From positions 4,340,001-4,404,000 of the forward strand of contig NC_015635.1 of NCBI RefSeq assembly GCF_000270245.1: a stretch of 64,000 nt of DNA, in the 5' to 3' direction. This document shows, piece after piece, positions 1 through 64,000 of the stretch (positions within the stretch are counted from its first letter, which is position 1; every line of letters starts with the position of its first letter). Both the position numbers and the translations under genes were made by a program. The DNA comes from Microlunatus phosphovorus NM-1 (lineage in GTDB: Bacteria; Actinomycetota; Actinomycetes; Propionibacteriales; Propionibacteriaceae). Under the pieces are notes generated by a model. It was not told the origin of the DNA. It searched no databases and was given only the letters and a program-made list of their open reading frames with translations.

Positions 1-123
1 AACAAGGCGCGCACCGCCGGCGCCACCATCCTGCGCGAGCCCACGGTCATGGACTATGGCATGGAATCGGCCTGGGCACAGGTCCAAGACGGACCGATCG
101 TTGACCTCACCCGGCCCTTGTAA
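1..123 (+). CDS. C-terminal end of a VOC (glyoxalase/bleomycin-resistance fold) protein, cut by the window edge
   Basis: The first 40 codons of the window, in frame 1, run without a stop to TAA at 121-123. They read ...GATILREPTVMDYGMES..., then a stretch ending in DLTRPL. A final strand of the type AGATILxEPxxxxYG followed by an aspartate-rich end is typical of the last beta-alpha-beta unit of VOC superfamily proteins. The start and the first metal or substrate residues lie outside the window, so the substrate cannot be named. The assignment rests on a short piece only. Confidence 0.5.
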   Translation, partial: NKARTAGATILREPTVMDYGMESAWAQVQDGPIVDLTRPL

Positions 124-217
124 GCCGCGGCCGCCCCAATGCCGGCACTGAGACGCCCGCGCTGCCACTCGGTCGGTAGCACCTCCCGACGATGCTGGTA
201 GTCCCGATCTTGCGGCG

Positions 218-865
218 TCAGATGCGGCCGGTCTCGTGGGCCCACATGGCGACTTCGACGCGGTTCCGGGCGCCGAGCTTTCGCATCAGGCTGGCGAGGT
301 GGGCTTTGACAGTGCTTGGGGTGATGTAGAGCTCACTGGCGATCTCACTGTTGGTGCGGCCCTGGGCTACCGGCACGAGGACTTCCTCCTCGCGGGCGGT
401 GAGCGGTTCGATCGGCTGCCTCGGTGGTGTGGTCTGGGCGTGGGCGAACGCTGCGAGTAGTCGGACGGTCACGCTGGGTGCGATCAGTGCGTCTCCATCG
501 GCGGCGGCGTGGATGGCCTGGGTCAGCAGGGCGGGTCCGGCGTCCTTGAGCAGGAATCCGCGGGCGCCAGCTTTGAGCGCTCCGTGGACGTACTCGTCGA
601 GGTCGAAGGTGGTGATGATCACGATCGGCAGGGGGTCGGTGACCTCCGGACCGGCGAGGCGTCGGGTGGCCTCGATGCCGTCCATCAGCGGCATGCGGAT
701 GTCGAACAGGCCGACGTCCGGGCGCAGCTGGAGCGCCAGGCGTACGGCCTCGCGCCCGTCTGCGGCCGCGCCGACCACCTCGATGTCGGGCTGGGCGTCG
801 AGCAGCATCGTCAGCCCGGTACGCACGATGGGCTGGTCGTCGGCGATGAGGACCCTGATGCTCAT
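218..865 (-). CDS. LuxR/NarL-family response regulator
   Basis: This is a 215-residue two-domain response regulator. Residues 1-120 form the receiver domain, with the acidic pair D9/D10, the phospho-acceptor D55 in LFDIRMP, and a T-T-F switch region followed by K near 106. Residues 150-212 form a LuxR-type helix-turn-helix (LTAREEEVL ... TNSEIASELYITPSTVKAHL). Its ATG overlaps the stop of the upstream kinase gene by four bases (ATGA), so the two are translationally coupled and are almost certainly a cognate pair. Target genes are unknown; the nearest divergent gene is the small membrane protein at 2169. Confidence 0.93.
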   Translation of the reverse strand: MSIRVLIADDQPIVRTGLTMLLDAQPDIEVVGAAADGREAVRLALQLRPDVGLFDIRMPLMDGIEATRRLAGPEVTDPLPIVIITTFDLDEYVHGALKAGARGFLLKDAGPALLTQAIHAAADGDALIAPSVTVRLLAAFAHAQTTPPRQPIEPLTAREEEVLVPVAQGRTNSEIASELYITPSTVKAHLASLMRKLGARNRVEVAMWAHETGRI

Positions 866-2007
866 TGCGACGTCCCGGTTCGGGGCAGGACCGCCTCGAC
901 CCGCCAGCCCCGCTCGGCGGCGGGGCCGGCGTGGAAGGTGCCGCCGAGCAGTGAGGCACGTTCCCGCATGCCCACCAGGCCGTAGCCTGCTGCGGCACGG
1001 CCACCGGCGACGGAGCCGTCGTCGTCGATGGTCAGCCGTACCTGGTCGGCGTCGCCGGTGACGGCGACCGTGACCTGGGTCGCGTGGCGGGCGTGCCGTC
1101 GAGCGTTGGTGATGGACTCCTGGGCCAGGCGGTAGATCGCGGCCCCGACCGCCGGGCTGAGGTCGTCGAGCTCGCCGGAGAGCCTCACCTCGACGCAGGG
1201 ACGCGTCTGGTCATCGGTGGCGAGCTGCTCGACCTCGACTACGCCGGGCTGCGGCGCGAACTCCGTGTCCTGGGTGGCGCGGAGCACGCCGACGACGGCG
1301 CGCAACTCCGTCAGGGTCCGAGTCGCTGCATCTTCGATGACAGTCAGAGCCTCGACGGCACGCTCGGGGTGGGATGCCGCGACAGCCCGTCCTGCTTGGG
1401 CCTGGATGGCGATGCCCGAGACATGGTGAGCGACGGTGTCGTGGAGTTCACGAGCGAGCTGTTCACGTTCGCGGGCCTTGGCCTGGTCGATGTCGCGGAG
1501 GCGGACCTTCGCGCGATAGCGGACGGCGGCACCGAGCGCGGCGGCGGACAGGAAGACCGCGTACCCGGTGAGCGTCTCCCACAGGCTCATGGAGTCGGCG
1601 ACGCAGGTGATCGCCAGCCATCCCAGGATGATGCCGAGACCGCTTACGGCTTCCCGACCGGAGCCCCACCGGAACAGGGCGTACGCCAGGATCAGCACCG
1701 CGGCAACGCTGTTCAGCAGCACGCCCTGCGTGCCGGTGAGGATTCTGACGAGGTCGACGATCGTCAACGTGCCGAAGCAGACCGCCACCGCGACCAGCGG
1801 GTGCGTACGTCGCCACAGCAAGGGGCCGAGGACCGCGAGCACCGCGAGCAGCAGCAGCGGGAGTGGCGCCAAGTCCTGGAGAAGCACCACCTCCACCACG
1901 GACCAGCCGGCCAGTCCTGCGACCAGGACCCAGTCCCACAGACCCCGGTCAGAGGCACCGGTGGGCCGAGGTTCGGCCCACAGCGAGCGAAGTGCGTCGG
2001 TGGCCAC
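862..2007 (-). CDS. Sensor histidine kinase, HisKA_3/NarL-partner type
   Basis: The protein has about five to six hydrophobic membrane segments in its first 165 residues, then a HisKA_3 dimerisation domain with ELHDTVAHH (phospho-acceptor H189 from the start used here), then an HATPase_c domain with an N box (ESITNARRHARHA) and a G box (GYGLVGMRERASLLGG). The family autophosphorylates and passes phosphate to a LuxR-type regulator, here the next gene, which it overlaps by four bases. I chose the GTG at 2007 because the 50 codons upstream of it in the open frame are Arg/Cys/His-rich and unlike a kinase N-terminus. No strong ribosome binding site is visible at either start, so the exact start is uncertain. 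The signal sensed is unknown. Confidence 0.9.
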   Translation of the reverse strand: MATDALRSLWAEPRPTGASDRGLWDWVLVAGLAGWSVVEVVLLQDLAPLPLLLLAVLAVLGPLLWRRTHPLVAVAVCFGTLTIVDLVRILTGTQGVLLNSVAAVLILAYALFRWGSGREAVSGLGIILGWLAITCVADSMSLWETLTGYAVFLSAAALGAAVRYRAKVRLRDIDQAKAREREQLARELHDTVAHHVSGIAIQAQAGRAVAASHPERAVEALTVIEDAATRTLTELRAVVGVLRATQDTEFAPQPGVVEVEQLATDDQTRPCVEVRLSGELDDLSPAVGAAIYRLAQESITNARRHARHATQVTVAVTGDADQVRLTIDDDGSVAGGRAAAGYGLVGMRERASLLGGTFHAGPAAERGWRVEAVLPRTGTSQ

Positions 2008-2168
2008 CTGATCAGCGTAGACAGCCCGGGTGCTCGGCGTATCGGCCGAAAGTATGAGAGCGCGGCTGTGCCAACGGTTAGCTCGACTCTGACTCCGGGG
2101 CTGATGTGCCCGCCGCCGGCAACCGTGACAGTGGATGCACCTATCCATCCAAGCCAAGGAGCATTCCG

Positions 2169-2687
2169 ATGAGAACGCCTCAATCCCCCACCACGCTGGA
2201 GAATCCGTCGTCCCGGAGCACGCTGGAAGACCTGCGCCTGCCCGTGCGGGCCAAGCTCGCGGCAGCCTGGTCGAGCCTCATGTTCCTGTATGTCTACGTG
2301 GACATCCTCAATTTCTTCAAGCCCGGCGTGATCGACGACATCCTGGCCGGCATCGTCCACGAGTTCGACACCGGCCCGACCTTTGTCGCCCTTGCACTCA
2401 CACTCATGGCCATCCCGAGCCTGATGATCCTGCTCTCCGCGACATTGCCCGCCCGCCTCAACCGCATCGTCAACCTCGTCGTAGCGGCACTCTTCATCCC
2501 CGTCACGATCTACAACGTGGCCGGGGAGGAGTCCTGGGCGTACGCCTACTTCTACGGACTCTCCATCGGACTCGAGCTGCTGCTCCTGGCCTTCATCCTG
2601 CGCACCGCCTGGACCTGGCCACGTCACACCACATCACCGGCGGCCCCGGCGGCCAGCCTCGGCAGCGAGCCGCTCCGTACGCCGTAG
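2169..2687 (+). CDS. Four-helix integral membrane protein, DUF6326-like
   Basis: This 172-residue protein has four hydrophobic segments, beginning at about residues 35 (LAAAWSSLMFLYVYVDIL), 75, 105 and 140, with a short polar N-terminus. The pattern matches small uncharacterised membrane proteins annotated DUF6326. The ATG at 2169 is preceded by AAGGAG at 2156-2161 with ideal spacing, so longer upstream in-frame starts are not needed. It is divergent from the histidine-kinase operon, which suggests, but does not show, control by that system. The biochemical function is unknown. Confidence 0.75.
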   Translation: MRTPQSPTTLENPSSRSTLEDLRLPVRAKLAAAWSSLMFLYVYVDILNFFKPGVIDDILAGIVHEFDTGPTFVALALTLMAIPSLMILLSATLPARLNRIVNLVVAALFIPVTIYNVAGEESWAYAYFYGLSIGLELLLLAFILRTAWTWPRHTTSPAAPAASLGSEPLRTP

Positions 2688-2746
2688 CAGTGAATCTCAC
2701 CAACTTGTCGGATTCCATAAGCCCGCGGGCACCAGCGACCAAACCC

Positions 2747-2820
2747 AACTGCTCGCCGTCGAGCCCAAGTCAGATGAGAGCCAGCGTTCAGGCGTCATCT
2801 GAATCAGGTGCTCATGCCGG
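2747..2820 (-). pseudogene. 3'-end remnant of a PPOX/F420-type oxidoreductase gene
   Basis: This 74-base stretch matches 12809-12882, the 3' end of the intact PPOX-family gene at 12807-13259, with six mismatches. On the minus strand it still encodes RHEHLIQMTPERWLS. No start or upstream domain is present, so it is a fragment. Both copies lie upstream of a pair of the same intergenic repeat units, so fragment and repeat may have been duplicated together. Confidence 0.8.
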
Positions 2821-2841
2821 CCCAACTCGGTCGTCGTGTCG

Positions 2842-2927
2842 GTCGTCTTCGGCCCGCGGGCGCGAGACGTACGATCCTTCCGTCTCATCCGCGGTCATTT
2901 GTGACCCACGGGCGTGAACCGCACTCC
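2842..2927 (+). repeat. Paired intergenic repeat, locus A
   Basis: Two units, 2842-2877 and 2894-2927, share the pattern GTC-N4-G-GCCCGCGGGCGCGA-A-CGTACG-CC, the second more diverged. The same two-unit arrangement with a period of about 52 bases occurs at 13350-13437 and 35091-35177. All three loci are intergenic. It looks like a degenerate REP-type family; function unknown. Confidence 0.7.
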
Positions 2928-3040
2928 GCCATGCATGGTCAGGATCGGTTCGAGTGTCGCGGGTGCCGCAACTCGACCGCGTGGGTTCAGCTGGACTGAC
3001 CGACTATCTCCACGCCGCTGCTGCCGACGCCCGCCGTCAC

Positions 3041-3643
3041 TCACCGACCCATGTGTGCGCGGCGCATTTCGTCGGCAAGTTCTGGGTTGCGGGATTCGAG
3101 GTGGGCCACGATATTGCTGGCGACGTCAGTTGACTTGTTCTGGCTGAGTTTCGCGCGCGCGTCGAATCGCGTCACTCTTATGCGCAGGCCAACGGTCCCC
3201 TTCGCGGTCCGCCTGGTCCCGGCCTCGTCCTCGCTGAGGCTCCGGCCGCCGGGCTGGTGTTGTTCGAAGTGATCGGTCAAGCGGGACAGCATCTGATAGT
3301 TCTCCTCGTCACTGAGGATCTCGGGGATGCCATAGAGGTGCGCGGTGACGTGGTTCCACGTCGGCACGAGATCGCCGGGTTCGTACCAGCTCGACGACAC
3401 ATAGTCGTGGGGTCCTTGGATGATGACGAGGACCTCGTGCTGGCCGAGTTCATGGAGAACCTCGTCCGGCCGGCCGAAGTGGCTGACGATGGAAAGGGCA
3501 TCGCCGTCTTCGACCAGGACGGGATAGTGGGAGGCGATCAGGCCCTGGTTGGTGGGTGACACGAAGGTGGCCCACGGGTGCTGGCGGATGAGCCGCCTCA
3601 CCTCGTGGGGATCGGTCATCAGGTAGTGCGGCGTGTGGCGCAT
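3041..3643 (-). CDS. FMN-binding PaiB-type regulator/flavin reductase-fold protein
   Basis: This 200-residue protein begins MRHTPHYLMTDPHEVRRLI and contains the PaiB-family signature blocks ATFVSP-N-GL-ASHYP, SIVSHFGRPD, YVSSSWYEP and VPTWNHVTAHLYG. PaiB proteins have a split-barrel flavin-binding fold and are described as negative regulators of sporulation and degradative enzymes in Bacillus; in actinobacteria the role is unclear. AAAGGAGA precedes the ATG at 3643, and the open frame further upstream lies inside the EamA gene, so the short form is correct. Its ATG overlaps the EamA stop by one base (TGATG), indicating one operon. Confidence 0.88.
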   Translation of the reverse strand: MRHTPHYLMTDPHEVRRLIRQHPWATFVSPTNQGLIASHYPVLVEDGDALSIVSHFGRPDEVLHELGQHEVLVIIQGPHDYVSSSWYEPGDLVPTWNHVTAHLYGIPEILSDEENYQMLSRLTDHFEQHQPGGRSLSEDEAGTRRTAKGTVGLRIRVTRFDARAKLSQNKSTDVASNIVAHLESRNPELADEMRRAHMGR

Positions 3644-4569
3644 CAGTTGTCTCCTTTCCGGTACAGGCGGGTACGGACGGCCAGGCCGGCGCAGCCGATG
3701 ACGGCGACACCCCCAACTATCGTGGCCCAGCTGAGCAGCTCGTGTAGCAGAAGCCCAGCCCAGGCGATGCTCATCACAGGTTGCACCAACTGGACCTGGC
3801 TGACTTGGGCCATCGGCCCGATCGCCAGTCCGCGATACCAGGCGAAGAAGCCGAGGAACATGCTGACCACCGCGAGGTAGGCGAACGCGAGCCACTGCTC
3901 CGGCGTTGCGGATGGCGGCTGCTGAAGGAGCGAGACACCCGCCAGTGTGACCATCAGTGGCGAGGCCAGTACGAGAGCCCACGACACCGTCTGCCAAGAG
4001 CCCAGCTCGCGAGCCAACAGCCCTCCCTCGGCATACCCGACCGCAGCGGCGAGGACCGCGCCGAACAGCAGCAGGTCCGACCAGTGGAGGTGGCCGAGCC
4101 CACCGCCTTGCAGGATCGCGAAGACGACGGCGGCGACCGCACCCAGCGCCGCGAACGCCCAGAATGACGCGGCGGGCCGCTCATGGGTACGAAGGACGGC
4201 CATGACGGCGGTCGCAGCCGGCAGCAGGGCGATCACAACAGCGCCGTGACTCGCCGGCGCGGTGGTAAGTGCGTACGAGGTCAGCATCGGGAATCCGACG
4301 ACCACGCCACCGGCGACGATCCCCAGCCGCGCCCACTGCCCGCGACGGGGACGCCGCTGGCGAGTAATCGACAACGCCAACGCGGCCAAGATTGCGGCGA
4401 TCACGGCGCGCCCTGAGCCGATGAACAGCGGCGACAGCCCGCCGACCGCGACCCGCGTGAACGGGACTGTGAACGAGAAGGCGGTGACGCCGACCAAGCC
4501 CCACCACAAGCCAGAATGTCCGGGTAACACCGTGAAGCGAGAAAGGATAGCGCTACTCTGATCTTTCAT
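3643..4569 (-). CDS. EamA (DMT superfamily) transporter
   Basis: The 308-residue protein has ten hydrophobic helices arranged as two EamA repeats, about residues 25-150 and 165-295, as in the drug/metabolite transporter superfamily. Members export or import amino acids, drugs or other small metabolites; the substrate cannot be read from the sequence. The ATG shares the palindrome CATG with the start of the divergent MocR regulator at 4568, so there is no room for a leader. A TATCCT hexamer at 4580-4575 on this strand, five bases upstream of the ATG, suggests a leaderless transcript. A GTG at 4530 is a possible internal start. Control by the MocR neighbour is likely. Confidence 0.88.
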   Translation of the reverse strand: MKDQSSAILSRFTVLPGHSGLWWGLVGVTAFSFTVPFTRVAVGGLSPLFIGSGRAVIAAILAALALSITRQRRPRRGQWARLGIVAGGVVVGFPMLTSYALTTAPASHGAVVIALLPAATAVMAVLRTHERPAASFWAFAALGAVAAVVFAILQGGGLGHLHWSDLLLFGAVLAAAVGYAEGGLLARELGSWQTVSWALVLASPLMVTLAGVSLLQQPPSATPEQWLAFAYLAVVSMFLGFFAWYRGLAIGPMAQVSQVQLVQPVMSIAWAGLLLHELLSWATIVGGVAVIGCAGLAVRTRLYRKGDN

Positions 4570-4585
4570 GAGTCAGGATAGCACT
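4544..4585. promoter_or_regulatory. Shared divergent promoter with a direct-repeat operator
   Basis: AGGATAGCGCT (4544-4554) and AGGATAGCACT (4575-4585) are direct repeats, 10 of 11 identical and 31 bases apart (about three helical turns). TACTCT at 4554-4559 lies eight bases before the MocR ATG. The second repeat contains TATCCT on the other strand, five bases before the EamA ATG. Both genes therefore look leaderless, and the repeats fit a binding site for the adjacent MocR protein. The binding role is inference. Confidence 0.55.
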
Positions 4586-5974
4586 GATCGAATCGTTGCG
4601 GATCTCCGACGGTGGATTTCCGGTGCTCCTCCGGGTGCACAGCTGCCCTCGAATCGCGCGCTGACAGCTCAGTACGGGGCCAGTCCCGTCACCGTGCAGA
4701 AGGCGATGCGGACTCTCGCCGCACTGGGCCTGATCGAGAGCCGCCCCGGCATTGGCACGTTCGTGCGAACCGTCCGCGCGTTGGGTCCGGCCGACCTCGG
4801 GTGGCAGACAGCTGCACTCGGCGCTCCTCCTGCCCGTCTGCCCACTCTGGCGACGCCGCAGCGTACGGCGGCCCCGGATGCCATCGGTCTCCATTCCGGC
4901 TACCCCGCCCATGACCTGCTGCCAGCGCGGCTGGTGCGCGCCGCGATCAGCCGAGCAGCGCGTACTGAGGCCGCCCTCACCCGCTCCCCCGCCACCGGGA
5001 TGCCCGAGTTGCGATCCTGGTTCGCTGCCGAGCTTGCGCGTACGGCCCCCGCCGCGGTTACGCCGGCAACAGCACGCGACGTGCTGATCCTCTCGGGTAG
5101 CCAGAGCGGCCTGAGTTCGATCTTCCGAGCCCTCATCGGCCCTGGTCAGCCTCTGCTCATCGAGTCACCCACCTACTGGGGAGCGATCCTGGCCGCCGCA
5201 CAGGCCGGGGTCACGCTTGTCCCGATCCCAGCCGGGCCGGACGGGCCGGACCCGGACGAGATCGACCGGGCGTTCACGCAGACCGGCGCCCGCGGGTTCT
5301 ACGCCCAACCCACCTATGCCAATCCCACCGGCGGTCAGTGGCCGGTCGAAGCCGGGCAGCGCGTCTTGGACATCTGTCGCCGCCACGGCGCCTTCTTGAT
5401 CGAGGACGACTGGGCGCACGACCTCGCCATCGACACCGACCCCCACCCGATCGCCGCACACGACCACGACGGCCACGTGATCTACCTCCGTTCCCTCACC
5501 AAGAGCGTTTCGCCGTCGCTGCGCGTAGCCGCGGTGATCGCCCGCGGACCGGCACGAGACCGCATCCTCGCCGACCGCTCGGCCGAGTCGATGTATGTCA
5601 GCGGCGTGCTCCAAGCCGCAGCCCTCGACGTCATCACTCAGCCCGGCTGGCGCACCCACCTGCGAACCATTCGTCACCAACTCCGCGCACGCCGCGACTT
5701 ACTGATCACCAGCATCGGCGACCATGTCCCGCAAGCGCACCTCGAGCGGCCCCCGGTCGGCGGACTCAACTTGTGGCTCCGGCTACCCGACGGGACCGAC
5801 CTCGACACTCTCACTCGCGCCTGCGAAGCTCGCGGCCTGATCATCGCCGACGGCCGCGAATGGTTCCCCGCCGAACCGCCCGCCCCCTACATCCGACTCA
5901 ACTTCTCCGGGCCTGACCCCGACCGCTTCGCCGAAGCCGCCGCGATCCTCGGCAACACGCTCACCAGTCGGTAG
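4568..5974 (+). CDS. MocR/PdxR-type regulator: GntR helix-turn-helix fused to a class I aminotransferase domain
   Basis: Residues 1-75 form a GntR winged helix (ISGAPPGAQLPSNRALTAQYG ... VTVQKAMRTLAALGLIESRPGIGTFV). Residues 100-468 form a fold-type I aminotransferase domain with SGSQSGLSSIFRAL, the tyrosine region AQPTYANPTGG, EDDWAHDL and the PLP-lysine segment YLRSLTKSVSP. MocR proteins use bound PLP or a PLP adduct as an effector and often regulate an adjacent gene; the divergent EamA transporter is the obvious target. The start sits on the same CATG as the EamA start, and no later start keeps the DNA-binding domain intact. Confidence 0.93.
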   Translation: MSQDSTDRIVADLRRWISGAPPGAQLPSNRALTAQYGASPVTVQKAMRTLAALGLIESRPGIGTFVRTVRALGPADLGWQTAALGAPPARLPTLATPQRTAAPDAIGLHSGYPAHDLLPARLVRAAISRAARTEAALTRSPATGMPELRSWFAAELARTAPAAVTPATARDVLILSGSQSGLSSIFRALIGPGQPLLIESPTYWGAILAAAQAGVTLVPIPAGPDGPDPDEIDRAFTQTGARGFYAQPTYANPTGGQWPVEAGQRVLDICRRHGAFLIEDDWAHDLAIDTDPHPIAAHDHDGHVIYLRSLTKSVSPSLRVAAVIARGPARDRILADRSAESMYVSGVLQAAALDVITQPGWRTHLRTIRHQLRARRDLLITSIGDHVPQAHLERPPVGGLNLWLRLPDGTDLDTLTRACEARGLIIADGREWFPAEPPAPYIRLNFSGPDPDRFAEAAAILGNTLTSR

Positions 5975-6084
5975 CAGCCACCCAGACATCCTGTCCGCGA
6001 AGTCGTCGCCTCTGCCGCGACCGAGCGCCGCTTCCTCCCTGACGAGGCAGGCGACCAAGACAACAGGACCCGAGATCAGTTCCG

Positions 6085-6687
6085 TCATGACGCAGGACAG
6101 AAGAGTCGATCTAGGTGCTGGTCAATGGCCGCGAGCGCTGCTTGCGGTTCGATGACGTTGAGTTCGAGAAGCGGTGCGAAGCCAGTCAAGGCAAGAATGA
6201 GGTCCGTCTCGATCGCCGGGTCGCGGTCCAGGGCTATCTGCCCGTCGTCCATCGCCTGCCGGATGAGGCGTTCGACCCTTGCGCGCCCGCCGCGTAGTCC
6301 GACGACAGCCTGCTCATGCAGCACCGGGTCGTGCATCGCTTCGAGAACATAGGCCGCGTTCATACGGCTGGTAGCCCGAGCGTCAGGTCGAAGAGGGAGA
6401 AGCTCGACGAGAGTTACTCGCAGCACGTCGCGAGGATGCGGAGGTTGGTCGAGCGAATCCATGCCCTGTGTGACCCGCTGCGACGTCTGATCGGCGGCGA
6501 ACTCCATCGCAAAGGTCAGCATCTCCCCGCGGGAGGAGAAGTAGTGCTGTAGCTGCCCCAGCGAGACTCCCGCTTCGCGGGCGACTTCGCGCATGGTCGC
6601 TCGCGCCCAGCCCTGCTGGTCGACGACCGCCCACAGCGCATGGGCGATGGTTTCGCGTCGCTCGCGATGATCGACCTGCCTAGGCAC
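6085..6687 (-). CDS. TetR/AcrR-family regulator
   Basis: This 200-residue protein has an N-terminal TetR helix-turn-helix (residues 8-55: RRETIAHALWAVV ... TMREVAREAGVSLGQLQHYF) followed by an all-helical ligand domain that resembles the BetI-like/TetR_C_6 type. The GTG at 6687 follows GGGAGG by four bases and gives the usual family length; the longer ATG start at 6780 would run into the neighbouring gene's coding region. It is divergent from the DUF1992 gene with 68 bases between starts, so it may control itself and that gene. The ligand is unknown. Confidence 0.88.
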   Translation of the reverse strand: MPRQVDHRERRETIAHALWAVVDQQGWARATMREVAREAGVSLGQLQHYFSSRGEMLTFAMEFAADQTSQRVTQGMDSLDQPPHPRDVLRVTLVELLPLRPDARATSRMNAAYVLEAMHDPVLHEQAVVGLRGGRARVERLIRQAMDDGQIALDRDPAIETDLILALTGFAPLLELNVIEPQAALAAIDQHLDRLFCPAS

Positions 6688-6755
6688 CAGACCTCCCGTT
6701 TTCCAATACGCGTGACATAATACAGGTGACTTGAATGCCCAGAAGGGAGGGGTTG

Positions 6756-7331
6756 ATGACGGAACCCGACTCGGGGCCACCCCTCACGTTCTACAACCCC
6801 GCGGCCTTCGCGTTCGACACCGACGTGGTGATCGCGCTGATCGCCGACATGCGGATACGCAAGGCGATCGAGCGCGGTGAGTTCGACAATCTGCCTGGCA
6901 GCGGCAAGCCGCTCGATCTGCCTGACCACCATGACCCCGATTGGTGGTTCAAGAGCCTCATGAAGCGGGAGGGCCTCGTGATGTCGCCGCCGTCCATCGA
7001 ACTCCGCAAGGATGACGCCGCGCTGGACGAGCAACTCGATCAGCTCTCGAACGAGGTGGCCGTGCGCTGTGAGATCGAGCAGTTCAACCAGCGGGTTATC
7101 CGTGCCCGCTACCAACTCCCAATGGGGCCGCCTCTGATCACCATGCCGCGTGACATCGAGGCCACCGTGGCCGCGTGGGCCGATCGCAGAGCAGCCCGAG
7201 CCGAGAAGGCTCGCAAGAAGGCCGAGGAAGAAGCCACGATGCGTGAGGAATCTAGGGCGAATGACCGCAATCGCCGACGACTCCTCCGTAGGCGAACCCG
7301 TCGATCGCCGCGTCACGGCCCCAATGCCTAG
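6756..7331 (+). CDS. DUF1992 protein (DnaJ-homologue subfamily C member 28 conserved domain)
   Basis: Residues 25-90 carry the DUF1992 signature: IRKAIERGEFDNLPGSGKPL followed by DLPDHHDP. The remainder is a charged helical region, and the C-terminus is an Arg/Lys/Glu-rich coil that ends in a basic tail (RRRLLRRRTRRSPRH). The molecular function of the bacterial family is not known. The ATG at 6756 is preceded by GGGAGG at 6745-6750 and is preferred over the ATG at 6735, which lies upstream of that site. The divergent TetR gene may regulate it. Confidence 0.85.
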   Translation: MTEPDSGPPLTFYNPAAFAFDTDVVIALIADMRIRKAIERGEFDNLPGSGKPLDLPDHHDPDWWFKSLMKREGLVMSPPSIELRKDDAALDEQLDQLSNEVAVRCEIEQFNQRVIRARYQLPMGPPLITMPRDIEATVAAWADRRAARAEKARKKAEEEATMREESRANDRNRRRLLRRRTRRSPRHGPNA

Positions 7332-7457
7332 TCAAGGCTCAGGCCGCGCGAGATGGCTGCTCGAGGTGGGCGACCGGCAACTCCCTTTGATTCGTCACGA
7401 CGGCCCCGTCTCGTTGGTGACCGCGGCGGCGGTGTGCCCGCCGCGGCGGCCCAGCTA

Positions 7458-7483
7458 AGAAACAGACAGGGCTGTTGGTTTCT
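7458..7483. promoter_or_regulatory. Palindromic operator before the phosphotransferase-MATE-TetR operon
   Basis: AGAAACAGACAG (7458-7469), GG, then CTGTTGGTTTCT (7472-7483) is an inverted repeat with 10 of 12 matching positions. It lies 36 bases upstream of the first ATG of the operon, whose last gene encodes a TetR regulator. Size and symmetry fit a TetR dimer site. Autoregulation is inferred. Confidence 0.6.
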
Positions 7484-7518
7484 GATATCGTCCCTCCAGC
7501 CGCTGCGAAGGGACTCAG

Positions 7519-8508
7519 ATGGAGAGCACGACGAAGAACCGCCAACCTGTCTCGGTGCTGCGGACGCTCATTGAGCGTGCGTACGGTGCCGGGCAGGTTC
7601 CCGAGGGTGATGACTTCGCCCACGAGATCACCGAGGGCTGGTTCAACGTCGCCTACCGGATCGTGTTGCGGGACGGCCAGCAGGTGGTGCTGAAGATCGC
7701 GCCGCCGGCCGAGATCCCGGTGCTCACCCGGGAGGTCGGGATGATGCGCGCCGAGCTCGAGGCGATGCGGCTGGTCTCGACGCAGACGTCCGTCCCGGTG
7801 CCCAGGGTGGACTATGTCGACCTCTCGCATGACGTGGTCGACGCGGACCTGTTCTTCATGGAGTACGTCGTCGCGGACAACTTCGGGCTCTCGGCGGACG
7901 CCGGGCGGCTGAGCCCAGAGGTGGTCGCGGCGGGGAACCGCGAGCTCGGTGCCCTCAACCGGGAGATCAACACCGTTGTCGGCCCCCACTTCGGCCCGCT
8001 TCTCGGTGCGGGGTCCGCAACGTGGCGCGAGGCGTTCACGACCATGGTCGTCGACACCCTCGACGACGGTGAGCGCGTCGGCATCGACCTCGGGTGGGAG
8101 CCCGACCAGATCCGGGCCGTGCTCGCGGAGAACTCCGACGCCCTCGACGAGGTCACGGTTCCGCAGCTGGTGGAGGTCGATCTGTGGGCGAAGAACTCGA
8201 TGATCCGCGACGGCCGGATCGTAGCGATCCTCGATCACGAGCGCGCGGTCTACGGCGACCCCCTGATGGAGGCCGGCCTGACAGGGCTGGACATGCCCTT
8301 CTTCGGCGACCCGACGGAGTTCATGGCCGGCTTCGGACTCACCGAACTCACTCCGAACCAGCGGACGCGGCGGCGTCTGTACTCGCTCTACCTCGCCGTC
8401 ATCATGGTCGTCGAGACGCGCTATCGCGGCCACACGGACACAGAGATCTACGACTTCGGCCGTCGTGAGCTCGACGCGTTGATGGCCACGTTCGGCCACA
8501 CACGCTGA
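7519..8508 (+). CDS. Phosphotransferase of the aminoglycoside/homoserine-kinase-like (APH) family with an altered catalytic motif
   Basis: The 329-residue protein has the APH layout: an N-lobe with VVLKIAPP (K59), FFMEYV hinge, then VEVDLWAKNSMI and AILDHERAVYGDPLMEA. The Asp (D221), the metal Asn (N226) and the DH-E motif Asp (D239) are present, but the usual H-G before the catalytic Asp (HGDLWxxN) reads E-V. Kinases of this fold phosphorylate aminoglycosides, macrolides, choline or other small alcohols. AAGGGA precedes the ATG. It is followed by a MATE pump and a TetR gene, which suggests a drug or toxin response, but resistance cannot be claimed from sequence. Confidence 0.85.
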   Translation: MESTTKNRQPVSVLRTLIERAYGAGQVPEGDDFAHEITEGWFNVAYRIVLRDGQQVVLKIAPPAEIPVLTREVGMMRAELEAMRLVSTQTSVPVPRVDYVDLSHDVVDADLFFMEYVVADNFGLSADAGRLSPEVVAAGNRELGALNREINTVVGPHFGPLLGAGSATWREAFTTMVVDTLDDGERVGIDLGWEPDQIRAVLAENSDALDEVTVPQLVEVDLWAKNSMIRDGRIVAILDHERAVYGDPLMEAGLTGLDMPFFGDPTEFMAGFGLTELTPNQRTRRRLYSLYLAVIMVVETRYRGHTDTEIYDFGRRELDALMATFGHTR

Positions 8509-8512
8509 GCCG

Positions 8513-9865
8513 GTGGTGAGCGTATCGGACCGCAACGACAGCGCTGAGAATCTCGGCACCCGCCCCATCGGGCGCCTGCTGTGGTGGACCTGCTCCCAGA
8601 CCACCCTCTCCGTCGGCGTCTACGGCATCTACGCACTCACCAACGCGTGGTTCGTCGCCCGCGGTGTCGGTGAGACCGCCCTCGCCGCCGTCAACCTGGT
8701 GGCACCACTTCTGCTGCTCCTGGGGGCGGTCTCTACCACGGTCGGGGTCGGCGGCGCGTCCCTGGTCTCGCGCAGCCTCGGCGCTCGGCGGCCCGACCTC
8801 GCCGCACGCGCCGCGGGCAACTCCTTCGCGATCTTCTGGGCGACGGCGGTGACCGTCACGGTCGTCGGGCTGGCGTTCCTCGACCCCCTCTTGCGTCTCG
8901 TCGGTGCGACCGACGAGACACTGCCGTACGCCCGGCCGTACGCGATGGTGATCATCGCAGGGGCGATCTTCTCCACCGGGTTCTCCGCCCTGGTCCGCGC
9001 CGAGGGACGGTTGCTGTTCTCGACCATGCTGTGGGTCGTGCCGGTGCTCGTGCAGATCATCCTCGACCCGCTGCTGATCTTCGGACTCGATCTGGGCGTC
9101 GTCGGGGCGGGCCTGGGGACGGTCGGCGGCCAAGCAGTCTCGGCGGGAATGGCCGTCTGGTTCTTCTTCGTCCAGCGGCGTCGCCCCTATCGGATCCGGC
9201 TCAAGGAACTGCTCCCTCACGGACCCACGGTGCGGTCGGTCCTCTCGGTGGGGGCGCCGTCGTTCCTCGCCGGGTTCGGTGCCACCCTCCTCGTCGTGCT
9301 GGTCAACACGACTCTGGCCGCCGCAGGCGCCGCCGTGATCGCGGCGTACGCCGTGTGCGCCCGCGTCCAGACGTTCGTATCGATGCCGCAGATCGGCATC
9401 ACCCAAGGAGCCCAGCCGATCATCAGCTTCAACGCGGGCCGGCAGCATCCCGAGCGGGTTCACCGCACCCGCACGCTCGCGTTGCGTGCCACCGCCGTCT
9501 ATGGCGCGGTGGGGGCCGGCGTCATCGCGCTGGCCGCGCGGCCGATCGTCGGACTGTTCCTCACGGACCCGGAAACCGTCGAGGTCGCCATCACCGGGTT
9601 GCGGATCATCGCCGTGGGATTTGTCTTCGCGGGCGTTCCACCGCTGATTTCCGCATACTTCCAAGCACTGGGCAGTCCCGCACCGTCGTACCTGATCTCG
9701 GTCGGCACACTATTGCTCCTCAAAGTGCCGCTGGTGCTCCTGCTCGGCCACGTCGACCCGCTGGGGATCTGGATCGCTCTCCCCGCGGGCGAAGTGCTGG
9801 CGGCGGTGGCGGCAGTCATCGTGCTGCGCAGCCGTACATCGGCCCTGGTTCGGGGCCGGGCATGA
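8513..9865 (+). CDS. MATE-family efflux transporter
   Basis: The 450-residue protein contains twelve hydrophobic helices in two MatE repeats (about residues 15-180 and 240-400). Blocks such as LSVGVYGIYALTNAWFVAR, SLGARRPDLAAR and ISFNAGRQHPERV correspond to the conserved cytoplasmic loops of the family. MATE proteins export cationic drugs or metabolites using H+ or Na+. The start is a GTG four bases after the phosphotransferase stop, with a second GTG next to it as an alternative. The stop overlaps the TetR ATG by four bases (ATGA), so all three genes form one operon. Confidence 0.92.
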   Translation: MVSVSDRNDSAENLGTRPIGRLLWWTCSQTTLSVGVYGIYALTNAWFVARGVGETALAAVNLVAPLLLLLGAVSTTVGVGGASLVSRSLGARRPDLAARAAGNSFAIFWATAVTVTVVGLAFLDPLLRLVGATDETLPYARPYAMVIIAGAIFSTGFSALVRAEGRLLFSTMLWVVPVLVQIILDPLLIFGLDLGVVGAGLGTVGGQAVSAGMAVWFFFVQRRRPYRIRLKELLPHGPTVRSVLSVGAPSFLAGFGATLLVVLVNTTLAAAGAAVIAAYAVCARVQTFVSMPQIGITQGAQPIISFNAGRQHPERVHRTRTLALRATAVYGAVGAGVIALAARPIVGLFLTDPETVEVAITGLRIIAVGFVFAGVPPLISAYFQALGSPAPSYLISVGTLLLLKVPLVLLLGHVDPLGIWIALPAGEVLAAVAAVIVLRSRTSALVRGRA

Positions 9866-10500
9866 ACACCGAGGACCGCTGGTCCGCCACACCGCCGTCG
9901 CGGACCTACCCGAAGGGGGACCGGCGCCGTACCCAGATCGTTCGGGCAGCGTTCAGCGCCTTCTCGGCCGACGGATATCGGGGGGCGAGCATGGTGCAGA
10001 TCGCCGCTGCGTGTGGCGTGTCCCGCGCCGGCCTCCTGCACCACTTCCCGTCGAAGGAGTTGCTGCTGGCCGCGGTGCTGGCCGAACGCGATCGCATCAA
10101 CGGCGAGCTGTTCTTCGCCGGGATGGCCGCTCCCGGCGCCGACGGCCTCGACTATTTTCGCCGCCTCCTGCGCGTCATCGAACACAATGCGAGCCAGCGC
10201 GAGATCGTGCGCCTGTTCGCGACACTCTCCACGGAGGCGGCGGACCCTGCCCACCCCGCCCACGCCTACTTCGCCAATCGCTACCGGTGGCTGCGTGCCG
10301 ACATCGCCGACGCCTTGGCCGACCTCGCCGGCCGCGGACTGCTACGAGATCAGATCGACCTCGCCGGTGCCGCCACCGATCTCGTCGCGCTCATCGACGG
10401 GCTGCAAATCCAGTGGTTGCTCGACGCCGACAGCGTCGATATCCCGACACGCGTTCGGGCTCGCCTCGAGGAACTGCTCACCTCGACGCTCGACAGCTGA
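9862..10500 (+). CDS. TetR/AcrR-family regulator of the MATE operon
   Basis: The 212-residue protein has a TetR helix-turn-helix at residues 22-68 (RRTQIVRAAFSAFSADG ... MVQIAAACGVSRAGLLHHFPSKELLL). The C-terminal helical domain is of the TetR_C_6/BetI-like type. The ATG overlaps the MATE stop. It probably binds the palindrome at 7458-7483 and represses the operon until an effector appears; this is inferred from position and symmetry. A longer open frame running in from 9031 is only an alternative frame through the MATE gene. Confidence 0.9.
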   Translation: MNTEDRWSATPPSRTYPKGDRRRTQIVRAAFSAFSADGYRGASMVQIAAACGVSRAGLLHHFPSKELLLAAVLAERDRINGELFFAGMAAPGADGLDYFRRLLRVIEHNASQREIVRLFATLSTEAADPAHPAHAYFANRYRWLRADIADALADLAGRGLLRDQIDLAGAATDLVALIDGLQIQWLLDADSVDIPTRVRARLEELLTSTLDS

Positions 10501-10617
10501 TGAGCGCGCCTTCAAGACGCCCCGCGCCAACGAGATGCTCGTGGCGGTGGCCCTCGCCGTCGGCGACCGGCCGCTCCCCGCGTGACAAGCCCTGACGGGG
10601 TAAGGATGGCGGTCGGT

Positions 10618-11649
10618 TCAGCTTCTTGCCGCTGCCTCGGACATCTTCGGCGCCAGTCGGTCGGCGGCCCATACCAGGCTCAGTGGCGAGGGAAAGGCGA
10701 GTGCGAAGGGGACGCCTTCGGGTTTGGTGACGATGACCACCGCGCCTCGCTGGACCGCCGGGAGGGAGGTCCAGAGTTTGCGTTTGGTCAGCTCAGGCAT
10801 CTGGTCGGCCGTGTCCGGGATCGCCCAGAGCACGTCGGCGTCGAGATCGGACATGTTCTCCCAGCTCAGCTCGGCCTTGCCGCCGTCGCACTCGACACTC
10901 TGCGCGTACTCGCTGAGCTTCATTCCGAAGCCGGTCATAACCCGACCGAGATTGTCTTGTTCGGAGCACAAGATCCACACACCGTCAGCCGACGGCGAGA
11001 TGACGGCGTTGAAGGTCTTCCCTTCGAAGATCGGGTTGTTCGACCGGGTCTTGGCCAGTGTCGCCTCCGCCGTGGCGACGGCGGCATCCCCGGCATCGAC
11101 GCGCCCTACCGCGCGGGCGATCTTGCGGGTGGAATCTCTCCAGTCGTCGGAGTTGGCGACCGTGTCGTAGTGCACGACCGGCGCGATCTCGGCGAGCTTG
11201 CCGTAGATCGGCTTGGTGAGACCGAAGAAGGCTGTGCCCACGATCAAGTCCGGATCGGTGGCCGCGATCGCCTCGATGTTGAGCTCGGTCGTCGACGCCT
11301 CGACCTTGGGTGTGCCCTCGGGATACAACCCCACCTGCCACGGGTAGATGCTCGTACCGCCGGTCGCCGCGTCGGTCTGCGGCATCGACGGCACCGCGAT
11401 CGGCACGATGCCGACCGCCAGAAGCATGTCGGCGTCGGTCGTCGACAGTGCGAAGACCCGCTCGGGCCGGCTCTCGATCGTCGCATCACCGAACGCGCCG
11501 GTCGTCGTGACGCTCGACCAGCCGGCGTCCCCAGGTGTCGTCTCAGGGGACGATGCGGTGCCGGATGTCGAGCAGGCGGAGAGCAGGAGCGCGATGACCA
11601 GGAAGGTCACCGCCACCAGGGATCGAGGTTGTGGCGCTGTGCGAGTCAT
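10618..11649 (-). CDS. Iron-siderophore-type ABC transporter substrate-binding lipoprotein
   Basis: The 343-residue protein begins with a lipoprotein signal (MTRTAPQPRSLVAVTFLVIA, LLLSAC lipobox, Cys near residue 26), followed by a Peribrev_2/FecB-type fold: RVFALSTTDADMLLAVGIVPIAV, then LNIEAIAATDPDLIVG and WRDSTRKIARAVGR. The family captures ferric siderophores, haem or vitamin B12 outside the membrane and hands them to a FecCD permease. No permease or ATPase gene is next to it, so it is an orphan binding protein. It is divergent from an AraC-type regulator, and a possible iron box lies upstream. The fold assignment is firm; the ligand is not known. Confidence 0.88.
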   Translation of the reverse strand: MTRTAPQPRSLVAVTFLVIALLLSACSTSGTASSPETTPGDAGWSSVTTTGAFGDATIESRPERVFALSTTDADMLLAVGIVPIAVPSMPQTDAATGGTSIYPWQVGLYPEGTPKVEASTTELNIEAIAATDPDLIVGTAFFGLTKPIYGKLAEIAPVVHYDTVANSDDWRDSTRKIARAVGRVDAGDAAVATAEATLAKTRSNNPIFEGKTFNAVISPSADGVWILCSEQDNLGRVMTGFGMKLSEYAQSVECDGGKAELSWENMSDLDADVLWAIPDTADQMPELTKRKLWTSLPAVQRGAVVIVTKPEGVPFALAFPSPLSLVWAADRLAPKMSEAAARS

Positions 11650-11711
11650 CGACGTGACACTTTCGTTCGGTTTGTGGCGTCGCCGGAATACATCTGCCGG
11701 GACCGAGCACC

Positions 11712-11729
11712 GAACTTAGCCCCACCTTA
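11712..11729 (-). promoter_or_regulatory. Possible DtxR/IdeR iron box
   Basis: On the minus strand this reads TAAGGTGGGGCTAAGTTC. Its first 14 bases match the actinobacterial iron-box consensus TWAGGTWAGSCTWACCTWA well, but the right end does not. It lies about 60 bases upstream of the binding-lipoprotein start, where iron repression would be expected. This is a partial match only. Confidence 0.35.
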
Positions 11730-11829
11730 CTTTCTGCGGTATCGTCATCAGTCGACTCATAATTGTGATTGTCGGACAGCAAATGTCGTCTGGTGACGAT
11801 CCGAGCCGCTCGAGAGGGGGATTCTGGCG

Positions 11830-12630
11830 GTGAGTGTTCCCCCACGGACGTGGACAGAAGTTTCTGCTTTTCGTCACGAACTCGCCAGGTCGGTGTCGTT
11901 CCCGGACCATCGGCATGACGAGCACCAGTTGATGTGGGCTACCCGCGGCAGCGCCATGATCTCGTCCGCACTGGGGGCCTGGATGATCGCACCAGGTGCC
12001 GCCATCTGGATGCCCGCCGACGTCACCCACACGATGTCGATGACTGCGCCCGCCGAGTTCCACAGCCTCTACCTCTACCCCGAGGTGGGGCCGATCGGGC
12101 ACCGCTGGACCCGATCGCACTCCCTGCTCGTCGACGATGTCCTCGCCGCCATGATCAGGCGGCTGGAGTCACGCGAACTCACCGACTCCCAGCGGGGCCG
12201 GACCACTGCCGTGCTTCTTGACCTACTCGAGGAGTCGCCCGTCAGCGGAGCCACCCTGCCGCTGCCCCGCGACAACCGCGCCGCGATTGTCGCAGCAGCG
12301 CTGCTGGAAGATCCCTCCGACCGACGTGAGCTGCGCGACTGGGCCGACGAGCTCGGCGTCAGCACAAAGACCCTCGCACGCGCCTTTCAGAGCGAGACCG
12401 CACTCACCTTCAGCGCTTGGCGTAGCCGTGCCCGGATCAGCGCATCCCTGGCTCCCCTCGGCGCTGGCGCGCAGGTGGACCAACTCGCCGGCGACGTCGG
12501 CTACCAGACGTCGTCTTCCTTCATCGTCGCTTTCCGGGCCCAGATCGGCATCAGCCCCGGCGCGTACGCACGACGCGCCTCATCGAACCCGACGACGAGC
12601 AGCGTCGACCCACCCGACCAGCGCCTCTAG
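11830..12630 (+). CDS. AraC-family regulator with an N-terminal cupin
   Basis: The 266-residue protein has an AraC-binding cupin at residues 10-100 (FPDHRHDEHQLMWATRGSAM, PGAAIWMPADVTHTM) and two C-terminal helix-turn-helix motifs at about 160-255 (WADELGVSTKTLARAFQSE and AGDVGYQTSSSFIVAFR-Q-GISPGAYAR). Such regulators respond to a ligand in the cupin. It is divergent from the iron-type lipoprotein, so regulation of siderophore uptake is a reasonable inference. The start is GTG at 11830 after a GAGAGGGGG stretch. Confidence 0.9.
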   Translation: MSVPPRTWTEVSAFRHELARSVSFPDHRHDEHQLMWATRGSAMISSALGAWMIAPGAAIWMPADVTHTMSMTAPAEFHSLYLYPEVGPIGHRWTRSHSLLVDDVLAAMIRRLESRELTDSQRGRTTAVLLDLLEESPVSGATLPLPRDNRAAIVAAALLEDPSDRRELRDWADELGVSTKTLARAFQSETALTFSAWRSRARISASLAPLGAGAQVDQLAGDVGYQTSSSFIVAFRAQIGISPGAYARRASSNPTTSSVDPPDQRL

Positions 12631-12806
12631 GAATCGAAACCGAGCACGGCATTGCGGGCAATATGATCATGGATCGGGCTCGAAACTCGCCTCCACGTCC
12701 TTCTCCCGACTCATCGCTCAGAGTAAGCCGACGGAGTCACTGGAGTCGGAGCCAACAGCGAGGCCCGCCGGTCAGCGTCCGGTCAACGAATCCTCGGGTC
12801 CGACCG

Positions 12807-13259
12807 TCAACTACTCCCCATCGAGCCCAAGTCGGCTGAGAGCCAGCGTTCAGGCGTCATCTGGATCAGGTGCTCATGCCGGGCGAATTCGATGTAAGGC
12901 CCGACCTGATCTGCCGGCAGATACCGACATGCCATCTGTCCGACCTCGTCCTCAGTTGACGGCCTCATGTCAGTCACCCGCCCCTCGACGCTGACATACC
13001 GCGTGGTCGGGGTCGTCCGTTGGACAAGAAGCGTGAATCGACCAGAACTCTCGATGAGCTTCGCTTTGCGCGATTCCGGCGGCGTGAGGATCCAGACCAA
13101 ACCGCCGGGCGCGTACTGGTACCAGATCGGAACTGTAAGTGGCCCCCGGTTTGGGCCTGCAGTAACGGACAGCGCGGCGACGTGGGGCTCGGCTAGAAAC
13201 TGCTGGCGCTCATGGGCGGAGAGAGGCATGTCTCTGACCATATGCACGACCACCGACAT
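12807..13259 (-). CDS. PPOX-class (pyridoxamine-phosphate-oxidase fold) putative F420/FMN oxidoreductase
   Basis: This is a 150-residue split-barrel protein: FLAEPHVAALSVTAGPNRGP, VPIWYQYAPGGLVWILTPPE, FTLLVQRTTPTTRYVSVEG and a C-terminal HLIQMTPERWLSADLG. Small proteins of this kind bind F420 or FMN and reduce or store flavin-type cofactors; most have no known substrate. Several in-frame starts exist near the 5' end (ATG 13259, 13241 and 13229) and none has a clear ribosome binding site, so the start is uncertain. The last 74 bases also occur as a detached copy at 2747-2820. Confidence 0.8.
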   Translation of the reverse strand: MSVVVHMVRDMPLSAHERQQFLAEPHVAALSVTAGPNRGPLTVPIWYQYAPGGLVWILTPPESRKAKLIESSGRFTLLVQRTTPTTRYVSVEGRVTDMRPSTEDEVGQMACRYLPADQVGPYIEFARHEHLIQMTPERWLSADLGSMGSS

Positions 13260-13349
13260 CCACGTATTGCTGCGGGGTCTGACGGGTGTGCGTCAGCTTC
13301 GTAGTTGGGACCGCAGGAGCTATGAGTAACCCGGGCAGTTCGCATACTG

Positions 13350-13437
13350 GTCGTCTTTGGCCCGCGGGCGCGAGACGTACGGGCCTTACGCCTCGCCGCC
13401 GATCATCTTTGGCCCATGGGCGCAAGACGTACGGGCC
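13350..13437 (+). repeat. Paired intergenic repeat, locus B (best-preserved copy)
   Basis: Two near-identical units, 13350-13385 and 13401-13437, each read TCRTCTTTGGCCC-Y-GGGCGC-R-AGACGTACGGGCC. Related pairs lie at 2842-2927 and 35091-35177. No open frame is conserved across copies, so this is a non-coding repeat. Confidence 0.75.
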
Positions 13438-13455
13438 CCACAAGGGCTGGGCTCG

Positions 13456-13848
13456 CTAGGGAGTCCGTGTGTCAAGAAGCCGGAGCAACCGAGGGGCAAA
13501 CTCGACATGATGTGAAAGCTCGCTGAGCTCGACGGCGGTCACAAGGACACCCTGCTCGGCGGCCAGCGCAGCGAGATAGCGCCAATAGTCGCGCTCCATG
13601 TCCTCGGCGGTCAGTCCATCGAACGGCTCATCAGGACCGACCGTTGCCCGAGCGTGGGTTTCGAGCTCATCGACCGATACAGTCCCCCACGGCGTCGAGC
13701 CGCCGAAGCCGCGATCGCGGAGAAGAACCACCGACCGCCCGCCTTCGATTTCCAGCTCGTGCAGCAGCGTCACGTCAACGCTGGACGTCGGATGGTTGCT
13801 CGCAGTATCGACGCGAGTGATCCGCCTCACCAGGGCTTCGGCAGCCAT
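13456..13848 (-). CDS. Hypothetical protein
   Basis: A 130-residue reading frame starting MAAEALVRRITRVDTA at the ATG at 13848. It has a beta-strand-rich middle (VDVTLLHELEIEGGRSVVLLRDRGFG) and an acidic helical second half (DGLTAEDMERDYWRYLAALAAEQGV). The family is not recognised. The open frame continues upstream to 13971, but that part is Arg/Gly-rich and looks non-coding. GTG codons just before the chosen ATG are possible alternatives. Codon use is like the neighbours, so I think it is a real gene. Confidence 0.6.
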   Translation of the reverse strand: MAAEALVRRITRVDTASNHPTSSVDVTLLHELEIEGGRSVVLLRDRGFGGSTPWGTVSVDELETHARATVGPDEPFDGLTAEDMERDYWRYLAALAAEQGVLVTAVELSELSHHVEFAPRLLRLLDTRTP

Positions 13849-13995
13849 CTTGTACACCACTTTCTCACTATCTTGTCGGATTCCTCGGTGCTCGCCGGCC
13901 ATCGCCGTTCGGTTTACGTGCGGCCCTGATCCGCGTCCTGGACGGGACCGGCTACCGGAGATGAGCTCCATGAGCCGCTGCGGCCCAGAGCGACG

Positions 13996-14847
13996 TCAGC
14001 TGTCGATGCGGCGGGTAGCGAGCCAGCGGACGGTGGCGGGGTCTTGGTGGTTGAAGAGCCGGGAGGTGCCTTCATCGAGGGTGGCGATCTGGTTCATGTC
14101 GTCATCGCTAAGAGCAAAGTCGAACACGTTGAGGTTCTCGGCCATGCGGTCGGGGTTGGCCGATTTGGGGATGACGACGACGCCGCGTTGGATCATCCAG
14201 CGGAGGGTGATCTGGGCGACGGTCTTGCCGTGCTTGTCGGCGATGCCGAGGAGGAGGTCGTTGGTGAAGAGTCCGTCTTTGCCGTCGGCGAAGGGCCCCC
14301 AGGATTCGATCTGAACGCCGTGGTCGGTGAGGATTGCGTGGTCGGCGATGCGTTGGTGGTACGGGTTCGTTTCGATCTGGTTGACAGCTGGTGTGATGGT
14401 GTTGTTGAGGCACAGGTCGATGAGCCGGTCGGACGGCAGGTTCGACACACCGATCGCGCGGGCACGGCCGTCCTTGTTGATCTTCTCCATCGCCCGCCAC
14501 TGGCCGTAATAGTCACCGAAGGGCTGGTGGATGAGATACAGGTCGAGGTAGTCCAGCCCGAGCTTGCGGAGCGAGGCGTCGAACGCGCCGAGGGTGTTGG
14601 CTTCGGCGGGGGCGTCTTGCACCCACAGCTTGGTAGTGATGAACAGCTGGTCGCGGGGGATGCCTGAGTTCGCGATCGCTGCGCCGACGGCTTCCTCGTT
14701 CTCGTACGCGGCGGCGGTGTCGATAGATCGGTAGCCGGCGGCGAGAGCCGCGGCGACCGCTTCCTCGGTGTGTGCGGGGTCGATCTGGTAGACGCCGTAG
14801 CCGAGGATCGGCATCTCGACGCCGTTGTTGAGCGTGACGGTCTGCAT
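13996..14847 (-). CDS. Aldo/keto reductase (AKR5-like)
   Basis: The 283-residue NADPH-dependent oxidoreductase has the AKR tetrad: D in [13 protein letters not shown] in the same block, K in LFITTKLWV and H in [10 protein letters not shown]. The opening [18 protein letters not shown] and the C-terminal [23 protein letters not shown] are typical of the 2,5-diketo-gluconate/prostaglandin reductase-like group. It reduces aldehydes or ketones; the substrate is not predictable. It is the last gene of a minus-strand operon with the Rossmann protein, the hydrolase and probably the MmyB-type regulator. Confidence 0.93.
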
Positions 14848-14899
14848 GAGGTGTGTCTTTCGGTGGAGGGAAGGGCTTGCTGAACAGATCAGAGGTGGG

Positions 14900-15529
14900 C
14901 TACCAGACGGGGCGGTCGCCGTCGGTGCTGGGTTTGTTCACGCCGAGGTTCTCCCGGATGTGCGTGTCCGGGTTCGCCACGAGGTCGGCGACCAGCGCGG
15001 CGACGCTTCTGCGTGACACGGTGGTGCCGCGGAAGGGCTCGTCGCGTCGGGTGGTCTGGTAGTTGATCTCGTCGGCGTCGGACAGCCACGCCGGCCGCAG
15101 CACGGTGTAGTCCAGTGTCGACGCCTCGACGGTGTCGGAGGCGGCGGCATAGGTATCGAGAGTGGCTTCGCCGATGGTGTCGCGGTTCCAGCGGCCGAAC
15201 GCGCCGGGCACCTCGCGGTAGATGCCGAGCGCGGTGACGAAGATCAGGCGCTGCACGCCCTCGGCCTGCATCGTCTCGACAACGGCCTGGGCTTGCCGGT
15301 CGATGTCACCGGCAAGGTTGGCGTACACCACGTCTTGTCCGCGGACCGCCTGGGCGAGAGTCACGCGGTCGTTGACGTCACCCTGGATCACGGCCGCACC
15401 CTCGGGGACGGCGTGGATGCGGCTGGTGTCGCGAGCGAACAGGGTGAGCGTTTCGCCTTGATCGGCCAGCAACGGGATGGCGTGGCGGGCGATCTGCCCG
15501 GAGGCGCCGAGGACTAATACCTTGGTGAT
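14900..15529 (-). CDS. NAD(P)-binding Rossmann (atypical SDR) protein with an apparent ATC start
   Basis: The frame encodes [16 protein letters not shown], the NAD(P) dinucleotide fold of NmrA/SDR_a5-type proteins, then [31 protein letters not shown] and a C-terminal [13 protein letters not shown]. No ATG, GTG or TTG occurs between an in-frame upstream TGA and the Gly-rich motif. The first usable TTG (15472) is at codon 20 and would delete it. AGGAGA sits six bases upstream of an ATC codon (15529-15527), exactly where homologues have their Met. I therefore place the start at ATC, giving 209 residues. An ATG changed to ATC by mutation or a base-call error is the alternative. Confidence 0.8.
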
Positions 15530-15571
15530 GAGGGATCTCCTGTCAAAAGGGCTGGATGAGAGTCAGGTTGA

Positions 15572-16204
15572 TCAGAGGTTCTTGGTGAAGAACGGGACGA
15601 GCTTCGCCATCGCCTGGGCGACCGGCTCCGGCTTGTCGTACAGGTCGTAGTGCGACCAGCCATCGATGACGACGAGTTCCTTCTGCTGGGAGCGGGCTCG
15701 GCGCACGATCTCGTGGCCGTCACGGTACGCGCCGAAGCCGCCGGGCACGCTGCCCACGATCACCAACAGCGGTTGGGTGAGCAGTTCTTCGGCGAGGTGG
15801 AACGCATCCCAGCCGTAGCCGGATCCCAGGTGAGAGCGCAGGGTCTGGTTGCGACCGTGAGGCTTGGCCCCGCGATCGGTCTTGTAGTAGTCGGTCGCGC
15901 CCAGGAAGTCGGCGACGTGGCGGAAGTCTTCGATTCGCAGGGTCGGGTCCTCGATTGCGCGAGGGTCACCGCCGGAGGCACCTTGGAAGCTCGCGTCGAA
16001 CGCGACGGCGACGAAGCCCTGTTCGGCCAGCCGGGCGGAGAAGATCTCACCCGAGGTCTGCTCCTTGCAGGAGCCGATCGGGTGGGCCACCACAATCGTC
16101 GGGAACTGACGATCTGGATCGAAGTGCGGCGGGAGGTAGATGTCTGCCGCGATCTCCCAGAACATGTCGCGGTTCTTGAACGTGACGTGCTCGATGCTCG
16201 GCAT
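15572..16204 (-). CDS. Alpha/beta hydrolase with an internal deletion (probably inactive)
   Basis: This 210-residue protein matches a YcjY-like alpha/beta hydrolase group at both ends: FPTIVVAHPIGSCKEQTSG and FVAVAFDASFQGASGGDPR at the N-terminus, AFHLAEELLTQPLLVIVG, FGAYRDG and VIDGWSHYDLYDKPE at the C-terminus. From memory, homologues of about 310 residues have roughly 100 residues, including the nucleophile elbow, between FRHVADFL and ATDYYKT. Here these blocks are joined in frame near 15900. The acid and the His (GWSHYDLYD) remain but the nucleophile is gone. It is either a decayed gene or a non-catalytic remnant. Its start is close to a regulator gene upstream. Confidence 0.75.
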   Translation of the reverse strand: MPSIEHVTFKNRDMFWEIAADIYLPPHFDPDRQFPTIVVAHPIGSCKEQTSGEIFSARLAEQGFVAVAFDASFQGASGGDPRAIEDPTLRIEDFRHVADFLGATDYYKTDRGAKPHGRNQTLRSHLGSGYGWDAFHLAEELLTQPLLVIVGSVPGGFGAYRDGHEIVRRARSQQKELVVIDGWSHYDLYDKPEPVAQAMAKLVPFFTKNL

Positions 16205-16340
16205 GGGCTAACTCCTTCGGGAGAGTCGGGAAACGCTGTTCGCGCGGTCGAGACCGGTGCGCTTTCCACGGTATGGACCTGGCGAGGAACAAGGCATGTG
16301 CTGGTGACCCACCCCAACGCGCCCGCCGTCGGTCGGGTAT

Positions 16341-17243
16341 CTAGGCGTGGCCGGGTGTTGTGCCTGCGTCGAGTTGCGCCGAGTCGTCAGGACGGGCCCG
16401 GCGCGTGGCGGTCCAGCTGCCCAGTAGCCGTAGCGCGTCCTCGGCCGGCGAGCCCGGCACGGGCAGGAACGTCACCATCTGCAGGCCCCGGGTACCGGGC
16501 AACTCCAACGCCTCGTACTCCAGGGCGAGCTCCCCCACCTCTGGATGACGGATGCGCTTCCTCCCACGACGGTGGGCCGAGACGTTCCGCGTCGCCCACT
16601 TCGCACGGAAGTCCACGCTCGCCGTCGAGAGCTGACCGATCAGCTCCACGAGCGACTTCGTGCGCGGGGTGCGGGCCGATGCCGCTTGCAGCATCGCGAC
16701 CGCATCGTCGGCGACCGCGTTCCAGTCGGGGAACATCTCGTGGCTACTCTCCTGAAGGAACAGGTAGCAGGCCATGTTCGCGACGCGGGGCCCACGGTGG
16801 TGGGCGTAGACGTCGGCGTACAGCGCGCGTCCGAGGGCGTTGGTGGCGAGCAGGTCGAGCCGGGCGTTTTGGATCATGGCCGGCAGGTCCGGCATCGCAT
16901 CCAGCATCCGCTGCACATTCGGCGGCACCCGACCCGACGCCATCGGACGGCGGGGACGTAATCGCGCTGCGTACGCCAGGTCGATCAGATGCTGCCGCTC
17001 GACGTCATCCAACTGGAGGGCCGAAGCGATCGCCTCCAAGATCTCTTCCGAGGCCCGGGCGATATCGCCTCGTTCGATCTGCGCGTAGTACTCCGTACTT
17101 ACACCGGCCAGGACGGCGACCTCCTCACGACGCAGCCCACTCACCCGGCGTCTCCCACCGCCGGCCGGCAGCCCGGCCTGCTCCGGTGTCACCCGGGCCC
17201 GCCTCGACATCAAGAAATCCCTGACCTGCCGCGACCCCTCCAT
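16341..17243 (-). CDS. XRE helix-turn-helix regulator with MmyB-like ligand-binding domain
   Basis: The 300-residue protein opens with an HTH_31 domain (residues 5-80: FLMSRRARVTPEQAGL, GLRREEVAVLAGVSTEYYAQIERG) and continues with a MmyB-type PAS-like ligand-binding domain (residues 105-270: PAMIQNARLDLLATNALGRALY, NMACYLFLQESSHEMFPDWN, HRRGRKRIRHPEVGELALEY). MmyB domains bind fatty-acid-like ligands in known cases. In actinobacteria these regulators commonly sit by short oxidoreductase operons, as here. It lies 136 bases upstream of the hydrolase gene and probably controls that operon. Confidence 0.92.
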   Translation of the reverse strand: MEGSRQVRDFLMSRRARVTPEQAGLPAGGGRRRVSGLRREEVAVLAGVSTEYYAQIERGDIARASEEILEAIASALQLDDVERQHLIDLAYAARLRPRRPMASGRVPPNVQRMLDAMPDLPAMIQNARLDLLATNALGRALYADVYAHHRGPRVANMACYLFLQESSHEMFPDWNAVADDAVAMLQAASARTPRTKSLVELIGQLSTASVDFRAKWATRNVSAHRRGRKRIRHPEVGELALEYEALELPGTRGLQMVTFLPVPGSPAEDALRLLGSWTATRRARPDDSAQLDAGTTPGHA

Positions 17244-17572
17244 GACCCCAGGCTACGAAGCCGACCGCTGACCAACCAGGCACCAGCAACCACCCATGGG
17301 CAAAGGCGAAGAGCGCGTCCAAGTCCAAGTCGGAACTCGTGACCTCCTCCTCCGGAAACGAAAGGAAGACCACGTTCCACAAGCCGTCCGCTCTAGGACC
17401 CGATCGGCCCTGCGTCAGGCCACAGGCGCAGGGTTTCGCCCCAAGACCTGCCCGCGAAAAGCCTACGTCCGGCCACGAGCGGCGTCCAGCAAGGGACCAG
17501 TGAACGCGACTCGCGGCGACATAGTGAATTCGACATCTGTAGAGTCAGGATCGATACCGGAGGGAGCGGTCG
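17244..17572. other. Gene-free stretch of 329 bases
   Basis: No frame here has a recognisable domain or a convincing ribosome binding site. The right end must hold the promoter of the PucR-like gene; GGAGGG lies just before its GTG at 17573. I see nothing else. Confidence 0.6.
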
Positions 17573-18601
17573 GTGACTTCGTCCGTAGAGGCCCAAAGGG
17601 CTGTCGACCGGCTCGCGGCTGCAGCGAATCTGTCGGTGCTGGTGGAGGACGTTCGGCAACGTCCGATGTGGTGGAGCACGCGTGGTGCGGTGGACCCGAG
17701 TCGGGCATCGACGATCCTCGATCGCCGGGTTGATCCGCTGGCCGCCGAAGTGATCCCCCGTTTCGGCATCCGGGAAGCGGAAGGTCCGGTGCGCACGCCG
17801 GACCTGCCGGATCGTGGAATGTTGGCCCGATGGTGCATGCCCGCTCGCCACCAAGGCCGCCTGATGGGCTACGTCTGGGTCCTAGATCCCGATGATGCGC
17901 TCGGCCGGGCCGGGCTGCTACCGGTGTTGATCGAGTGTGCGGAGATCGCCGGCGACGCGCTGGCGGCGGTCGCGAGCGCGGAGCTGGATCGACGACTGCG
18001 CCGCGACGAGCTGATCGGCATGCTGCTGACCCGGTCCGACCCAGACGCTGCCGCCGAACTGGCTCGGATCGAGCATCTGCCCCACGATGTTGCGGTCCAG
18101 GTGGAAGCTCCCGCGCGTGCCGGTGGCTGGCGGCTGCCGGGCGCGATGAGCGCGCACGTCGTACGACGTCGTCCCCGGCCTGCCACCAGCGGGGACCCAC
18201 TGCCGCTGGCCGACCTCAAGGTGGCCGCGGACCGGGCGCTGGCAGTGGTTCGGGTCATCGCGGCCGGTGCGACGCTCAAGGCGCCCACCTGGAACTGCCT
18301 GGGCGGGTGGCGGCTCGTCGTGGCCGCGCCGCCGGAGCTGGCGGTGTCGGCGGTACACCCGGCCGTCGAGGTGCTGCGCACGCAACCGAGGGACGATCTC
18401 CTGGTCACCGCTCGAGTGGTGCTGGACCATGGCGCAGACGTGGCCGTGGCCGCGGCCGATCTCCACCTGCATCGGACGACGCTGTACTACCGGCTGGAGC
18501 GGATCCAGCAGTTGACCGGGGTCAGACTGTTGGGTGGCGGTGAGACCGCCGACCTTCACCTGGCTCTGTGGCTCGACGCCTATCGCCGGGTCGCCGACTG
18601 A
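17573..18601 (+). CDS. PucR/CdaR-type transcriptional regulator
   Basis: The 342-residue protein ends in a PucR C-terminal helix-turn-helix (AAADLHLHRTTLYYRLERIQ-LTGV, residues about 300-330). The first 150 residues resemble a GAF-like sensor part (LSVLVEDVRQRPMWWS, GRLMGYVWVLD). PucR-type proteins regulate purine, proline, polyphenol or other nutrient pathways. It ends three bases before the stop of the FAD oxidase gene, so the two genes are convergent and tightly packed. It is the only regulator in this catabolic cluster and is the likely ligand of the symmetric operator at 22674-22727. Start is GTG after GGAGGG. Confidence 0.87.
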   Translation: MTSSVEAQRAVDRLAAAANLSVLVEDVRQRPMWWSTRGAVDPSRASTILDRRVDPLAAEVIPRFGIREAEGPVRTPDLPDRGMLARWCMPARHQGRLMGYVWVLDPDDALGRAGLLPVLIECAEIAGDALAAVASAELDRRLRRDELIGMLLTRSDPDAAAELARIEHLPHDVAVQVEAPARAGGWRLPGAMSAHVVRRRPRPATSGDPLPLADLKVAADRALAVVRVIAAGATLKAPTWNCLGGWRLVVAAPPELAVSAVHPAVEVLRTQPRDDLLVTARVVLDHGADVAVAAADLHLHRTTLYYRLERIQQLTGVRLLGGGETADLHLALWLDAYRRVAD

Positions 18602-18604
18602 CCG

Positions 18605-19888
18605 TCAGATCAGCAATTGCGGTTGGGCGACCTTGCCGTCGAACCGGTTCAAGGTGAATGCGGTGAGGTCGCGTTCCGTCCGTCCGGTCGTGGCCAGGTC
18701 GGCGGCGGTCGCCCCGAGGGCCGGGCCGAGGGTGAAGCCATGACCGCACAGGCCGGTGATGGTGACCAGGCCGGCCGGGCCGGGGGCGTCGATGATCGGC
18801 AGTCCGTCCGGGGTCATGTCGACCAGTCCGCCCCAGGAGCGAGCACGCCGGGCGGTGCGCAGGGCCGGGATGACGGTGGCCAGCCGGGCCAGCGACGCAT
18901 CGACGAGGGGGAGGTCGACGGTCGGCTCCGGCGAGGTGTCGGGAATGAGCGCCGGGTGGATCACCTTGCGGTGCCGGATCTGCTGTCCGATCCGTCGCCA
19001 GTCCAGCCGCAGTCCGATCGACTTGCGGAACGACCAGGCTCGCGGGGCCCAGTGGCGCAGACCGTCCAGATCGGACAGTGAGACGCCGTGCCGGACCCGG
19101 GCGTTCAGTCCTGCGCTGACCACGACCTGACCGTTGGGGCGTTGTCGGGCGCCGAACCCGAACGCGCGCAGGGTGGCGGCGAACAACGGCTCGACCGGTT
19201 CGGTCTCCAGCTCGGACATGACCACGGGCATGATCGGCACCCGCAACCCGACTGTCCGGGCCAGGTACGGGGTCCAGACCCCGCCGGCGAGCACGACAGC
19301 GCCCGCATGGATCGGCCCGTTCGCGGTGTCGACGCCGCGGATTCGACCGCCGGTCTCGATCAGCCGGGTCGCCTTGGCTCCGTAGCGGAGGTCGGCGCCG
19401 TGCCGTTCGGCTCGGGCGGCGAAGTGTGCGGTGCCCTGGTCAGGCTGGCACTGGGCGTCGGTCGGGCTCCACATCGCGCCGAGGAAATCCCCGGTTGCGG
19501 CGGGGACGTGCTCGCGTACCTGATCGGGGGTGAGCAGTTCCACGCTGTCGAACCCGACCCGGCGGGCCTCGTCAACCAGGGCGGTGAGCAGGGTCGCCTC
19601 CTCGGGTCGGGTCTGCAGGTAGAGATTGCCGCCGCGGACCAGCTCGAAGTCACCGTCCTGGGCTGCGGCGTGCCAGCGGTCCAGCGCTTCGCGGGCCAAC
19701 GCCAGCTCCGATCCGTGGCGCCCCTGAACTCGCAGCGAACCCTGAGCCCGACCGGACCCCTCACGGGCCGGACCGGACTCCTTCTCCAGCAGCACGACCT
19801 TGGCTCCACGTTCGGCCAGTTCGGCGGCCGCACAGACTCCGACGATGCCGGCGCCGACCACCACCACGTCCGCCGTTCCGGGGTTCAT
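18605..19888 (-). CDS. FAD-dependent amino-acid/amine oxidase (DAO/DadA-like)
   Basis: The 427-residue protein begins with a Rossmann FAD motif (VVVVGAGIVGVCAAAELAERG, then LLEKE) and continues as a DAO fold to the C-terminal FAD-binding block (GLCGHGFTLGPALGATAADL). The family oxidises D-amino acids, sarcosine, glycine or proline-like imino acids. The true start is the ATG at 19888; the same open frame continues upstream through the next gene out of its frame and is not a fusion. ATG overlaps the stop of the enolase-superfamily gene (ATGA), so the three minus-strand genes are one operon. With a P5C-type dehydrogenase nearby, an imino-acid substrate is plausible but unproven. Confidence 0.88.
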   Translation of the reverse strand: MNPGTADVVVVGAGIVGVCAAAELAERGAKVVLLEKESGPAREGSGRAQGSLRVQGRHGSELALAREALDRWHAAAQDGDFELVRGGNLYLQTRPEEATLLTALVDEARRVGFDSVELLTPDQVREHVPAATGDFLGAMWSPTDAQCQPDQGTAHFAARAERHGADLRYGAKATRLIETGGRIRGVDTANGPIHAGAVVLAGGVWTPYLARTVGLRVPIMPVVMSELETEPVEPLFAATLRAFGFGARQRPNGQVVVSAGLNARVRHGVSLSDLDGLRHWAPRAWSFRKSIGLRLDWRRIGQQIRHRKVIHPALIPDTSPEPTVDLPLVDASLARLATVIPALRTARRARSWGGLVDMTPDGLPIIDAPGPAGLVTITGLCGHGFTLGPALGATAADLATTGRTERDLTAFTLNRFDGKVAQPQLLI

Positions 19889-20991
19889 CGGCGGGCGTCC
19901 AGTCGGCGCAGTGCGGCCTCGTCGACGTCCACGCCGAGACCTGGACCGGTCGGCACGGCAATGGCCGAACCGATCACCTCGACCTGCGGGGTGGCGATCA
20001 CCTGCCGGTACTTCAGCGGGCCCATCAGGTACGCGGGGTAGGCCAGCCGCGGCAGCGCCGCGGCGAGGTGCAGACCCATGGCCGTGGCGATGCCCATCTC
20101 GATGACGCTGCCGACCATCAGCCCCAGGCCGGCCGCGTCGGCGACCTGCGCGGCCTGCCGGGCGGCGGTCGGACCGCCGAGCTTGGAGTGCCCGAGGTTG
20201 ATCACGGTTGCCGTGCGATCGGCAGCCAGCCGGGCCGCGTCGGTGACCGTCCGCACCGACTCGTCGGCGCAGATGTCGACCCGTAGCTGCCCGACCAGGG
20301 TGGTCAAAAGGCCGGTGGACTGCACCGGGAGCGGCTGCTCGAGCATCGACAACCCGATCTCGGGCACCCGGGGCAACGCCCGGACCAGATCGCTGGGCTG
20401 CCACATGCCGTTGACGTCGACGAACAGCGCGATCTCGGGGCCGATGGCATCGCGGATCGCCTGCAGCCGGTCCAGGTCGGCGCCCAGTTCGCCGCGGCCC
20501 GCGTAGGTCTTGATCGAGGTGTAGGTCGCGGCCTGCTCGACGGCGAGGTCGGCCATGGCCGCCGGGTCCTCGTCCCAGCCGACCGAGCCGTGCACCGCGA
20601 CTCGGTCCCGGAAGGCACCGCCGAGCAGCGTGGACACCGGCACACCAAGCGCGCGGCCGGCCAGGTCGTACAGCGCGGTATCGATGGCGGTCACGGTGAA
20701 CGGCGCGAACTTCAGCACCCGGGCCACGTCGGCCAGCAGCGGCACATGCTGCATCGGGTCGCGGCCGATGAGTACCGGCGCGACCCGCTCGGCGATCAGC
20801 TCGACGATCGAGTGCTGGGTCTCGGAGGTGAACGCCGGAACCGGACACGCCTCCCCATAGCCCACCGCACCGTCGTCGGTCCGGATGATCACGACCACGT
20901 TCGGCGAGGTGGTGCGGTCGGTGGTGCCGAACCGGAACGTCTGAGCGAAAGTCGCCTTCAGCGGGATGGCTTCGACCGCGGTGATCTTCAC
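19885..20991 (-). CDS. Enolase-superfamily (mandelate racemase/muconate lactonising) enzyme with an altered KxK motif
   Basis: The 368-residue protein has the N-terminal capping domain (residues 1-125) and the TIM barrel. Metal ligands D192 (DVNGMW), E218 (LEQPLP) and D243 or E244 (ADES) are visible, as is the barrel lysine K270 (LGHSKLGG). The usual K-x-K at the end of the second strand reads SIKTYAG, so K161 is kept and the second lysine is Tyr163. Family members are racemases, epimerases, dehydratases or lactonising enzymes that abstract an alpha proton. Some act on proline derivatives, which would suit the neighbours. It starts with GTG overlapping the GMC gene stop. Confidence 0.87.
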   Translation of the reverse strand: MKITAVEAIPLKATFAQTFRFGTTDRTTSPNVVVIIRTDDGAVGYGEACPVPAFTSETQHSIVELIAERVAPVLIGRDPMQHVPLLADVARVLKFAPFTVTAIDTALYDLAGRALGVPVSTLLGGAFRDRVAVHGSVGWDEDPAAMADLAVEQAATYTSIKTYAGRGELGADLDRLQAIRDAIGPEIALFVDVNGMWQPSDLVRALPRVPEIGLSMLEQPLPVQSTGLLTTLVGQLRVDICADESVRTVTDAARLAADRTATVINLGHSKLGGPTAARQAAQVADAAGLGLMVGSVIEMGIATAMGLHLAAALPRLAYPAYLMGPLKYRQVIATPQVEVIGSAIAVPTGPGLGVDVDEAALRRLDARR

Positions 20992-22625
20992 GCCGCCTCC
21001 GTTCGGTAGAAGTTGGCCGTGGACGGGGCGAGCGCCGGCCGGCCGAGGATGGCGTCGGACAGCTTCTCGGCAATCATCATGGTCGGCGCGTTGAGGTTGC
21101 AGGTCGGGACTCGGGGCATGATCGAGGCGTCGACCACGCGGAGCCGGCCGACCGTGTGGACCCGGCCCTGCTGGTCGACCACCGAGTCGTCGCCGGTACC
21201 CATCCGGCAGCTTCCCGACGGGTGGTAGGAGGTGCCGAGCTTGGCCCGGACAAAGGCCTCGAGATCGGCATCACTCCGGCAGTCCGAGCCGGGATGGAGC
21301 TCGCCCTTGTTGTAGCGGGCGAAGGCCGGCTGAGAGACGACACCACGGATCAGCCGAATCGCTGCCACCAGATCGAGCAGGTCCTGCCGCTGCGCCAGAT
21401 GATTGAACACGATCGACGGCGCCGCGGCCGGATCGGAGGAACGCAGAGTGACCGAACCCCGGCTGAGCGGCCGGGACAGATCCATCCAGAACTGGAACCC
21501 CGGGACTGGCACAAGCCTGCGGCCGACCAGCTTGCGGGTCAACGGGAGGAACTCGTACTGCACGTTGGGGAACGGCTGCGACTCATCCGTCCGCAGGAAC
21601 GCGCCCGCTTCGAAGAAGTTGCTCGCCCCCAGACCCCGCCGCAGCACCGCCCACTGCGCGGCCAGCTTGACCTGACCGATCGGCCCGACCTGGCTGGTCA
21701 GCGAGTCGGCGTCATCGACCGACCACTGCACGTCGACGCCGGGATGGTTCTCCAGACTCCGACCCACCGCCGGCAGCTCACTGACCATCTCGATGCCGTG
21801 CCGGCGCAATTCCTCCCCCGGCCCGATTCCCGACAGCAGCAGCAGCTTGGGCGAGTTGAACGCGCCGGCCGAGACGATCACCTCGCGGTGGGCGTGCACG
21901 ACGTTGGTCCGGCTGCCGTCGGCGTACCCGATCCCGGTAGCCACGCCGCCGCTCACGACAATCTTGGTGACCTGGGTCCGGGTCAACAGGTGCAGGTTCG
22001 GCCGCCGAATGGCCGGCCGCAGGAAGCCGCGCGCGGTGCTCCAGCGCAATCCCCGGTGGATCGACGACTGGGCGATGTGCAGTCCTTCCTGGCGAAAGCC
22101 GTTATGGTCCGACGCCACCTGTTGGCCGGCCTGCTCCCCGCTGATCAGGAACGCGTCGTACAGCTGGTGCTCGGCCGCGCATCGACTGACCTGCATCGGC
22201 CCCGAGTCGCCGCGCCACTCGTTCCCGCCCTCGGCGAAGGTCTCCATCTTGCGGAAGTAGGGCAGACAGTGGGCGTAGTCCCAATCCGGTAAGCCCTGCG
22301 CAGCCCAACCCTCATAGTCCAGCGGATTGCCCCGGTTGAAGATCATCGCATTGATCGACGAGGTGCCGCCCAGCACCTTGCCTTGCTTCTCCTCAGTACT
22401 GCGGCCAGACAGCTCCGGCTCCGGGCCGGCCCGAAAGCCCCACTGGATGCCGGCGTTCTGATAGGCGAACGGCAGCGCCGCAGGCATGATCAACTCCGGT
22501 CGCCGGTCGGTACCGCCGGCCTCGACCAGCAGCACCTGCACCGTCGGGTCCTCACTCAGCCGGGAGGCCACGATGCAGCCGGCCGAGCCGGCCCCGATCA
22601 CCACGTAGTCATAGGTAGGACTCAC
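20988..22625 (-). CDS. GMC-family FAD oxidoreductase (choline dehydrogenase-like)
   Basis: The 545-residue protein has the GMC layout: N-terminal FAD motif YDYVVIGAGSAGCIVASRLSE, the signature GGTSSINAMIFNRG, SAGAFNSPKLLLLSGIG, and the C-terminal active-site pair His in GTSYHPSGSCRMG and Asn in TCNLNAPTMMIAEK. GMC enzymes oxidise primary alcohols such as choline, sugars or aromatic alcohols. It is the first gene of the minus-strand operon GMC, enolase-family, DAO. The aldehyde product would suit the divergent aldehyde dehydrogenase at 22777. The substrate is not predictable from sequence. Confidence 0.92.
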   Translation of the reverse strand: MSPTYDYVVIGAGSAGCIVASRLSEDPTVQVLLVEAGGTDRRPELIMPAALPFAYQNAGIQWGFRAGPEPELSGRSTEEKQGKVLGGTSSINAMIFNRGNPLDYEGWAAQGLPDWDYAHCLPYFRKMETFAEGGNEWRGDSGPMQVSRCAAEHQLYDAFLISGEQAGQQVASDHNGFRQEGLHIAQSSIHRGLRWSTARGFLRPAIRRPNLHLLTRTQVTKIVVSGGVATGIGYADGSRTNVVHAHREVIVSAGAFNSPKLLLLSGIGPGEELRRHGIEMVSELPAVGRSLENHPGVDVQWSVDDADSLTSQVGPIGQVKLAAQWAVLRRGLGASNFFEAGAFLRTDESQPFPNVQYEFLPLTRKLVGRRLVPVPGFQFWMDLSRPLSRGSVTLRSSDPAAAPSIVFNHLAQRQDLLDLVAAIRLIRGVVSQPAFARYNKGELHPGSDCRSDADLEAFVRAKLGTSYHPSGSCRMGTGDDSVVDQQGRVHTVGRLRVVDASIMPRVPTCNLNAPTMMIAEKLSDAILGRPALAPSTANFYRTEAA

Positions 22626-22673
22626 GGGCAGCAGCCTAGGAATCCGCGGTCGGCGCCTGCTCCGGCAGACCGA

Positions 22674-22727
22674 GGAAGTTCAGGCTGCACCGTTCGACAG
22701 CTGTCGAAGAATCGACGGTGAACTTCC
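22674..22727. promoter_or_regulatory. 54-bp symmetric operator between the GMC and aldehyde dehydrogenase genes
   Basis: The perfect palindrome TTCGACAGCTGTCGAA (22693-22708) is flanked at equal 10-base distances by GGAAGTTCA (22674-22682) and its exact complement TGAACTTCC (22719-22727). The whole is symmetric about 22700/22701. Nested half-sites of this kind suit a tetramer or two stacked dimers. It sits in the divergent promoter region of the cluster, so it may control both directions. The binding protein is not known; the PucR-like regulator is the best candidate. Confidence 0.7.
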
Positions 22728-22776
22728 CGCGGCCGACGGAGGCGCCGGCCATCCTTCGGCCCATAAGGTCGAGTCC

Positions 22777-24312
22777 GTGACCATCGAACAGGCCCTCACG
22801 ACCGCCCGCGCCACCGCCGTCGACATCCCCCACGTCATCGGAGGCCGCGAGGTCCGCACCGGCTGGACCGCCCCCGTGGTCGCGCCGCATGATCACCATC
22901 GACCGCTGGGCGTCGTGCATTGGGGAACGGCGGCCGAGGCCGAGGCCGCGATCAACACCGCCTTGACGGCGGCCCGCGACTGGCACCGCCAGGACTGGTC
23001 ACAGCGGGTCCAGCCGTTCCGCCGCGCCGCCGAACTACTCGCCGCCGGCGAATGGCGCGACCGGCTCGTCGCGGCGGCAATGCTCGAACTGTCCAAGACC
23101 CACGGCCAGGCCGACGGCGACGCCGCCGCCGAAACCATCGACCTGCTCCTGGCCGGCATAGCCAACCTCGAGGCCGCGTACGCGGTGCAGCCAGACTCAG
23201 TCGACGGCGTCACCAACACCCTGGACTACCGGCCGCTGGAAGGCTTCGTGTTCGCGGTGTCTCCGTTCAACTACGCCTCGATGAGCCATCTGGCCTTCGG
23301 ACCGGCGCTGCTCGGCAACACCGTGGTCTGGAAGCCGGCCGAGAGCGCGTCCTGGTCGGCTTACCTGACCCTGGAACTGCTGCGAGTCGCCGGCCTGCCC
23401 GACGGCGTGATCAACCTGGTGCACGGCAACGGCGCCGAGATCGGCGGCACCGTGCTGACCCACCCTGAACTGGCCGCCGTCCACTTCACCGGATCGACCG
23501 CAACGTTCCAACAGATCTTCACAACGGTCGGCACGAACATCGCCGGATACCGCAGTTATCCCCGCGTCGTCGGCGAGACCGGCGGCAAGGGCTTCGTCGT
23601 CGTCCATCCATCGGCCGACGTCGACGCGCTGACCGATGCCGTCGTGCACGGCGCGTTCGACTATCAAGGCCAGAAGTGCTCGGCCGCCTCCCGGCTCTTC
23701 GTCCCGCGCAGCCTGTGGCCCACCGTCCGTGATCAACTTCTCGACCGCACCGCCCAGTTGAGGATGGGCGACCCGACCGAGCCGGGCATCCAGATCGGCG
23801 CCGTGATCAACGCCCGCCAGTTCGCCAAGCACGAGGCCGCCCTGGCCCAGGCCCGGGCCGAAGGGCTCGTCCTGACCGGAGGGCACGCCGACGCCCAGGT
23901 CGGCTGGTTCGTCGAGCCGACGGTGCTGCAGGTCGACGACCCGCAGTCTCCGTTCTTGACCGAGGAACTGTTCGCCCCCGTCACCGCGGCCCTCATCTAC
24001 GACGACGCCGACTGGACCAAGACCCTGCACCTGGTCGACAACGCGACCGGATACGGACTGACCGGCGCAGTCTTCGCCACCGACGAACACGCCATCACCG
24101 AGGCCGACGACATCCTGCGCTACACCGCCGGCAACTACGTGATCAACTCCCACCCCACCGGCGCTGTGGTCGGCCAGCAACCCTTCGGTGGCGCCAGAGC
24201 GTCCGGCACCAACGACAAGGTCGGCACCGTATGGAACACCATCCGCTTCCTCAGCCCACGGTCGGTCAAACGGGTCGCGCCGCGATCATCCACGACAAGC
24301 CAGCCGGTGTGA
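22777..24312 (+). CDS. Aldehyde dehydrogenase, 1-pyrroline-5-carboxylate dehydrogenase type
   Basis: The 511-residue protein carries the ALDH catalytic Cys in YQGQKCSAASR, the Glu in VVGETGGKG, and SPFNYASMSHLAFGPAL and HFTGSTATFQQIF, which are typical of P5C dehydrogenases (PruA). That enzyme oxidises glutamate semialdehyde to glutamate in proline breakdown. The usual PruA is slightly longer, about 540 residues. No proline dehydrogenase of PutA type is beside it, but a DAO-type oxidase is, so it may serve a different proline-like route. Start is GTG. It is divergent from the GMC operon across the symmetric operator. Confidence 0.9.
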   Translation: MTIEQALTTARATAVDIPHVIGGREVRTGWTAPVVAPHDHHRPLGVVHWGTAAEAEAAINTALTAARDWHRQDWSQRVQPFRRAAELLAAGEWRDRLVAAAMLELSKTHGQADGDAAAETIDLLLAGIANLEAAYAVQPDSVDGVTNTLDYRPLEGFVFAVSPFNYASMSHLAFGPALLGNTVVWKPAESASWSAYLTLELLRVAGLPDGVINLVHGNGAEIGGTVLTHPELAAVHFTGSTATFQQIFTTVGTNIAGYRSYPRVVGETGGKGFVVVHPSADVDALTDAVVHGAFDYQGQKCSAASRLFVPRSLWPTVRDQLLDRTAQLRMGDPTEPGIQIGAVINARQFAKHEAALAQARAEGLVLTGGHADAQVGWFVEPTVLQVDDPQSPFLTEELFAPVTAALIYDDADWTKTLHLVDNATGYGLTGAVFATDEHAITEADDILRYTAGNYVINSHPTGAVVGQQPFGGARASGTNDKVGTVWNTIRFLSPRSVKRVAPRSSTTSQPV

Positions 24313-24851
24313 CGGTCCTCTATCACCAGACCCCATTGAGGAGGCTGCGGCTCGCAACGATCCACCGGCCCGCCTCCATCCCGCGTCGAACCTGTCCTGG
24401 TGAAGGTCTACGCCCACGGAGGAGGAGGTCTGCGTGGGTGCGTCGTTGTAGGAGGCGGGGAGCTCAGGATCGGCCCAGCGGCCGTCGACCTCGAACTCCT
24501 GCATCAGCTCGGCCCTGGATCAGGGCGATTGCCGCATGACCCGCCCGACCTGCACATGTAGGTTCTCGCGCGATCTGTCGTCGGCGATGTGGCGTCGGCG
24601 ATGTGGCGTCGGCGATGTGGCGTTGACTAGGGCAACGACATCTTGCTGGTGGGATTGGAGACCAGGTGCCGCCGCCTGGTCGATGAGGTACGGGGACGGC
24701 GTGGCTCACGTACGCCGATGCTTCCATCCTCTGGGCCGCGCATGGAACTCGCTCGTCGCCGATCTGACATCGGGAAGGTCAACGGCTCAATGACGTGAGG
24801 AAGCGTCGGTGAGATCCAGTCAATGGGCCTCGACGACTCTCGCATCAGCCC
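24313..24851. other. Gene-poor stretch of 539 bases
   Basis: No complete gene is convincing. A minus-strand frame at 24286-24504 begins MQEFEVDGRWADPEL and overlaps the aldehyde dehydrogenase end; it is not recognised. A 14-base tandem repeat lies at 24580-24621. The DNA looks like decayed sequence leading into the truncated TetR frame. Confidence 0.55.
24580..24621 (+). repeat. Tandem repeat, three copies of a 14-base unit
   Basis: GTCGGCGATGTGGC is repeated three times without interruption (24580-24593, 24594-24607, 24608-24621). It is in non-coding sequence. The unit has no spacer structure, so it is a simple slippage repeat. Confidence 0.85.
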
Positions 24852-25232
24852 ATGGTGCCCGCGATCCTGGCCGCGGCACAGCGTGCGTTGCACGAGCGGC
24901 ATCCGTGGCTGATCACGCTCGGTTATCGCTCGTCCAGCATCGGGCCTGAGAGTCTGGCCTACTTCGACGCGTGTCTCGGCGTGCTCACGCCGACCCATGC
25001 CACCGCACGTGTGAAGTTTGAAGCCATCGCCGTACTGACCGGTCTCGCCGCCCTGTTCGCCCAGCAGGCTCGAAGCGAGACGTCAGGCGCTGCAACGATC
25101 TTTCCGCTCGTCCCGCTCGAGTCCTACCCGCACCTCGCGGCGGCCGTCGCGCAGCCCGCGGAGGAACCCATCGCTGGCGACCTGTTCGAGCGCACAGTCC
25201 GCGGCGTGCTCACGGGACTGCTCCAGATGTGA
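24852..25232 (+). pseudogene. 5'-truncated TetR-family regulator (ligand-binding half only)
   Basis: The 126-codon frame reads ALHERHPWLITLGYRSSSIGP, SLAYFDACLGVL, FEAIAVLTGLAALFAQQA and ends LFERTVRGVLTGLLQM. This matches the C-terminal ligand domain of one TetR subgroup (TetR_C_11-like). The expected 60-residue helix-turn-helix is missing, and no frame upstream provides it. The upstream DNA is repeat-bearing and gene-poor, so the gene seems to have lost its 5' half. No clear ribosome binding site precedes the ATG. Confidence 0.65.
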
Positions 25233-25355
25233 GCTGCTCCGGGGCAAGAGTGCTGCGCAACCTCACGGCGATGACCTTGCCCTCAGTGCGCCCGGTTCGG
25301 AAGACGACCGGCCAGCGAACGAGCCGAGCCGCTGAGTTTCGTGCAGGATGTTCTG

Positions 25356-25826
25356 ATGGAGTTGGGCAGATTCCGCGTCGGACTGCGGGTGCCGGACGTG
25401 TCCGAGGCAACACACTTCTACCGTGGGCTGGGTTTTGGCGAGGTCGGGATGGTCCCTGCGGATGACGGTCGAGTGTTGATGGCGATCCTCCAGCGGGAGG
25501 GAGTGATGCTGCTCGTCGATGCGCTGATCGGAATGCCGTTCGCCCCCACAGAGCGTGAGCGCCAGGTGCAGAGCGGGCCTCGCGGGCTAGGCGTCGCTTT
25601 AGGGCTCGGCGTGGACGATCTCGCGGCCACCTATGCCTACTGCCAAGGCCACGGCTGCACGATCACTGCGCAACCGGCCGACACGAGCTACGGTGATCGG
25701 GTTTCCGAGTGCATTGACCCGTTCGGCTACCTATGGGAGATTTCGCAGCCTGTCGCCGTAGTGCCGGTAGACGAGGCACTGCAGGTCCTCGGAGCGGATT
25801 GGTCTCAGCGCCCTGTCTCTAAGTAG
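25356..25826 (+). CDS. VOC-superfamily (glyoxalase/bleomycin-resistance fold) protein
   Basis: The 156-residue protein starts MELGRFRVGLRVPDVSEATH and carries two beta-alpha-beta-beta-beta modules: THFYRGLGFGEVGMVP and LLVDALIG, then GLGVALGLGVDDLAATYAYCQ and ECIDPFGYLWEISQP. The last block, including DPFGYLW and the Glu that follows, is typical of VOC proteins. Substrate and metal are unknown. The ATG at 25356 is preceded by AGGAT, so I prefer it to the GTG at 25341. It stands alone between a truncated gene and a repeat-bearing gap. Confidence 0.85.
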   Translation: MELGRFRVGLRVPDVSEATHFYRGLGFGEVGMVPADDGRVLMAILQREGVMLLVDALIGMPFAPTERERQVQSGPRGLGVALGLGVDDLAATYAYCQGHGCTITAQPADTSYGDRVSECIDPFGYLWEISQPVAVVPVDEALQVLGADWSQRPVSK

Positions 25827-26051
25827 GTACGCCTACCGCCAGTACGAAGGCGGGCACCTCACGTACCTCGGCCAGCAAGACGTCCGGTGAACGGCATGCA
25901 CCCTCGACCAACGACGGCTGTCATCATCGCCACGCTCAGGGGCCGTCCCGCAAGACTGGTTCGGTGATCAGTCTCGGTGATCGGGGGCTAAACGGCGACT
26001 GGGGATAGGCCTCGCCAGCCGTCAGGTGTTCGAATAGCGCGAGCCGCTGGA

Positions 26052-26107
26052 CGACAAGTTAGTGAGAAGACGACAGCCCACCGACAAGTTAATGAGAAAC
26101 GACAAGT
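26052..26107 (+). repeat. Short direct repeats, possibly the end of a lost insertion sequence
   Basis: CGACAAGTTAGTGAGAA (26052-26068) and CGACAAGTTAATGAGAA (26082-26098) are 16 of 17 identical and 30 bases apart, followed by a partial CGACAAGT at 26100. Multiple short repeats at one end are typical of IS21-like elements. There is no transposase gene here, so this would be a relic. The IS link is tentative. Confidence 0.4.
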
Positions 26108-26190
26108 GGGTCGAGAACCTACAGGATTTGACACAAGCACATCCACCTGTACGCCCACAGCGAACGGGGAACAAACCGGCCCTCCAACGC

Positions 26191-26211
26191 CTTGAGTGTA
26201 TGTCGCTCAAC
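26191..26211. promoter_or_regulatory. HAIR-like HspR-binding site upstream of lon
   Basis: CTTGAGT (26191-26197), seven bases, then GCTCAAC (26205-26211). The HspR-associated inverted repeat consensus is CTTGAGT-N7-ACTCAAG, so the left half is perfect and the right half matches at five of seven positions. It lies 33 bases upstream of the lon ATG. HspR represses dnaK, clpB and lon in Streptomyces, so heat-shock control of this lon gene is likely. Confidence 0.7.
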
Positions 26212-26243
26212 CCTTCGAGCGACCGCAAGTCTGGAGGACATAC

Positions 26244-28673
26244 ATGACGACAACCCAACTTCCCGTTCTCTTCCTCACCGATCTGGTCGTCCTTCCCGGC
26301 ATGGTCGTGCCGATCGAACTCGACGACACCGCACGGGCGGCCGTGGACGCGGCCCGGGCCAGCAGCGACGATGAGCTGCTGGTCGCACCGCGGCTCGAGG
26401 AGCGCTATGCCACCTACGGCGTAGTCGCCACCATCGTGCAGCTCGGCCGCACGGCGGGTGGTCAGGCCGCCGCGGTGATCCGCGCCGAGCGCCGGGTCAA
26501 GATCGGCTCCGGGGTGACCGGTCCGGGCGCGGCCCTGTGGGTCGAGGCCGAGGACATCACCGAGGACGGGCACGAGTCCGACGCCGTGCGGGCGCTGGCC
26601 AGCGAATACAAGTCGCTGGTGATCGCGTCTCTGCAGCGTCGTGACGCCTGGCAGGTGATCGAGACGGTCAACCGGGTCACCGACCCGTCCAATCTGGCCG
26701 ACCTGTCCGGCTACGCCGGATATCTCAGCGACGAGCAGAAGATGCAGCTGCTGGAGACGCCTGACGTCGCCGAGCGACTGACCCTGCTGATCGGCTGGAC
26801 CAAGGATCACCTCGCCGAGGTCGAGGTGAACGACAAGATCGCCTCCGACGTCCGCGAGGGGATGGACAAGAGCCAGCGGGAGTTCCTGCTCCGCCAGCAG
26901 CTCAACGCCATCCGCAAGGAGCTCGGCGAGGACGAACCGGACGGCGCCCAGGACTACCGCACCCGGGTCGAGGAAGCCGATCTGCCCGAGGACGTACGCA
27001 AGGCCGCCCTGCGTGAGGTGGGCAAGCTGGAGCGCGGCAGCGACCAGAGCCCCGAGGCCGGCTACCTCCGCACCTGGCTGGACACGATCCTCGAGCTGCC
27101 CTGGCACACCAAGACCACCGACTCGACCGACATCGTCGCCGCCCGAGCGGTGCTCGATGCCGACCACCATGGCCTGACCGACGTCAAGGACCGGATCGTG
27201 GAGTACCTGGCAATCCGTGCCCGCCGCGCCAATCGTGGTCTCGAGGTCGTGGGTGGACGTGGGTCCGGCGCGGTGCTCGCCCTGGTCGGACCGCCCGGCG
27301 TCGGCAAAACCTCACTCGGCGAGTCCGTCGCCCGTGCCCTGGGCCGCAAGTTCGTCCGGGTCGCCCTCGGTGGCGTCCGGGACGAGGCTGAGATCCGCGG
27401 ACACCGGCGGACGTACGTCGGCGCGCTGCCCGGCCGGATCGTACGCGCGATCACCGAGGCCGGTTCGATGAACCCGGTCGTGCTGCTGGACGAGATCGAC
27501 AAGGTCGGCTCGGACTACCGCGGCGATCCGAGTGCAGCCCTGCTCGAGGTGCTGGACCCCGCGCAGAACCACACGTTCCGCGATCACTATCTGGAGGTCG
27601 ACCTCGACCTGTCCGACGTGGTGTTCCTGGCCACCGCCAACGTGCTGGAATCGATCCCCCAGCCGCTGCTGGACCGGATGGAGCTGGTCACCCTCGACGG
27701 CTACACCGAGGACGACAAGATCGCCATCGCTCGGGACTACCTGCTGCCGAAGCAGTCCGAACTGGCGGCGCTGACCTCCGCCGAGGTGGAGATCACCGAC
27801 GAGGCGCTGCGGGAGATCGCGGCCAACTACACCCGGGAGCCGGGCGTACGGCAGCTGGAACGACTCTTGGCCAAGGCGCTGCGCAAGGCGGCCACCGAGC
27901 TGGCCTCCGAGACGCTGTCCCAGGAGCCCGCCGATCGGGACGACTCCGGGGAGGAGGTGTCGGCGATCGTGGTCGACGCCGAGAACCTGGTGCACTATCT
28001 CGGCCGGCCACGCTTCACACCCGAGGGGCATGAGCGGACCTCGGTGCCAGGAGTTGCGACCGGGCTCGCGGTCACCGGACTCGGCGGCGATGTGCTGTTC
28101 ATCGAGGCGGCAGCCGACGGTACCGCGACCGGCTCGAGCCCGACACCGGCGGAGCGGCGCCGCGGCAGCCTGACCCTGACCGGGCAGTTGGGCGATGTGA
28201 TGAAGGAGTCCGCGCAGATCGCGTGGAGCTATGTCCGGGCGCACGCGGATCAGCTCGGCATCACCGATCTGTCAACGCTGGATCGTGATATCCACATCCA
28301 CGTACCCGCGGGCGCGGTGCCGAAGGACGGTCCATCGGCCGGCGTCACCATGGTCACCGCACTGGTGTCGATGGCCACCGGTCAGCCGGTGCGCTCCGAG
28401 GTCGGGATGACCGGCGAGGTCACCCTGAACGGCCGAGTGCTGCCGATCGGCGGCGTCAAGCAGAAGCTGCTGGCTGCTCAGCGCGCGGGTCTGACCACGG
28501 TGTTCGTGCCTCAGCGCAACGAGCCGGATCTCGATGACGTACCGGCCGAGGTGCTGGCCGACATCGACGTACGTCCGATGACCGACGTGGCCGAGATCGT
28601 ACGACTGGCACTCGAGCCGGCTGCAGGCAAACCGTCGATGACGGCCCCCGCCAGCCAACCGACCGCGGCCTAG
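26244..28673 (+). CDS. lon: ATP-dependent protease Lon
   Basis: The 809-residue protein has the LonA layout: N-terminal substrate domain (residues 1-190, LPVLFLTDLVVLPGMVVPIEL), AAA+ domain with Walker A GPPGVGKT near 348-355 and Walker B VVLLDEIDKVG, and the C-terminal protease with the dyad S698 (DGPSAG) and K741 (GGVKQK). Lon degrades misfolded and regulatory proteins in the cytoplasm. The ATG at 26244 has GGAGG at the correct distance, so the in-frame ATG at 26196, which lies over the HAIR-like operator, is rejected. A strong hairpin follows the stop. Confidence 0.97.
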   Translation: MTTTQLPVLFLTDLVVLPGMVVPIELDDTARAAVDAARASSDDELLVAPRLEERYATYGVVATIVQLGRTAGGQAAAVIRAERRVKIGSGVTGPGAALWVEAEDITEDGHESDAVRALASEYKSLVIASLQRRDAWQVIETVNRVTDPSNLADLSGYAGYLSDEQKMQLLETPDVAERLTLLIGWTKDHLAEVEVNDKIASDVREGMDKSQREFLLRQQLNAIRKELGEDEPDGAQDYRTRVEEADLPEDVRKAALREVGKLERGSDQSPEAGYLRTWLDTILELPWHTKTTDSTDIVAARAVLDADHHGLTDVKDRIVEYLAIRARRANRGLEVVGGRGSGAVLALVGPPGVGKTSLGESVARALGRKFVRVALGGVRDEAEIRGHRRTYVGALPGRIVRAITEAGSMNPVVLLDEIDKVGSDYRGDPSAALLEVLDPAQNHTFRDHYLEVDLDLSDVVFLATANVLESIPQPLLDRMELVTLDGYTEDDKIAIARDYLLPKQSELAALTSAEVEITDEALREIAANYTREPGVRQLERLLAKALRKAATELASETLSQEPADRDDSGEEVSAIVVDAENLVHYLGRPRFTPEGHERTSVPGVATGLAVTGLGGDVLFIEAAADGTATGSSPTPAERRRGSLTLTGQLGDVMKESAQIAWSYVRAHADQLGITDLSTLDRDIHIHVPAGAVPKDGPSAGVTMVTALVSMATGQPVRSEVGMTGEVTLNGRVLPIGGVKQKLLAAQRAGLTTVFVPQRNEPDLDDVPAEVLADIDVRPMTDVAEIVRLALEPAAGKPSMTAPASQPTAA

Positions 28674-28694
28674 TGCCTGCCGGTGAGCACTAGT

Positions 28695-28728
28695 TGATGG
28701 GCCCGCTCGCCCGTGAGCGGGCCCATCA
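28695..28728. terminator. Bidirectional hairpin between lon and the convergent AraC gene
   Basis: TGATGGGCCCGCTC (28695-28708) and GAGCGGGCCCATCA (28715-28728) form a perfect 14-bp stem with a six-base loop. It follows the lon stop and overlaps the last codon of the AraC gene on the other strand. There is no long U run, but the stem and position suit a shared terminator. Confidence 0.75.
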
Positions 28729-29571
28729 GCTCGCCAGCCAGGCGCGAGGCGAACAGCCGACTCGTTTCGCGAAAGCACGAGAGAACGCGGGCGGGTTGGC
28801 ATAGCCGAGTTCGACGGCCGTCCGGGCGACGGAGTCACCGTCGCGCAGCCGCTGCTGCGCGACGGTGATCCGCCAGCACGTCAGGTACTCCGCGGGCGGC
28901 TGCCCCACGAGTTGTTTGAACCTCGCGGCGAACGAGCTCCTGGACATGGCCGCCTCCCGCGCCAGTGCGGCCAGGGTCCACGGTCGGCCCGGAGCCTCGT
29001 GGATGGCGACGAGCGCCCGGGCGAGCTGCTCGTCGCCCAGGCCCGTCAGCAAACCAGTGGGCAGCGCCAGCTCGTCGGGATGCTCGAGCATCCAGCGAAA
29101 GAGCTGGATCAACACCACCTCGAACAGCCGGTCCGCAATCACCGTCCGGCCACATCCGACCTGGTCGATCTCGGCGAACAGCAGCTCGAGCGCCGGCGTG
29201 AGAGTGTCGACCTCTGCCAGCGGCAGAACGATGACCGGCGGCAGCGTACGGACCAGCGGATGGGTCGTCCCGCCGTCGAAGTCGAGTGCCGCGCAGGCGA
29301 AGTCGGAGTCCGGCGTAGGCGCGTTGTGGAAAGCATGCTCCAGCGGGCGCGGATAGAACAGCAGACTCGGACGATCGATCCGAGCCCTGCTTGGGCCACC
29401 GCCGGCGACTCGGTAGGTCATCTCCAGCTCACCGCGCCGCAGCACATGAAGGAAGCCTCGTCCAGGCCGGGCTGCGAAGGTGGTGACACCGCACAGCGGC
29501 CCAGCGTGGAACAGATGGGTATGCACCCGGAAGCGTTCGAGCAGCGGAGTCAGGCGATCCAGTGACGTCAC
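28726..29571 (-). CDS. AraC-family regulator with N-terminal cupin_6 domain
   Basis: The 281-residue protein has an N-terminal cupin (residues 15-180: HTHLFHAGPLCGVTTF, GFLHVLRRGELEMTY, FYPRPLEHAFH) and a C-terminal AraC domain (residues 190-281: TLAALAREAAMSRSSFAARFKQ and TAVELGYANPPAFSRAFAKRVG). This AraC-cupin_6 type commonly sits divergent from small oxidoreductases or AhpD-like genes, as here. I chose the GTG at 29571 because the protein then begins in the typical VTSLDRLTPLLERFRVHTH; the open frame continues to an ATG at 29634 that is also possible. No ribosome binding site decides it. Confidence 0.88.
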   Translation of the reverse strand: MTSLDRLTPLLERFRVHTHLFHAGPLCGVTTFAARPGRGFLHVLRRGELEMTYRVAGGGPSRARIDRPSLLFYPRPLEHAFHNAPTPDSDFACAALDFDGGTTHPLVRTLPPVIVLPLAEVDTLTPALELLFAEIDQVGCGRTVIADRLFEVVLIQLFRWMLEHPDELALPTGLLTGLGDEQLARALVAIHEAPGRPWTLAALAREAAMSRSSFAARFKQLVGQPPAEYLTCWRITVAQQRLRDGDSVARTAVELGYANPPAFSRAFAKRVGCSPRAWLAS

Positions 29572-29704
29572 AGCGACAGCTTGCCAGACGAAGTGGTAAG
29601 AATTCGAGACGATCTGGTGCAGTTCGTCCAGCACTCAGACGCCAGCCTTGGGGCAGCCCCTCCAGCGAGCAGCGCCGGAGGTCGCCACTATCCAAGGAGC
29701 ACCC

Positions 29705-30241
29705 ATGCCCAATGTCGCCCTGATCGATCGCGAGTCCACCACCGGTGCGGTCAAGGACCAGCTCGATCAGATCCATGCCGCCTTCGGCACCGTGCCCGCG
29801 ATGTTCGCAGCCGTCGCGAACTCCCCCGCCGCCCTGCAGAGCATGTGGGGTGCGTTCGTCGCCTACGGCGGCGGCGCCCTCGGGCCGGCGCTGGGCGAAC
29901 AGATCGCCGTCGCGGTCGCGAACCGCAACAGCTGCGAATACTGTCTCGCCGCGCACACGGCCCTCGGACGGAAGGCGGGCCTCTCCCGTGACGCATTGCG
30001 GACTGCGCAAGCGGGCGAGTCCGACGATCCGCGTACCGCGGCCCTGCTGGCGTTCGCCCTGGCCTTGGTCGAACGCCGCGGCCAGGTGACACCGGAGGAC
30101 GTGCAGTCCGTCCGCGACCAGGGTTGGACCGACGACGAGATCGTCGAGACCATCGGGCAGGTGGCGCTCAACCTGTTCACCAACTACGTCAACATCGCGC
30201 TCGGAGTGCCGGTCGACTTCCCCAAGGTCCCACTGCGCTGA
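29705..30241 (+). CDS. AhpD-like/carboxymuconolactone decarboxylase-family protein
   Basis: The 178-residue protein is of the CMD/AhpD peroxidase fold, with CEYCLAAH (C77, C80, H84). This CxxC-x3-H is the redox-active motif of AhpD-type alkylhydroperoxidases, so a peroxidase or general thiol-redox role is likely. AAGGAG precedes the ATG at 29705. The divergent AraC-cupin regulator is its probable controller. The frame further upstream to 29648 lies outside the ribosome binding site and is not used. Confidence 0.92.
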   Translation: MPNVALIDRESTTGAVKDQLDQIHAAFGTVPAMFAAVANSPAALQSMWGAFVAYGGGALGPALGEQIAVAVANRNSCEYCLAAHTALGRKAGLSRDALRTAQAGESDDPRTAALLAFALALVERRGQVTPEDVQSVRDQGWTDDEIVETIGQVALNLFTNYVNIALGVPVDFPKVPLR

Positions 30242-30305
30242 CACACAAGGGGCTGACAGAAGGAGCTGACGCAGGGGGCTGACGAAGAGGGCTGCCGGAG
30301 ATGCG
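30242..30305 (+). repeat. Short degenerate tandem repeat
   Basis: The 64-base gap holds four imperfect copies of GGGCTGAC(G), spaced 15 to 17 bases. It separates two convergent genes. No stem of terminator quality is visible. Confidence 0.5.
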
Positions 30306-30752
30306 TCAGGAGGACATGTCGGCACCCTCGAAGTCGGCCGCGCTGTACTCACGCTGCTCGACCAGCACCATCCAGTTCCCGGAGTTGTCCCGCATCAGGG
30401 CTTCGACCCCGTACGGTCGCTCCTCCGGGGTCTGGATGAACTGGACGCCCTTGGCCGACAGGTCTTCGTAAGTGGCCCGGCAGTCGTCGACGGTCAGCCC
30501 GATCCCAGGCAGTCCACCGGACTCCTGCGCTCGCTGCATGGCGGCGATCAGATCGTCGGACAGCGGCTTGCTCGGGGTCGTCAGGTGCACCTGCAGCTCG
30601 GGCTGATTGGGGTGCACCACCGTGCACCAGCGGAAGTCGGGTCCGAGCTGGAGATCGTCCTTGGCCTGGAAGCCGAGCACGTCGGTGTAGAAGGCCAGCG
30701 ACTCGTCGATGTCCTTCACCCAGACACTGATCAAAGAGATGTTGGTGATCAT
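30306..30752 (-). CDS. VOC-superfamily protein
   Basis: The 148-residue protein has the VOC fold: MITNISLISVWVKDIDESLA, FYTDVLGFQAKDD, WCTVVHPNQPELQVHL, then GIGLTVDDCRATYEDLSAKG and DNSGNWMVLVEQ. The motif W-CTVVHP in the first module and the closing glutamate in LVEQ are typical of the metal-binding VOC subset. The upstream AraC gene starts only 18 bases away on the same strand, and AraC-VOC pairs are common. The substrate is unknown. Confidence 0.9.
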   Translation of the reverse strand: MITNISLISVWVKDIDESLAFYTDVLGFQAKDDLQLGPDFRWCTVVHPNQPELQVHLTTPSKPLSDDLIAAMQRAQESGGLPGIGLTVDDCRATYEDLSAKGVQFIQTPEERPYGVEALMRDNSGNWMVLVEQREYSAADFEGADMSS

Positions 30753-30770
30753 GGGACGAACTTACGAGGC

Positions 30771-31283
30771 TTATCCCCCGGCAGGCTTCTCCCAGATTGC
30801 GGAGGCCGGATCCCCTCGGTGACCCGGTTTTGTCTCACTGTCCACGTCTGGCGGGGACGGTGAGACAAAAGCCGACCGCCGCTCCGCCAGACCCCACATG
30901 AACACATAGCAGCCCGGAATCCGTGGTGCCCCGGCCCGCGCCCACCGCGCTTGGAAGGCGCTCGGCGTCTCCCCGGTGATCTCACTGAACCGGCTGCTGA
31001 ACGAGCCGAGGCTGGCGAACCCCACCGCGAAGCAGACCTCGGTCACCGTCAGGTTCGTCGTCCGCAGCAGATCCTGGGCACGCTCCACCCGACGCTGCGA
31101 CAGATACGCCGCAGGTGTCTGCCCATAGACGGCCCGGAACAGCCGGAGGAAGTGGTACTTGCTGAGCATCGCCACCGCGGCCAGATCCTCCAGCGTCAGC
31201 GGCTCCGCGAAGTTCCGATCGGCGTGATCACGCGCGCGTCGAAGATCCGCACGCAGATCGTCGGGAACACGCACCTCGGACAC
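30771..31283 (-). CDS. Short AraC-family regulator (DNA-binding domain only)
   Basis: The 170-residue protein has an AraC DNA-binding domain at residues 10-115 (TLEDLAAVAMLSKYHFLRLF and TEVCFAVGFASLGSFSSRF, then TPSAFQARW). The last 50 residues are polar and match no sensor domain. It is the first gene of a two-gene unit with the VOC gene. Start is a GTG at 31283. Direct sensing is not evident, so it may act constitutively or through a partner. Confidence 0.88.
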   Translation of the reverse strand: MSEVRVPDDLRADLRRARDHADRNFAEPLTLEDLAAVAMLSKYHFLRLFRAVYGQTPAAYLSQRRVERAQDLLRTTNLTVTEVCFAVGFASLGSFSSRFSEITGETPSAFQARWARAGAPRIPGCYVFMWGLAERRSAFVSPSPPDVDSETKPGHRGDPASAIWEKPAGG

Positions 31284-31300
31284 GCTGCCACCGTATGGCC

Positions 31301-32305
31301 TCAGTCCTCAGAGGTGCCCTTGGAGGTGCTCGACGCGTCGCTGTCCTCCTCGTACCGGCTCTTGACCAGGCTGGCCACGGTGGTGATGAGGAGGGTCACG
31401 ATGATCACTGTCAGCGATACCCAGATCGGGATCTCGCCGCCCCAGGGCGCCCAGTCAGCCAGGTGGTAGTGATGCAGCGCGTGCAGGATCAGCTTCACAC
31501 CGATGAAGGCCAGGATCACCGACAGGCCGAGCGACAGGTAGACCAGCCGCTTGAGCAGGCCGCCGATCAGGAAGTAGAGCTGCCGGAGGCCCATCAGGGC
31601 GAACACGTTGGCAGTGAAGACGAGGTACGGCTCCTGGGTCAGGCCGTAGATCGCCGGGATCGAGTCGAGTGCGAACAACAGGTCCGTCGAGCCGAGGGCC
31701 ACGATGACGAACAACATCGGCGTGATGTGCCGAACGCCGTCGAGGTTCACCGAAAGCCGGGTGCCGTGGTATTCGTCGACTGACTTGAACCGCCGCTTGA
31801 CGAACCGCATGGCCGCGTTGTCCGGCATCTCATCGCTCTCATCGTGGCTGCGATAGTCGATGACCAGCTTGATCGCGGTGTAGATCAAGAACGCGCCGAA
31901 CAGGAAGAAGATCCAGGAGAACTGATTGATCGCCGCAGCGCCGAGGGCGATGAAGATGCCTCGGAAGATCAGCGCCAAGATGATGCCGACCATCAAGGCG
32001 TACTGCTGCAGGTGCCTGGGCACCTTCATCGCGCCCATGATGATCACGAAGATGAACAGGTTGTCGATCGACAGGCTGTATTCAGTCAGCCAGCCGGCGA
32101 AGAACTCCCCTGCGTACCTCGGACCGGACAGTGCCCAGACGCCAAGCCCGAACAGGATCGCCAGGCTGACGAAGATGCTGACCGCGATGCCCGCTTCCTT
32201 CATCGACGGCTCGTGCGGCTTGCGCCCGATGATGAACAGATCGAAGCCAAGGACGGCGATCATCACGACGACGGTGACGACCCAGGTGTACAGATGAATA
32301 TCCAT
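31301..32305 (-). CDS. TerC-family integral membrane protein (Alx-like)
   Basis: The 334-residue protein has about eight transmembrane helices and the TerC core motifs EYSLSIDNLFIFVIIMGAMK and ALGSTDLLFALDSIPAIYGL, each with acidic residues within the membrane. TerC/Alx proteins are linked to manganese or other metal export during exoenzyme loading. The C-terminal tail is short and polar. It lies upstream in orientation of the AraC-VOC pair but with its own start. I looked for a manganese riboswitch upstream and saw none. A tellurite role cannot be claimed. Confidence 0.92.
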   Translation of the reverse strand: MDIHLYTWVVTVVVMIAVLGFDLFIIGRKPHEPSMKEAGIAVSIFVSLAILFGLGVWALSGPRYAGEFFAGWLTEYSLSIDNLFIFVIIMGAMKVPRHLQQYALMVGIILALIFRGIFIALGAAAINQFSWIFFLFGAFLIYTAIKLVIDYRSHDESDEMPDNAAMRFVKRRFKSVDEYHGTRLSVNLDGVRHITPMLFVIVALGSTDLLFALDSIPAIYGLTQEPYLVFTANVFALMGLRQLYFLIGGLLKRLVYLSLGLSVILAFIGVKLILHALHHYHLADWAPWGGEIPIWVSLTVIIVTLLITTVASLVKSRYEEDSDASSTSKGTSED

Positions 32306-32801
32306 GGGCGGGTGGGGGCCCCTTCCGAGACTATGGATCCGAGAACGACACGATCTCGGAGGTCTCTTCCACCGGCCACCCTAGGCCAGCCGCCGCACCG
32401 GGCACACCCCGACGACCTACGTTGTCGTTGATGGGATGCGAGCGTCCGTGCTGACGATACGACGCGAAGGAATACTCCCCTCCGCATCCAGTATCTCAGG
32501 CCACACCCCAACCTGAGAAATCCTGTGAGTCAGACCACGTCCCTGGGGCGCGGACCGCGGCGGATGCCGTCCGATCCGGGCGGTAGCTGTCGAATCCGTG
32601 ACAAATCCGCGGTTCAATCGCGTAAACGGGTCCGACACGCCGTATGACCTCAGTTGAACCGCTCATTTGTCCCACTATCGGGCGAGCCGCCGTCAACCTC
32701 ACCAGAACGAGCTGGCGCACGAAGGAGTTGGTGCCCTGGCCGGATCAGGGCCTGGTCGGGCGTTCCGAGCCAGCCTCGCCCGCCATCGACCTCAACCAGG
32801 T
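32306..32801. other. Gene-free stretch of about 500 bases
   Basis: No coding frame is convincing between the TerC start and the hairpin repeat. A short stem (TCTCAGG 32494-32500 with CCTGAGA 32512-32518) is visible. The TerC promoter must lie at the left end; no clear consensus was seen. Hairpin repeat sequence begins at 32802. Confidence 0.6.
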
Positions 32802-32905
32802 GGACGCTTTGGCGGCTGCGACTCGAGTCAGGGAGTGGTGGGCGTTCCGAGCGGAGCCTGCGGAGCGAGGTGGGCAAGACTCGAGTCGCAGCCGCCGGAG
32901 CGTCC
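32802..32905. repeat. Long hairpin repeat directly 3' of uvrB (H1)
   Basis: Arms 32802-32829 and 32878-32905 are 28 bases each and complementary throughout, with 26 Watson-Crick pairs and two positions that would be G-U. The 48-base core (32830-32877) has AGTGGTGGGCGTTCCGAGCG, then GAGC-TGCGGAGCGAGGTGGGC. The same core occurs between quite different arms at 58806-58968. The hairpin begins two bases after the uvrB stop. There is no U run, so it is not a standard terminator. Confidence 0.85.
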
Positions 32906-32907
32906 AA

Positions 32908-35007
32908 TCAGCGGCTCGCCTCGACCATCTGCCTGAGCTCCTTCTTCAGCTCCGCGATCTCGTCACGCAGCCGCGCCGCCACCTCGAACTGCAGGTCGGC
33001 AGCAGACGCGTGCATCTGCTGGGTCAGATCCTGGATCAGGTCGGCCAGGTCTCCAGCCGGAATACCGGCCAGGTTCCGCGCCGTCTTGCTGGCGTCCTTC
33101 ATGCCCAGGCTGGGCACCGCGGTCTTCTGTCGGCGGCCGTTGCGACCGCTGAACAACTCGTCGGTGTCGGCGTCCTCACGAGCGAGCATGTCGGTGATGT
33201 CGGCGATCTTCTTCCGCAGCGGCGTCGGATCGATGCCGTGTTCGAGGTTGTACGCCACCTGCTTCTCACGCCGCCGATTGGTCTCCTCGATCGCGGCGGC
33301 CATCGAGTCGGTGATCTTGTCGGCGTACATGTGCACCTGACCGGACACGTTTCGGGCGGCCCGGCCGATGGTCTGGATCAGGCTCTTCTCGCTACGCAGG
33401 AAGCCTTCCTTGTCGGCATCCAGAATCGAGACCAGGGACACCTCCGGCAGGTCGAGGCCCTCGCGCAGCAGGTTGATCCCCACCAGGACGTCGTACTCCC
33501 CCATCCGCAGCTCGCGGAGCAACTGGATCCGCTGCAACGTGTCCACCTCGGAGTGCAGATAGCGCGTCCTGATCTGGTGCTCCAGCAGATAGTCGGTGAG
33601 ATCCTCGGCCATCTTCTTGGTCAGCGTGGTGACCAGCACCCGCTCATCTCGCTCGGCGCGCAACCGGATCTCGGCCATCAGGTCGTCGATCTGACCGTGC
33701 GTGGGCTTGACGATCACCTCCGGGTCGACCAGCCCGGTCGGCCGGATCAGCTGCTCCACGTAGCCATCCGACCTGGCCAGCTCATAGTTGCCAGGGGTCG
33801 CGGACAGATAGACCGTCTGCCCGATCCGCTCGACGAACTCCTCGAACCGGAGCGGTCTGTTGTCCATCGCGCTCGGCAGTCGGAACCCGTGGTCGACCAG
33901 GGTCCGTTTCCGGGACATGTCGCCCTCATACATCCCGCCGATCTGCGGCACGGTGACATGCGACTCGTCGATGACCAGCAGGAAGTCCTCGGGGAAGTAG
34001 TCGAGCAGACAGTTCGGCGGCGAGCCCGGGCCACGGCCGTCGATGTGCCGGGAGTAGTTCTCGATGCCGGAGCAGGTGCCGATCTGGCGCATCATCTCGA
34101 TGTCGTACGACGTGCGCATCCGCAGCCGCTGGGCCTCCAACAGCCGTTGCTGCTGCTCCAGCTCCGCCAACCGCTCGCCCAGCTCGTGCTCGATGCCACC
34201 GATCGCCCGCTCCATCCGCTCCGGGCCGGCGACATAATGGCTGGCCGGAAACAGATAGACCTCGTTGTCATGGTCGGTCACCACCTCGCCGGTCAGCGGA
34301 TGCAGCGTGGACAGATTCTCGATCTCGTCGCCGAAGAACTCGACCCGAACCGCAAGCTCCTCATACATCGGGAAGACCTCGAGCGTGTCGCCGCGCACCC
34401 GGAACGTGCCGCGCGTACCGGCCAGATCGTTGCGCGCGTACTGGATCCCGACCAGGCGTCGCAGCAGCGTGTCTCGATCATGCTCCTCCCCCAGTCGCAG
34501 CCGAACCATCCGATCGACGTACTCCTGGGGGGTACCCAGTCCGTAGATGGCCGAGACCGTCGCCACCACGACCACGTCTCGCCTGGTCAGCAACGAGTTG
34601 GTAGCCGAGTGCCGGAGTCGCTCGACCTCCTCGTTCAGGGAGGAGTCCTTCTCGATGTAGGTGTCGGTCTGTGGAACGTAGGCTTCCGGCTGGTAGTAGT
34701 CGTAGTAGGACACGAAATACTCCACCGCGTTTTCGGGGAAGAACTGCCGCAGCTCGTTGGCGAACTGGGCAGCCAACGTCTTGTTGGGCTGCATCACCAG
34801 CATCGGTCGCTGCAGCCGCTCCGCCAGCCAGGCCACCGTCGCCGTCTTGCCGGTGCCGGTCGCACCGAGCAGCACGATGTCGTTCTCACCATCTTCGATC
34901 CGGCGCTCCAGCTCGGCAATCGCCTGCGGCTGGTCACCGGACGGCTCGAAGTCGCTCACCACCTTCAGCGGTGCCACTGAGCGCAACAGGTCTTCGATCG
35001 GACGCAT
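32908..35007 (-). CDS. uvrB: Excinuclease ABC subunit B
   Basis: The 699-residue protein is UvrB: N-terminal ATP domain with [13 protein letters not shown], the beta-hairpin segment [21 protein letters not shown] that wedges into damaged DNA, helicase motifs ([20 protein letters not shown]) and the C-terminal UVR motif that contacts UvrC. It verifies damage for UvrC incision after loading by UvrA. Position next to coaE and rpsA matches the conserved actinobacterial order. No LexA box was recognised upstream. A hairpin repeat follows the stop. Confidence 0.98.
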
Positions 35008-35404
35008 GCTGCGAGACTACGACGAGCCACTGACAGTCTCTTCGTCACTCGCTACTCGACTGCGCTCCACAGACCCCGTCGCCAGCCATGGTCGTTCGTG
35101 GCCCGCCGGCGCCATGCGTACCGGACCTTCCGCTCAATTCGCGGTCGTCTGCAGCCCGCGGGCGCAAACCGCACGCCTGACACGCCCAACCGCCGGGTTG
35201 GCGCGGTCCCAGCGGCCGTTATCCCCAGCCCGGCATCGACTCCGCACCAGCTGATGCGACTCCGCACCAGGCGTGCCCGGTGCGCGGATGACCCAGCTGG
35301 TGCGGAGTCGGGTCAGGCCCGATCGAAATGGTGCGGAGCGCCAGTAGAGGGTCCGGAGTCGAAACCGGTCGCCGTCAACGAAGGACCGCCGACGACCACA
35401 GCTC
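35008..35404. other. Gap of 397 bases with repeats and inverted repeats
   Basis: No gene is supported. The gap holds locus C of the paired repeat (35091-35177) and an inverted repeat with perfect 15-base arms, GACTCCGCACCAGCT (35238-35252) and AGCTGGTGCGGAGTC (35295-35309). A second GACTCCGCACCAG lies at 35258-35270. The uvrB promoter lies at its left end. Confidence 0.7.
35091..35177 (+). repeat. Paired intergenic repeat, locus C
   Basis: Units at 35091-35127 and 35144-35177 share GTCGT, GCCCGC-GGCGC and CGTACC/CGCACG with the other two loci. The spacing is close to that at 2842 and 13350. Divergence is higher, but the two-unit layout is the same. Confidence 0.6.
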
Positions 35405-35590
35405 CTACAGGTCGCCGTTGGAGCGGCGAGCGAGCTTCTGCAGCGCTTCCTCGCTTTTCGCTCGCTCAGCGGCGTTCCGGGCGTCGGCGGCCTCGTCGGT
35501 CACCTGCTTCTTGAGGTCGTCCCAGACAGCCGCAGGTAGTTGACGAATGTCCTCGTCGCTCATCGACAGCACCGTGTCGCAGTACGTCAT
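35405..35590 (-). CDS. Small hypothetical protein
   Basis: A 61-residue protein, MTYCDTVLSMSDEDIRQLPA... followed by a charged helix rich in Ala, Glu and Lys (VWDDLKKQVTDEAADARNAA). The family is not recognised. AAAGG precedes the ATG at 35590 by eight bases; a GTG at 35599 is an alternative. It ends close to the repeat-bearing gap and is preceded on the same strand by the membrane-protein operon, which may drive it. Confidence 0.6.
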   Translation of the reverse strand: MTYCDTVLSMSDEDIRQLPAAVWDDLKKQVTDEAADARNAAERAKSEEALQKLARRSNGDL

Positions 35591-35633
35591 CACACTCACC
35601 TTTCGCTAGACCGATGGATCGACCCTAAGCGGC

Positions 35634-36683
35634 TCAGCCACCCGCGACCTGGGTCCTCAGCATGGAGTTCACCATCGCGCTGAAGTCTTTGTTCAGATCC
35701 TTGAGATCGGAGTCGTCGGTGAAATACAGCGAGCCGACCACGGTCAGGCCGTCGGTGCGGACCGAGACCAGGGAATAGATGTAGACCTGCAGCGCATCGC
35801 CACCGTTGGTCAGCGTGACCTGGGCCGCGCACGTGGCTCCCTTCAACTTCGAAGTGCCGAGGTCGACCTTCTTCGGATCCGAGAACTTGCCGTTGGTGTA
35901 TTGCTTGGCGACTTCCCGGTGGTAGCCGTCGCAGGTCTGGCTTGGGCTGCTGCCCGGCTCGTCCATGGCGACGACGCCGAGGAAGATGTCCCGGCCGTTG
36001 GCGAGTTGCACGGCGCTCTTCTTCTTGCTCCGCACCTGCCAGTCGGCAGCCGGTATCAGCTTGACCCCATGGCCGAGGTCGATCGAGTCTCCACTCGGCG
36101 GCGCGGTCGGCTTCTTGGTCGGGGGTGCCGTCGTCGGAGGAGCCGTGGTCGGGGGCGTCGTAGGCTGGCTCGGCTGGGGTCCCGGCGTCTCGGTCGGAGC
36201 CGTCGTGGGCTGAGTCGTGGGATCACCACTCGGAATCGGCAGCGGGCTCGGTGTGATCGTGCTCACCGGCTCGTCGCCGCCCCGGCCGCCCAGTGCCATC
36301 ACGATGCCGCCGACCGCCACCAGCAGCACCACGGCCGCGACCACGATGCCGATGATCACCCCAGTGCTACGACGCGGTGGCTGCGTGCCCTGCGGAGGCC
36401 CGTACGGTCCCTGAGGCGGAGGCTGATAGCCGCCACCCTGACCGCCCTGACCCGGATAGCCACCTTGCGGCGGCTGACCCTGGAACGGTCCCAGATAGCT
36501 TTGCGGCTGATAGCCACCCTGCGGCTGGCCCTGAGGAGGCTGGCCCGGTGGCGGGTAGCCAGGTTGGGGATAGCCGCCCTGCGGTGGTGGTTGCTGCGGG
36601 TAACCGCCTTGCGGCTGACCCTGCTGCGGCTGACCCTGCTGCGGGTAGCGGCCCTGCGACGGCCACGGAGGATTCTGGCTCAT
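35634..36683 (-). CDS. Single-pass membrane protein with a proline/glutamine-rich N-terminus and extracytoplasmic domain
   Basis: The 349-residue protein has a low-complexity cytoplasmic N-terminus of about 105 residues (repeats of [12 protein letters not shown] type), a membrane helix at about 110-132 ([20 protein letters not shown]), a Pro/Thr linker, and an extracytoplasmic domain of 150 residues with three cysteines (QTCDGY, ATCAAQV) and [12 protein letters not shown]. This layout is common in actinobacteria and its role is unknown. Its start overlaps the zinc-ribbon gene stop by four bases, so the two are co-expressed. Confidence 0.8.
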
Positions 36684-37939
36684 GCCTGACCCTCCTCGTC
36701 CTGGCGTGGGTTCGAGTTGGCGTCTTCGTCGGCCGCATCAGCCGTCGGAGGAGCTGACGAGGGAGTTGGCGGGGGTGAGCCGGCAGCGACGGGCATCCGG
36801 TGGGGTTTCGCCTGCGTACGCACAGCCAGGCCGCAGGCGGTGCAGAACGACGCGTCGTCGAGCAACGGCATCTCGCAGCGAGCGCAGAAGTGCAATTCGC
36901 CGTGCTCCCCGACTCCAGCTTGACGTGCGGACTGTTCCAGCGCCGCTTCCATCAGACCGGCATGGAGCACATTGCGTACCCGCAAGATCAGGATCCCGAG
37001 GATCAGCAGCCCCCACATCGTGGCCAACAGGACCGACACGGTCGGATTCCCGACGAAGGAGAACAGATAGAGGCCACCCCAGAAGCCGATATTGGCCAGC
37101 ACCGCCTCGACCAGGCCACGGTAGTAGCGCGGGGTGAAACCGTCATAGCCGCGGCCCAAGCCCGAGAACTCCGCGCAGGCGATACCGGTCGCCGTCCCCA
37201 GCACGAGCGGTTTGACGAAGCCGTGCAGGAAGATCAGGGACATCCAGAGTCCGGGATCGGTCTCCGCCCGGCCGCCGATCAGCAGGTCCCAGAACCGGAC
37301 GATCGTGTCGAAGCTGGCGTACGCGACGCCGCTGATCACGCCGAACGTGAGCCCATCCATCAGATCGTCGAACTCCGGACGGCTCGCCAGCAGCACCGGC
37401 CCCACCTGTCGGATCGCCTCGCCGACGATCGGCACGATCAACGCCACCAGCAGAAAGGTCCACACGCTCGGGCCTTCGGTGAGGTCGGTCCCGTCAATGG
37501 CGGTCGTCGGCAGCGCTGGACGCTGCACCAGCATCACGACGATCGTGAAGGCCACGGTCAGCACGCCCGTCAGTCCGAAGGCGAACCCGGTCACCGGGAT
37601 CGGCTCGTCGTCCCAGAGGTTCACGTCGTAGAGATAGACGATGTAGACGATCGGGATGGCGAAGGCCGCTACCAGGATCGCGATCGGCAGCGCTCCGAAG
37701 ATGGCGGCGATCAGCGCCACCACCAGGGAGATGGTGAGCCCGATCCGATAGGTCTGAGGTCGATCGACAGCACCACGCGGCATGATCGTCGAGATCAGTG
37801 AGAACGAGGCCACCGGCTCGTCGGGTTTGGCCGCGAACGACCGGCGCCGGGTCAGGTCATCAGAACGAATGTCTTGACCGCAGACGTGGCAGAAATGGGC
37901 TACGTCGGGCAGTTCGGCGTGACACCGGGGACAGTTCAA
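36680..37939 (-). CDS. PrsW-like membrane protease with zinc ribbons at both ends
   Basis: The 419-residue protein has a zinc ribbon at each end (CPRC at 3-6 with CHVC at 17-20; C-terminal CARC with CTAC) and about eight to nine membrane helices between them. The middle resembles Prs[11 protein letters not shown] at 172-180, [22 protein letters not shown] at 190-211 and [16 protein letters not shown] near 238. PrsW proteases use EExxK, E and H; here the first E is Gly, K is Arg and a later E is Asp, while E174 and H239 remain. It may be active or a relative with a changed role. PrsW cleaves anti-sigma factors in Bacillus. Confidence 0.75.
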
Positions 37940-38023
37940 CGGACAGTCCTCCTGCAGTACGTGACGATGGGATCCTGCGTTCCGGGTGGCCTCCCTCGCC
38001 CATCCCGGACCCGAGTGAGTATG

Positions 38024-38626
38024 TCAGCCGACGGTGGCACGGGCCTGCAGCTCGACCCATAGCCGGTCGACCTGCCGGCGCAGATCGTCCCGGTCCGCGT
38101 TGTTGACGAGGACGATGTCGGCCACCGCCAGGCGCTCGTGACGAGCAGCCTGCGCGGAGATCCTCGCCTGAGCTGCCTCGGGATCCAATCCATTGCGCTG
38201 CCGCAGCCGGCCGAGCTGGCGATCCGGTTCGGCGTCCACCACGACCAGCACGTCGAAGTCGTCATGCTGACCGGTCTCGACCAGCAGCGGGATGACTTGG
38301 ACCACCACCGCGTCCGGGGCGGCGGCCGCCTCGATCTGCGCCGCACGCGCTCGTACGGCGGGGTGGATGATCGCCTCGAGGTCGCGGCGCGCCCCGGCGT
38401 CGGCGAACACGATCTGGCCCAGTGCTGCTCGGTTCAGCCGGCCGTCCTCGGTCAGCACCTCAGGCCCGAAACGCGCTGCCACCGCGGCGAGCCCTGGGCT
38501 GCCGGGCTCCACGACCTCCCGAGCCAACACGTCGGCGTCGATCACCACCGCACCGTGCTCGCGCAACGCATCCGAGACCGTCGTCTTGCCCGACGCGATC
38601 CCCCCGGTCAGTCCCACTCGCAACAC
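38024..38626 (-). CDS. coaE: Dephospho-CoA kinase
   Basis: The 200-residue protein starts VLRVGLTGGIASGKTTVSD, the P-loop of CoaE, followed by VIDADVLAREVVEPG, HPAVRARAA and VVQVIPLLVETGQHDDFD. CoaE phosphorylates dephospho-CoA at the ribose 3'-OH, the last step of CoA synthesis. The GTG at 38626 is the start that fits the family; the open frame extends upstream through the tandem hairpin repeats, which is not part of the protein. Its place next to rpsA is conserved in actinobacteria. Its own ribosome binding site is weak. Confidence 0.95.
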   Translation of the reverse strand: MLRVGLTGGIASGKTTVSDALREHGAVVIDADVLAREVVEPGSPGLAAVAARFGPEVLTEDGRLNRAALGQIVFADAGARRDLEAIIHPAVRARAAQIEAAAAPDAVVVQVIPLLVETGQHDDFDVLVVVDAEPDRQLGRLRQRNGLDPEAAQARISAQAARHERLAVADIVLVNNADRDDLRRQVDRLWVELQARATVG

Positions 38627-38670
38627 CCTGGGCAGGCTAGTCCGTTCCGAGACAGGACGCCCACCCACAC

Positions 38671-38918
38671 CTGAGCGCGAGCGGCCGGGATCGCCCGCCG
38701 GCGTGCTGAGGAGGAGAGAGGAGAGGCGCTCTTTCCTCTCCGAACGACGACGAAGTAGCCGGGTCTGAGGGCGATCCCAGCGAGCGCGGGCCAACATCTG
38801 AGCGCGAGCGGCCGGGATCGCCCGCCGGCGTGCTGAGGAGGAGAGAGGAGAGGCGCTCTTTCCTCTCCGAACGACGACGAAGTAGCCGGGTCTGAGGGCG
38901 ATCCCAGCGAGCGCGGGC
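38671..38918. repeat. Two identical 121-base hairpin units in tandem, 3' of rpsA (H3)
   Basis: Units 38671-38791 and 38798-38918 are identical as far as I can compare and separated by CAACAT. Each unit contains GGGATCGCCC and its complement GGGCGATCCC as an outer stem and a purine-rich run (GAGAGGAGAG) facing CTTTCCTCTC in the middle. They lie between the rpsA terminator and coaE. They do not share the H1/H2 core sequence but have the same position, 3' of a core gene. Confidence 0.85.
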
Positions 38919-38920
38919 AA

Positions 38921-38952
38921 ACGGCCCCGTACGCCGGAGCGTACGGGGCCGT
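38921..38952. terminator. Terminator hairpin of rpsA
   Basis: ACGGCCCCGTACGC (38921-38934) and GCGTACGGGGCCGT (38939-38952) form a perfect 14-bp stem with a four-base loop. It lies about 55 bases after the rpsA stop on the minus strand and is followed there by three T residues. It is the strongest intrinsic-terminator candidate in the window. Confidence 0.85.
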
Positions 38953-39007
38953 TCTGCTACCACTCGTGGTCGATCGGGCGAGCCGATCGACTCAGCCGAT
39001 CAGGCGA

Positions 39008-40474
39008 TCAGGCGCCGCCGGTCAGCTTCTCCCGCAGGGCCTGCAGGGCCTCGTCGGAGGCCAGTGAGCCCTCCGGCGCGGCCGACGGCCGGCTGTCGTT
39101 GCTGGAGGAGGAGTACGACGCGGAACCAGCGGTGCTGGCCGCGGTGGTCGCCTCGGTGGCGGCCTCCTCGACCTGCTTCTTGTGGGCCTCCCAGCGAGCG
39201 TGGGCCTCGGCGTACTGCTGCTCCCAGGCCGCGCGCTGATCCTCGAACCCTTCGAGCCACTCGCCCGTCTCCGGGTCGAAGCCCTCCGGGTAGAGATAGT
39301 TGCCCTGGTCGTCGTAGCTCGCCGCCATGCCGTACAGCGTGGGGTCGAACTCGTCGGCGTGGGCGTCCACACCCTCGTTGGCCTGCTTCAGCGACAGCGA
39401 GATCCGGCGCCGCTCCAGGTCGATGTCGATGATCTTGACCATCACGTCGTCGTTGACGCCGACGACCTGCTCGGGGATCTCGACGTGCCGCTCGGCCAGC
39501 TCGGAGACGTGCACCAAGCCCTCGATGCCCTCCTCGACGCGGACGAACGCACCGAACGGCACCAGCTTGGTGACCTTGCCCGGCACGATCTGACCGATCT
39601 GGTGGGTCCGGGCGAAGGCCTGCCACGGATCCTCCTGGGTCGCCTTCAGCGACAGCGAGACCCGCTCGCGGTCCATGTCGACGTCCAGCACCTCGACGGT
39701 GACCTCCTGGCCCACCTCGACCACCTCGGAGGGATGATCGATGTGCTTCCAGGACAGCTCGGAGACGTGCACCAGGCCGTCCACGCCACCCAGGTCCACG
39801 AAGGCACCGAAGTTGACGATCGAGGACACCACACCCTTGCGGATCTGGCCCTTCTGCAGCTGGGTGAGGAAGTTCTGCCGCACCTCGGACTGCGTCTGCT
39901 CCAGCCACGCCCGGCGGGACAGCACCACGTTGTTGCGGTTCTTGTCCAGCTCGATGATCTTGGCCTCGAGCTCCTGGCCGACGTACGGTTGCAGGTCGCG
40001 CACCCGGCGCATCTCGACCAGCGACGCAGGCAGGAAGCCGCGCAGACCGATGTCGAGGATCAGGCCGCCCTTGACGACCTCGATGACGGAGCCGGTGACG
40101 ACGCCGTCCTCCTCCTTGATCCGCTCGATGGTGCCCCAGGCGCGCTCGTACTGAGCCCGCTTCTTGGACAGGATCAGGCGGCCTTCCTTGTCCTCCTTCT
40201 GCTGGACGAGCGCTTCGATCTCGTCACCGACGCTGACCACCTCGAAGGGGTCGACGTCGTGCTTGATGGAGAGTTCCTTGGAAGGGATGACACCTTCGGT
40301 CTTGTAACCGATGTCGAGGAGGACCTCGTCCCGGTCGACCTTGACGACGGTGCCGGTGACGATGTCACCGTCGTTGAAGTACTTGATGGTTGCGTCGATA
40401 GCCGCGAGGAAGGCTTCGGGCGAACCGAGGTCGTCGATCGCGACCTGGGGTGGTGCCTCGAGAGAGGACGTCAT
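39008..40474 (-). CDS. rpsA: 30S ribosomal protein S1
   Basis: The 488-residue protein has four S1 RNA-binding domains at about 35-105, 120-190, 205-275 and 290-360 (GDIVTGTVVKVDRDEVLLDI, GLRGFLPASLVE, GAFVDLGGVDGLVHVSELSW, GAFVRVEEGIEGLVHVSELA), the usual number in actinobacteria, and an acidic Ala/Ser-rich tail. S1 helps mRNA binding to the ribosome. GGAG lies upstream of the ATG. The gene is divergent from a SulP transporter and followed by the 14-bp terminator. A very long antisense frame across the gene is an artefact of GC-rich codons. Confidence 0.98.
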   Translation of the reverse strand: MTSSLEAPPQVAIDDLGSPEAFLAAIDATIKYFNDGDIVTGTVVKVDRDEVLLDIGYKTEGVIPSKELSIKHDVDPFEVVSVGDEIEALVQQKEDKEGRLILSKKRAQYERAWGTIERIKEEDGVVTGSVIEVVKGGLILDIGLRGFLPASLVEMRRVRDLQPYVGQELEAKIIELDKNRNNVVLSRRAWLEQTQSEVRQNFLTQLQKGQIRKGVVSSIVNFGAFVDLGGVDGLVHVSELSWKHIDHPSEVVEVGQEVTVEVLDVDMDRERVSLSLKATQEDPWQAFARTHQIGQIVPGKVTKLVPFGAFVRVEEGIEGLVHVSELAERHVEIPEQVVGVNDDVMVKIIDIDLERRRISLSLKQANEGVDAHADEFDPTLYGMAASYDDQGNYLYPEGFDPETGEWLEGFEDQRAAWEQQYAEAHARWEAHKKQVEEAATEATTAASTAGSASYSSSSNDSRPSAAPEGSLASDEALQALREKLTGGA

Positions 40475-40725
40475 GTAGTGAAGCTCCGATAGGGATGGGA
40501 CTAGTTCGTGCGACGCTGCAGCCCGGTCCGTACCAAACCAACAACCGAGGCGAGCGATTTACTGACGACGATCTAGGGCCCGTACGAGCGTGACCTACTC
40601 CGTCCGAAGTCGCGCAGGCCACAGCGACAGCCCAGACTACTCGCCCCAGCGAAAGCCGGTCAAACCTTCCTCCGGTGGGATGCTGGAGCACGACGGCGGG
40701 AACGGGCAGGATCAGCGGAGGTCGG

Positions 40726-42435
40726 ATGGCTGACGAGCAGCAGACCTGGCGGAGGCTGATCCCATCGGGTTTGCGAGGCTATCAGCGGTCGTGGCTGCGA
40801 GCCGATGTGCTGGCCGGTCTCACGCTGGCCGCCGTGGCGATCCCCGAGACGATGGGGTACGCCTCGATCGCCCAGATGCCGGTGGTCACCGGTCTGTATA
40901 CGGTCTTGTTCCCGACGATCTTGTTCGCGCTGCTCGGCTCATCCCGGCTGCTCGTGGTCGGAGCGGACTCCGCGACCGCAGCGATCCTGGCCAGCGGCCT
41001 GGCCGGTCTGGGAGTCAGCACTCTGGTGCCCGGCTCCCCACACTGGGTCGCGCTCGGCTCCCTGATCGCTTTGGTGAGCGGCGGACTGCTGGTGTTGGCG
41101 CGACTGCTCCGGCTGGGCTTTCTCGGCGACTTCTTGTCCGCATCGGTGCTGATCGGCTTCCTCACCGGCGTCGGGATCCAGGTCGGCGTCGGTCAGCTGC
41201 CGGAGATGCTCGGCATCTCCAAGGGCAGCGGTAGCTGGCTCGAACAGCAGGCCCACCTGCTCTCCCATCTGGGTGAGACCGATCTGCTCTCGCTCGCCTT
41301 TGCGGTCGGCACCATCGTGCTGGTCCTCGGCGGCAAGCGACTGGCGCCGAAGGTGCCAGGAGCGATCCTCGCCGTCGTCATCTCGATCATCGTGTCATCG
41401 ACCTTGCACCTGTCGGCGCGTGGCGTGGCGGTGGTCGGGCCGATACCAGGCGGGTTCCCACCACTCGGGCTGCCGAGCGGGATCGGCTGGTCGGATGTGA
41501 CCCGCGTTCTGCCGACGGCCATCACTTGCTTCGTCCTGATCATCGCGCAGAGCGCAGCCACCTCCCGAAGCTTCGCCAGCCGGCACGGCGAGCGGGTCGA
41601 CGTCAACCGCGACATCGTCGGGCTCAGTGCCGCGAACCTGGCGGCCGGACTGAGCGGCACCTTCGTGGTCAACGGCAGTCCCACCAAGACCCAGATCCTG
41701 GACGAACAGCAGGCCCGCACTCAGGTCGCCAACCTCACCATGGCTGGTGTCGTCCTGGTCATCCTGCTCTTTTTCACCGGGGTGCTCGCCGAGCTGCCGC
41801 GACCGGTGCTGGGTGCCATCGTGTTCCTGATCGCCGTCGACCTGATCGATCTCCGAGGCCTCGAGCGCGTACGGCTGGTGCGCGGCAGCGAGTTCGTGAT
41901 CGCGGTGGTGACTGCGGTCGTCGTGCTGGTCGCCGGTGTTCAGCACGGCATCGTGCTCGCGGTGGCGCTGTCCCTGCTCAACCTGGTACGCCGGCAGTAT
42001 CGGCCGCACCGCTTCGTGATCAGTCTCGACGCCGACGGCGAACCCTCCTACCGGCCAGCCGAGCCCGGGATGCAGAGCTCGCCAGGGCTGGTGGTGTTCC
42101 GCTACGACGCCGACCTGTTCTATGCCAACGCGAACCAGTTCGCCGACAGCGTGCGGCAGATCATCACCTCGGCCCCGGATCCCGTCCGCTGGCTGGTGCT
42201 GGACTGCTCCTCCATCACCGATGCGGACTATTCAGCCGGTGCAGCGCTGCACGAGCTGGTCACCTTCGTCCACAACCGTGGCGCCGTCTTCGCTCTCGCC
42301 GGCGTCGATCCCGAGCTGCGCAAGATGCTCGCCCGGCTCGGCATTCTGCGACTGCTCCACATCGATCATGTCTACGACACGGTCGAGGCTGCCGTCGCCG
42401 GCTATCGCGCGTCCGGGCCCGACCACGAGAAGTGA
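40726..42435 (+). CDS. SulP-family anion transporter with C-terminal STAS domain
   Basis: The 569-residue protein has the SulP membrane core (about eleven to twelve helices; residues 10-400, with GLTLAAVAIPETMGYASIAQ near the start) and a C-terminal STAS domain (residues 430-560: RWLVLDCSSITDADYSAGAAL). SulP proteins carry sulfate, bicarbonate or other anions; no substrate is predictable. GGAGG precedes the ATG at 40726, so the longer upstream frame is not used. It is divergent from rpsA and convergent with polA. Confidence 0.92.
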   Translation: MADEQQTWRRLIPSGLRGYQRSWLRADVLAGLTLAAVAIPETMGYASIAQMPVVTGLYTVLFPTILFALLGSSRLLVVGADSATAAILASGLAGLGVSTLVPGSPHWVALGSLIALVSGGLLVLARLLRLGFLGDFLSASVLIGFLTGVGIQVGVGQLPEMLGISKGSGSWLEQQAHLLSHLGETDLLSLAFAVGTIVLVLGGKRLAPKVPGAILAVVISIIVSSTLHLSARGVAVVGPIPGGFPPLGLPSGIGWSDVTRVLPTAITCFVLIIAQSAATSRSFASRHGERVDVNRDIVGLSAANLAAGLSGTFVVNGSPTKTQILDEQQARTQVANLTMAGVVLVILLFFTGVLAELPRPVLGAIVFLIAVDLIDLRGLERVRLVRGSEFVIAVVTAVVVLVAGVQHGIVLAVALSLLNLVRRQYRPHRFVISLDADGEPSYRPAEPGMQSSPGLVVFRYDADLFYANANQFADSVRQIITSAPDPVRWLVLDCSSITDADYSAGAALHELVTFVHNRGAVFALAGVDPELRKMLARLGILRLLHIDHVYDTVEAAVAGYRASGPDHEK

Positions 42436-42533
42436 TATATCAGACCCGACCTGAGCCCGGGCGGGGTTTCATCGGCGTGTCGAGTCCAGTCGGAGCGCGA
42501 ATCCATCAGGTTCGCCCGACAAGTTCTCTTCGA

Positions 42534-45305
42534 TCAGTGAGCGGCCGCATGCCAGGAATGGCCGATGCCGACCGAAACGTCGAGCGGCACCTCCATCTCA
42601 ACGGCTTGGCCCATCTTGTTCCGGACCAATTCCGTGAGCGACTCCGCCTCCCCCGGCGCGACTTCGAAGACCAGCTCGTCGTGCACCTGGAGCAGCATCC
42701 GACTGTGCATCCCGGCATCGTCGAGCGCCTTCTCGACGTCGAGCATCGCCACCTTGATGATGTCGGCGGCCGACCCCTGGATGGGTGCGTTGAGCGCCAT
42801 CCGCTCGGCCATCTCCCGGCGCTGCCGGTTGTCGCTCATCAGGTCTGGGAGATAGCGACGCCGGCCGAGCAGCGTCTCGGTGTATTCGGTCCGGCGGGCC
42901 TCGACGACCAGGGAACGCAGATAGTCCCGCACTCCACCGAAGCGCTCGAAATACTCCTCCATCAGCGCTTTGGCCTCGGAGGTGTCGATGCCGAGCTGTT
43001 GGGACAGCCCGTAGGCGCTCAGTCCGTAGGCAAGTCCATAGTTCATCGCCTTGATCTTTGCCCGCTCCCCCGGCGAGACCTCGTCCGGCGCCACGCCGAA
43101 GACCCGCGACGCGGTCACGGTGTGGAAATCCATGCCGGACCTGAACGCCTCGATCAGCGCCTCGTCGGCGCTGACATGAGCCATGATCCGCATCTCGATC
43201 TGGGAGTAGTCCGCGCTCATCAGCGACTCGAACCCCGGCCCGACGACGAAGGCTTCGCGGATCCTGCGACCCTCCTCGGTGCGGATCGGGATGTTCTGCA
43301 GGTTCGGGTCGGTGCTGGACAGCCGGCCGGTCGCGGCGATCGTCTGGGCGTACGTGGTGTGGATCCGGCCGTCGTCGGAGATCGACTTGAGCAGCCCCTC
43401 GACCGTCTGACGCAATCGGATCGCGTCGCGGTGGATCAGCATCTGCTGCAGGAAGGGGTGCTCGGTCTTCGCATACAGCTGCTGGAGCGCCTCCGCATCG
43501 GTGGTGTAGCCGGTGCGGGTCCGCCGGGTCTTGGGCATCTTCAGCTCGTCGAACAGCACCACCTGCAGCTGCTTGGGCGAGCCGAGGTTGATCTGCTTGC
43601 CGAGGATCCGGAACGCCTCGTCGGCCGCCCGGTTGACGGTGGAGTCGAACTCGGCCTCCAGCGCTTCGAGCAGGCCGACGTCGACCGCGACACCGGTTCG
43701 CTCCATCCGGGCCAGGGTGCGCTGCAGCGGGAGCTCCACCCCGTAGAGCAGGCTGGTGCCGTTGTGTGCCTCGACGTCGGCGTCCAGCGCGTCGGCCAAG
43801 TCGATCACCGCGCGTGCCCGCACCATGGCCGCTTCGGCCGCGATCTCGGCACCGGAGTCGTCGTCACCGAAGTCCAGGGCGAGCTGGTCGTCGGCCCCAG
43901 GGTTGAGGGCATCCGGACCCGAGTCGACCTTGAGCTCCCGCTTGAGATAGCGGATGGTCAGGTCGGCCAGGTCAAACGTCCGTTGATCCGGGCGCACCAG
44001 ATAGGCGGCCAGCTGCGTGTCCGAGGTGAGGCCGCCCAACTCCCAACCACGGGCCCACAGCGCCAGCAGCGGGCCCTTCGCGTCGTGCATCGCCTTGCCT
44101 GTGCCAGGATCGGCCAGCCAGTCGGCAAGCGCGTTCTCATCGGCGGGCAGCAGCTCGGTGACATCCACGTACGCTGCAGCTCCGTCGGCAGCCGCCAAGG
44201 CGATGCTGGCGATGTCGCCGCTGCCGGACCCCCAGTGCCCGATCACGTCCAGACCCGTGCGGTCGCCGGCGGCATGCTCGGCCAGCCAGTCGGCGAGCTC
44301 GCCCTGTTGGAGGATCGTGCCGGACAGCTCGAAGCCGCCCTCGGGCACGATCTCCTCGTTCGGCAGTGCCTCCAGCAGCCGATCGCGCAGCACCCGGAAC
44401 TCCAGCTGATCGAACAACTGGTGCGTGGCCTCGCGATCCCAAGGCTGACGCCCGAGATCGTCGACGCCCACCGGCAGTTCCAGGTCGCGAACCAAAGCGT
44501 TCACCTGGCGATTCAGGCGTACGGCGTCGATCCGCTCCTTGAACGCCTCGGCCGCCTTGCCCTTCAGCTCCGGCGCGTGGGTGATCAGGTTGTCCAGGCC
44601 GTCGTAGGCTGCCAGCCATTTCGCCGCTGTCTTGGGCCCGACGCCCGGAATGCCCGGCAGGTTATCGCTGGACTCACCCACCAGCGCCGCGAGCTCCGGG
44701 TAGCGAGTCGGCGGGACGAAGTAGCGCTCCTCCACCGCGGCCGGGGTCATCCGGGCCAGATCGGAGACACCGCGACGCGGATAGAGCACGGTGACCCGAT
44801 CCGACACCAACTGGAACGCGTCCCGGTCGCCGGTGCAAATCAGCACGTCGTAGTCCGCGGCCTCAGCCTGGGTCGCCAACGTCGCGATCACGTCGTCGGC
44901 TTCGTAACCATCGACGGCCACATGCGGCACGTTGAGCGCGTCCAGCACCTCCTTGACCAGGTCCACCTGCCCTTTGAACTCGTCCGGGCTGGTCGACCGA
45001 TTCGCCTTGTATTCGGTGTAGATCTCGGAGCGGAACGTCTTGCGGGAGACGTCGAACGCCACCGCCAGGTGAGTCGGCACCTCGTCCCGCAGCACGTTGA
45101 TCAGCATCGACGTGAACCCGAACACTCCATTGGTGTGCTGCCCGGTCTGGGTCGAGAAGTTCTCCACCGGCAGCGCGAAGAACGCCCGGTATGCCACCGA
45201 ATGGCCATCGATCAACAACAGCTTCGGCCGCTCGGGCATCGCGCTCGTCGGGGCAGCAGCTTTCTTCACAGGCACGAAGGTGACTCTATCCGCGCCCCCT
45301 GACAC
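42534..45305 (-). CDS. polA: DNA polymerase I
   Basis: The 923-residue protein has the N-terminal 5'-3' exonuclease (LLLIDGHSVAYRAFFAL, ICTGDRDAFQLV, VGESSDNLPGIPGVGPKTA), a middle region that looks like a degenerate 3'-5' exonuclease domain, as in other actinobacteria, and the family A polymerase with motifs A (DYSQIEMRIMAH), B (RAKIKAMNYGLAYG) and C (QVHDELVFE). It fills gaps in repair and replaces primers. The start at the GTG at 45305 is uncertain; GTG at 45275 and 45269 are equally possible. Its place beside rpsA is conserved. Confidence 0.96.
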   Translation of the reverse strand: MSGGADRVTFVPVKKAAAPTSAMPERPKLLLIDGHSVAYRAFFALPVENFSTQTGQHTNGVFGFTSMLINVLRDEVPTHLAVAFDVSRKTFRSEIYTEYKANRSTSPDEFKGQVDLVKEVLDALNVPHVAVDGYEADDVIATLATQAEAADYDVLICTGDRDAFQLVSDRVTVLYPRRGVSDLARMTPAAVEERYFVPPTRYPELAALVGESSDNLPGIPGVGPKTAAKWLAAYDGLDNLITHAPELKGKAAEAFKERIDAVRLNRQVNALVRDLELPVGVDDLGRQPWDREATHQLFDQLEFRVLRDRLLEALPNEEIVPEGGFELSGTILQQGELADWLAEHAAGDRTGLDVIGHWGSGSGDIASIALAAADGAAAYVDVTELLPADENALADWLADPGTGKAMHDAKGPLLALWARGWELGGLTSDTQLAAYLVRPDQRTFDLADLTIRYLKRELKVDSGPDALNPGADDQLALDFGDDDSGAEIAAEAAMVRARAVIDLADALDADVEAHNGTSLLYGVELPLQRTLARMERTGVAVDVGLLEALEAEFDSTVNRAADEAFRILGKQINLGSPKQLQVVLFDELKMPKTRRTRTGYTTDAEALQQLYAKTEHPFLQQMLIHRDAIRLRQTVEGLLKSISDDGRIHTTYAQTIAATGRLSSTDPNLQNIPIRTEEGRRIREAFVVGPGFESLMSADYSQIEMRIMAHVSADEALIEAFRSGMDFHTVTASRVFGVAPDEVSPGERAKIKAMNYGLAYGLSAYGLSQQLGIDTSEAKALMEEYFERFGGVRDYLRSLVVEARRTEYTETLLGRRRYLPDLMSDNRQRREMAERMALNAPIQGSAADIIKVAMLDVEKALDDAGMHSRMLLQVHDELVFEVAPGEAESLTELVRNKMGQAVEMEVPLDVSVGIGHSWHAAAH

Positions 45306-45347
45306 AGCGCTGCGCCCGCATCACCAAGCTACGTCAGCTCGCTCGCC

Positions 45348-46361
45348 TCAGTGGTTGACGAGCAGCGAGCGCTCCGGGTCGTGGCGCCCCTCGATCAGCC
45401 GTACGGTGCCCGATCGGGAGCGCATGGACAGCGAGTGGGTCGTGATCCGATTCGACTCGAACCGGACACCCTGAAGCAGCGCCCCGTCGGTGACGCCCGT
45501 CGCGGCGAAGAACACGTTGTTCCCCGACACCAGATCGGTAGTGGTCAGCACCTGGTCCAGGTCGTAGCCGGCGTCGATGATCGCCCGCTTCTCGTCGGCG
45601 TCGCGCGCAGTCAGCCGACCGATCAGCTCCCCGCCCAGGCAGCGCAGGGCGCAGGCCGCCAGCACACCTTCAGGCGTGCCGCCCACGCCGACCAGCAGGT
45701 CCACGCCCGTGCCGGGGCTGACGGCCATGATCGCGCCGGCCACGTCGCCGTCCAGCAGGAATCGGATCCGAGCGCCGGCCTGACGGATCTCGGCCACGAG
45801 CTGCTCGTGCCGCGGACGGTCCAGCACGGCGACGGTCAGGTCGGAGACCGATCGGTCGGTGGCCTTGGCGATCCGGCTGAGAGTGTCGGCCAGGGGCGCG
45901 TCGATGTCGATGGCGTCAGCCACGAGACCGGGTACGACGAGCTTGTACATGTAGACGGCCGGGCCGGGGTTGAACATCGTGCCGCGCGGCGAGACCCCGA
46001 GCACGCTGACGGCGTCCGGCAGGCTCTTGGCGGTCAGTGTGGTGCCATCCACCGGGTCGACGGCGATGTCCCACTCCGGACCGGTGCCGTCGCCGACTCG
46101 TTCGCCGTTGTAGAGCATCGGCGCCTCGTCCTTCTCGCCCTCACCGATGACGACGACGCCGTTCATCCGGACCGTGCCGAGAACGGGGCGCATGGCATCC
46201 ACGGCAGCCGCGTCGACGGCGTTCTTGTCGCCGAAGCCGAGCAGGCGGGAGCAGTTGATGGCGGCGGCCTCAGTGGCCCGGACGAGTTCGAGGGCGAGAT
46301 TGCGGTCCGGGTCGGGGCCGATGCGGGTCTGGGTGGCGGTCATTGTCTGGATGGCGGTCAT
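45348..46361 (-). CDS. glpX: Fructose-1,6-bisphosphatase class II
   Basis: The 337-residue protein is Glp[21 protein letters not shown], then [15 protein letters not shown], the metal-binding [20 protein letters not shown] and [20 protein letters not shown]. It hydrolyses fructose 1,6-bisphosphate in gluconeogenesis. Its gene lies just downstream of glpK, matching the role of gluconeogenesis from glycerol. A GTG or alternative Met close to the start does not change the picture. It is the last gene of the region on this strand before polA. Confidence 0.96.
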
Positions 46362-46401
46362 GGCTGGGGTCCTTTGTTCGGGTGTCCAGGAGCGTCGGGG
46401 T

Positions 46402-46434
46402 GAGCTCCGGCACGACCAGGTCGTGCCGGAACTC
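46402..46434. terminator. Hairpin between glpK and glpX
   Basis: GAGCTCCGGCACGACC (46402-46417) and GGTCGTGCCGGAACTC (46419-46434) pair at 15 of 16 positions with almost no loop. It follows the glpK stop by about 70 bases. It may end glpK transcription or form a processing site before glpX. Confidence 0.65.
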
Positions 46435-46501
46435 CCCCACGCGTTGGCGGCTTGCCGGTTGCGGGTCTAGCTGCGATCGATCCCGTGGGATCGAGTGGGA
46501 T

Positions 46502-48022
46502 CTAGAGGACGTCTTCGTCGACCCAGTCGAGAGTCCGTTGGACGGCCTTCTTCCAGTTGCGGTACTGCCGGGCGCACTCGCCGTTGCCGGACTTCGGTGT
46601 CCACCGCTTGCCTTCGGCCCAGTTGTCGATGACGTCCTGCTCACCGTTCCAATAGCCGACGGCGATCCCGGCGGCGTAGGCGGCGCCGAGCGCCGTGGTC
46701 TCGGCGACCTGTGGCCGGACGACGTCGACACCGAGCTGGTCGGCCTGGAACTGCATCAGCAGCTCGTTGCCGGTCATCCCGCCATCGACCTTCAGCTCCT
46801 TCAGCTCGGTCTGGGCGTCGGCGTTCATCGCCTCGACCACGTCGCGCGTCTGGTACGCGACCGACTCCAGCACGGCCCGGCAGAGGTGGCCTTTGCGGAC
46901 GAAGCGGGTGAGGCCGACGAGAGCACCCCTGGCGTCGGAGCGCCAGTAGGGGGCGAACAGACCGGAGAAGGCCGGGACGATATAGGCGCCGCCGTTGTCG
47001 TCCACGCTGCGGGCGAGACCCTCGATCTCGGACGCGTCGTCGATCATCTCGAGGTTGTCCCGGATCCACTGAACGAGAGACCCGGTCACGGCGATGGATC
47101 CCTCGAGCGCGTACACCGTCGGGGCGTTGCCGATCTTGTAGCAGACGGTGGTGAGCAGGCCGTTCTTGCTGCGTACCGGAGTGGTGCCGGTGTTGAGCAG
47201 CAGGAAGCTGCCGGTGCCGTACGTGTTCTTGGCCATGCCCTTCTCGAAGCACGCCTGACCGAAGGTGGCGGCCTGCTGGTCTCCGAGGATCCCGGCGACC
47301 GGGACGCCCGCCATCAAGCCGGCCGGCCGGACGATGCCGTACACCTCCGAGGAGGAGCGGATCTCGGGCAGCATCGACAGCGGGATCCCCATCTCGGCAC
47401 AGATGTCGGCATTCCAGTCGAGGGTGTCGATGTTCATCAGCATGGTGCGGGAAGCGTTGGTGACGTCGGTCACGTGAATGCCGTTCACGGCACCGCCGGT
47501 CATGTTCCACAGCACCCAGCTGTCCGTGGTGCCCATCAACAGGTCGCCGGCCTCGGCGCGAGCCCGAGCACCCTCGACGTTGTCGAGAATCCACTTCACC
47601 TTGGGGCCGGTGAAGTAGGTGGCCAGCGGCAACCCGACCAGATCCTTGAACCGGTCCGGACCGGCGTCGCCGCCGAGCTCCTCCACGATCGCCTTGGTCC
47701 GCGTGTCCTGCCAGACGATGGCGTTGTAGACGGGCTTGCCGGTGTGGCGGTCCCAGACGACCGCGGTCTCACGCTGGTTGGTGATGCCGATCGCGACAAC
47801 GTCACGGGCATCGATGTCGGCCGACGACAAGGCGAAGGCGACGACCTCGCGGACATTGGTCCAGATCTCCACCGGGTCGTGCTCGACCCAGCCGGCTCGG
47901 GGAAAGATCTGCTCGTGCTCCACTTGTCCGGTGGACGCGATCTGACCGCCGTGGTCGAAGATGATCGCCCGGCTGCTGGTGGTGCCCTGGTCGATCGCCA
48001 TGACGTAGGTGTTGCTGCTCAT
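46502..48022 (-). CDS. glpK: Glycerol kinase
   Basis: The 506-residue protein belongs to the FGGY kinase family: [19 protein letters not shown] at the phosphate loop, [13 protein letters not shown] and [20 protein letters not shown]. Glycerol kinase makes sn-glycerol 3-phosphate in the cytoplasm. It lies in the order glpF, glpK, glpX on the same strand, with 108 bases between glpF and glpK. A rich hairpin follows the stop. The length and all blocks are those of a full-length enzyme. Confidence 0.97.
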
Positions 48023-48130
48023 CGTTGAGTCCTTTCGTAGGGATGAACTGTTGTTGGTCGGATGGACGGTGGTTGGTCGAATAGAGGGGGTGAGGTTGGG
48101 AAGGAGGACCGCGTACGGAGTCGCCTCGGC

Positions 48131-48907
48131 TCATGCGGTGTACGCACTGGCGATAAGGCCCGCGATCACGGCACCGATCAGCGGGCCGGCGACCGGCACC
48201 CAGGAGTACGCCCAGTCGTTGCCGCCCTTGCCCTTGATCGGGAGCAGGGCGTGGGCGATGCGAGGGCCGAGGTCGCGGGCCGGGTTGATGGCGTAGCCGG
48301 TCGGGCCGCCCAGGGAGATGCCGATCCCGACCACGAGCAAGGCGGCCGGGAGCGGACCGAGACCGGAGGGTGTCTCGCCGAAGACCAGGATCACGAACAC
48401 CAGGACGAAGGTCGCGATCACCTCGGTCAGCAGGTTGTGGCGGTAGGAGCGGATCTCGGGGCCGGTGGAGAAGACGGCCAGCTTGATCCCGGCAGGGGCG
48501 TCGGCGTCGAAGTGCTGGCGGTAGGCGAGCCAGACCAGGATGGCGCCGAGGAAGGCACCGAGCAGTTCCCCGCCGAAGTAGGTCAGGGTGGAGGTCAGGG
48601 TCACCGGGACGCCAGGGGCATACTCGGCGGCACCGCTGGACAGGATGCCCACGGTGACGGCGGGGTTGAGGTGTGCGCCGGATCGGAACGAGACATAGAC
48701 GCCGGCGAAGACGCCGAGGCCCCAACCCCAGCCGATCATCAAGAAGTTGGCGCCGGCCCCTTTGACCCTGGGCAGGACGGTGTTGGCGACGACGCCACAG
48801 CCGAGCAGCAGCAAGATCATGGTGCCGAGGAGCTCGGAGACGAAGACCTGCGTCAGGGCAGGATCGGTGGACAACGGAAGTAGTAGCGGAAGTGGTAAAG
48901 CGGACAT
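48131..48907 (-). CDS. glpF: Glycerol facilitator (aquaglyceroporin, MIP family)
   Basis: The 258-residue channel has six membrane helices and two NPA motifs: HLNPAVTVG and YAINPARDLGPR. The Asp after the second NPA (NPARD) is the feature that separates glycerol channels from water channels. Glycerol enters by this channel and is trapped as the phosphate by GlpK, whose gene follows. A second strand of evidence is the glpD gene upstream on the same strand. The start is the ATG at 48907. Confidence 0.95.
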   Translation of the reverse strand: MSALPLPLLLPLSTDPALTQVFVSELLGTMILLLLGCGVVANTVLPRVKGAGANFLMIGWGWGLGVFAGVYVSFRSGAHLNPAVTVGILSSGAAEYAPGVPVTLTSTLTYFGGELLGAFLGAILVWLAYRQHFDADAPAGIKLAVFSTGPEIRSYRHNLLTEVIATFVLVFVILVFGETPSGLGPLPAALLVVGIGISLGGPTGYAINPARDLGPRIAHALLPIKGKGGNDWAYSWVPVAGPLIGAVIAGLIASAYTA

Positions 48908-48956
48908 GGACCAGCACTCCTGTGGGCTGTCGCGGTTCGGGGACGGCCGCGTGGAT

Positions 48957-49000
48957 GCAACGCTGACGGGGACGCAACGCTGACGGGGACGCAGCGCTGA
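48957..49000 (+). repeat. 17-base tandem repeat between glpD and glpF
   Basis: GCAACGCTGACGGGGAC is present twice in tandem (48957-48973, 48974-48990), followed by a partial copy. It is in the 123-base spacer. It may be a slippage repeat with no further role. Confidence 0.75.
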
Positions 49001-49030
49001 TGAGCTGGGGCCGACCGGGCCCCTCGGGAG

Positions 49031-50773
49031 TCAGGCGAGCGTGGTGACCTCGGCACCGGGAAGGTCGGCCAGAACGTCACCGATCCGCTGCCGGGCCTGC
49101 TGCGCAGCTTCGTCGTCGGGCGCGGCGGCCGCAGCGTCCTCGGCGGCACAGCGTGCCTGGTAGGCGTCGAGCTCGAACTGACGCCGAGCCTCGTCCCAGC
49201 CCAGCTGGCCGGCCATCAGGTCGGCGATCTCGGTGACCGCGGCCAGGCCGTGGTTGCCCACCTCGTAGGTGAGGCGGGTGCGGATCGTCATCGTGTCCTC
49301 CAGGTGGAGGGCACCTTCGTGGCTGACGCCGTAGACGATCTCGGCGCGCAGGTAGGCCTCGGCGCCGGCGAGCGGCCGGCCGAGATCGGGCCGGGCGTCG
49401 ACCAGGTCGAGCAGCTCGGACAGTGCCGAGCCATAGCGGTGCAGCAGGTGCGCGACCGTGGCATCGGACCAGCCGTAGGTCCGGCTGATCTCCGATGCCC
49501 GGCGGGCGTAGGCGTGGTAGCCGGCCGCCCCGACCAGCGGCGTGGTCGCGGTCTCGGAAGGCAGCTCGGTGGCGCGCTGCTCACCGAGGGCGAAATCGAC
49601 CGCGTCCTCGGCCATCACCCGGTACGTCGTCAGCTTGCCGCCGGCGATCGAGACCAGGCCGGGCGCGGCCTCGGTCACGGTGTGCTCGCGGGACACCTTG
49701 GTCGAGGACTTCTCGTCGCCCTTGGTGCCGGGCTGCAGCAGTGGCCGCAGCCCGGCCCAGGTGCCGACCACGTCGTTGCGAGTCAGCGGATGGGCGAGGA
49801 TGGCGTTCGCATGGTCGAGGACGTAGTCGATGTCGGCGTGGCTGGCCACCGGATGGGTGAGGTCGCCGTGGTAGGCGGTGTCGGTCGTGCCGATCACCCA
49901 ATAGCGTGACCAGGGAATCAGGAACAGCACGGACTTCTCGGTCTGCAGGATGATGCCCGACGTGCCGGCGATCCGCTCCCGCGGAACGACGATGTGAATG
50001 CCCTTCGACGCCAGCACGTGCAGCCCGCCGTCGGTGACCAAGCTCTGGGTCTGCTCGGTCCAGACCCCGGTGGCGTTGATCACCGATCGGGTCCTCACCA
50101 GATGCTCGGCTCCGCTCTCCAGATCGCGCAGCACGGCCCCGGTCACCCGACCCGAGTCGTCCTTGACCAGCTCGACGACCTCGGTCCGGCTGGCCGCGTA
50201 CGCGCCGAGCTGAACTGCGGTGCGGATCAACGCGATCACCAGCCGCGCGTCGTCGACCTGACCGTCGTAGTAGCGCACCGCGCCACGGCAGACATCCGCT
50301 TTGATCCCGGGAAAGACCTCGCGTACGCCCCGCCTCGAGACGTGTCGATGGAGCGGGACGGCGCGGTTGCGGGTGCCGAAGGTGGCCAGCGCGTCGTAGA
50401 GGGCGATCCCCGCACCGACGTAGGGGCGCTCGTACCACTTGGTCAGCGGATACAGGAAGGGCACGGCCCGCACCAGGTGCGGCGCGAGCTTGTCGATCAG
50501 CAGACCTCGCTCACCGAGCGCCTCGGAGACGAGCTTGAAGTCCAGCATCTGCAGGTAGCGCAGGCCGCCGTGAACGAGCTTGCTGGACCGGCTGGAGGTG
50601 CCCGAAGCCCAGTCCTGCGCGTCGACGACACCGACTCGCAGGCCCCGGGTCGCGGCGTCCAGCGCGACGCCGGCACCGGTCACGCCACCGCCGATGACCA
50701 GGACATCGAGTCCCCGATCGTCGCTCATGGCTCTCAATGCCGCAGTGCGGTTCCCTGTGTTCAGGGCAGTCAT
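49031..50773 (-). CDS. glpD: Glycerol-3-phosphate dehydrogenase (FAD)
   Basis: The 580-residue protein begins MTALNTGNRTAALRAM and then has the FAD motif LDVLVIGGGVTGAGVALDAATRG, followed by QDWASGTSSRSSKLVHGGLRYL and the C-terminal GlpA/DAO-C domain. It oxidises glycerol 3-phosphate to dihydroxyacetone phosphate at the membrane. GAGGAGA precedes the ATG at 50773; the longer open frame to 50956 runs over the operator region and is not used. It is divergent from a SorC-type regulator, which probably controls the glycerol genes. Confidence 0.96.
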   Translation of the reverse strand: MTALNTGNRTAALRAMSDDRGLDVLVIGGGVTGAGVALDAATRGLRVGVVDAQDWASGTSSRSSKLVHGGLRYLQMLDFKLVSEALGERGLLIDKLAPHLVRAVPFLYPLTKWYERPYVGAGIALYDALATFGTRNRAVPLHRHVSRRGVREVFPGIKADVCRGAVRYYDGQVDDARLVIALIRTAVQLGAYAASRTEVVELVKDDSGRVTGAVLRDLESGAEHLVRTRSVINATGVWTEQTQSLVTDGGLHVLASKGIHIVVPRERIAGTSGIILQTEKSVLFLIPWSRYWVIGTTDTAYHGDLTHPVASHADIDYVLDHANAILAHPLTRNDVVGTWAGLRPLLQPGTKGDEKSSTKVSREHTVTEAAPGLVSIAGGKLTTYRVMAEDAVDFALGEQRATELPSETATTPLVGAAGYHAYARRASEISRTYGWSDATVAHLLHRYGSALSELLDLVDARPDLGRPLAGAEAYLRAEIVYGVSHEGALHLEDTMTIRTRLTYEVGNHGLAAVTEIADLMAGQLGWDEARRQFELDAYQARCAAEDAAAAAPDDEAAQQARQRIGDVLADLPGAEVTTLA

Positions 50774-50867
50774 GGTGTCTCCTCGTCGAGAGGTGGACGA
50801 ATGAGCTCGACTGAGCTCTTCCGCATATGCAGCCGGATCCGGGCTATGCGTAGTAGTCTCCCGGTGT

Positions 50868-50895
50868 TTGCACAATCTCTCAATATCTTGCACAA
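50868..50895. promoter_or_regulatory. Candidate operator in the glpD/SorC divergent region
   Basis: TTGCACAA occurs at 50868-50875 and again at 50888-50895, starting 20 bases apart, about two helical turns. ACGTGCA follows the second copy. This suits a SorC-family tetramer, whose gene starts 46 bases further on. The role is inferred from position and spacing. Confidence 0.55.
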
Positions 50896-50940
50896 ACGTG
50901 CAGCACCGCCGCCTGGAGCCGAGCAGATGGAGGAACGACG

Positions 50941-51960
50941 ATGCTCGCCGAGCCATGGGACGACGACGAACTGCGTCGGATTGCGACGCTGTACTACGTC
51001 GGCGACGAGACGATGGAGGCCATCGCCGGCCGGACCGGCCTCTCCCGCTCGACCGTCTCCCGACAGCTCAAAGCCGCCCGCACGCGCGGAATCGTCCGGA
51101 TCTCCATCACGACCGCGGAGTCAGCCCGTGGAGTCGGCGCCCAACTGGGGAGCCTGTTCGGCATCGAAGCACACGTCGTACCGGTCCGCGAGACCGCCTC
51201 GCAGAACCAACGACTCACCCAGGTCGCCCGCTTCGCCGGGCGACTGCTCAGCGACTGGTTCGACAACGACACCGTGATGGGTGTGGCCTGGGGAACGACC
51301 GTGTCCGCGGTGATGGAGAACCTCGTGCCTAAACCGACCCGCGGCTCGACCGTGGTGCAGCTGAACGGCGCGGTCCACGTGGGCAGCTCCGAGGTCCGCT
51401 ACGTGAGCGATCTGCTCGGCGGAGCCTGCGACGCCTTCGAAGCACGGCCCGTGTTCTTTCCCGTGCCGGCGTTCTTCGACGACCCCGCCACCAAAGCCGC
51501 GCTCTGGCGAGAACGCTCGATCGCCAGCGTCGTGGAACTGCAACGACACTGCGACATCGCCCTCTTCGGCGTCGGCTCCTGGACCGGCTCGGTCACCTCC
51601 CAGGTCTACGCAGCCGGCTACCTTGGCCCCGACGACATGAAGGCACTGAAGAGAGCCGGGGCCGTCGGCGACATCTGCACCACCTTCATCCGCGCCGACG
51701 GCACGTGGGCCGACTTGGCCATGAACCAGCGCAGCAGCGGCCCTGACCTCGCCGAGTTGGCCGCCCTCCCGCGGCGGGTCTGCGTCGTCGCCAGCGCCAG
51801 CCGGATCCCCGGCACCTCCGCCGCCCTCCGCGCCGGCGCGATCAGTGACCTCATCATCGACGAACAGACCGCCGCCGCCCTCCTCGACGCGAACTCGCGC
51901 CGACCACGCTCGCGAGCCCGGAACCCGAGGGTCGACGGTCTACAAGCAGCACCGGGGTGA
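50941..51960 (+). CDS. SorC/DeoR-type sugar-binding transcriptional regulator
   Basis: The 339-residue protein has an N-terminal helix-turn-helix (residues 8-55: RIATLYYVGDETMEAIAGRTGLSRSTVSRQLK) and a SorC sugar-phosphate-binding domain (residues 60-320: GVAWGTTVSAVMENL, LNGAVH, YVSDLLGGACDA, IALFGVGSWTGS). SorC proteins bind sugar or polyol phosphates, so glycerol 3-phosphate or a related compound is a fair guess. GGAGG precedes the ATG. It is divergent from glpD and is the best candidate for regulator of glpD, glpF, glpK and glpX. Confidence 0.92.
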   Translation: MLAEPWDDDELRRIATLYYVGDETMEAIAGRTGLSRSTVSRQLKAARTRGIVRISITTAESARGVGAQLGSLFGIEAHVVPVRETASQNQRLTQVARFAGRLLSDWFDNDTVMGVAWGTTVSAVMENLVPKPTRGSTVVQLNGAVHVGSSEVRYVSDLLGGACDAFEARPVFFPVPAFFDDPATKAALWRERSIASVVELQRHCDIALFGVGSWTGSVTSQVYAAGYLGPDDMKALKRAGAVGDICTTFIRADGTWADLAMNQRSSGPDLAELAALPRRVCVVASASRIPGTSAALRAGAISDLIIDEQTAAALLDANSRRPRSRARNPRVDGLQAAPG

Positions 51961-52163
51961 ACTCCCCTGTCGCCCGGTTCGCGGCGGCGTCCTCACAACC
52001 TTGGCGAGGTGAGCCGCAACACGGCCCCTTGGTCGGCCCGGTCAACGCCGTCGGCGGGAGTGGATGAGGCATCGCTCGCGTTCATCCCCGCACGGTAGCC
52101 CTCCCGATGCCCAAGCCCGCCCGCACCCCTCAGGGATCCATTGCGCGGGTCAGAACCCCAGAT
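51961..52163. other. Spacer between convergent SorC and allantoinase genes
   Basis: This gap of about 200 bases lies between two stop codons. No clear hairpin or gene is visible. Confidence 0.5.
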
Positions 52164-53588
52164 TCACGACCGGTGAGCCGACCGGGGAACGGGGGCGACG
52201 AGCAGCTCGCCGCGGACTCGTCCGCGAAGCCGCGGCGCGTCGCCCGGGCCGCCCTCGTCGGCGTCGAACATCGAGACGCCACGCAGCCAGGTACGGCGTA
52301 CGCGGCCGGTGAGCAGCTTGCCGTCGTAGGCGCTGACCGGGTTGCGATGCAGCAGATCATCGGCACGGACCGGCAGTGGATCGTCGTCGCCGAACACGGT
52401 CAGGTGCGCGGGCGCTCCCACGGCGATCTCACCGGCATCGGCCAGTCCGGCGACCCGCGCCGGGCCCGTGGTGAACAACGGCAGGATCTGCTCCAGCGGG
52501 ATCCCCCGGCGTCGAGCCTCCGTCCAGACCGCCGAGAGCCCCACCTGCAGACCGGCGATGCCGCCCCACATGAGGCCGAAGTCGCCGTCACCCGATCGTT
52601 TGAGATCGAGAGTGCTCGGCGAGTGGTCACTCACGATCGCGTCGATGGTGCCGTCCACGACCGCCTCCCAGAGCAGGTCGGCATTGGCTGCCTCGCGGAT
52701 CGGCGGGCAGCACTTGAACTCGCCGGCGCCGTCGGGGATGTCCTCGGCGGCGATCGTCAGGTAGTGCGGGCAGGTCTCGACGGTGAGCGCGAGGCCTGCC
52801 GCCTTGGCAGCCCGGATCGCGGGCAGCGCACCGGCATTGCTGAGGTGCAGGATGTGCGCGCGGCCGCCGGTGCGCCGGGCGGCGGCGATGACGGCGTCGA
52901 TCGCCGATTCCTCGCTCGCCGGCGGCCGCGAGGCGAGGAACGCGGCATACTTGCGTCCGAGCTCGCCATCGCCGGTGAGGAGCGCCGGGTCTTCGGCGTG
53001 CACGATGAGCCGCGAGCCCAGTGCGGCGACCTCCTCCATTGCTGCATCGAGCTGCCGCCGATCGAGGTGGCCGAACTCGTCGACCCCCGACGGCGCGAGA
53101 AAACACTTGAAACCGAACACGCCTGCCTCGTGCAGAGGTGCCAGTCGGCCGAGGTTCTCCGGCACGGCGCCGCCCCAGAAGCCGACGTCGATGTACGCCG
53201 ACGGTGCCGCCGCGCGGCGCTTGACCGCCAGGTTCGCCACCGTCGTGGTCGGCGGGATCGAGTTCAGCGGCATGTCGACCAGCGTCGTGATCCCGCCCGC
53301 CGCCGCGGCGAGCGTCGCGCTGCGGAAGCCCTCCCATTCGGTCCGCCCCGGTTCGTTGACGTGCACGTGCGAGTCGACGAGTCCCGGCAGCAGCACGGCG
53401 TCGTCGGGCACCTGGACGGCTCGTGCATCGAGGACAGGATCGAGCGGGCCCACCACGTCGGCAATGCGCCCGTCCTCGATCACCACGGCAGCGGGCTGGA
53501 GCCGACCGCCGAGAAACGTGCGTACAGCCCGGATGACTGACCGACTCCGTCGCCCGCGAGGGTTTCCCGCAGAGTCCGCCCCGTTCAT
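52164..53588 (-). CDS. allB: Allantoinase (amidohydrolase/dihydroorotase-like)
   Basis: The 474-residue protein has a cyclic amidohydrolase fold with PGLVDSHVHVNEPGRTEWEG, the metal-bridging lysine in FGFKCFL, HAED, HILHLSNAGAL and the catalytic Asp in VSDHSPSTLDLK. The block HVHVNEPGRTEWEGF is characteristic of allantoinases, which open the allantoin ring to allantoate. The neighbours, a racemase of hydantoin/allantoin type and an NCS1 permease, support this. The ATG at 53588 overlaps the racemase stop. A longer frame upstream lies in the racemase gene. Confidence 0.88.
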   Translation of the reverse strand: MNGADSAGNPRGRRSRSVIRAVRTFLGGRLQPAAVVIEDGRIADVVGPLDPVLDARAVQVPDDAVLLPGLVDSHVHVNEPGRTEWEGFRSATLAAAAGGITTLVDMPLNSIPPTTTVANLAVKRRAAAPSAYIDVGFWGGAVPENLGRLAPLHEAGVFGFKCFLAPSGVDEFGHLDRRQLDAAMEEVAALGSRLIVHAEDPALLTGDGELGRKYAAFLASRPPASEESAIDAVIAAARRTGGRAHILHLSNAGALPAIRAAKAAGLALTVETCPHYLTIAAEDIPDGAGEFKCCPPIREAANADLLWEAVVDGTIDAIVSDHSPSTLDLKRSGDGDFGLMWGGIAGLQVGLSAVWTEARRRGIPLEQILPLFTTGPARVAGLADAGEIAVGAPAHLTVFGDDDPLPVRADDLLHRNPVSAYDGKLLTGRVRRTWLRGVSMFDADEGGPGDAPRLRGRVRGELLVAPVPRSAHRS

Positions 53589-54334
53589 CGGTACGCGGAG
53601 CCGACGAGGTCGTCGGCCGCCACGGGAGGCATCCCGCGCCGAGAGGCGGGCGCGTACTCGTCTCGCTTGCTCGTGCCGACACCCATCCGCACCATCGCCG
53701 TCGCCAGCCCCACGGCTGCGGCCACGCCGTCGACCACGGGCACCCCGACGCGCAGGCTGAGGGTCTGGCACAGGTCTGCCATGCCGGCGCAGCCGAGCAC
53801 GATGACATCGGCCTCCCGCTGCTGGACGGCTACCTCACACAGCCGGGCGATGGTCTCGTACACCTCCGAGGTGGTGTCCTCGAGCTCGAGGACACCGATG
53901 CCGGAGCCGCTCAGCGAAACGCAGGCCTGGGTCATCCCGTAGCGCGCCAGCAGGTCACGCGCGCGGCCGAGCGTTCGGCTCAGGGTCGTGACGACCGCGA
54001 ACGACCGGCCCGACAGCGCGGCGACGTGCATCGCGGCCTCGGCGATCCCGATCACCGGCACGCCGACGAGCTCGCGCGCCGCGTCCAGCCCGGGATCACC
54101 AAAACACGCGATGACGTACGCGTCGCTGCCGCCGTCCCGCAGATCGCGCTCGATGAGGTCGACCACCGCGACAGCCGCGAACGCCTCATCGACGTGGCAC
54201 TCGACAGCCGCCGGGCCGTCATTGGAGCACACCGCGCGAATCTCGACGTCCGGTCCGGCGACCTCCCGGGCAACGGCCGCGATCTTGGCAGTCATCGCCC
54301 GGGAGGTGTTGGGGTTGACGAGGGTGATCCTCAT
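53585..54334 (-). CDS. Asp/Glu/hydantoin racemase-family protein (allantoin racemase-like)
   Basis: The 249-residue protein starts MRITLVNPNTSRAMTAKIAA, the opening of the HyuE/HpxA group, and has both catalytic cysteines in IACFGDPGLDAARE and VLGCAGMADLC. Such racemases interconvert enantiomers of hydantoins or allantoin. Placed between an allantoinase and an NCS1 permease, an allantoin racemase is more likely than a glutamate racemase. ATG and stop codons overlap on both sides, so the three genes are translationally coupled. Confidence 0.88.
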   Translation of the reverse strand: MRITLVNPNTSRAMTAKIAAVAREVAGPDVEIRAVCSNDGPAAVECHVDEAFAAVAVVDLIERDLRDGGSDAYVIACFGDPGLDAARELVGVPVIGIAEAAMHVAALSGRSFAVVTTLSRTLGRARDLLARYGMTQACVSLSGSGIGVLELEDTTSEVYETIARLCEVAVQQREADVIVLGCAGMADLCQTLSLRVGVPVVDGVAAAVGLATAMVRMGVGTSKRDEYAPASRRGMPPVAADDLVGSAYR

Positions 54335-55986
54335 TTCACCGCCGAGTGCTCCACCGGGATCTCGCCGGAGATCGCCGAGGGCTCGGGGTCGACGGTCGAA
54401 ACAGCGCTCATGATCGTGCCGTCCGAGATCCCCTCGGTCTCACCCTCGAAGGTCGGCACCTGCGGGTTCTGCTTCTCGAAGAACACGAAGAAAAGGTAGC
54501 CGAGACCGCAGCCGATGAACCACGTGAAGTTGCCGATCCAGGACACGTCGAACAGGCCGAGGTCGGCGAACATCTTCGGGAAGACGGCGAGCACGATCGT
54601 CGGGATGCCTGCCCACAGCAGCGCCCGGACCGCGTTGGGGTTGTAGCCGTTCTTGTACCAGTAGGCACCCTGCTCCGACATGGTGAACATGTCGTCGGTC
54701 TTGATGCGCTGCTTGGCGGCGATGTAGTAGCCGGCGATCAGCAGGCCGAACAGCGGCCCGATCAGGGCAGCGAGCAGCCCCAGCGAATAGTGGATCGCGG
54801 TCGCGTTGGAATACCAGTTCCACGGGAGCAGGAAGACCGACCCGACCGCCGCGATCATGCCGCCCATCCGCCACGAGATCCGGTGCGGTGCGACGTTGGA
54901 GAAGTCGAAGGCCGGCGAGATGAAGTTCGCGACGATGTTGATGCCGACCGTGGCGGTGACGAAGGTCAGGCCACCGAGCAGGATCGCGACCGGCGTGTCG
55001 ATCCGCTCCACGGTGTGGATCGGGTCGGTGATCAGCTCGCCGAACACCGGTACCGTGGCGGATGCCGTGACGACGACGAGCAGCGAGAAGAAGAGGAAGT
55101 TGACCGGGAGACCCCAGAAGTTGCCCCGCTTCACCGCGGCGAAGCTCTTGCCGTAGCGCGCGAAGTCGCCGAAGTTGAGCATCGGGCCCGAGAAGTACGA
55201 AATCACGATGCCGATCGCCATGAACATCAGGCCGGTCGCACCCCAGAATCCGAGTGCCGGCTGGTTCGGGTCGGACAGGTCGAAGCTCACGTTCTCCCAA
55301 CCGGCCTGGGAGACCAGGTAGACGGCGAGGACGATCATGACGACGTACACCGCGGGACCGGCCCAGTCGATGAAGCGCCGAATCACCTCCATCCCGTTCC
55401 AGAACAGGGCGACCTGCGCGACCCACAGGATCGCGTACGAGATCCAGCCGAGCGCGGACAGACCGAGGAAGCTCGGCTCGACGAGGTTCTCGGTGCCCGG
55501 GACGAACTTCAGGAAGATGATGTTGAGCGACTGCGCGGCGAGGAACGTCTGCACCCCGTACCAGGCGATCGCGATGATGCCGCGGATGACGGCCGGGATG
55601 TTCGCACCCTTGATGCCGAAGACCGCACGGTTGACGACCGGGTACGGGACTCCCGTCTTCTGGCTGGGCTTGGCGACGAGGTTCGTGAACACCTGCACGA
55701 TGACGATGCCGACGATGAGCGCGACGAGCACCTGCCAGGCGGCGATGCCGAGCGCGAACAGCGAACCGGCCGTGACATAGCCGCCGACGGAGTGCACGTC
55801 CGACATCCAGAAGGCGAAGATGTTGTACGAGTTCCACTTCTGCTTGCGCAGTGGAGCAAGATCCTCGTTCGCGAGGCGCGGATCGTATCCGGGCTTCATG
55901 TTGCCGGAGCCGACGGGCATTCCCGCGGCCTCCACGATGTCCTGCGGCTTGGTCGGCGCCGCCGCCGGGTCTTGGGTTGAGGTCAC
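54331..55986 (-). CDS. NCS1-family nucleobase/allantoin:cation symporter
   Basis: The 551-residue protein has twelve membrane helices and the NCS1 blocks LRKQKWNSYNIFAFWMSDVH, VGGYVTAGSLFALG, GVPYPVVNRAVFGI and FWGATGLMFMAIGIVISYFSGP. NCS1 proteins import uracil, cytosine, allantoin or hydantoins with Na+ or H+. Context favours allantoin or a hydantoin. The GTG at 55986 has GGAAGG seven bases upstream, so I prefer it to the ATG at 56001 that lies before that site. It is the first gene of the operon and is divergent from the XRE-cupin regulator. Confidence 0.92.
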   Translation of the reverse strand: MTSTQDPAAAPTKPQDIVEAAGMPVGSGNMKPGYDPRLANEDLAPLRKQKWNSYNIFAFWMSDVHSVGGYVTAGSLFALGIAAWQVLVALIVGIVIVQVFTNLVAKPSQKTGVPYPVVNRAVFGIKGANIPAVIRGIIAIAWYGVQTFLAAQSLNIIFLKFVPGTENLVEPSFLGLSALGWISYAILWVAQVALFWNGMEVIRRFIDWAGPAVYVVMIVLAVYLVSQAGWENVSFDLSDPNQPALGFWGATGLMFMAIGIVISYFSGPMLNFGDFARYGKSFAAVKRGNFWGLPVNFLFFSLLVVVTASATVPVFGELITDPIHTVERIDTPVAILLGGLTFVTATVGINIVANFISPAFDFSNVAPHRISWRMGGMIAAVGSVFLLPWNWYSNATAIHYSLGLLAALIGPLFGLLIAGYYIAAKQRIKTDDMFTMSEQGAYWYKNGYNPNAVRALLWAGIPTIVLAVFPKMFADLGLFDVSWIGNFTWFIGCGLGYLFFVFFEKQNPQVPTFEGETEGISDGTIMSAVSTVDPEPSAISGEIPVEHSAVK

Positions 55987-56125
55987 GTGAGTGCCTTCCA
56001 TCTGGGGAGCCGATCGGCCCCGCGTCGTGAGGATCGACCACGACCTGGAGTCCGCGGCCTAGTGGTACTGCACGTGAAGCTATTAATTAACAAGACCGGT
56101 TTGGTTTCGCCGAAGTAACGTCGAT

Positions 56126-56143
56126 GTGAAGTTCCTCCTTCAC
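56126..56143. promoter_or_regulatory. Inverted repeat in the divergent promoter of the allantoin cluster
   Basis: GTGAAG (56126-56131), six bases, then CTTCAC (56138-56143). Another GTGAAG lies at 56074-56079. The site is 29 bases before the regulator start and about 140 before the permease start. It suits an XRE dimer. Role inferred. Confidence 0.5.
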
Positions 56144-56172
56144 GCATCACCTGTCACTCATACAATCGGGGC

Positions 56173-56787
56173 ATGTCAGATGTCGTGACGGCTCGTGCCA
56201 CTGTCGAGGCGGGCCATGATGTGGGCGCGCGGCTGCGCGATCTGCGTCACCAGCAGGGAATGTCGGCACGCACCTTGGCAAGTGCGCTCGGCATCTCACC
56301 GAGTGCCGTGTCGCAGATCGAGCGCGGTGTGCTGCAACCCAGCGTGTCGCGGCTCATCGCCATCACCGACGCACTCGGCGTACCGCTGGCCGCTGTGTTC
56401 GACACCTCGTCAGACCCGGTGGCCGAGACGATCGCCACCGCCGGGGGCTTCGCGTTGCAGCGCGCCGAGCAAGCCTCGGTCGTCACGCTGGAGACCGGGG
56501 TGACCTTCCGCCGGCTCTCCCCTGGCCGTACGCCGGGGGTCGACTATTTCGAGTCGACGTACCCTCCGGGGTCGACCGCACACGACGAAGGCAGCCTGTT
56601 CCGGCACGACGGCTACGAGGTGGGCACGATCATCTCCGGCGAGCTCACCATCGACTTCGACGAGGAGCGCGTCGTGCTGCGTGCCGGCGACGCCATCAGC
56701 TATCCCTGCTCACGGCCGCATCGACTGCACAACACCGGCACCGAGGACACCGTCGCCCAGTGGCTCATCGTGCACGCCGCACGCTGA
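56173..56787 (+). CDS. XRE-family regulator with C-terminal cupin
   Basis: The 204-residue protein has an XRE helix-turn-helix (residues 18-75: LRDLRHQQGMSARTLASALG and SPSAVSQIERGVLQPSVSRL) and a small cupin (residues 130-200: GYEVGTIISGELTIDFDEERVV, YPCSRPHRLHN). Cupin regulators of this form control purine, amino-acid or polyamine catabolism, often next to a transporter. It is divergent from the NCS1 gene, so it probably regulates the allantoin set and senses a ureide. The ATG is at the start of a compact frame. Confidence 0.92.
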   Translation: MSDVVTARATVEAGHDVGARLRDLRHQQGMSARTLASALGISPSAVSQIERGVLQPSVSRLIAITDALGVPLAAVFDTSSDPVAETIATAGGFALQRAEQASVVTLETGVTFRRLSPGRTPGVDYFESTYPPGSTAHDEGSLFRHDGYEVGTIISGELTIDFDEERVVLRAGDAISYPCSRPHRLHNTGTEDTVAQWLIVHAAR

Positions 56788-57124
56788 GCCCCGGCGCCCT
56801 GAGAACCGGAGTTCCGGGATCCAGCACTAACCTTCCAGCCCGTACGAGCGTCAGTCCTCGCCCAGGTACGACTCTCTCGAACACATCGATAGCGCATCGA
56901 CGGCTACCTCGCCGGGAAAGCCCACCGCTCGATCTGGCCCCTTGAGATTCCCCAGAAACCGGGGCCCAGCGCTGGTCTGCGCCCCGCTGTACGTGCGCCG
57001 CCTCAACCCAGCGAACGGCACCGTCGAGGTCCTCGGACGCAAGGACTCATGGATGCTGGTGACCCCGCTGCTCAGCACCTGCTCCTGCTTTACAGATAAC
57101 AACCGGAAGAGGCAGTATTCTGTT
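56788..57124. other. Gene-free stretch of 337 bases with a copy of the livF 3' end
   Basis: No gene is supported. A 30-base copy of the livF 3' end lies at 56841-56870. The rest has no recognised homology. The promoter of the toxin-antitoxin pair must lie at the right end, with TATTCT at 57116-57121. Confidence 0.65.
56841..56870 (+). repeat. Copy of the livF 3' end, left boundary of the toxin-antitoxin segment
   Basis: CGTACGAGCGTCAGTCCTCG then CCCAGGTACG matches 58988-59018, which spans the livF stop, including an exact 15-base block TCAGTCCTCGCCCAG. On the minus strand it still reads YLGED-stop, the livF C-terminus. A 15-base match by chance within 2 kb is very unlikely. It looks like the distal end of an insertion at the 3' end of livF. 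Confidence 0.7.
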
Positions 57125-57811
57125 ATGGCGACAAGAGGGGACATCTTGACGACCCAAGAGGTATCCGCTCTCTTGGGCGTCGAAGCGCGTCAGGTCCGCG
57201 TCCTCGCCGAGACGGGATCCATTACCCGCGTCGCCCGCGGCATCTTCGACCGCACGTCGGTAGAGCGCTACCGCGCCGAGCGCGGATCGGGCCGGACCCG
57301 GACCTGGGCTGAACACACCGCCTGGGGAGCCATCGCAATGCTCTCGGGGGCGGCCCCGTTGGGCCTCGGCGATGTCCAGACGTACCGGCTCCGCGCCGCT
57401 CTGCGAGAGATCACCGACCCGGCCGAACTGGCCATCCGGTTGCGCGATCGCGCAACCGTCACCACCTGGTCCGGCCACCGCTCCGTGATAGAGCGCGTCC
57501 GCGAGGAACTGGTCATCCCCGGACGCCGGCGGCTCGGGCTCGTCGAGGACGACACCACCGTCGACGGCTACATCCATGCAGACCGGATCGCGGACCTTGT
57601 GCGCCGCTACCGGCTGAGTGAGGACACCACTGGGTCTATCACCCTGCGCTACGCCTACATGGACATCGACTTCATCAAGTACCTGGCAGCCTTCAACAGA
57701 ACGCTGGCCGCCGTAGACGCCGCCACCTCCCTCGACCCGCGTGAACGCGGCGTGGGAGAGCAGGTCCTGGTTCGCCGGTTGGAGTTGTTCCGCGAGAATG
57801 TCAGACCGTAA
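57125..57811 (+). CDS. Putative antitoxin with N-terminal helix-turn-helix (AbiEi-like role)
   Basis: The 228-residue protein has an N-terminal MerR/excisionase-like helix-turn-helix (residues 8-55: LTTQEVSALLGVEARQVRVL, GIFDRTSVERYRAERG) and a helical body with no recognised domain. The nucleotidyltransferase gene overlaps its last 14 bases, the arrangement of AbiE-type toxin-antitoxin pairs, in which the first protein is the antitoxin and DNA binder. The start is uncertain: the ATG at 57125 lies only three bases after TATTCT, a possible -10 box, while a TTG at 57146 has GAGGGG at the right distance. The assignment rests on context. Confidence 0.65.
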   Translation: MATRGDILTTQEVSALLGVEARQVRVLAETGSITRVARGIFDRTSVERYRAERGSGRTRTWAEHTAWGAIAMLSGAAPLGLGDVQTYRLRAALREITDPAELAIRLRDRATVTTWSGHRSVIERVREELVIPGRRRLGLVEDDTTVDGYIHADRIADLVRRYRLSEDTTGSITLRYAYMDIDFIKYLAAFNRTLAAVDAATSLDPRERGVGEQVLVRRLELFRENVRP

Positions 57812-58613
57812 GCATCCGGGCATTGAGCGCCCCATCGTCGATATCGCCGCCGCCACTGGCGGCTGGCCCAACCCATGGCCGAACGTTGCCGAGATCGCCG
57901 CGGTGCTCCCGACTAACAGGTGGACCCTGGTCGGTGGCCTGATGACCCAGTTGCACTCCATCCACCACGGCATGGGCATCGTGCGCCCGACCAACGATGT
58001 CGACATCGTGCTGCACATCGAGACCTCCCGCGGCGTTGCCTCCGAGACCGCGACCGCGCTGCGCTCCCTTGGCTACGACCTGCGTCCGGCCGTCGATCCA
58101 CGCGACAACACTGCACACCGTTTCTGTCGCGGCACCAGCAAGATCGACCTGGTTGCCGAAGGTCTCGACGAGGAGTCGGAAGAGGTCGTCGACGTCTTGG
58201 TCTCCGACCACCACGCTCCGAAGGTCACCGAGCGGCTCGCTGGACGCGACATGGTCCACATCGAGGGCGGCACGCAGGCGTTGCGACGCACCATCAACGC
58301 ACGTCTGGAGATCGAGCCCGGAATCATCACCACACTCTCGGTGCCTGGCGCATTCAGTGCACTCATCTTGAAGGCCGCTGCCTACAAGACCGACTCCCGC
58401 GACCCCGACCGCCACCTGCGCGACGCCGTGGTCCTGCTTGCCTGCATCGACGACCCGTTCGCCGAACGCGAGGGCTTCGTCGGCTCCGATCGATCCCGGC
58501 TCCGGACGCTGCGCACCCGGCTCACTCCCGACAACATCTTCTGGACCGTGCTGACCGGCCAGCACCGCATCGACGCCGAGACGGCCCTGGAGATCCTCAC
58601 CGACGAGGACTGA
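57798..58613 (+). CDS. Nucleotidyltransferase-fold toxin-like protein (AbiEii-like)
   Basis: The 271-residue protein has the minimal nucleotidyltransferase core: VGGLMTQLHSIHHGMG with GG at 46-47, then RPTNDVDIVLHI with D67 and D69, and a third Asp, D117, in TSKIDLVAEG. AbiEii toxins of this fold (type IV or tRNA-nucleotidylating) act in phage abortive infection. The ATG is inside the antitoxin gene, overlapping it by 14 bases. It is not possible from sequence to say which NTP or RNA it uses, or whether it is active against phage. Confidence 0.75.
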   Translation: MSDRKHPGIERPIVDIAAATGGWPNPWPNVAEIAAVLPTNRWTLVGGLMTQLHSIHHGMGIVRPTNDVDIVLHIETSRGVASETATALRSLGYDLRPAVDPRDNTAHRFCRGTSKIDLVAEGLDEESEEVVDVLVSDHHAPKVTERLAGRDMVHIEGGTQALRRTINARLEIEPGIITTLSVPGAFSALILKAAAYKTDSRDPDRHLRDAVVLLACIDDPFAEREGFVGSDRSRLRTLRTRLTPDNIFWTVLTGQHRIDAETALEILTDED

Positions 58614-58670
58614 CCCCGAACCGAGGGGCCGCGCCGGAATTGGGCGGCCACAGGGGTAGTGGTCGGCAGC

Positions 58671-58745
58671 GGTCACGTCAGTCCCGGATCAAGCGGGGTG
58701 TGGGGGCGACGTCAGGGAATGGTGGGCGTTCCGAGCGGAGCTTGC
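58671..58745 (+). repeat. Truncated copy of the hairpin repeat
   Basis: These 75 bases repeat at 58821-58895 with two mismatches, offset 150. The copy contains the left arm and the first half of the shared core but stops at GAGCTTGCC; the right arm is missing. It is a partial duplication of the H2 element beside it. Confidence 0.85.
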
Positions 58746-58805
58746 CTCACCAACCCGAAGGGTCGAGGACGACCACTCCGTACGCGAGTGAGTTGGAGCC
58801 ACTGA

Positions 58806-58968
58806 GGGGTGGGCTGCGGTGGTCACGTCAGTCCCGGATCAAGCGGGGTGTGGGGGCGGCGTCAGGGAGTGGTGGGCGTTCCGAGCGGAGCTTGCGGAGC
58901 GAGGTGGGCAGGACGTCGCCCCCACACCCCGCGCACCCGATCAGGACGTGATCACCGCAGCCCACCCC
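58806..58968. repeat. Long hairpin repeat 3' of livF and of the toxin gene (H2)
   Basis: Inner arms 58843-58863 and 58912-58932 pair at 20 of 21 bases; outer arms 58806-58829 and 58945-58968 pair at 23 of 24, with a 12-13 base internal loop between them. The central core shares AGTGGTGGGCGTTCCGAGCG with 32830-32877 and again GAGGTGGGCA. The arm sequences are unrelated to those at 32802. It lies between the convergent toxin and livF genes. Confidence 0.85.
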
Positions 58969-58987
58969 GGACTCCAGGAACCACCTG

Positions 58988-59018
58988 CGTACGGAGTGTC
59001 AGTCCTCGCCCAGATATG
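58988..59018 (+). repeat. Right copy of the livF-end repeat (the real livF 3' end)
   Basis: This is the partner of 56841-56870. It covers the last codons and stop of livF on the minus strand plus ten bases beyond. If it is an attachment site, insertion at the gene end left livF intact. Confidence 0.65.
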
Positions 59019-59712
59019 CCTTGCGGACGTTCTCATCGGTCAGCAGTGCCTGGCCCGTGTTCTGCAGCACGATCTGGCCGACCTCCAGCACATACCCGTA
59101 GTCGGCGAGCGACAAGGCAGCCTGCGCGTTCTGCTCCACCAGCAGGATGGTCACACCCTCCTTCTGCAATTCCACGATCGTCGACATGATCCGTTGCATC
59201 ATCAGCGGCGACAATCCCATCGAGGGCTCGTCGAGCATCAGCAGCTTCGGCCGGCTCATCATCGCCCGGCCGATGGCGAGCATCTGCTGCTCACCACCGG
59301 AGAAGGTGCCGGCCGGCTGTGCCCGCCGCTCCTTCAGAATCGGGAACAGATCGAAGGCCCGATCCAGATCCTGTCCGATCGCGGTCTTGTCCTTGCGCGC
59401 GAAGGCGCCGAGCATCAGATTGTCCTCGACCGTCAGCCGCGGAAAGATTCGCCGTCCCTCCGGCGAGTGCGCCAACCCGAGCATGGTGATCTCGTGCGCC
59501 GGCATGGCGTCGATCCGCTTGCCCTGGAACCAGATCTCGCCGTCTTCGGGCTTGATCAGACCGGAGATGGTCCGCAGCGTGGTGGTCTTGCCGGCTCCGT
59601 TGGTGCCGACCAGGGTGACGACCTGGCCCTCCTCGACGGTGAAGCTGATCCCCTTCACGGCGCGAACTCGACCGTAGGCGACCTTCAGGTCCTTGATCTC
59701 AAGCATCGCCAT
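58999..59712 (-). CDS. livF: ABC transporter ATPase, branched-chain amino acid type (LivF)
   Basis: The 237-residue ATPase has Walker A GTNGAGKTTTL, the signature TFSGGEQQMLAIGRAMMSRP, Walker B LLMLDEPSMGLSP and a closing VRKAYLGED. It powers import with LivG, LivM and LivH. Its start overlaps the livG end by 14 bases. The 3' end is duplicated 2.1 kb away at 56841-56870. Family transporters carry Leu, Ile, Val, but also urea or other amides in actinobacteria, so the substrate is open. Confidence 0.95.
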   Translation of the reverse strand: MAMLEIKDLKVAYGRVRAVKGISFTVEEGQVVTLVGTNGAGKTTTLRTISGLIKPEDGEIWFQGKRIDAMPAHEITMLGLAHSPEGRRIFPRLTVEDNLMLGAFARKDKTAIGQDLDRAFDLFPILKERRAQPAGTFSGGEQQMLAIGRAMMSRPKLLMLDEPSMGLSPLMMQRIMSTIVELQKEGVTILLVEQNAQAALSLADYGYVLEVGQIVLQNTGQALLTDENVRKAYLGED

Positions 59713-60577
59713 CCCCTGAATCTCCGTCGGACTCCGCCGGATGCTGCAGCTCAGCCTCCAACGCCGAGGCGTCCTCGGGCCCCGTGCCGATGTACGCCTC
59801 GATCACCCTCGGGTCGGACTGCACCTGCGCCGGCGTTCCCTCGATCAGAGCTCTCCCCTGCACCAGACAGAGGACCCGGTCGCACAGGCTGAAGATGAAC
59901 CGCATGTCGTGTTCGATCACCACGACAGCCAGCCCCAGGTCGCGGATCCGGAAGATCAGCTCCTCTGCCTGCCTGGTCTCCTGCGGGTTCATGCCGGCAG
60001 TCGGCTCGTCCAGCAGGATCAGCTTGGGATCCGTCGCCAGTGCCCGGGCGACCTCCAGCCGGCGTTGATCACCGTACGGGAGGTTACGGGCCAGCTGGTC
60101 GGTCGTGTGCCCCAAGCCGACGAAGTCGAGCAGCTCCTGAGCGCGCTGCCGCACCGCCGCCTCGTCCCGACGGAACTTGGGGCCACGCAGGATCGAGGTC
60201 AGCGGTCCCGTGGTGGTGCGGCAGTAGCGCCCGACCATCACGTTCTCCAGCGCCGTCATGTTCCCGAACAGTCGGATGTTCTGAAACGTCCGGGCCATGC
60301 CGGCCTGAACCACCTTGCGCGGCTTCGGCGGCAGCACGGCTCCGTCGAAGACCACCTGTCCGCTGGTGGGCAGGTACATCCCGGTCAGACAATTGAAGAA
60401 GGTGGTCTTCCCGGCACCGTTCGGCCCGATGAGTCCCATGATCTCCCCGCGATGCACGGTGAAGTTCACCGAGTCGACGGCAGTCAGTCCTCCGAACCGC
60501 ATGGTGACGTTCTCTGCTTGCAGGATCACGCCGCCGATGCTGTCGGTGGCACCGGTCTCGGTGGTCACAGCCGTCAC
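59699..60577 (-). CDS. livG: ABC transporter ATPase, branched-chain amino acid type (LivG)
   Basis: The 292-residue ATPase has Walker A GPNGAGKTTFFNCLTG, the LivG signature LPYGDQRRLEVARALATDPK, Walker B LILLDEPTAGMNP and an acidic C-terminal tail. It starts with a GTG that overlaps the livM stop (GTGA). It works with LivF as a heterodimeric ATPase under the LivM/LivH channel. Length and motifs are complete. Confidence 0.95.
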   Translation of the reverse strand: MTAVTTETGATDSIGGVILQAENVTMRFGGLTAVDSVNFTVHRGEIMGLIGPNGAGKTTFFNCLTGMYLPTSGQVVFDGAVLPPKPRKVVQAGMARTFQNIRLFGNMTALENVMVGRYCRTTTGPLTSILRGPKFRRDEAAVRQRAQELLDFVGLGHTTDQLARNLPYGDQRRLEVARALATDPKLILLDEPTAGMNPQETRQAEELIFRIRDLGLAVVVIEHDMRFIFSLCDRVLCLVQGRALIEGTPAQVQSDPRVIEAYIGTGPEDASALEAELQHPAESDGDSGDGDA

Positions 60578-62292
60578 AGCGCACCGCCTCCCTTGACGAC
60601 TCCGGTCTCCTCGATCTCGCCCTCGATCCGCTCCGCCAGCTCCTCGTCATCCTCATGGAACTCCAGCTGACGACGTTGACTCGGGACCAGGCCCTCGGGT
60701 CGGAACCGCATCATCAGCACCAGCAGCAATCCAAAGATCAACAGCCGGTACTCGCTGACGAACCGGAGCTTCTCCGGCATCAGCTTCAGCAGGGTGGCGC
60801 CGACCAGCACGCCCAGCACGGTGCCCATGCCACCGAGCACGATCGCGGCCAACAGGAATGCCGACTCCAAGAACACGTACTGATCTGGGGTGACGGACAC
60901 GTCGACGTGTGCCTTGACCGACCCGGCGACACCGGCCAGGAAGGCGCCACCGGCGAAGGCGAACAGCTTGAGGCCGAAGACGTTCACGCCCATCGCCTCG
61001 GCGGCCTTCTCGTCCTCCCGGATCGCCACCCAACCGCGACCGATCCGACTGTTGTTGAGCCGGACGAAGACCAGGATGATCAGCCCGATGATGAGCAGCA
61101 GCAGAAAGTAGTAGTTGGAGAACCGACCGAGCGTGATGCCGAACAACTCATGGGTCTTGCCGAAGTCGAAGCCGAAGAGGTTCAGGTCCGGGATGGCCGG
61201 GATGCCGTTCGGACCGCGGGTGACGTTCGGCCCGTTCTCGCCGTCCAGATTGTTCATGGTGATCCGGAAGATCTCACCGAAGGCCAGCGTGACGATGGCC
61301 AGATAGTCGCCGGAGACCCGCAGGGTGGGCGAGCCGATGATCAGGCCCAGAGTGGCGGCGACCCCACCGCTGATGATCACGACGACGATGAACGGCGGAT
61401 GCCAGTTCACGCTGGAGAACACCGAGTTCGACAACACGGCCGCCGTGAAGGCGCCCGCACCGAGGAAGGCTATGTAGCCGAGATCCAACAGGCCGGCCAA
61501 ACCGACCACGATGTTCAGACCCATCGCCGTCGCCGCGAAGATGATCACCTGGGTCGCAATCGACATGTTCGCGTCCGAGCCGTTCTGGGTGAACGGGAAG
61601 GCGAACGCCACGATGAATGCGGACAAGATCAAGACCTTGCGATGCCGCTGCGTACAGGCGGACAGCCAGCCCATCGCGCCGCTGGTGATCAGCACCGCGA
61701 TGATCGCGCCGACGAAACCGAGGAAGGAGACGAACGACCCGCCGTCGTCCATGTTCAGCGCGAAGGCGGCAGCGAACAGCGCCAGCGCCATCACCCCCGC
61801 GATGGCGAGAACCTCCACCCACGGGCGGGCGGTCGCGGCCCCGAGCGTGGGTGAACGGTCGGCGAGCATCAGTTTGGTGCCAACGAAGGCGAGCAGCGCG
61901 CCGACCAGGGCGATCCAGCCGCCGTACTCGACGTTGACCAGGCCCTCGAGTTCGACGGCGATGCTGATGATGATCAGCAGGAGGTAGATCAGCGCGCCCG
62001 TGGCCGCGGACTTGGCGCCCCGGACCCAGCCGACCCTGCGCCTGCGTTTCTTCTTGGCATAGAACGTGCGGCCGAGCAGCAGGCCGACCACGAGCACCCC
62101 GAGCACCAACGACAGGAACTGCATCGGGGACGGGTAGCCGAGCACCGTCATGTTGTCCAGGGCGCTACGGCCGTACGCCCACGGCAGGAACGGGGCGGCG
62201 ATGATGATCGCGCCACCGACCAGGCCGAGGAGGTATCCGCTGTGCTGCGTCCTTTGCTGCAGCTCCGCGGTGAGCGGATTGGGGATCTTCAT
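60574..62292 (-). CDS. livM: ABC transporter permease LivM, with an extra N-terminal membrane region
   Basis: The 572-residue permease has the usual LivM core in its last 330 residues (AMGLNIVVGLAGLLDLGYIAF, SGDYLAIVTLAFGEI, VAIREDEKAAEAMGVNVFGLK). In front of it are about 240 residues with six or so extra membrane segments and a basic loop (YAKKKRRRRVGW), so it is longer than the common 320-430 residue form. The start is the ATG at 62292, which overlaps the livH stop. The long open frame beyond it is in livH and is not a fusion. Confidence 0.93.
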   Translation of the reverse strand: MKIPNPLTAELQQRTQHSGYLLGLVGGAIIIAAPFLPWAYGRSALDNMTVLGYPSPMQFLSLVLGVLVVGLLLGRTFYAKKKRRRRVGWVRGAKSAATGALIYLLLIIISIAVELEGLVNVEYGGWIALVGALLAFVGTKLMLADRSPTLGAATARPWVEVLAIAGVMALALFAAAFALNMDDGGSFVSFLGFVGAIIAVLITSGAMGWLSACTQRHRKVLILSAFIVAFAFPFTQNGSDANMSIATQVIIFAATAMGLNIVVGLAGLLDLGYIAFLGAGAFTAAVLSNSVFSSVNWHPPFIVVVIISGGVAATLGLIIGSPTLRVSGDYLAIVTLAFGEIFRITMNNLDGENGPNVTRGPNGIPAIPDLNLFGFDFGKTHELFGITLGRFSNYYFLLLLIIGLIILVFVRLNNSRIGRGWVAIREDEKAAEAMGVNVFGLKLFAFAGGAFLAGVAGSVKAHVDVSVTPDQYVFLESAFLLAAIVLGGMGTVLGVLVGATLLKLMPEKLRFVSEYRLLIFGLLLVLMMRFRPEGLVPSQRRQLEFHEDDEELAERIEGEIEETGVVKGGGAL

Positions 62293-63230
62293 GCTCGATC
62301 CACCACCCTTGCGCCGAGCAGACCCTGCGGTCTGAAGACCAGCACCAAAATCAACAGCACGAAGGCCCAGACGTCCTTCCAGGCAGACCCACCGAACTGC
62401 CCCGGGATGTACGTGGTCGCCATCACCTCGATGATGCCGAGCACCAGTCCGCCAAGCACGGCGCCGTTGATGTTGCCGATACCGCCGAGCACAGCAGCGG
62501 TGAATGCCTTCAGACCTGCCAGGAAACCCATGCGGAAGTCGATGTTCGTGTACCGCAGCCCGTGCGCCAGGCCGGCGACCGCGGCCAGCGCGGCTCCGAG
62601 CGCAAAGGCCACCATGATGATGCGATCGACGTTGATGCCCATCAGTCGGGCGGTGTCGGGATCCTGTGAGGTGGCCTGCATGGCGCGGCCGAGGCGTGAC
62701 TTGTTGACGAAGATGTAGAGGAACACGGTGCAGACGACCAGCGCAGCCAAGGTGAAGATGGCCGCGCGCTGAATGAGTACGCCACCGATGTTGACTGCCG
62801 GCCCTGTCACCACGTCGATCTGTGGGAACGGAATGGCAAGTTTCGCATCCGGGAAGCCCGGGATTCGGCCGTAGAAGAGCCGAACCGCTTCCTGAAGGAA
62901 GATCGACACGCCGATGGCGGTGATCAGCGGTGCGAGCCGAGGCGCATTGCGCAACGGCCGATAGGCGAATCTCTCGGTCAACAATGCGACACCGATCGCG
63001 GCGACCATGCCGCCGATCAGCATGACAGGGAGCATCCAAAGAGCGGTGCTGCCGCCCGGGACCACCATCCAAACCGTCAAAGCTCCGAAGGCGCCGATCA
63101 TGAAGATCTCGCCGTGCGCGAAGTTGATCAACTGGATGATGCCGTACACGACGGTATAGCCCACAGCGATCAGCGCGTACAGAGCGCCGAGCGACAATCC
63201 GTTGACCAACTGCTGAAAGAACAGTTCCAC
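62289..63230 (-). CDS. livH: ABC transporter permease LivH
   Basis: The 313-residue permease has eight or so helices and the LivH blocks FFQQLVNGLSLGALYALIAV, YTVVYGIIQLINFAHGEIFM and GLKAFTAAVLGGIGNINGAV. It forms half of the membrane channel with LivM. A GTG at 63230 is preceded by AGGGG at a good distance; a GTG at 63236 is possible but lacks room for a ribosome binding site. It is the second gene of the transporter operon after the binding protein, with two hairpins between them. Confidence 0.94.
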   Translation of the reverse strand: MELFFQQLVNGLSLGALYALIAVGYTVVYGIIQLINFAHGEIFMIGAFGALTVWMVVPGGSTALWMLPVMLIGGMVAAIGVALLTERFAYRPLRNAPRLAPLITAIGVSIFLQEAVRLFYGRIPGFPDAKLAIPFPQIDVVTGPAVNIGGVLIQRAAIFTLAALVVCTVFLYIFVNKSRLGRAMQATSQDPDTARLMGINVDRIIMVAFALGAALAAVAGLAHGLRYTNIDFRMGFLAGLKAFTAAVLGGIGNINGAVLGGLVLGIIEVMATTYIPGQFGGSAWKDVWAFVLLILVLVFRPQGLLGARVVDRA

Positions 63231-63251
63231 AGGCACCCCTACTGACGCGGA

Positions 63252-63344
63252 GGTCGAGATCGGCGAGCCGAACCTGCCCGATCTCGACCAACGATCCGGG
63301 GTCCGGCGTCAGGCGGGGGCAGATCCCGTAGGTCCTGCCCCCGC
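63252..63344. terminator. Two intercistronic hairpins between the binding-protein gene and livH
   Basis: Stem 1 pairs GGTCGAGATCGG (63252-63263) with CCGATCTCGACC (63278-63289), perfect over 12 bp. Stem 2 pairs GCGGGGGCAG (63313-63322) with CTGCCCCCGC (63335-63344), perfect over 10 bp. Neither is followed by a U run on the minus strand. Such hairpins after a binding-protein gene often protect that part of the mRNA or attenuate the rest. Confidence 0.65.
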
Positions 63345-63378
63345 TGCTAGCGAGCGATCAAGGAAGCAGCGGCACTGC

Positions 63379-64000
63379 TTACTTGAACTCCTCCGTCGTC
63401 GCGGCCTTCCACTCGCCACCCTCGACCTTGTAGACGGTCAAGACCTTCGTGGTGGTGTCACCGAACTCGTCGAAGGCGACCTTGCCGGTTGCGCCATCGA
63501 AGGAGACGTTGGCCATCGCGTCGATGGTGGGCTGACGAGCCGACTTGGCGTCCGCGGCATCCTTCAACGACACCTTCAAAGCCTCGATGATGGCATTTGC
63601 CGCATCGAACGAGTAGGCCCCGTAGGCCGCGTACGGCTCCTTGAAGCCGGCCGCCGAGTAAGCCTCGACGAATGCCTTGGCACTGGGCAGCGTGTCGGTC
63701 GGCGCGCCGACGGACGTGGCCAGGTCACCCTCGGAGGTCTTGCCGGCGAGCTTGATGAAGGTCGGGTCGAAGATCCCGTCGCCACCCATCACCGGCACAT
63801 TGAGACCTGCCGCCTTCGCCTGCTGGCTCAGCGGACCTGCCTGCGGGTACTGACCGCCGTAGTAGATGGCCTCCGGGCCGGCGCTCTTCACCTTGGTGAT
63901 GACCGAGCCGAAGTCCTTCTCGTCGGGGTTGATGGTCTCCGCTTCCACGATCTCGCCGCCGAGCTTCTTGAACTCGCCGCTGAACGCCGACACCAGGCCC
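63379..64000 (-). CDS. Branched-chain amino acid-type ABC transporter substrate-binding protein, C-terminal part
   Basis: About 207 codons of a periplasmic binding protein of type 1 (Peripla_BP_6/LivJ-like) run in from the right edge to a TAA at 63379. Blocks FGSVITKVKSAGPEAIYYGG, YPQAGPLSQQAKAAGLNVPV and AAYGAYSFDAANAIIEALK fit the second half of the family. The start, signal peptide and first domain are outside the window. It heads the livHMGF operon and determines the transported substrate, which cannot be named. Confidence 0.93.
   Translation of the reverse strand, partial: GLVSAFSGEFKKLGGEIVEAETINPDEKDFGSVITKVKSAGPEAIYYGGQYPQAGPLSQQAKAAGLNVPVMGGDGIFDPTFIKLAGKTSEGDLATSVGAPTDTLPSAKAFVEAYSAAGFKEPYAAYGAYSFDAANAIIEALKVSLKDAADAKSARQPTIDAMANVSFDGATGKVAFDEFGDTTTKVLTVYKVEGGEWKAATTEEFK

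Follow-up and report, generated by a model that had tools for sequence, protein, structure and literature searches.

A dispersed palindromic element with a conserved core and drifting, complementary arms lies behind stop codons in Microlunatus and related actinobacteria

The window analyzed here, 64,000 nucleotides of Microlunatus phosphovorus NM-1 (positions 4340001-4404000 of a genome contig of 5,683,123 bp), contains two hairpin-like elements whose 48-nt cores are two bases apart and whose arms, mostly unlike between the two, are complementary within each. This raises the question of what kind of element keeps the pairing of its arms and not their sequence, and of what such an element does behind genes. 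In copy A, the P1 arms at 32801-32829 and 32878-32906 (29 nt each, forward strand as for all element parts given here) form 27 Watson-Crick pairs and two T-G pairs (93% complementarity) around a core at 32830-32877. This core consists of a conserved 5' box, AGGGAGTGGTGGGCGTT (32830-32846), a P2 region, CCGAGCGGAGCCTGCGGAGCGAGG (32847-32870), and a conserved 3' box, TGGGCAA (32871-32877). In copy B, arms of 21 nt at 58843-58863 and 58912-58932, with one G-T pair, enclose a core at 58864-58911 that comprises both boxes and P2. Copy B is nested in an outer helix (58806-58829 with 58945-58968; 24 nt, 96% complementary). As the earlier note on this DNA had stated, both copies lie just 3' of a gene. 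The stop codon of uvrB (32908-35007, reverse strand, Pfam UvrB) is 1 nt from copy A, and the open reading frame of an ABC transporter ATPase (58999-59712, reverse strand, Pfam ABC_tran), for which the name livF was that note's own, turns its 3' end at 58999 toward copy B.

The core strings described as common to both elements are exact, since AGTGGTGGGCGTTCCGAGCG (exact search) and GCNTGCGGAGCGAGGTGGGCA (zero mismatches) each have two sites in the 5.68-Mb genome, namely copies A and B. The arm complementarity reported for them is real. The statement that the arms differ completely holds for most of their sequence and fails at their closing ends, where both copies share GTC/GAC. Two more intact copies in the window genome, at 17899-17982 and at 5345-5430, were recovered by covariance models, together with decayed copies near 5602-5680 and near 58696-58785. 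Copies of the core lacking complementary arms, which had been named as an observation that would speak against the hairpin pattern, occur in the window genome only as truncated or decayed pieces. These are a partial duplicate that covers copy B's 5' half and has no 3' arm (58659-58745, 93% identical to 58809-58895; a tandem duplication of 87 nt with a spacing of 150, spanning window positions 58659-58895), the chromosomal piece near 5602-5680, and a remnant recognized by eye at 32743-32772, which holds GGTCGGGCGTTCCGAGCC, a 13-nt repeat of the box.

Comparison across genomes makes it clear that the feature belongs to a dispersed family of palindromic elements, each about 90-140 bp long. The layout runs from one P1 arm through a G-rich box (RGGGNGTGGTCGGGCGTT), a variable P2 helix and a GGGCGG motif to the other P1 arm, with arms mostly of 20-35 bp and cores of about 45-100 nt. 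In 26 aligned copies, the consensus of the 5' box is RGGGNGTGG(TC)GGGCGTT, where TC, T or C stands at the bracket; when copies are listed side by side, the 3' box is GGGCGG, as in most of the family, or a near form. The arms end on GTC in 67 of 110 entries and on TCC in 19, and the three inner pairs of the 26-sequence alignment are G-C in 26, T-A in 24 and C-G in 26 sequences. Some copies from a second actinobacterial family (hereafter f23) close otherwise, for instance on TTC at locus L109. At the foot of the element, A is found at position -1 and G at +1, each in 27 of 46 copies. The two ends of P2 pair better with each other than with ends taken from other copies: in the 32 copies remaining of 107 after look-alikes were taken out, the mean pairing run is 4.03 versus 3.05 with swapped partners, a value that none of 2000 permutations reaches, and the run is at least 5 in 14 of the 32. 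Where copies are of the same type as the window's, P2 is only a weak helix; the variable middle often shows facing CGA...GAG steps (by eye), and one copy (L153, genome G066) has nearly no middle region. A G-quadruplex was considered and rejected, a fourth G-tract being missing, by eye, from both window copies. In genome G006, five copies (L050, L067, L123, L144, and L090) have in common an upstream stretch, CGGCAGCCCGCAC...GTGCGGTG, which by eye is absent from copies in other genomes; TTCGACAAGCTCAG-type repeats adjoin the element at L050, L067, and L123, for example.

Two covariance models, built from seven copies and then from 26 (R2), each with the 18 inner P1 pairs only, find the element in Microlunatus, Micropruina, other genera, and family f23. 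Within the order, R2 matches occur in at least 20 of 391 genomes, and those 20 all belong to the same family as the window; within the class, they occur in at least seven of 394 genomes (two Microlunatus and five of f23), and among f23 genomes in 12 of 22. The first model gives at least 17 of 195 genomes, matches without arms in G105 and G028 (L064, L065) having been dropped. In searches of more than 40 genomes, 10 to 21 candidates were scored per genome, so that absences are soft there. Fuller scoring of 11 chosen genomes yields 88 matches at E <= 0.01, some of them decayed, distributed as 29 (Micropruina glycogenica), 15 (genome G089), and 9, 7, 6, 5, 5, 4, 3, 3, and 2 in the nine others. 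Scanning named genomes with a pattern turned up 15 stretches, eight of them in M. glycogenica, with two each in Micropruina sp. KQZ13P-5, in Microlunatus kandeliicorticis, and in Propionibacteriaceae MAGs; a Streptomyces stretch (L224) is not a copy, as it has no arms by eye. In an exact-pattern search of 198 family genomes, 23 had a match and the folded hits mostly lacked such a hairpin, those that did fold being in the window genome (G000), G006, G016, and G018, with a decayed one in G017. One chance match with its core inside a gene (L104) was taken out of the element list by hand and is excluded from the folding, mismatch, position, and P2 counts. Viral contigs gave no match to one exact pattern. 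No Rfam family exceeds its gathering threshold in the window, and eight further loci gave a single sub-threshold match (snoTBR5, E 0.29). Searches of the open literature yielded no description naming this family. The picture of a structured, dispersed, mobile-looking family stands, and the sequence compared with Rfam matches none of its families. It is apparently an undescribed gene-end element, dispersed bacterial palindromic repeats being already known as a kind.

That the arms drift in sequence while their complementarity is kept is seen in the pairing of P1. Among seven copies from four genomes, 99.2% of the cells are paired, versus 73.8% (sd 2.7) with shuffled and 44-52% with slid partners, the structure having been drawn from those same copies; the hairpin pairing claimed earlier is therefore well above chance. 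In 26 sequences, 98.7% of 468 P1 cells are paired, versus 59.7% with shuffled and 41-49% with slid partners, and 163 cells carry a double change relative to the commonest pair (42 when shuffled). Double changes touch 16 of the 18 pairs (13.5 when shuffled; 11 of 500 shuffles reach 16), and there are 44 further pair types (37 when shuffled; 3 of 500 reach 44). These last two, of five covariation measures in all, stand out less from the shuffles, which counts against the reading favored below. The covariation supports the suggestion that the arms changed while remaining complementary, and it makes the element a natural case in which folding, and not sequence, is conserved at the arms of a repeat.

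The position of the element relative to genes was counted with a simple and crude codon-bias gene caller at 94 places outside G089, of which 80 are clear, 10 unclear, and 4 overlap an open reading frame call. Among the clear sites, 79 of 80 lie 3' of at least one gene; 34 are convergent and only one is divergent. At tandem sites, the nearby gene's 3' end is turned toward the 3' end of the element in 35 cases versus 10 in the opposite arrangement (p = 2.5e-4). Moreover, the median distance from the 3' end of the element to the facing stop codon is 44 nt (n = 69), versus 145 nt at the opposite end (n = 44). The element is thus found a short way past stop codons, with one orientation preferred, and because of that orientation the mRNA of the facing gene carries its C-rich complement.

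From this position and orientation, a role at the mRNA 3' end, ending or protecting the transcript, can be inferred, and we tentatively favor, as a reading that may quite well prove correct, a mobile palindromic repeat that serves as a 3'-end hairpin of genes. The element would be inserted behind a gene as a whole unit and would then act, with its C-rich strand as RNA, as the hairpin that ends or protects the mRNA of that gene. A protein or polymerase would read the conserved internal loop and not the arms. The complementarity of the arms would be maintained at the DNA level, through selection for the hairpin, aided by replication that uses one arm as the template for the other, and such upkeep would explain why G-U intermediates are scarce. 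U-tract terminators are considered scarce in GC-rich actinobacteria, and what ends transcripts in these organisms becomes testable with this element. It should, however, be noted that there is no U-tract at the window copies, which weighs against a 3'-end role; a scan for terminator-like sites, with loops of 3-8 only, found none at either copy, and no adjacent T-run was seen.

A possible but doubtful alternative is that the element is a selfish palindromic repeat, REP- or MITE-like and without benefit to the host, which survives in the harmless space behind genes. In this reading, a transposase or replication slippage would act on the hairpin and template switching would keep the arms alike; in PMC8794818, perfect stems are maintained through multi-base compensatory change by such template switching. 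The uneven copy numbers given above are what such a repeat would produce, as are its patchy presence and the arms, which are near-identical among copies within Micropruina and within G089 and unlike between genomes. Among 16 Micropruina copies (352 cells), 34 one-sided and 33 double changes are found. One-sided changes being as common as double ones, these copies decay, and the same figures make a selfish repeat with template switching a serious rival. The copies compared across genomes are nearly perfect, on the other hand, no transposase was recognized beside copies in an unsystematic look at flanking genes, and neither the 35:10 orientation bias nor the 44-nt gap is expected of harmless junk.

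The copies of G089 bear on the same alternative. At their 13 places there is no orientation bias, which speaks against the favored reading; the four arrangement classes number 3, 3, 3, and 1 (3 are unclear or overlapping). Three pairs of copies in opposite orientation, about 1.8 kb apart, enclose a DUF222 gene (L077, L078, and L079), as a selfish repeat might, and six further copies have a DUF222-type gene on one side. The L077 protein has 439 residues, a DUF222 domain (Pfam E 7e-34) and an HNH-like end, the latter by eye only. When a G089 DUF222 protein was compared by tblastn with 248 loci and the window, matches were limited to 11 loci of G089 and a single one of Micropruina (L128, 43% identity), so that the DUF222 gene is not a general feature of the element. 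A larger version of the favored reading, improbable as it stands, would make the element a new class of actinobacterial mobile gene-end element. A dedicated factor would read the conserved internal loop in the folded strand and would insert or maintain the element, oriented one way, after stop codons, and the element would supply the mRNA 3' end. Pairing would be the sole constraint on the evolution of the arms and, in one lineage, the element would have become the inverted ends of a mobile DUF222-HNH unit.

Which strand folds is a question on which the evidence conflicts. Across 48 non-redundant copies, 48 of the 1188 arm pairs are mismatched: 14 G-T versus 4 A-C (p = 0.03) and 23 purine-purine versus 7 pyrimidine-pyrimidine (p = 0.005). 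This asymmetry favors the G-rich strand as the folding strand, whereas the orientation behind genes designates the C-rich strand as the RNA; the facing gene's mRNA does not correspond to the G-rich strand, which counts against the 3'-end role. The two T-G pairs of copy A, in which the earlier note had seen a hint of RNA pairing, are real, but the hint is weak, G-T making up 1.2% of all P1 pairs, a share below that expected of ordinary RNA helices. With G-T pairs so few, upkeep of the complementarity at the DNA level is the better guess. The folding of the core itself is unremarkable (mean z of -0.5 for the G-rich and -1.0 for the C-rich strand, n = 29), a further point against the 3'-end role. 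The lower folding energy of the G-rich strand in 87 of 90 cases was discarded as evidence, the difference between the strands being larger in shuffled cores (-7.9 versus -6.4 kcal/mol).

The strand asymmetry would be accounted for if the element were an independent small RNA, a structured non-coding RNA with a conserved internal loop transcribed from the G-rich strand toward the 3' end of the neighboring gene. The covariation of P2 fits such an RNA, and the wider spacers on the left-hand side could hold a promoter. We consider it unlikely, given the rarity of G-T pairs in P1 and a G-rich stability that shuffled cores equal or exceed. Moreover, a sigma-70 consensus scan found no promoter-like site at the window copies, no upstream sequence common to copies of different genomes was seen by eye (within G006 there is one), and the Rfam comparisons are negative in the sequence tested.

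The history of single sites can be followed in 19 genomes of the genus, in each of which the regions behind uvrB and behind gyrB were read. Behind uvrB, the element is present only in the window genome and in G017, which are sisters in the tree (support 1.0), and is missing from the 17 others. Among 26 comparable arm pairs, 15 are the same in both, seven are doubly changed and Watson-Crick in both, and four are imperfect in one. In G017, the element lies 3 nt past the uvrB stop codon, and the leader of terC follows at +171, counted from the stop codon's first base. A string of this leader, GGGGAGTA, occurs behind uvrB in 14 of the 19 genomes; its position is +171 in G017 and +252 in G019, and it ranges from +36 to +128 in the other 12. 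It is not in the stretch read in G000, G003, G005, G009, and G012, and in the window genome it does not occur in the first 420 nt behind uvrB. The terC leader also carries GTCATCAC-like and GAAGAGACCTCC strings (e.g., L189 and L195) and resembles by eye the yybP-ykoY manganese riboswitch, with no Rfam call (L189, L190, and L195 among the sources). The uvrB-terC spacer of the window contains another inverted repeat (32600-32671, 18-nt arms 36 nt apart).

These sites bear on the proposal, made in the earlier note as one of two possibilities, that the core alone was inserted into the loops of pre-existing hairpins. Twelve relatives carry the terC leader no more than 130 nt behind uvrB, and in 11 of them the gap is free of inverted repeats scoring 10 or more; the sole one, in G002, is weak, with 13-nt arms. 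In the line of G000 and G017, therefore, either the core and the arms were acquired jointly or the arms arose afterwards; gain as a whole unit is the probable course. No target-site duplication was seen by eye at the filled and empty uvrB sites. Behind gyrB, the element is found in G000, G005, and G010, and with a decayed core in G017 (4 of 19 genomes, the other 15 being without it). That most relatives lack the element at both genes weighs against the favored 3'-end role. Plain hairpins that could have received a core are indeed present there in the relatives G013, G014, and G001. In G010, however, a G001-like hairpin is intact farther downstream of the element (score 31 versus at most 25 in 300 shuffles), and the arms of G010 and G005 align in register, with 23 pairs of which 15 are the same, six doubly changed and two imperfect. 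Core insertion is thus already disfavored at both loci and, although the outer 24-bp helix around copy B would suit it and leaves it open at that copy, we regard it as very improbable overall. The gyrB-gyrA spacer of G002, G007, and G015 (L164, L165, and L162) contains another kind of hairpin-like element, which has an inner helix of its own and a GTC/GAC-like closing pair and is possibly a cousin family. With orthologous double substitutions and empty sites in hand, selection and template switching become testable against each other as the force that keeps the arms paired. Chance inverted repeats or an assembly artifact, for which nothing was found, are already refuted by the anatomy shared between genomes of two families and by covariation far above controls.

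The favored 3'-end hairpin can be set beside several known systems. The stems that template switching keeps perfect through multi-base compensatory change resemble the arms described here, those of PMC8794818 belonging to RNA genes and these to a dispersed repeat family. Like an intrinsic (Rho-independent) terminator, the element is a strong GC hairpin that stands some 44 nt from stop codons and whose arms are free in sequence. It differs in lacking a U-tract at the window copies, in carrying a conserved G-rich box and GGGCGG in its internal loop, and in being multi-copy, with copies related by descent. Terminal inverted repeats of conserved sequence and a target-site duplication mark MITEs; the terminal arms here are complementary and not conserved in sequence between genomes. 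In integron attC sites, the fold is conserved over the sequence and the conserved boxes lie at the outer ends of the palindrome. The present element likewise shows fold over sequence, a location behind genes and a strand asymmetry, but its boxes are in the inner loop, its outer ends are weakly conserved, and it adjoins conserved genes such as uvrB and gyrB. REP13E12 and DUF222-HNH repeats are known from actinobacteria; many G089 copies adjoin DUF222 genes in a similar way, whereas among the other loci read only the Micropruina locus has a relative of the gene. In REPtrons, inverted REPs flank a transposase gene. REP, BIME, and REPtron (TnpA-REP) sequences are short intergenic palindromes that fold into hairpins (PMC8266576), and the element is likewise dispersed between genes, hairpin-forming and mobile-looking, with inverted G089 copies flanking a gene as in REPtrons. 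Unlike them, it has no GTAG foot (positions -4 to -1 are variable in 46 copies), it spans 90-140 bp versus 20-50 nt, and its arms are not conserved in sequence while the REP palindrome is. Beside its copies no Y1 transposase was recognized, the paired copies of G089 enclosing a DUF222 gene instead. Without the foot, the size or the conserved stem of a REP, the element is REP-like in its habit.
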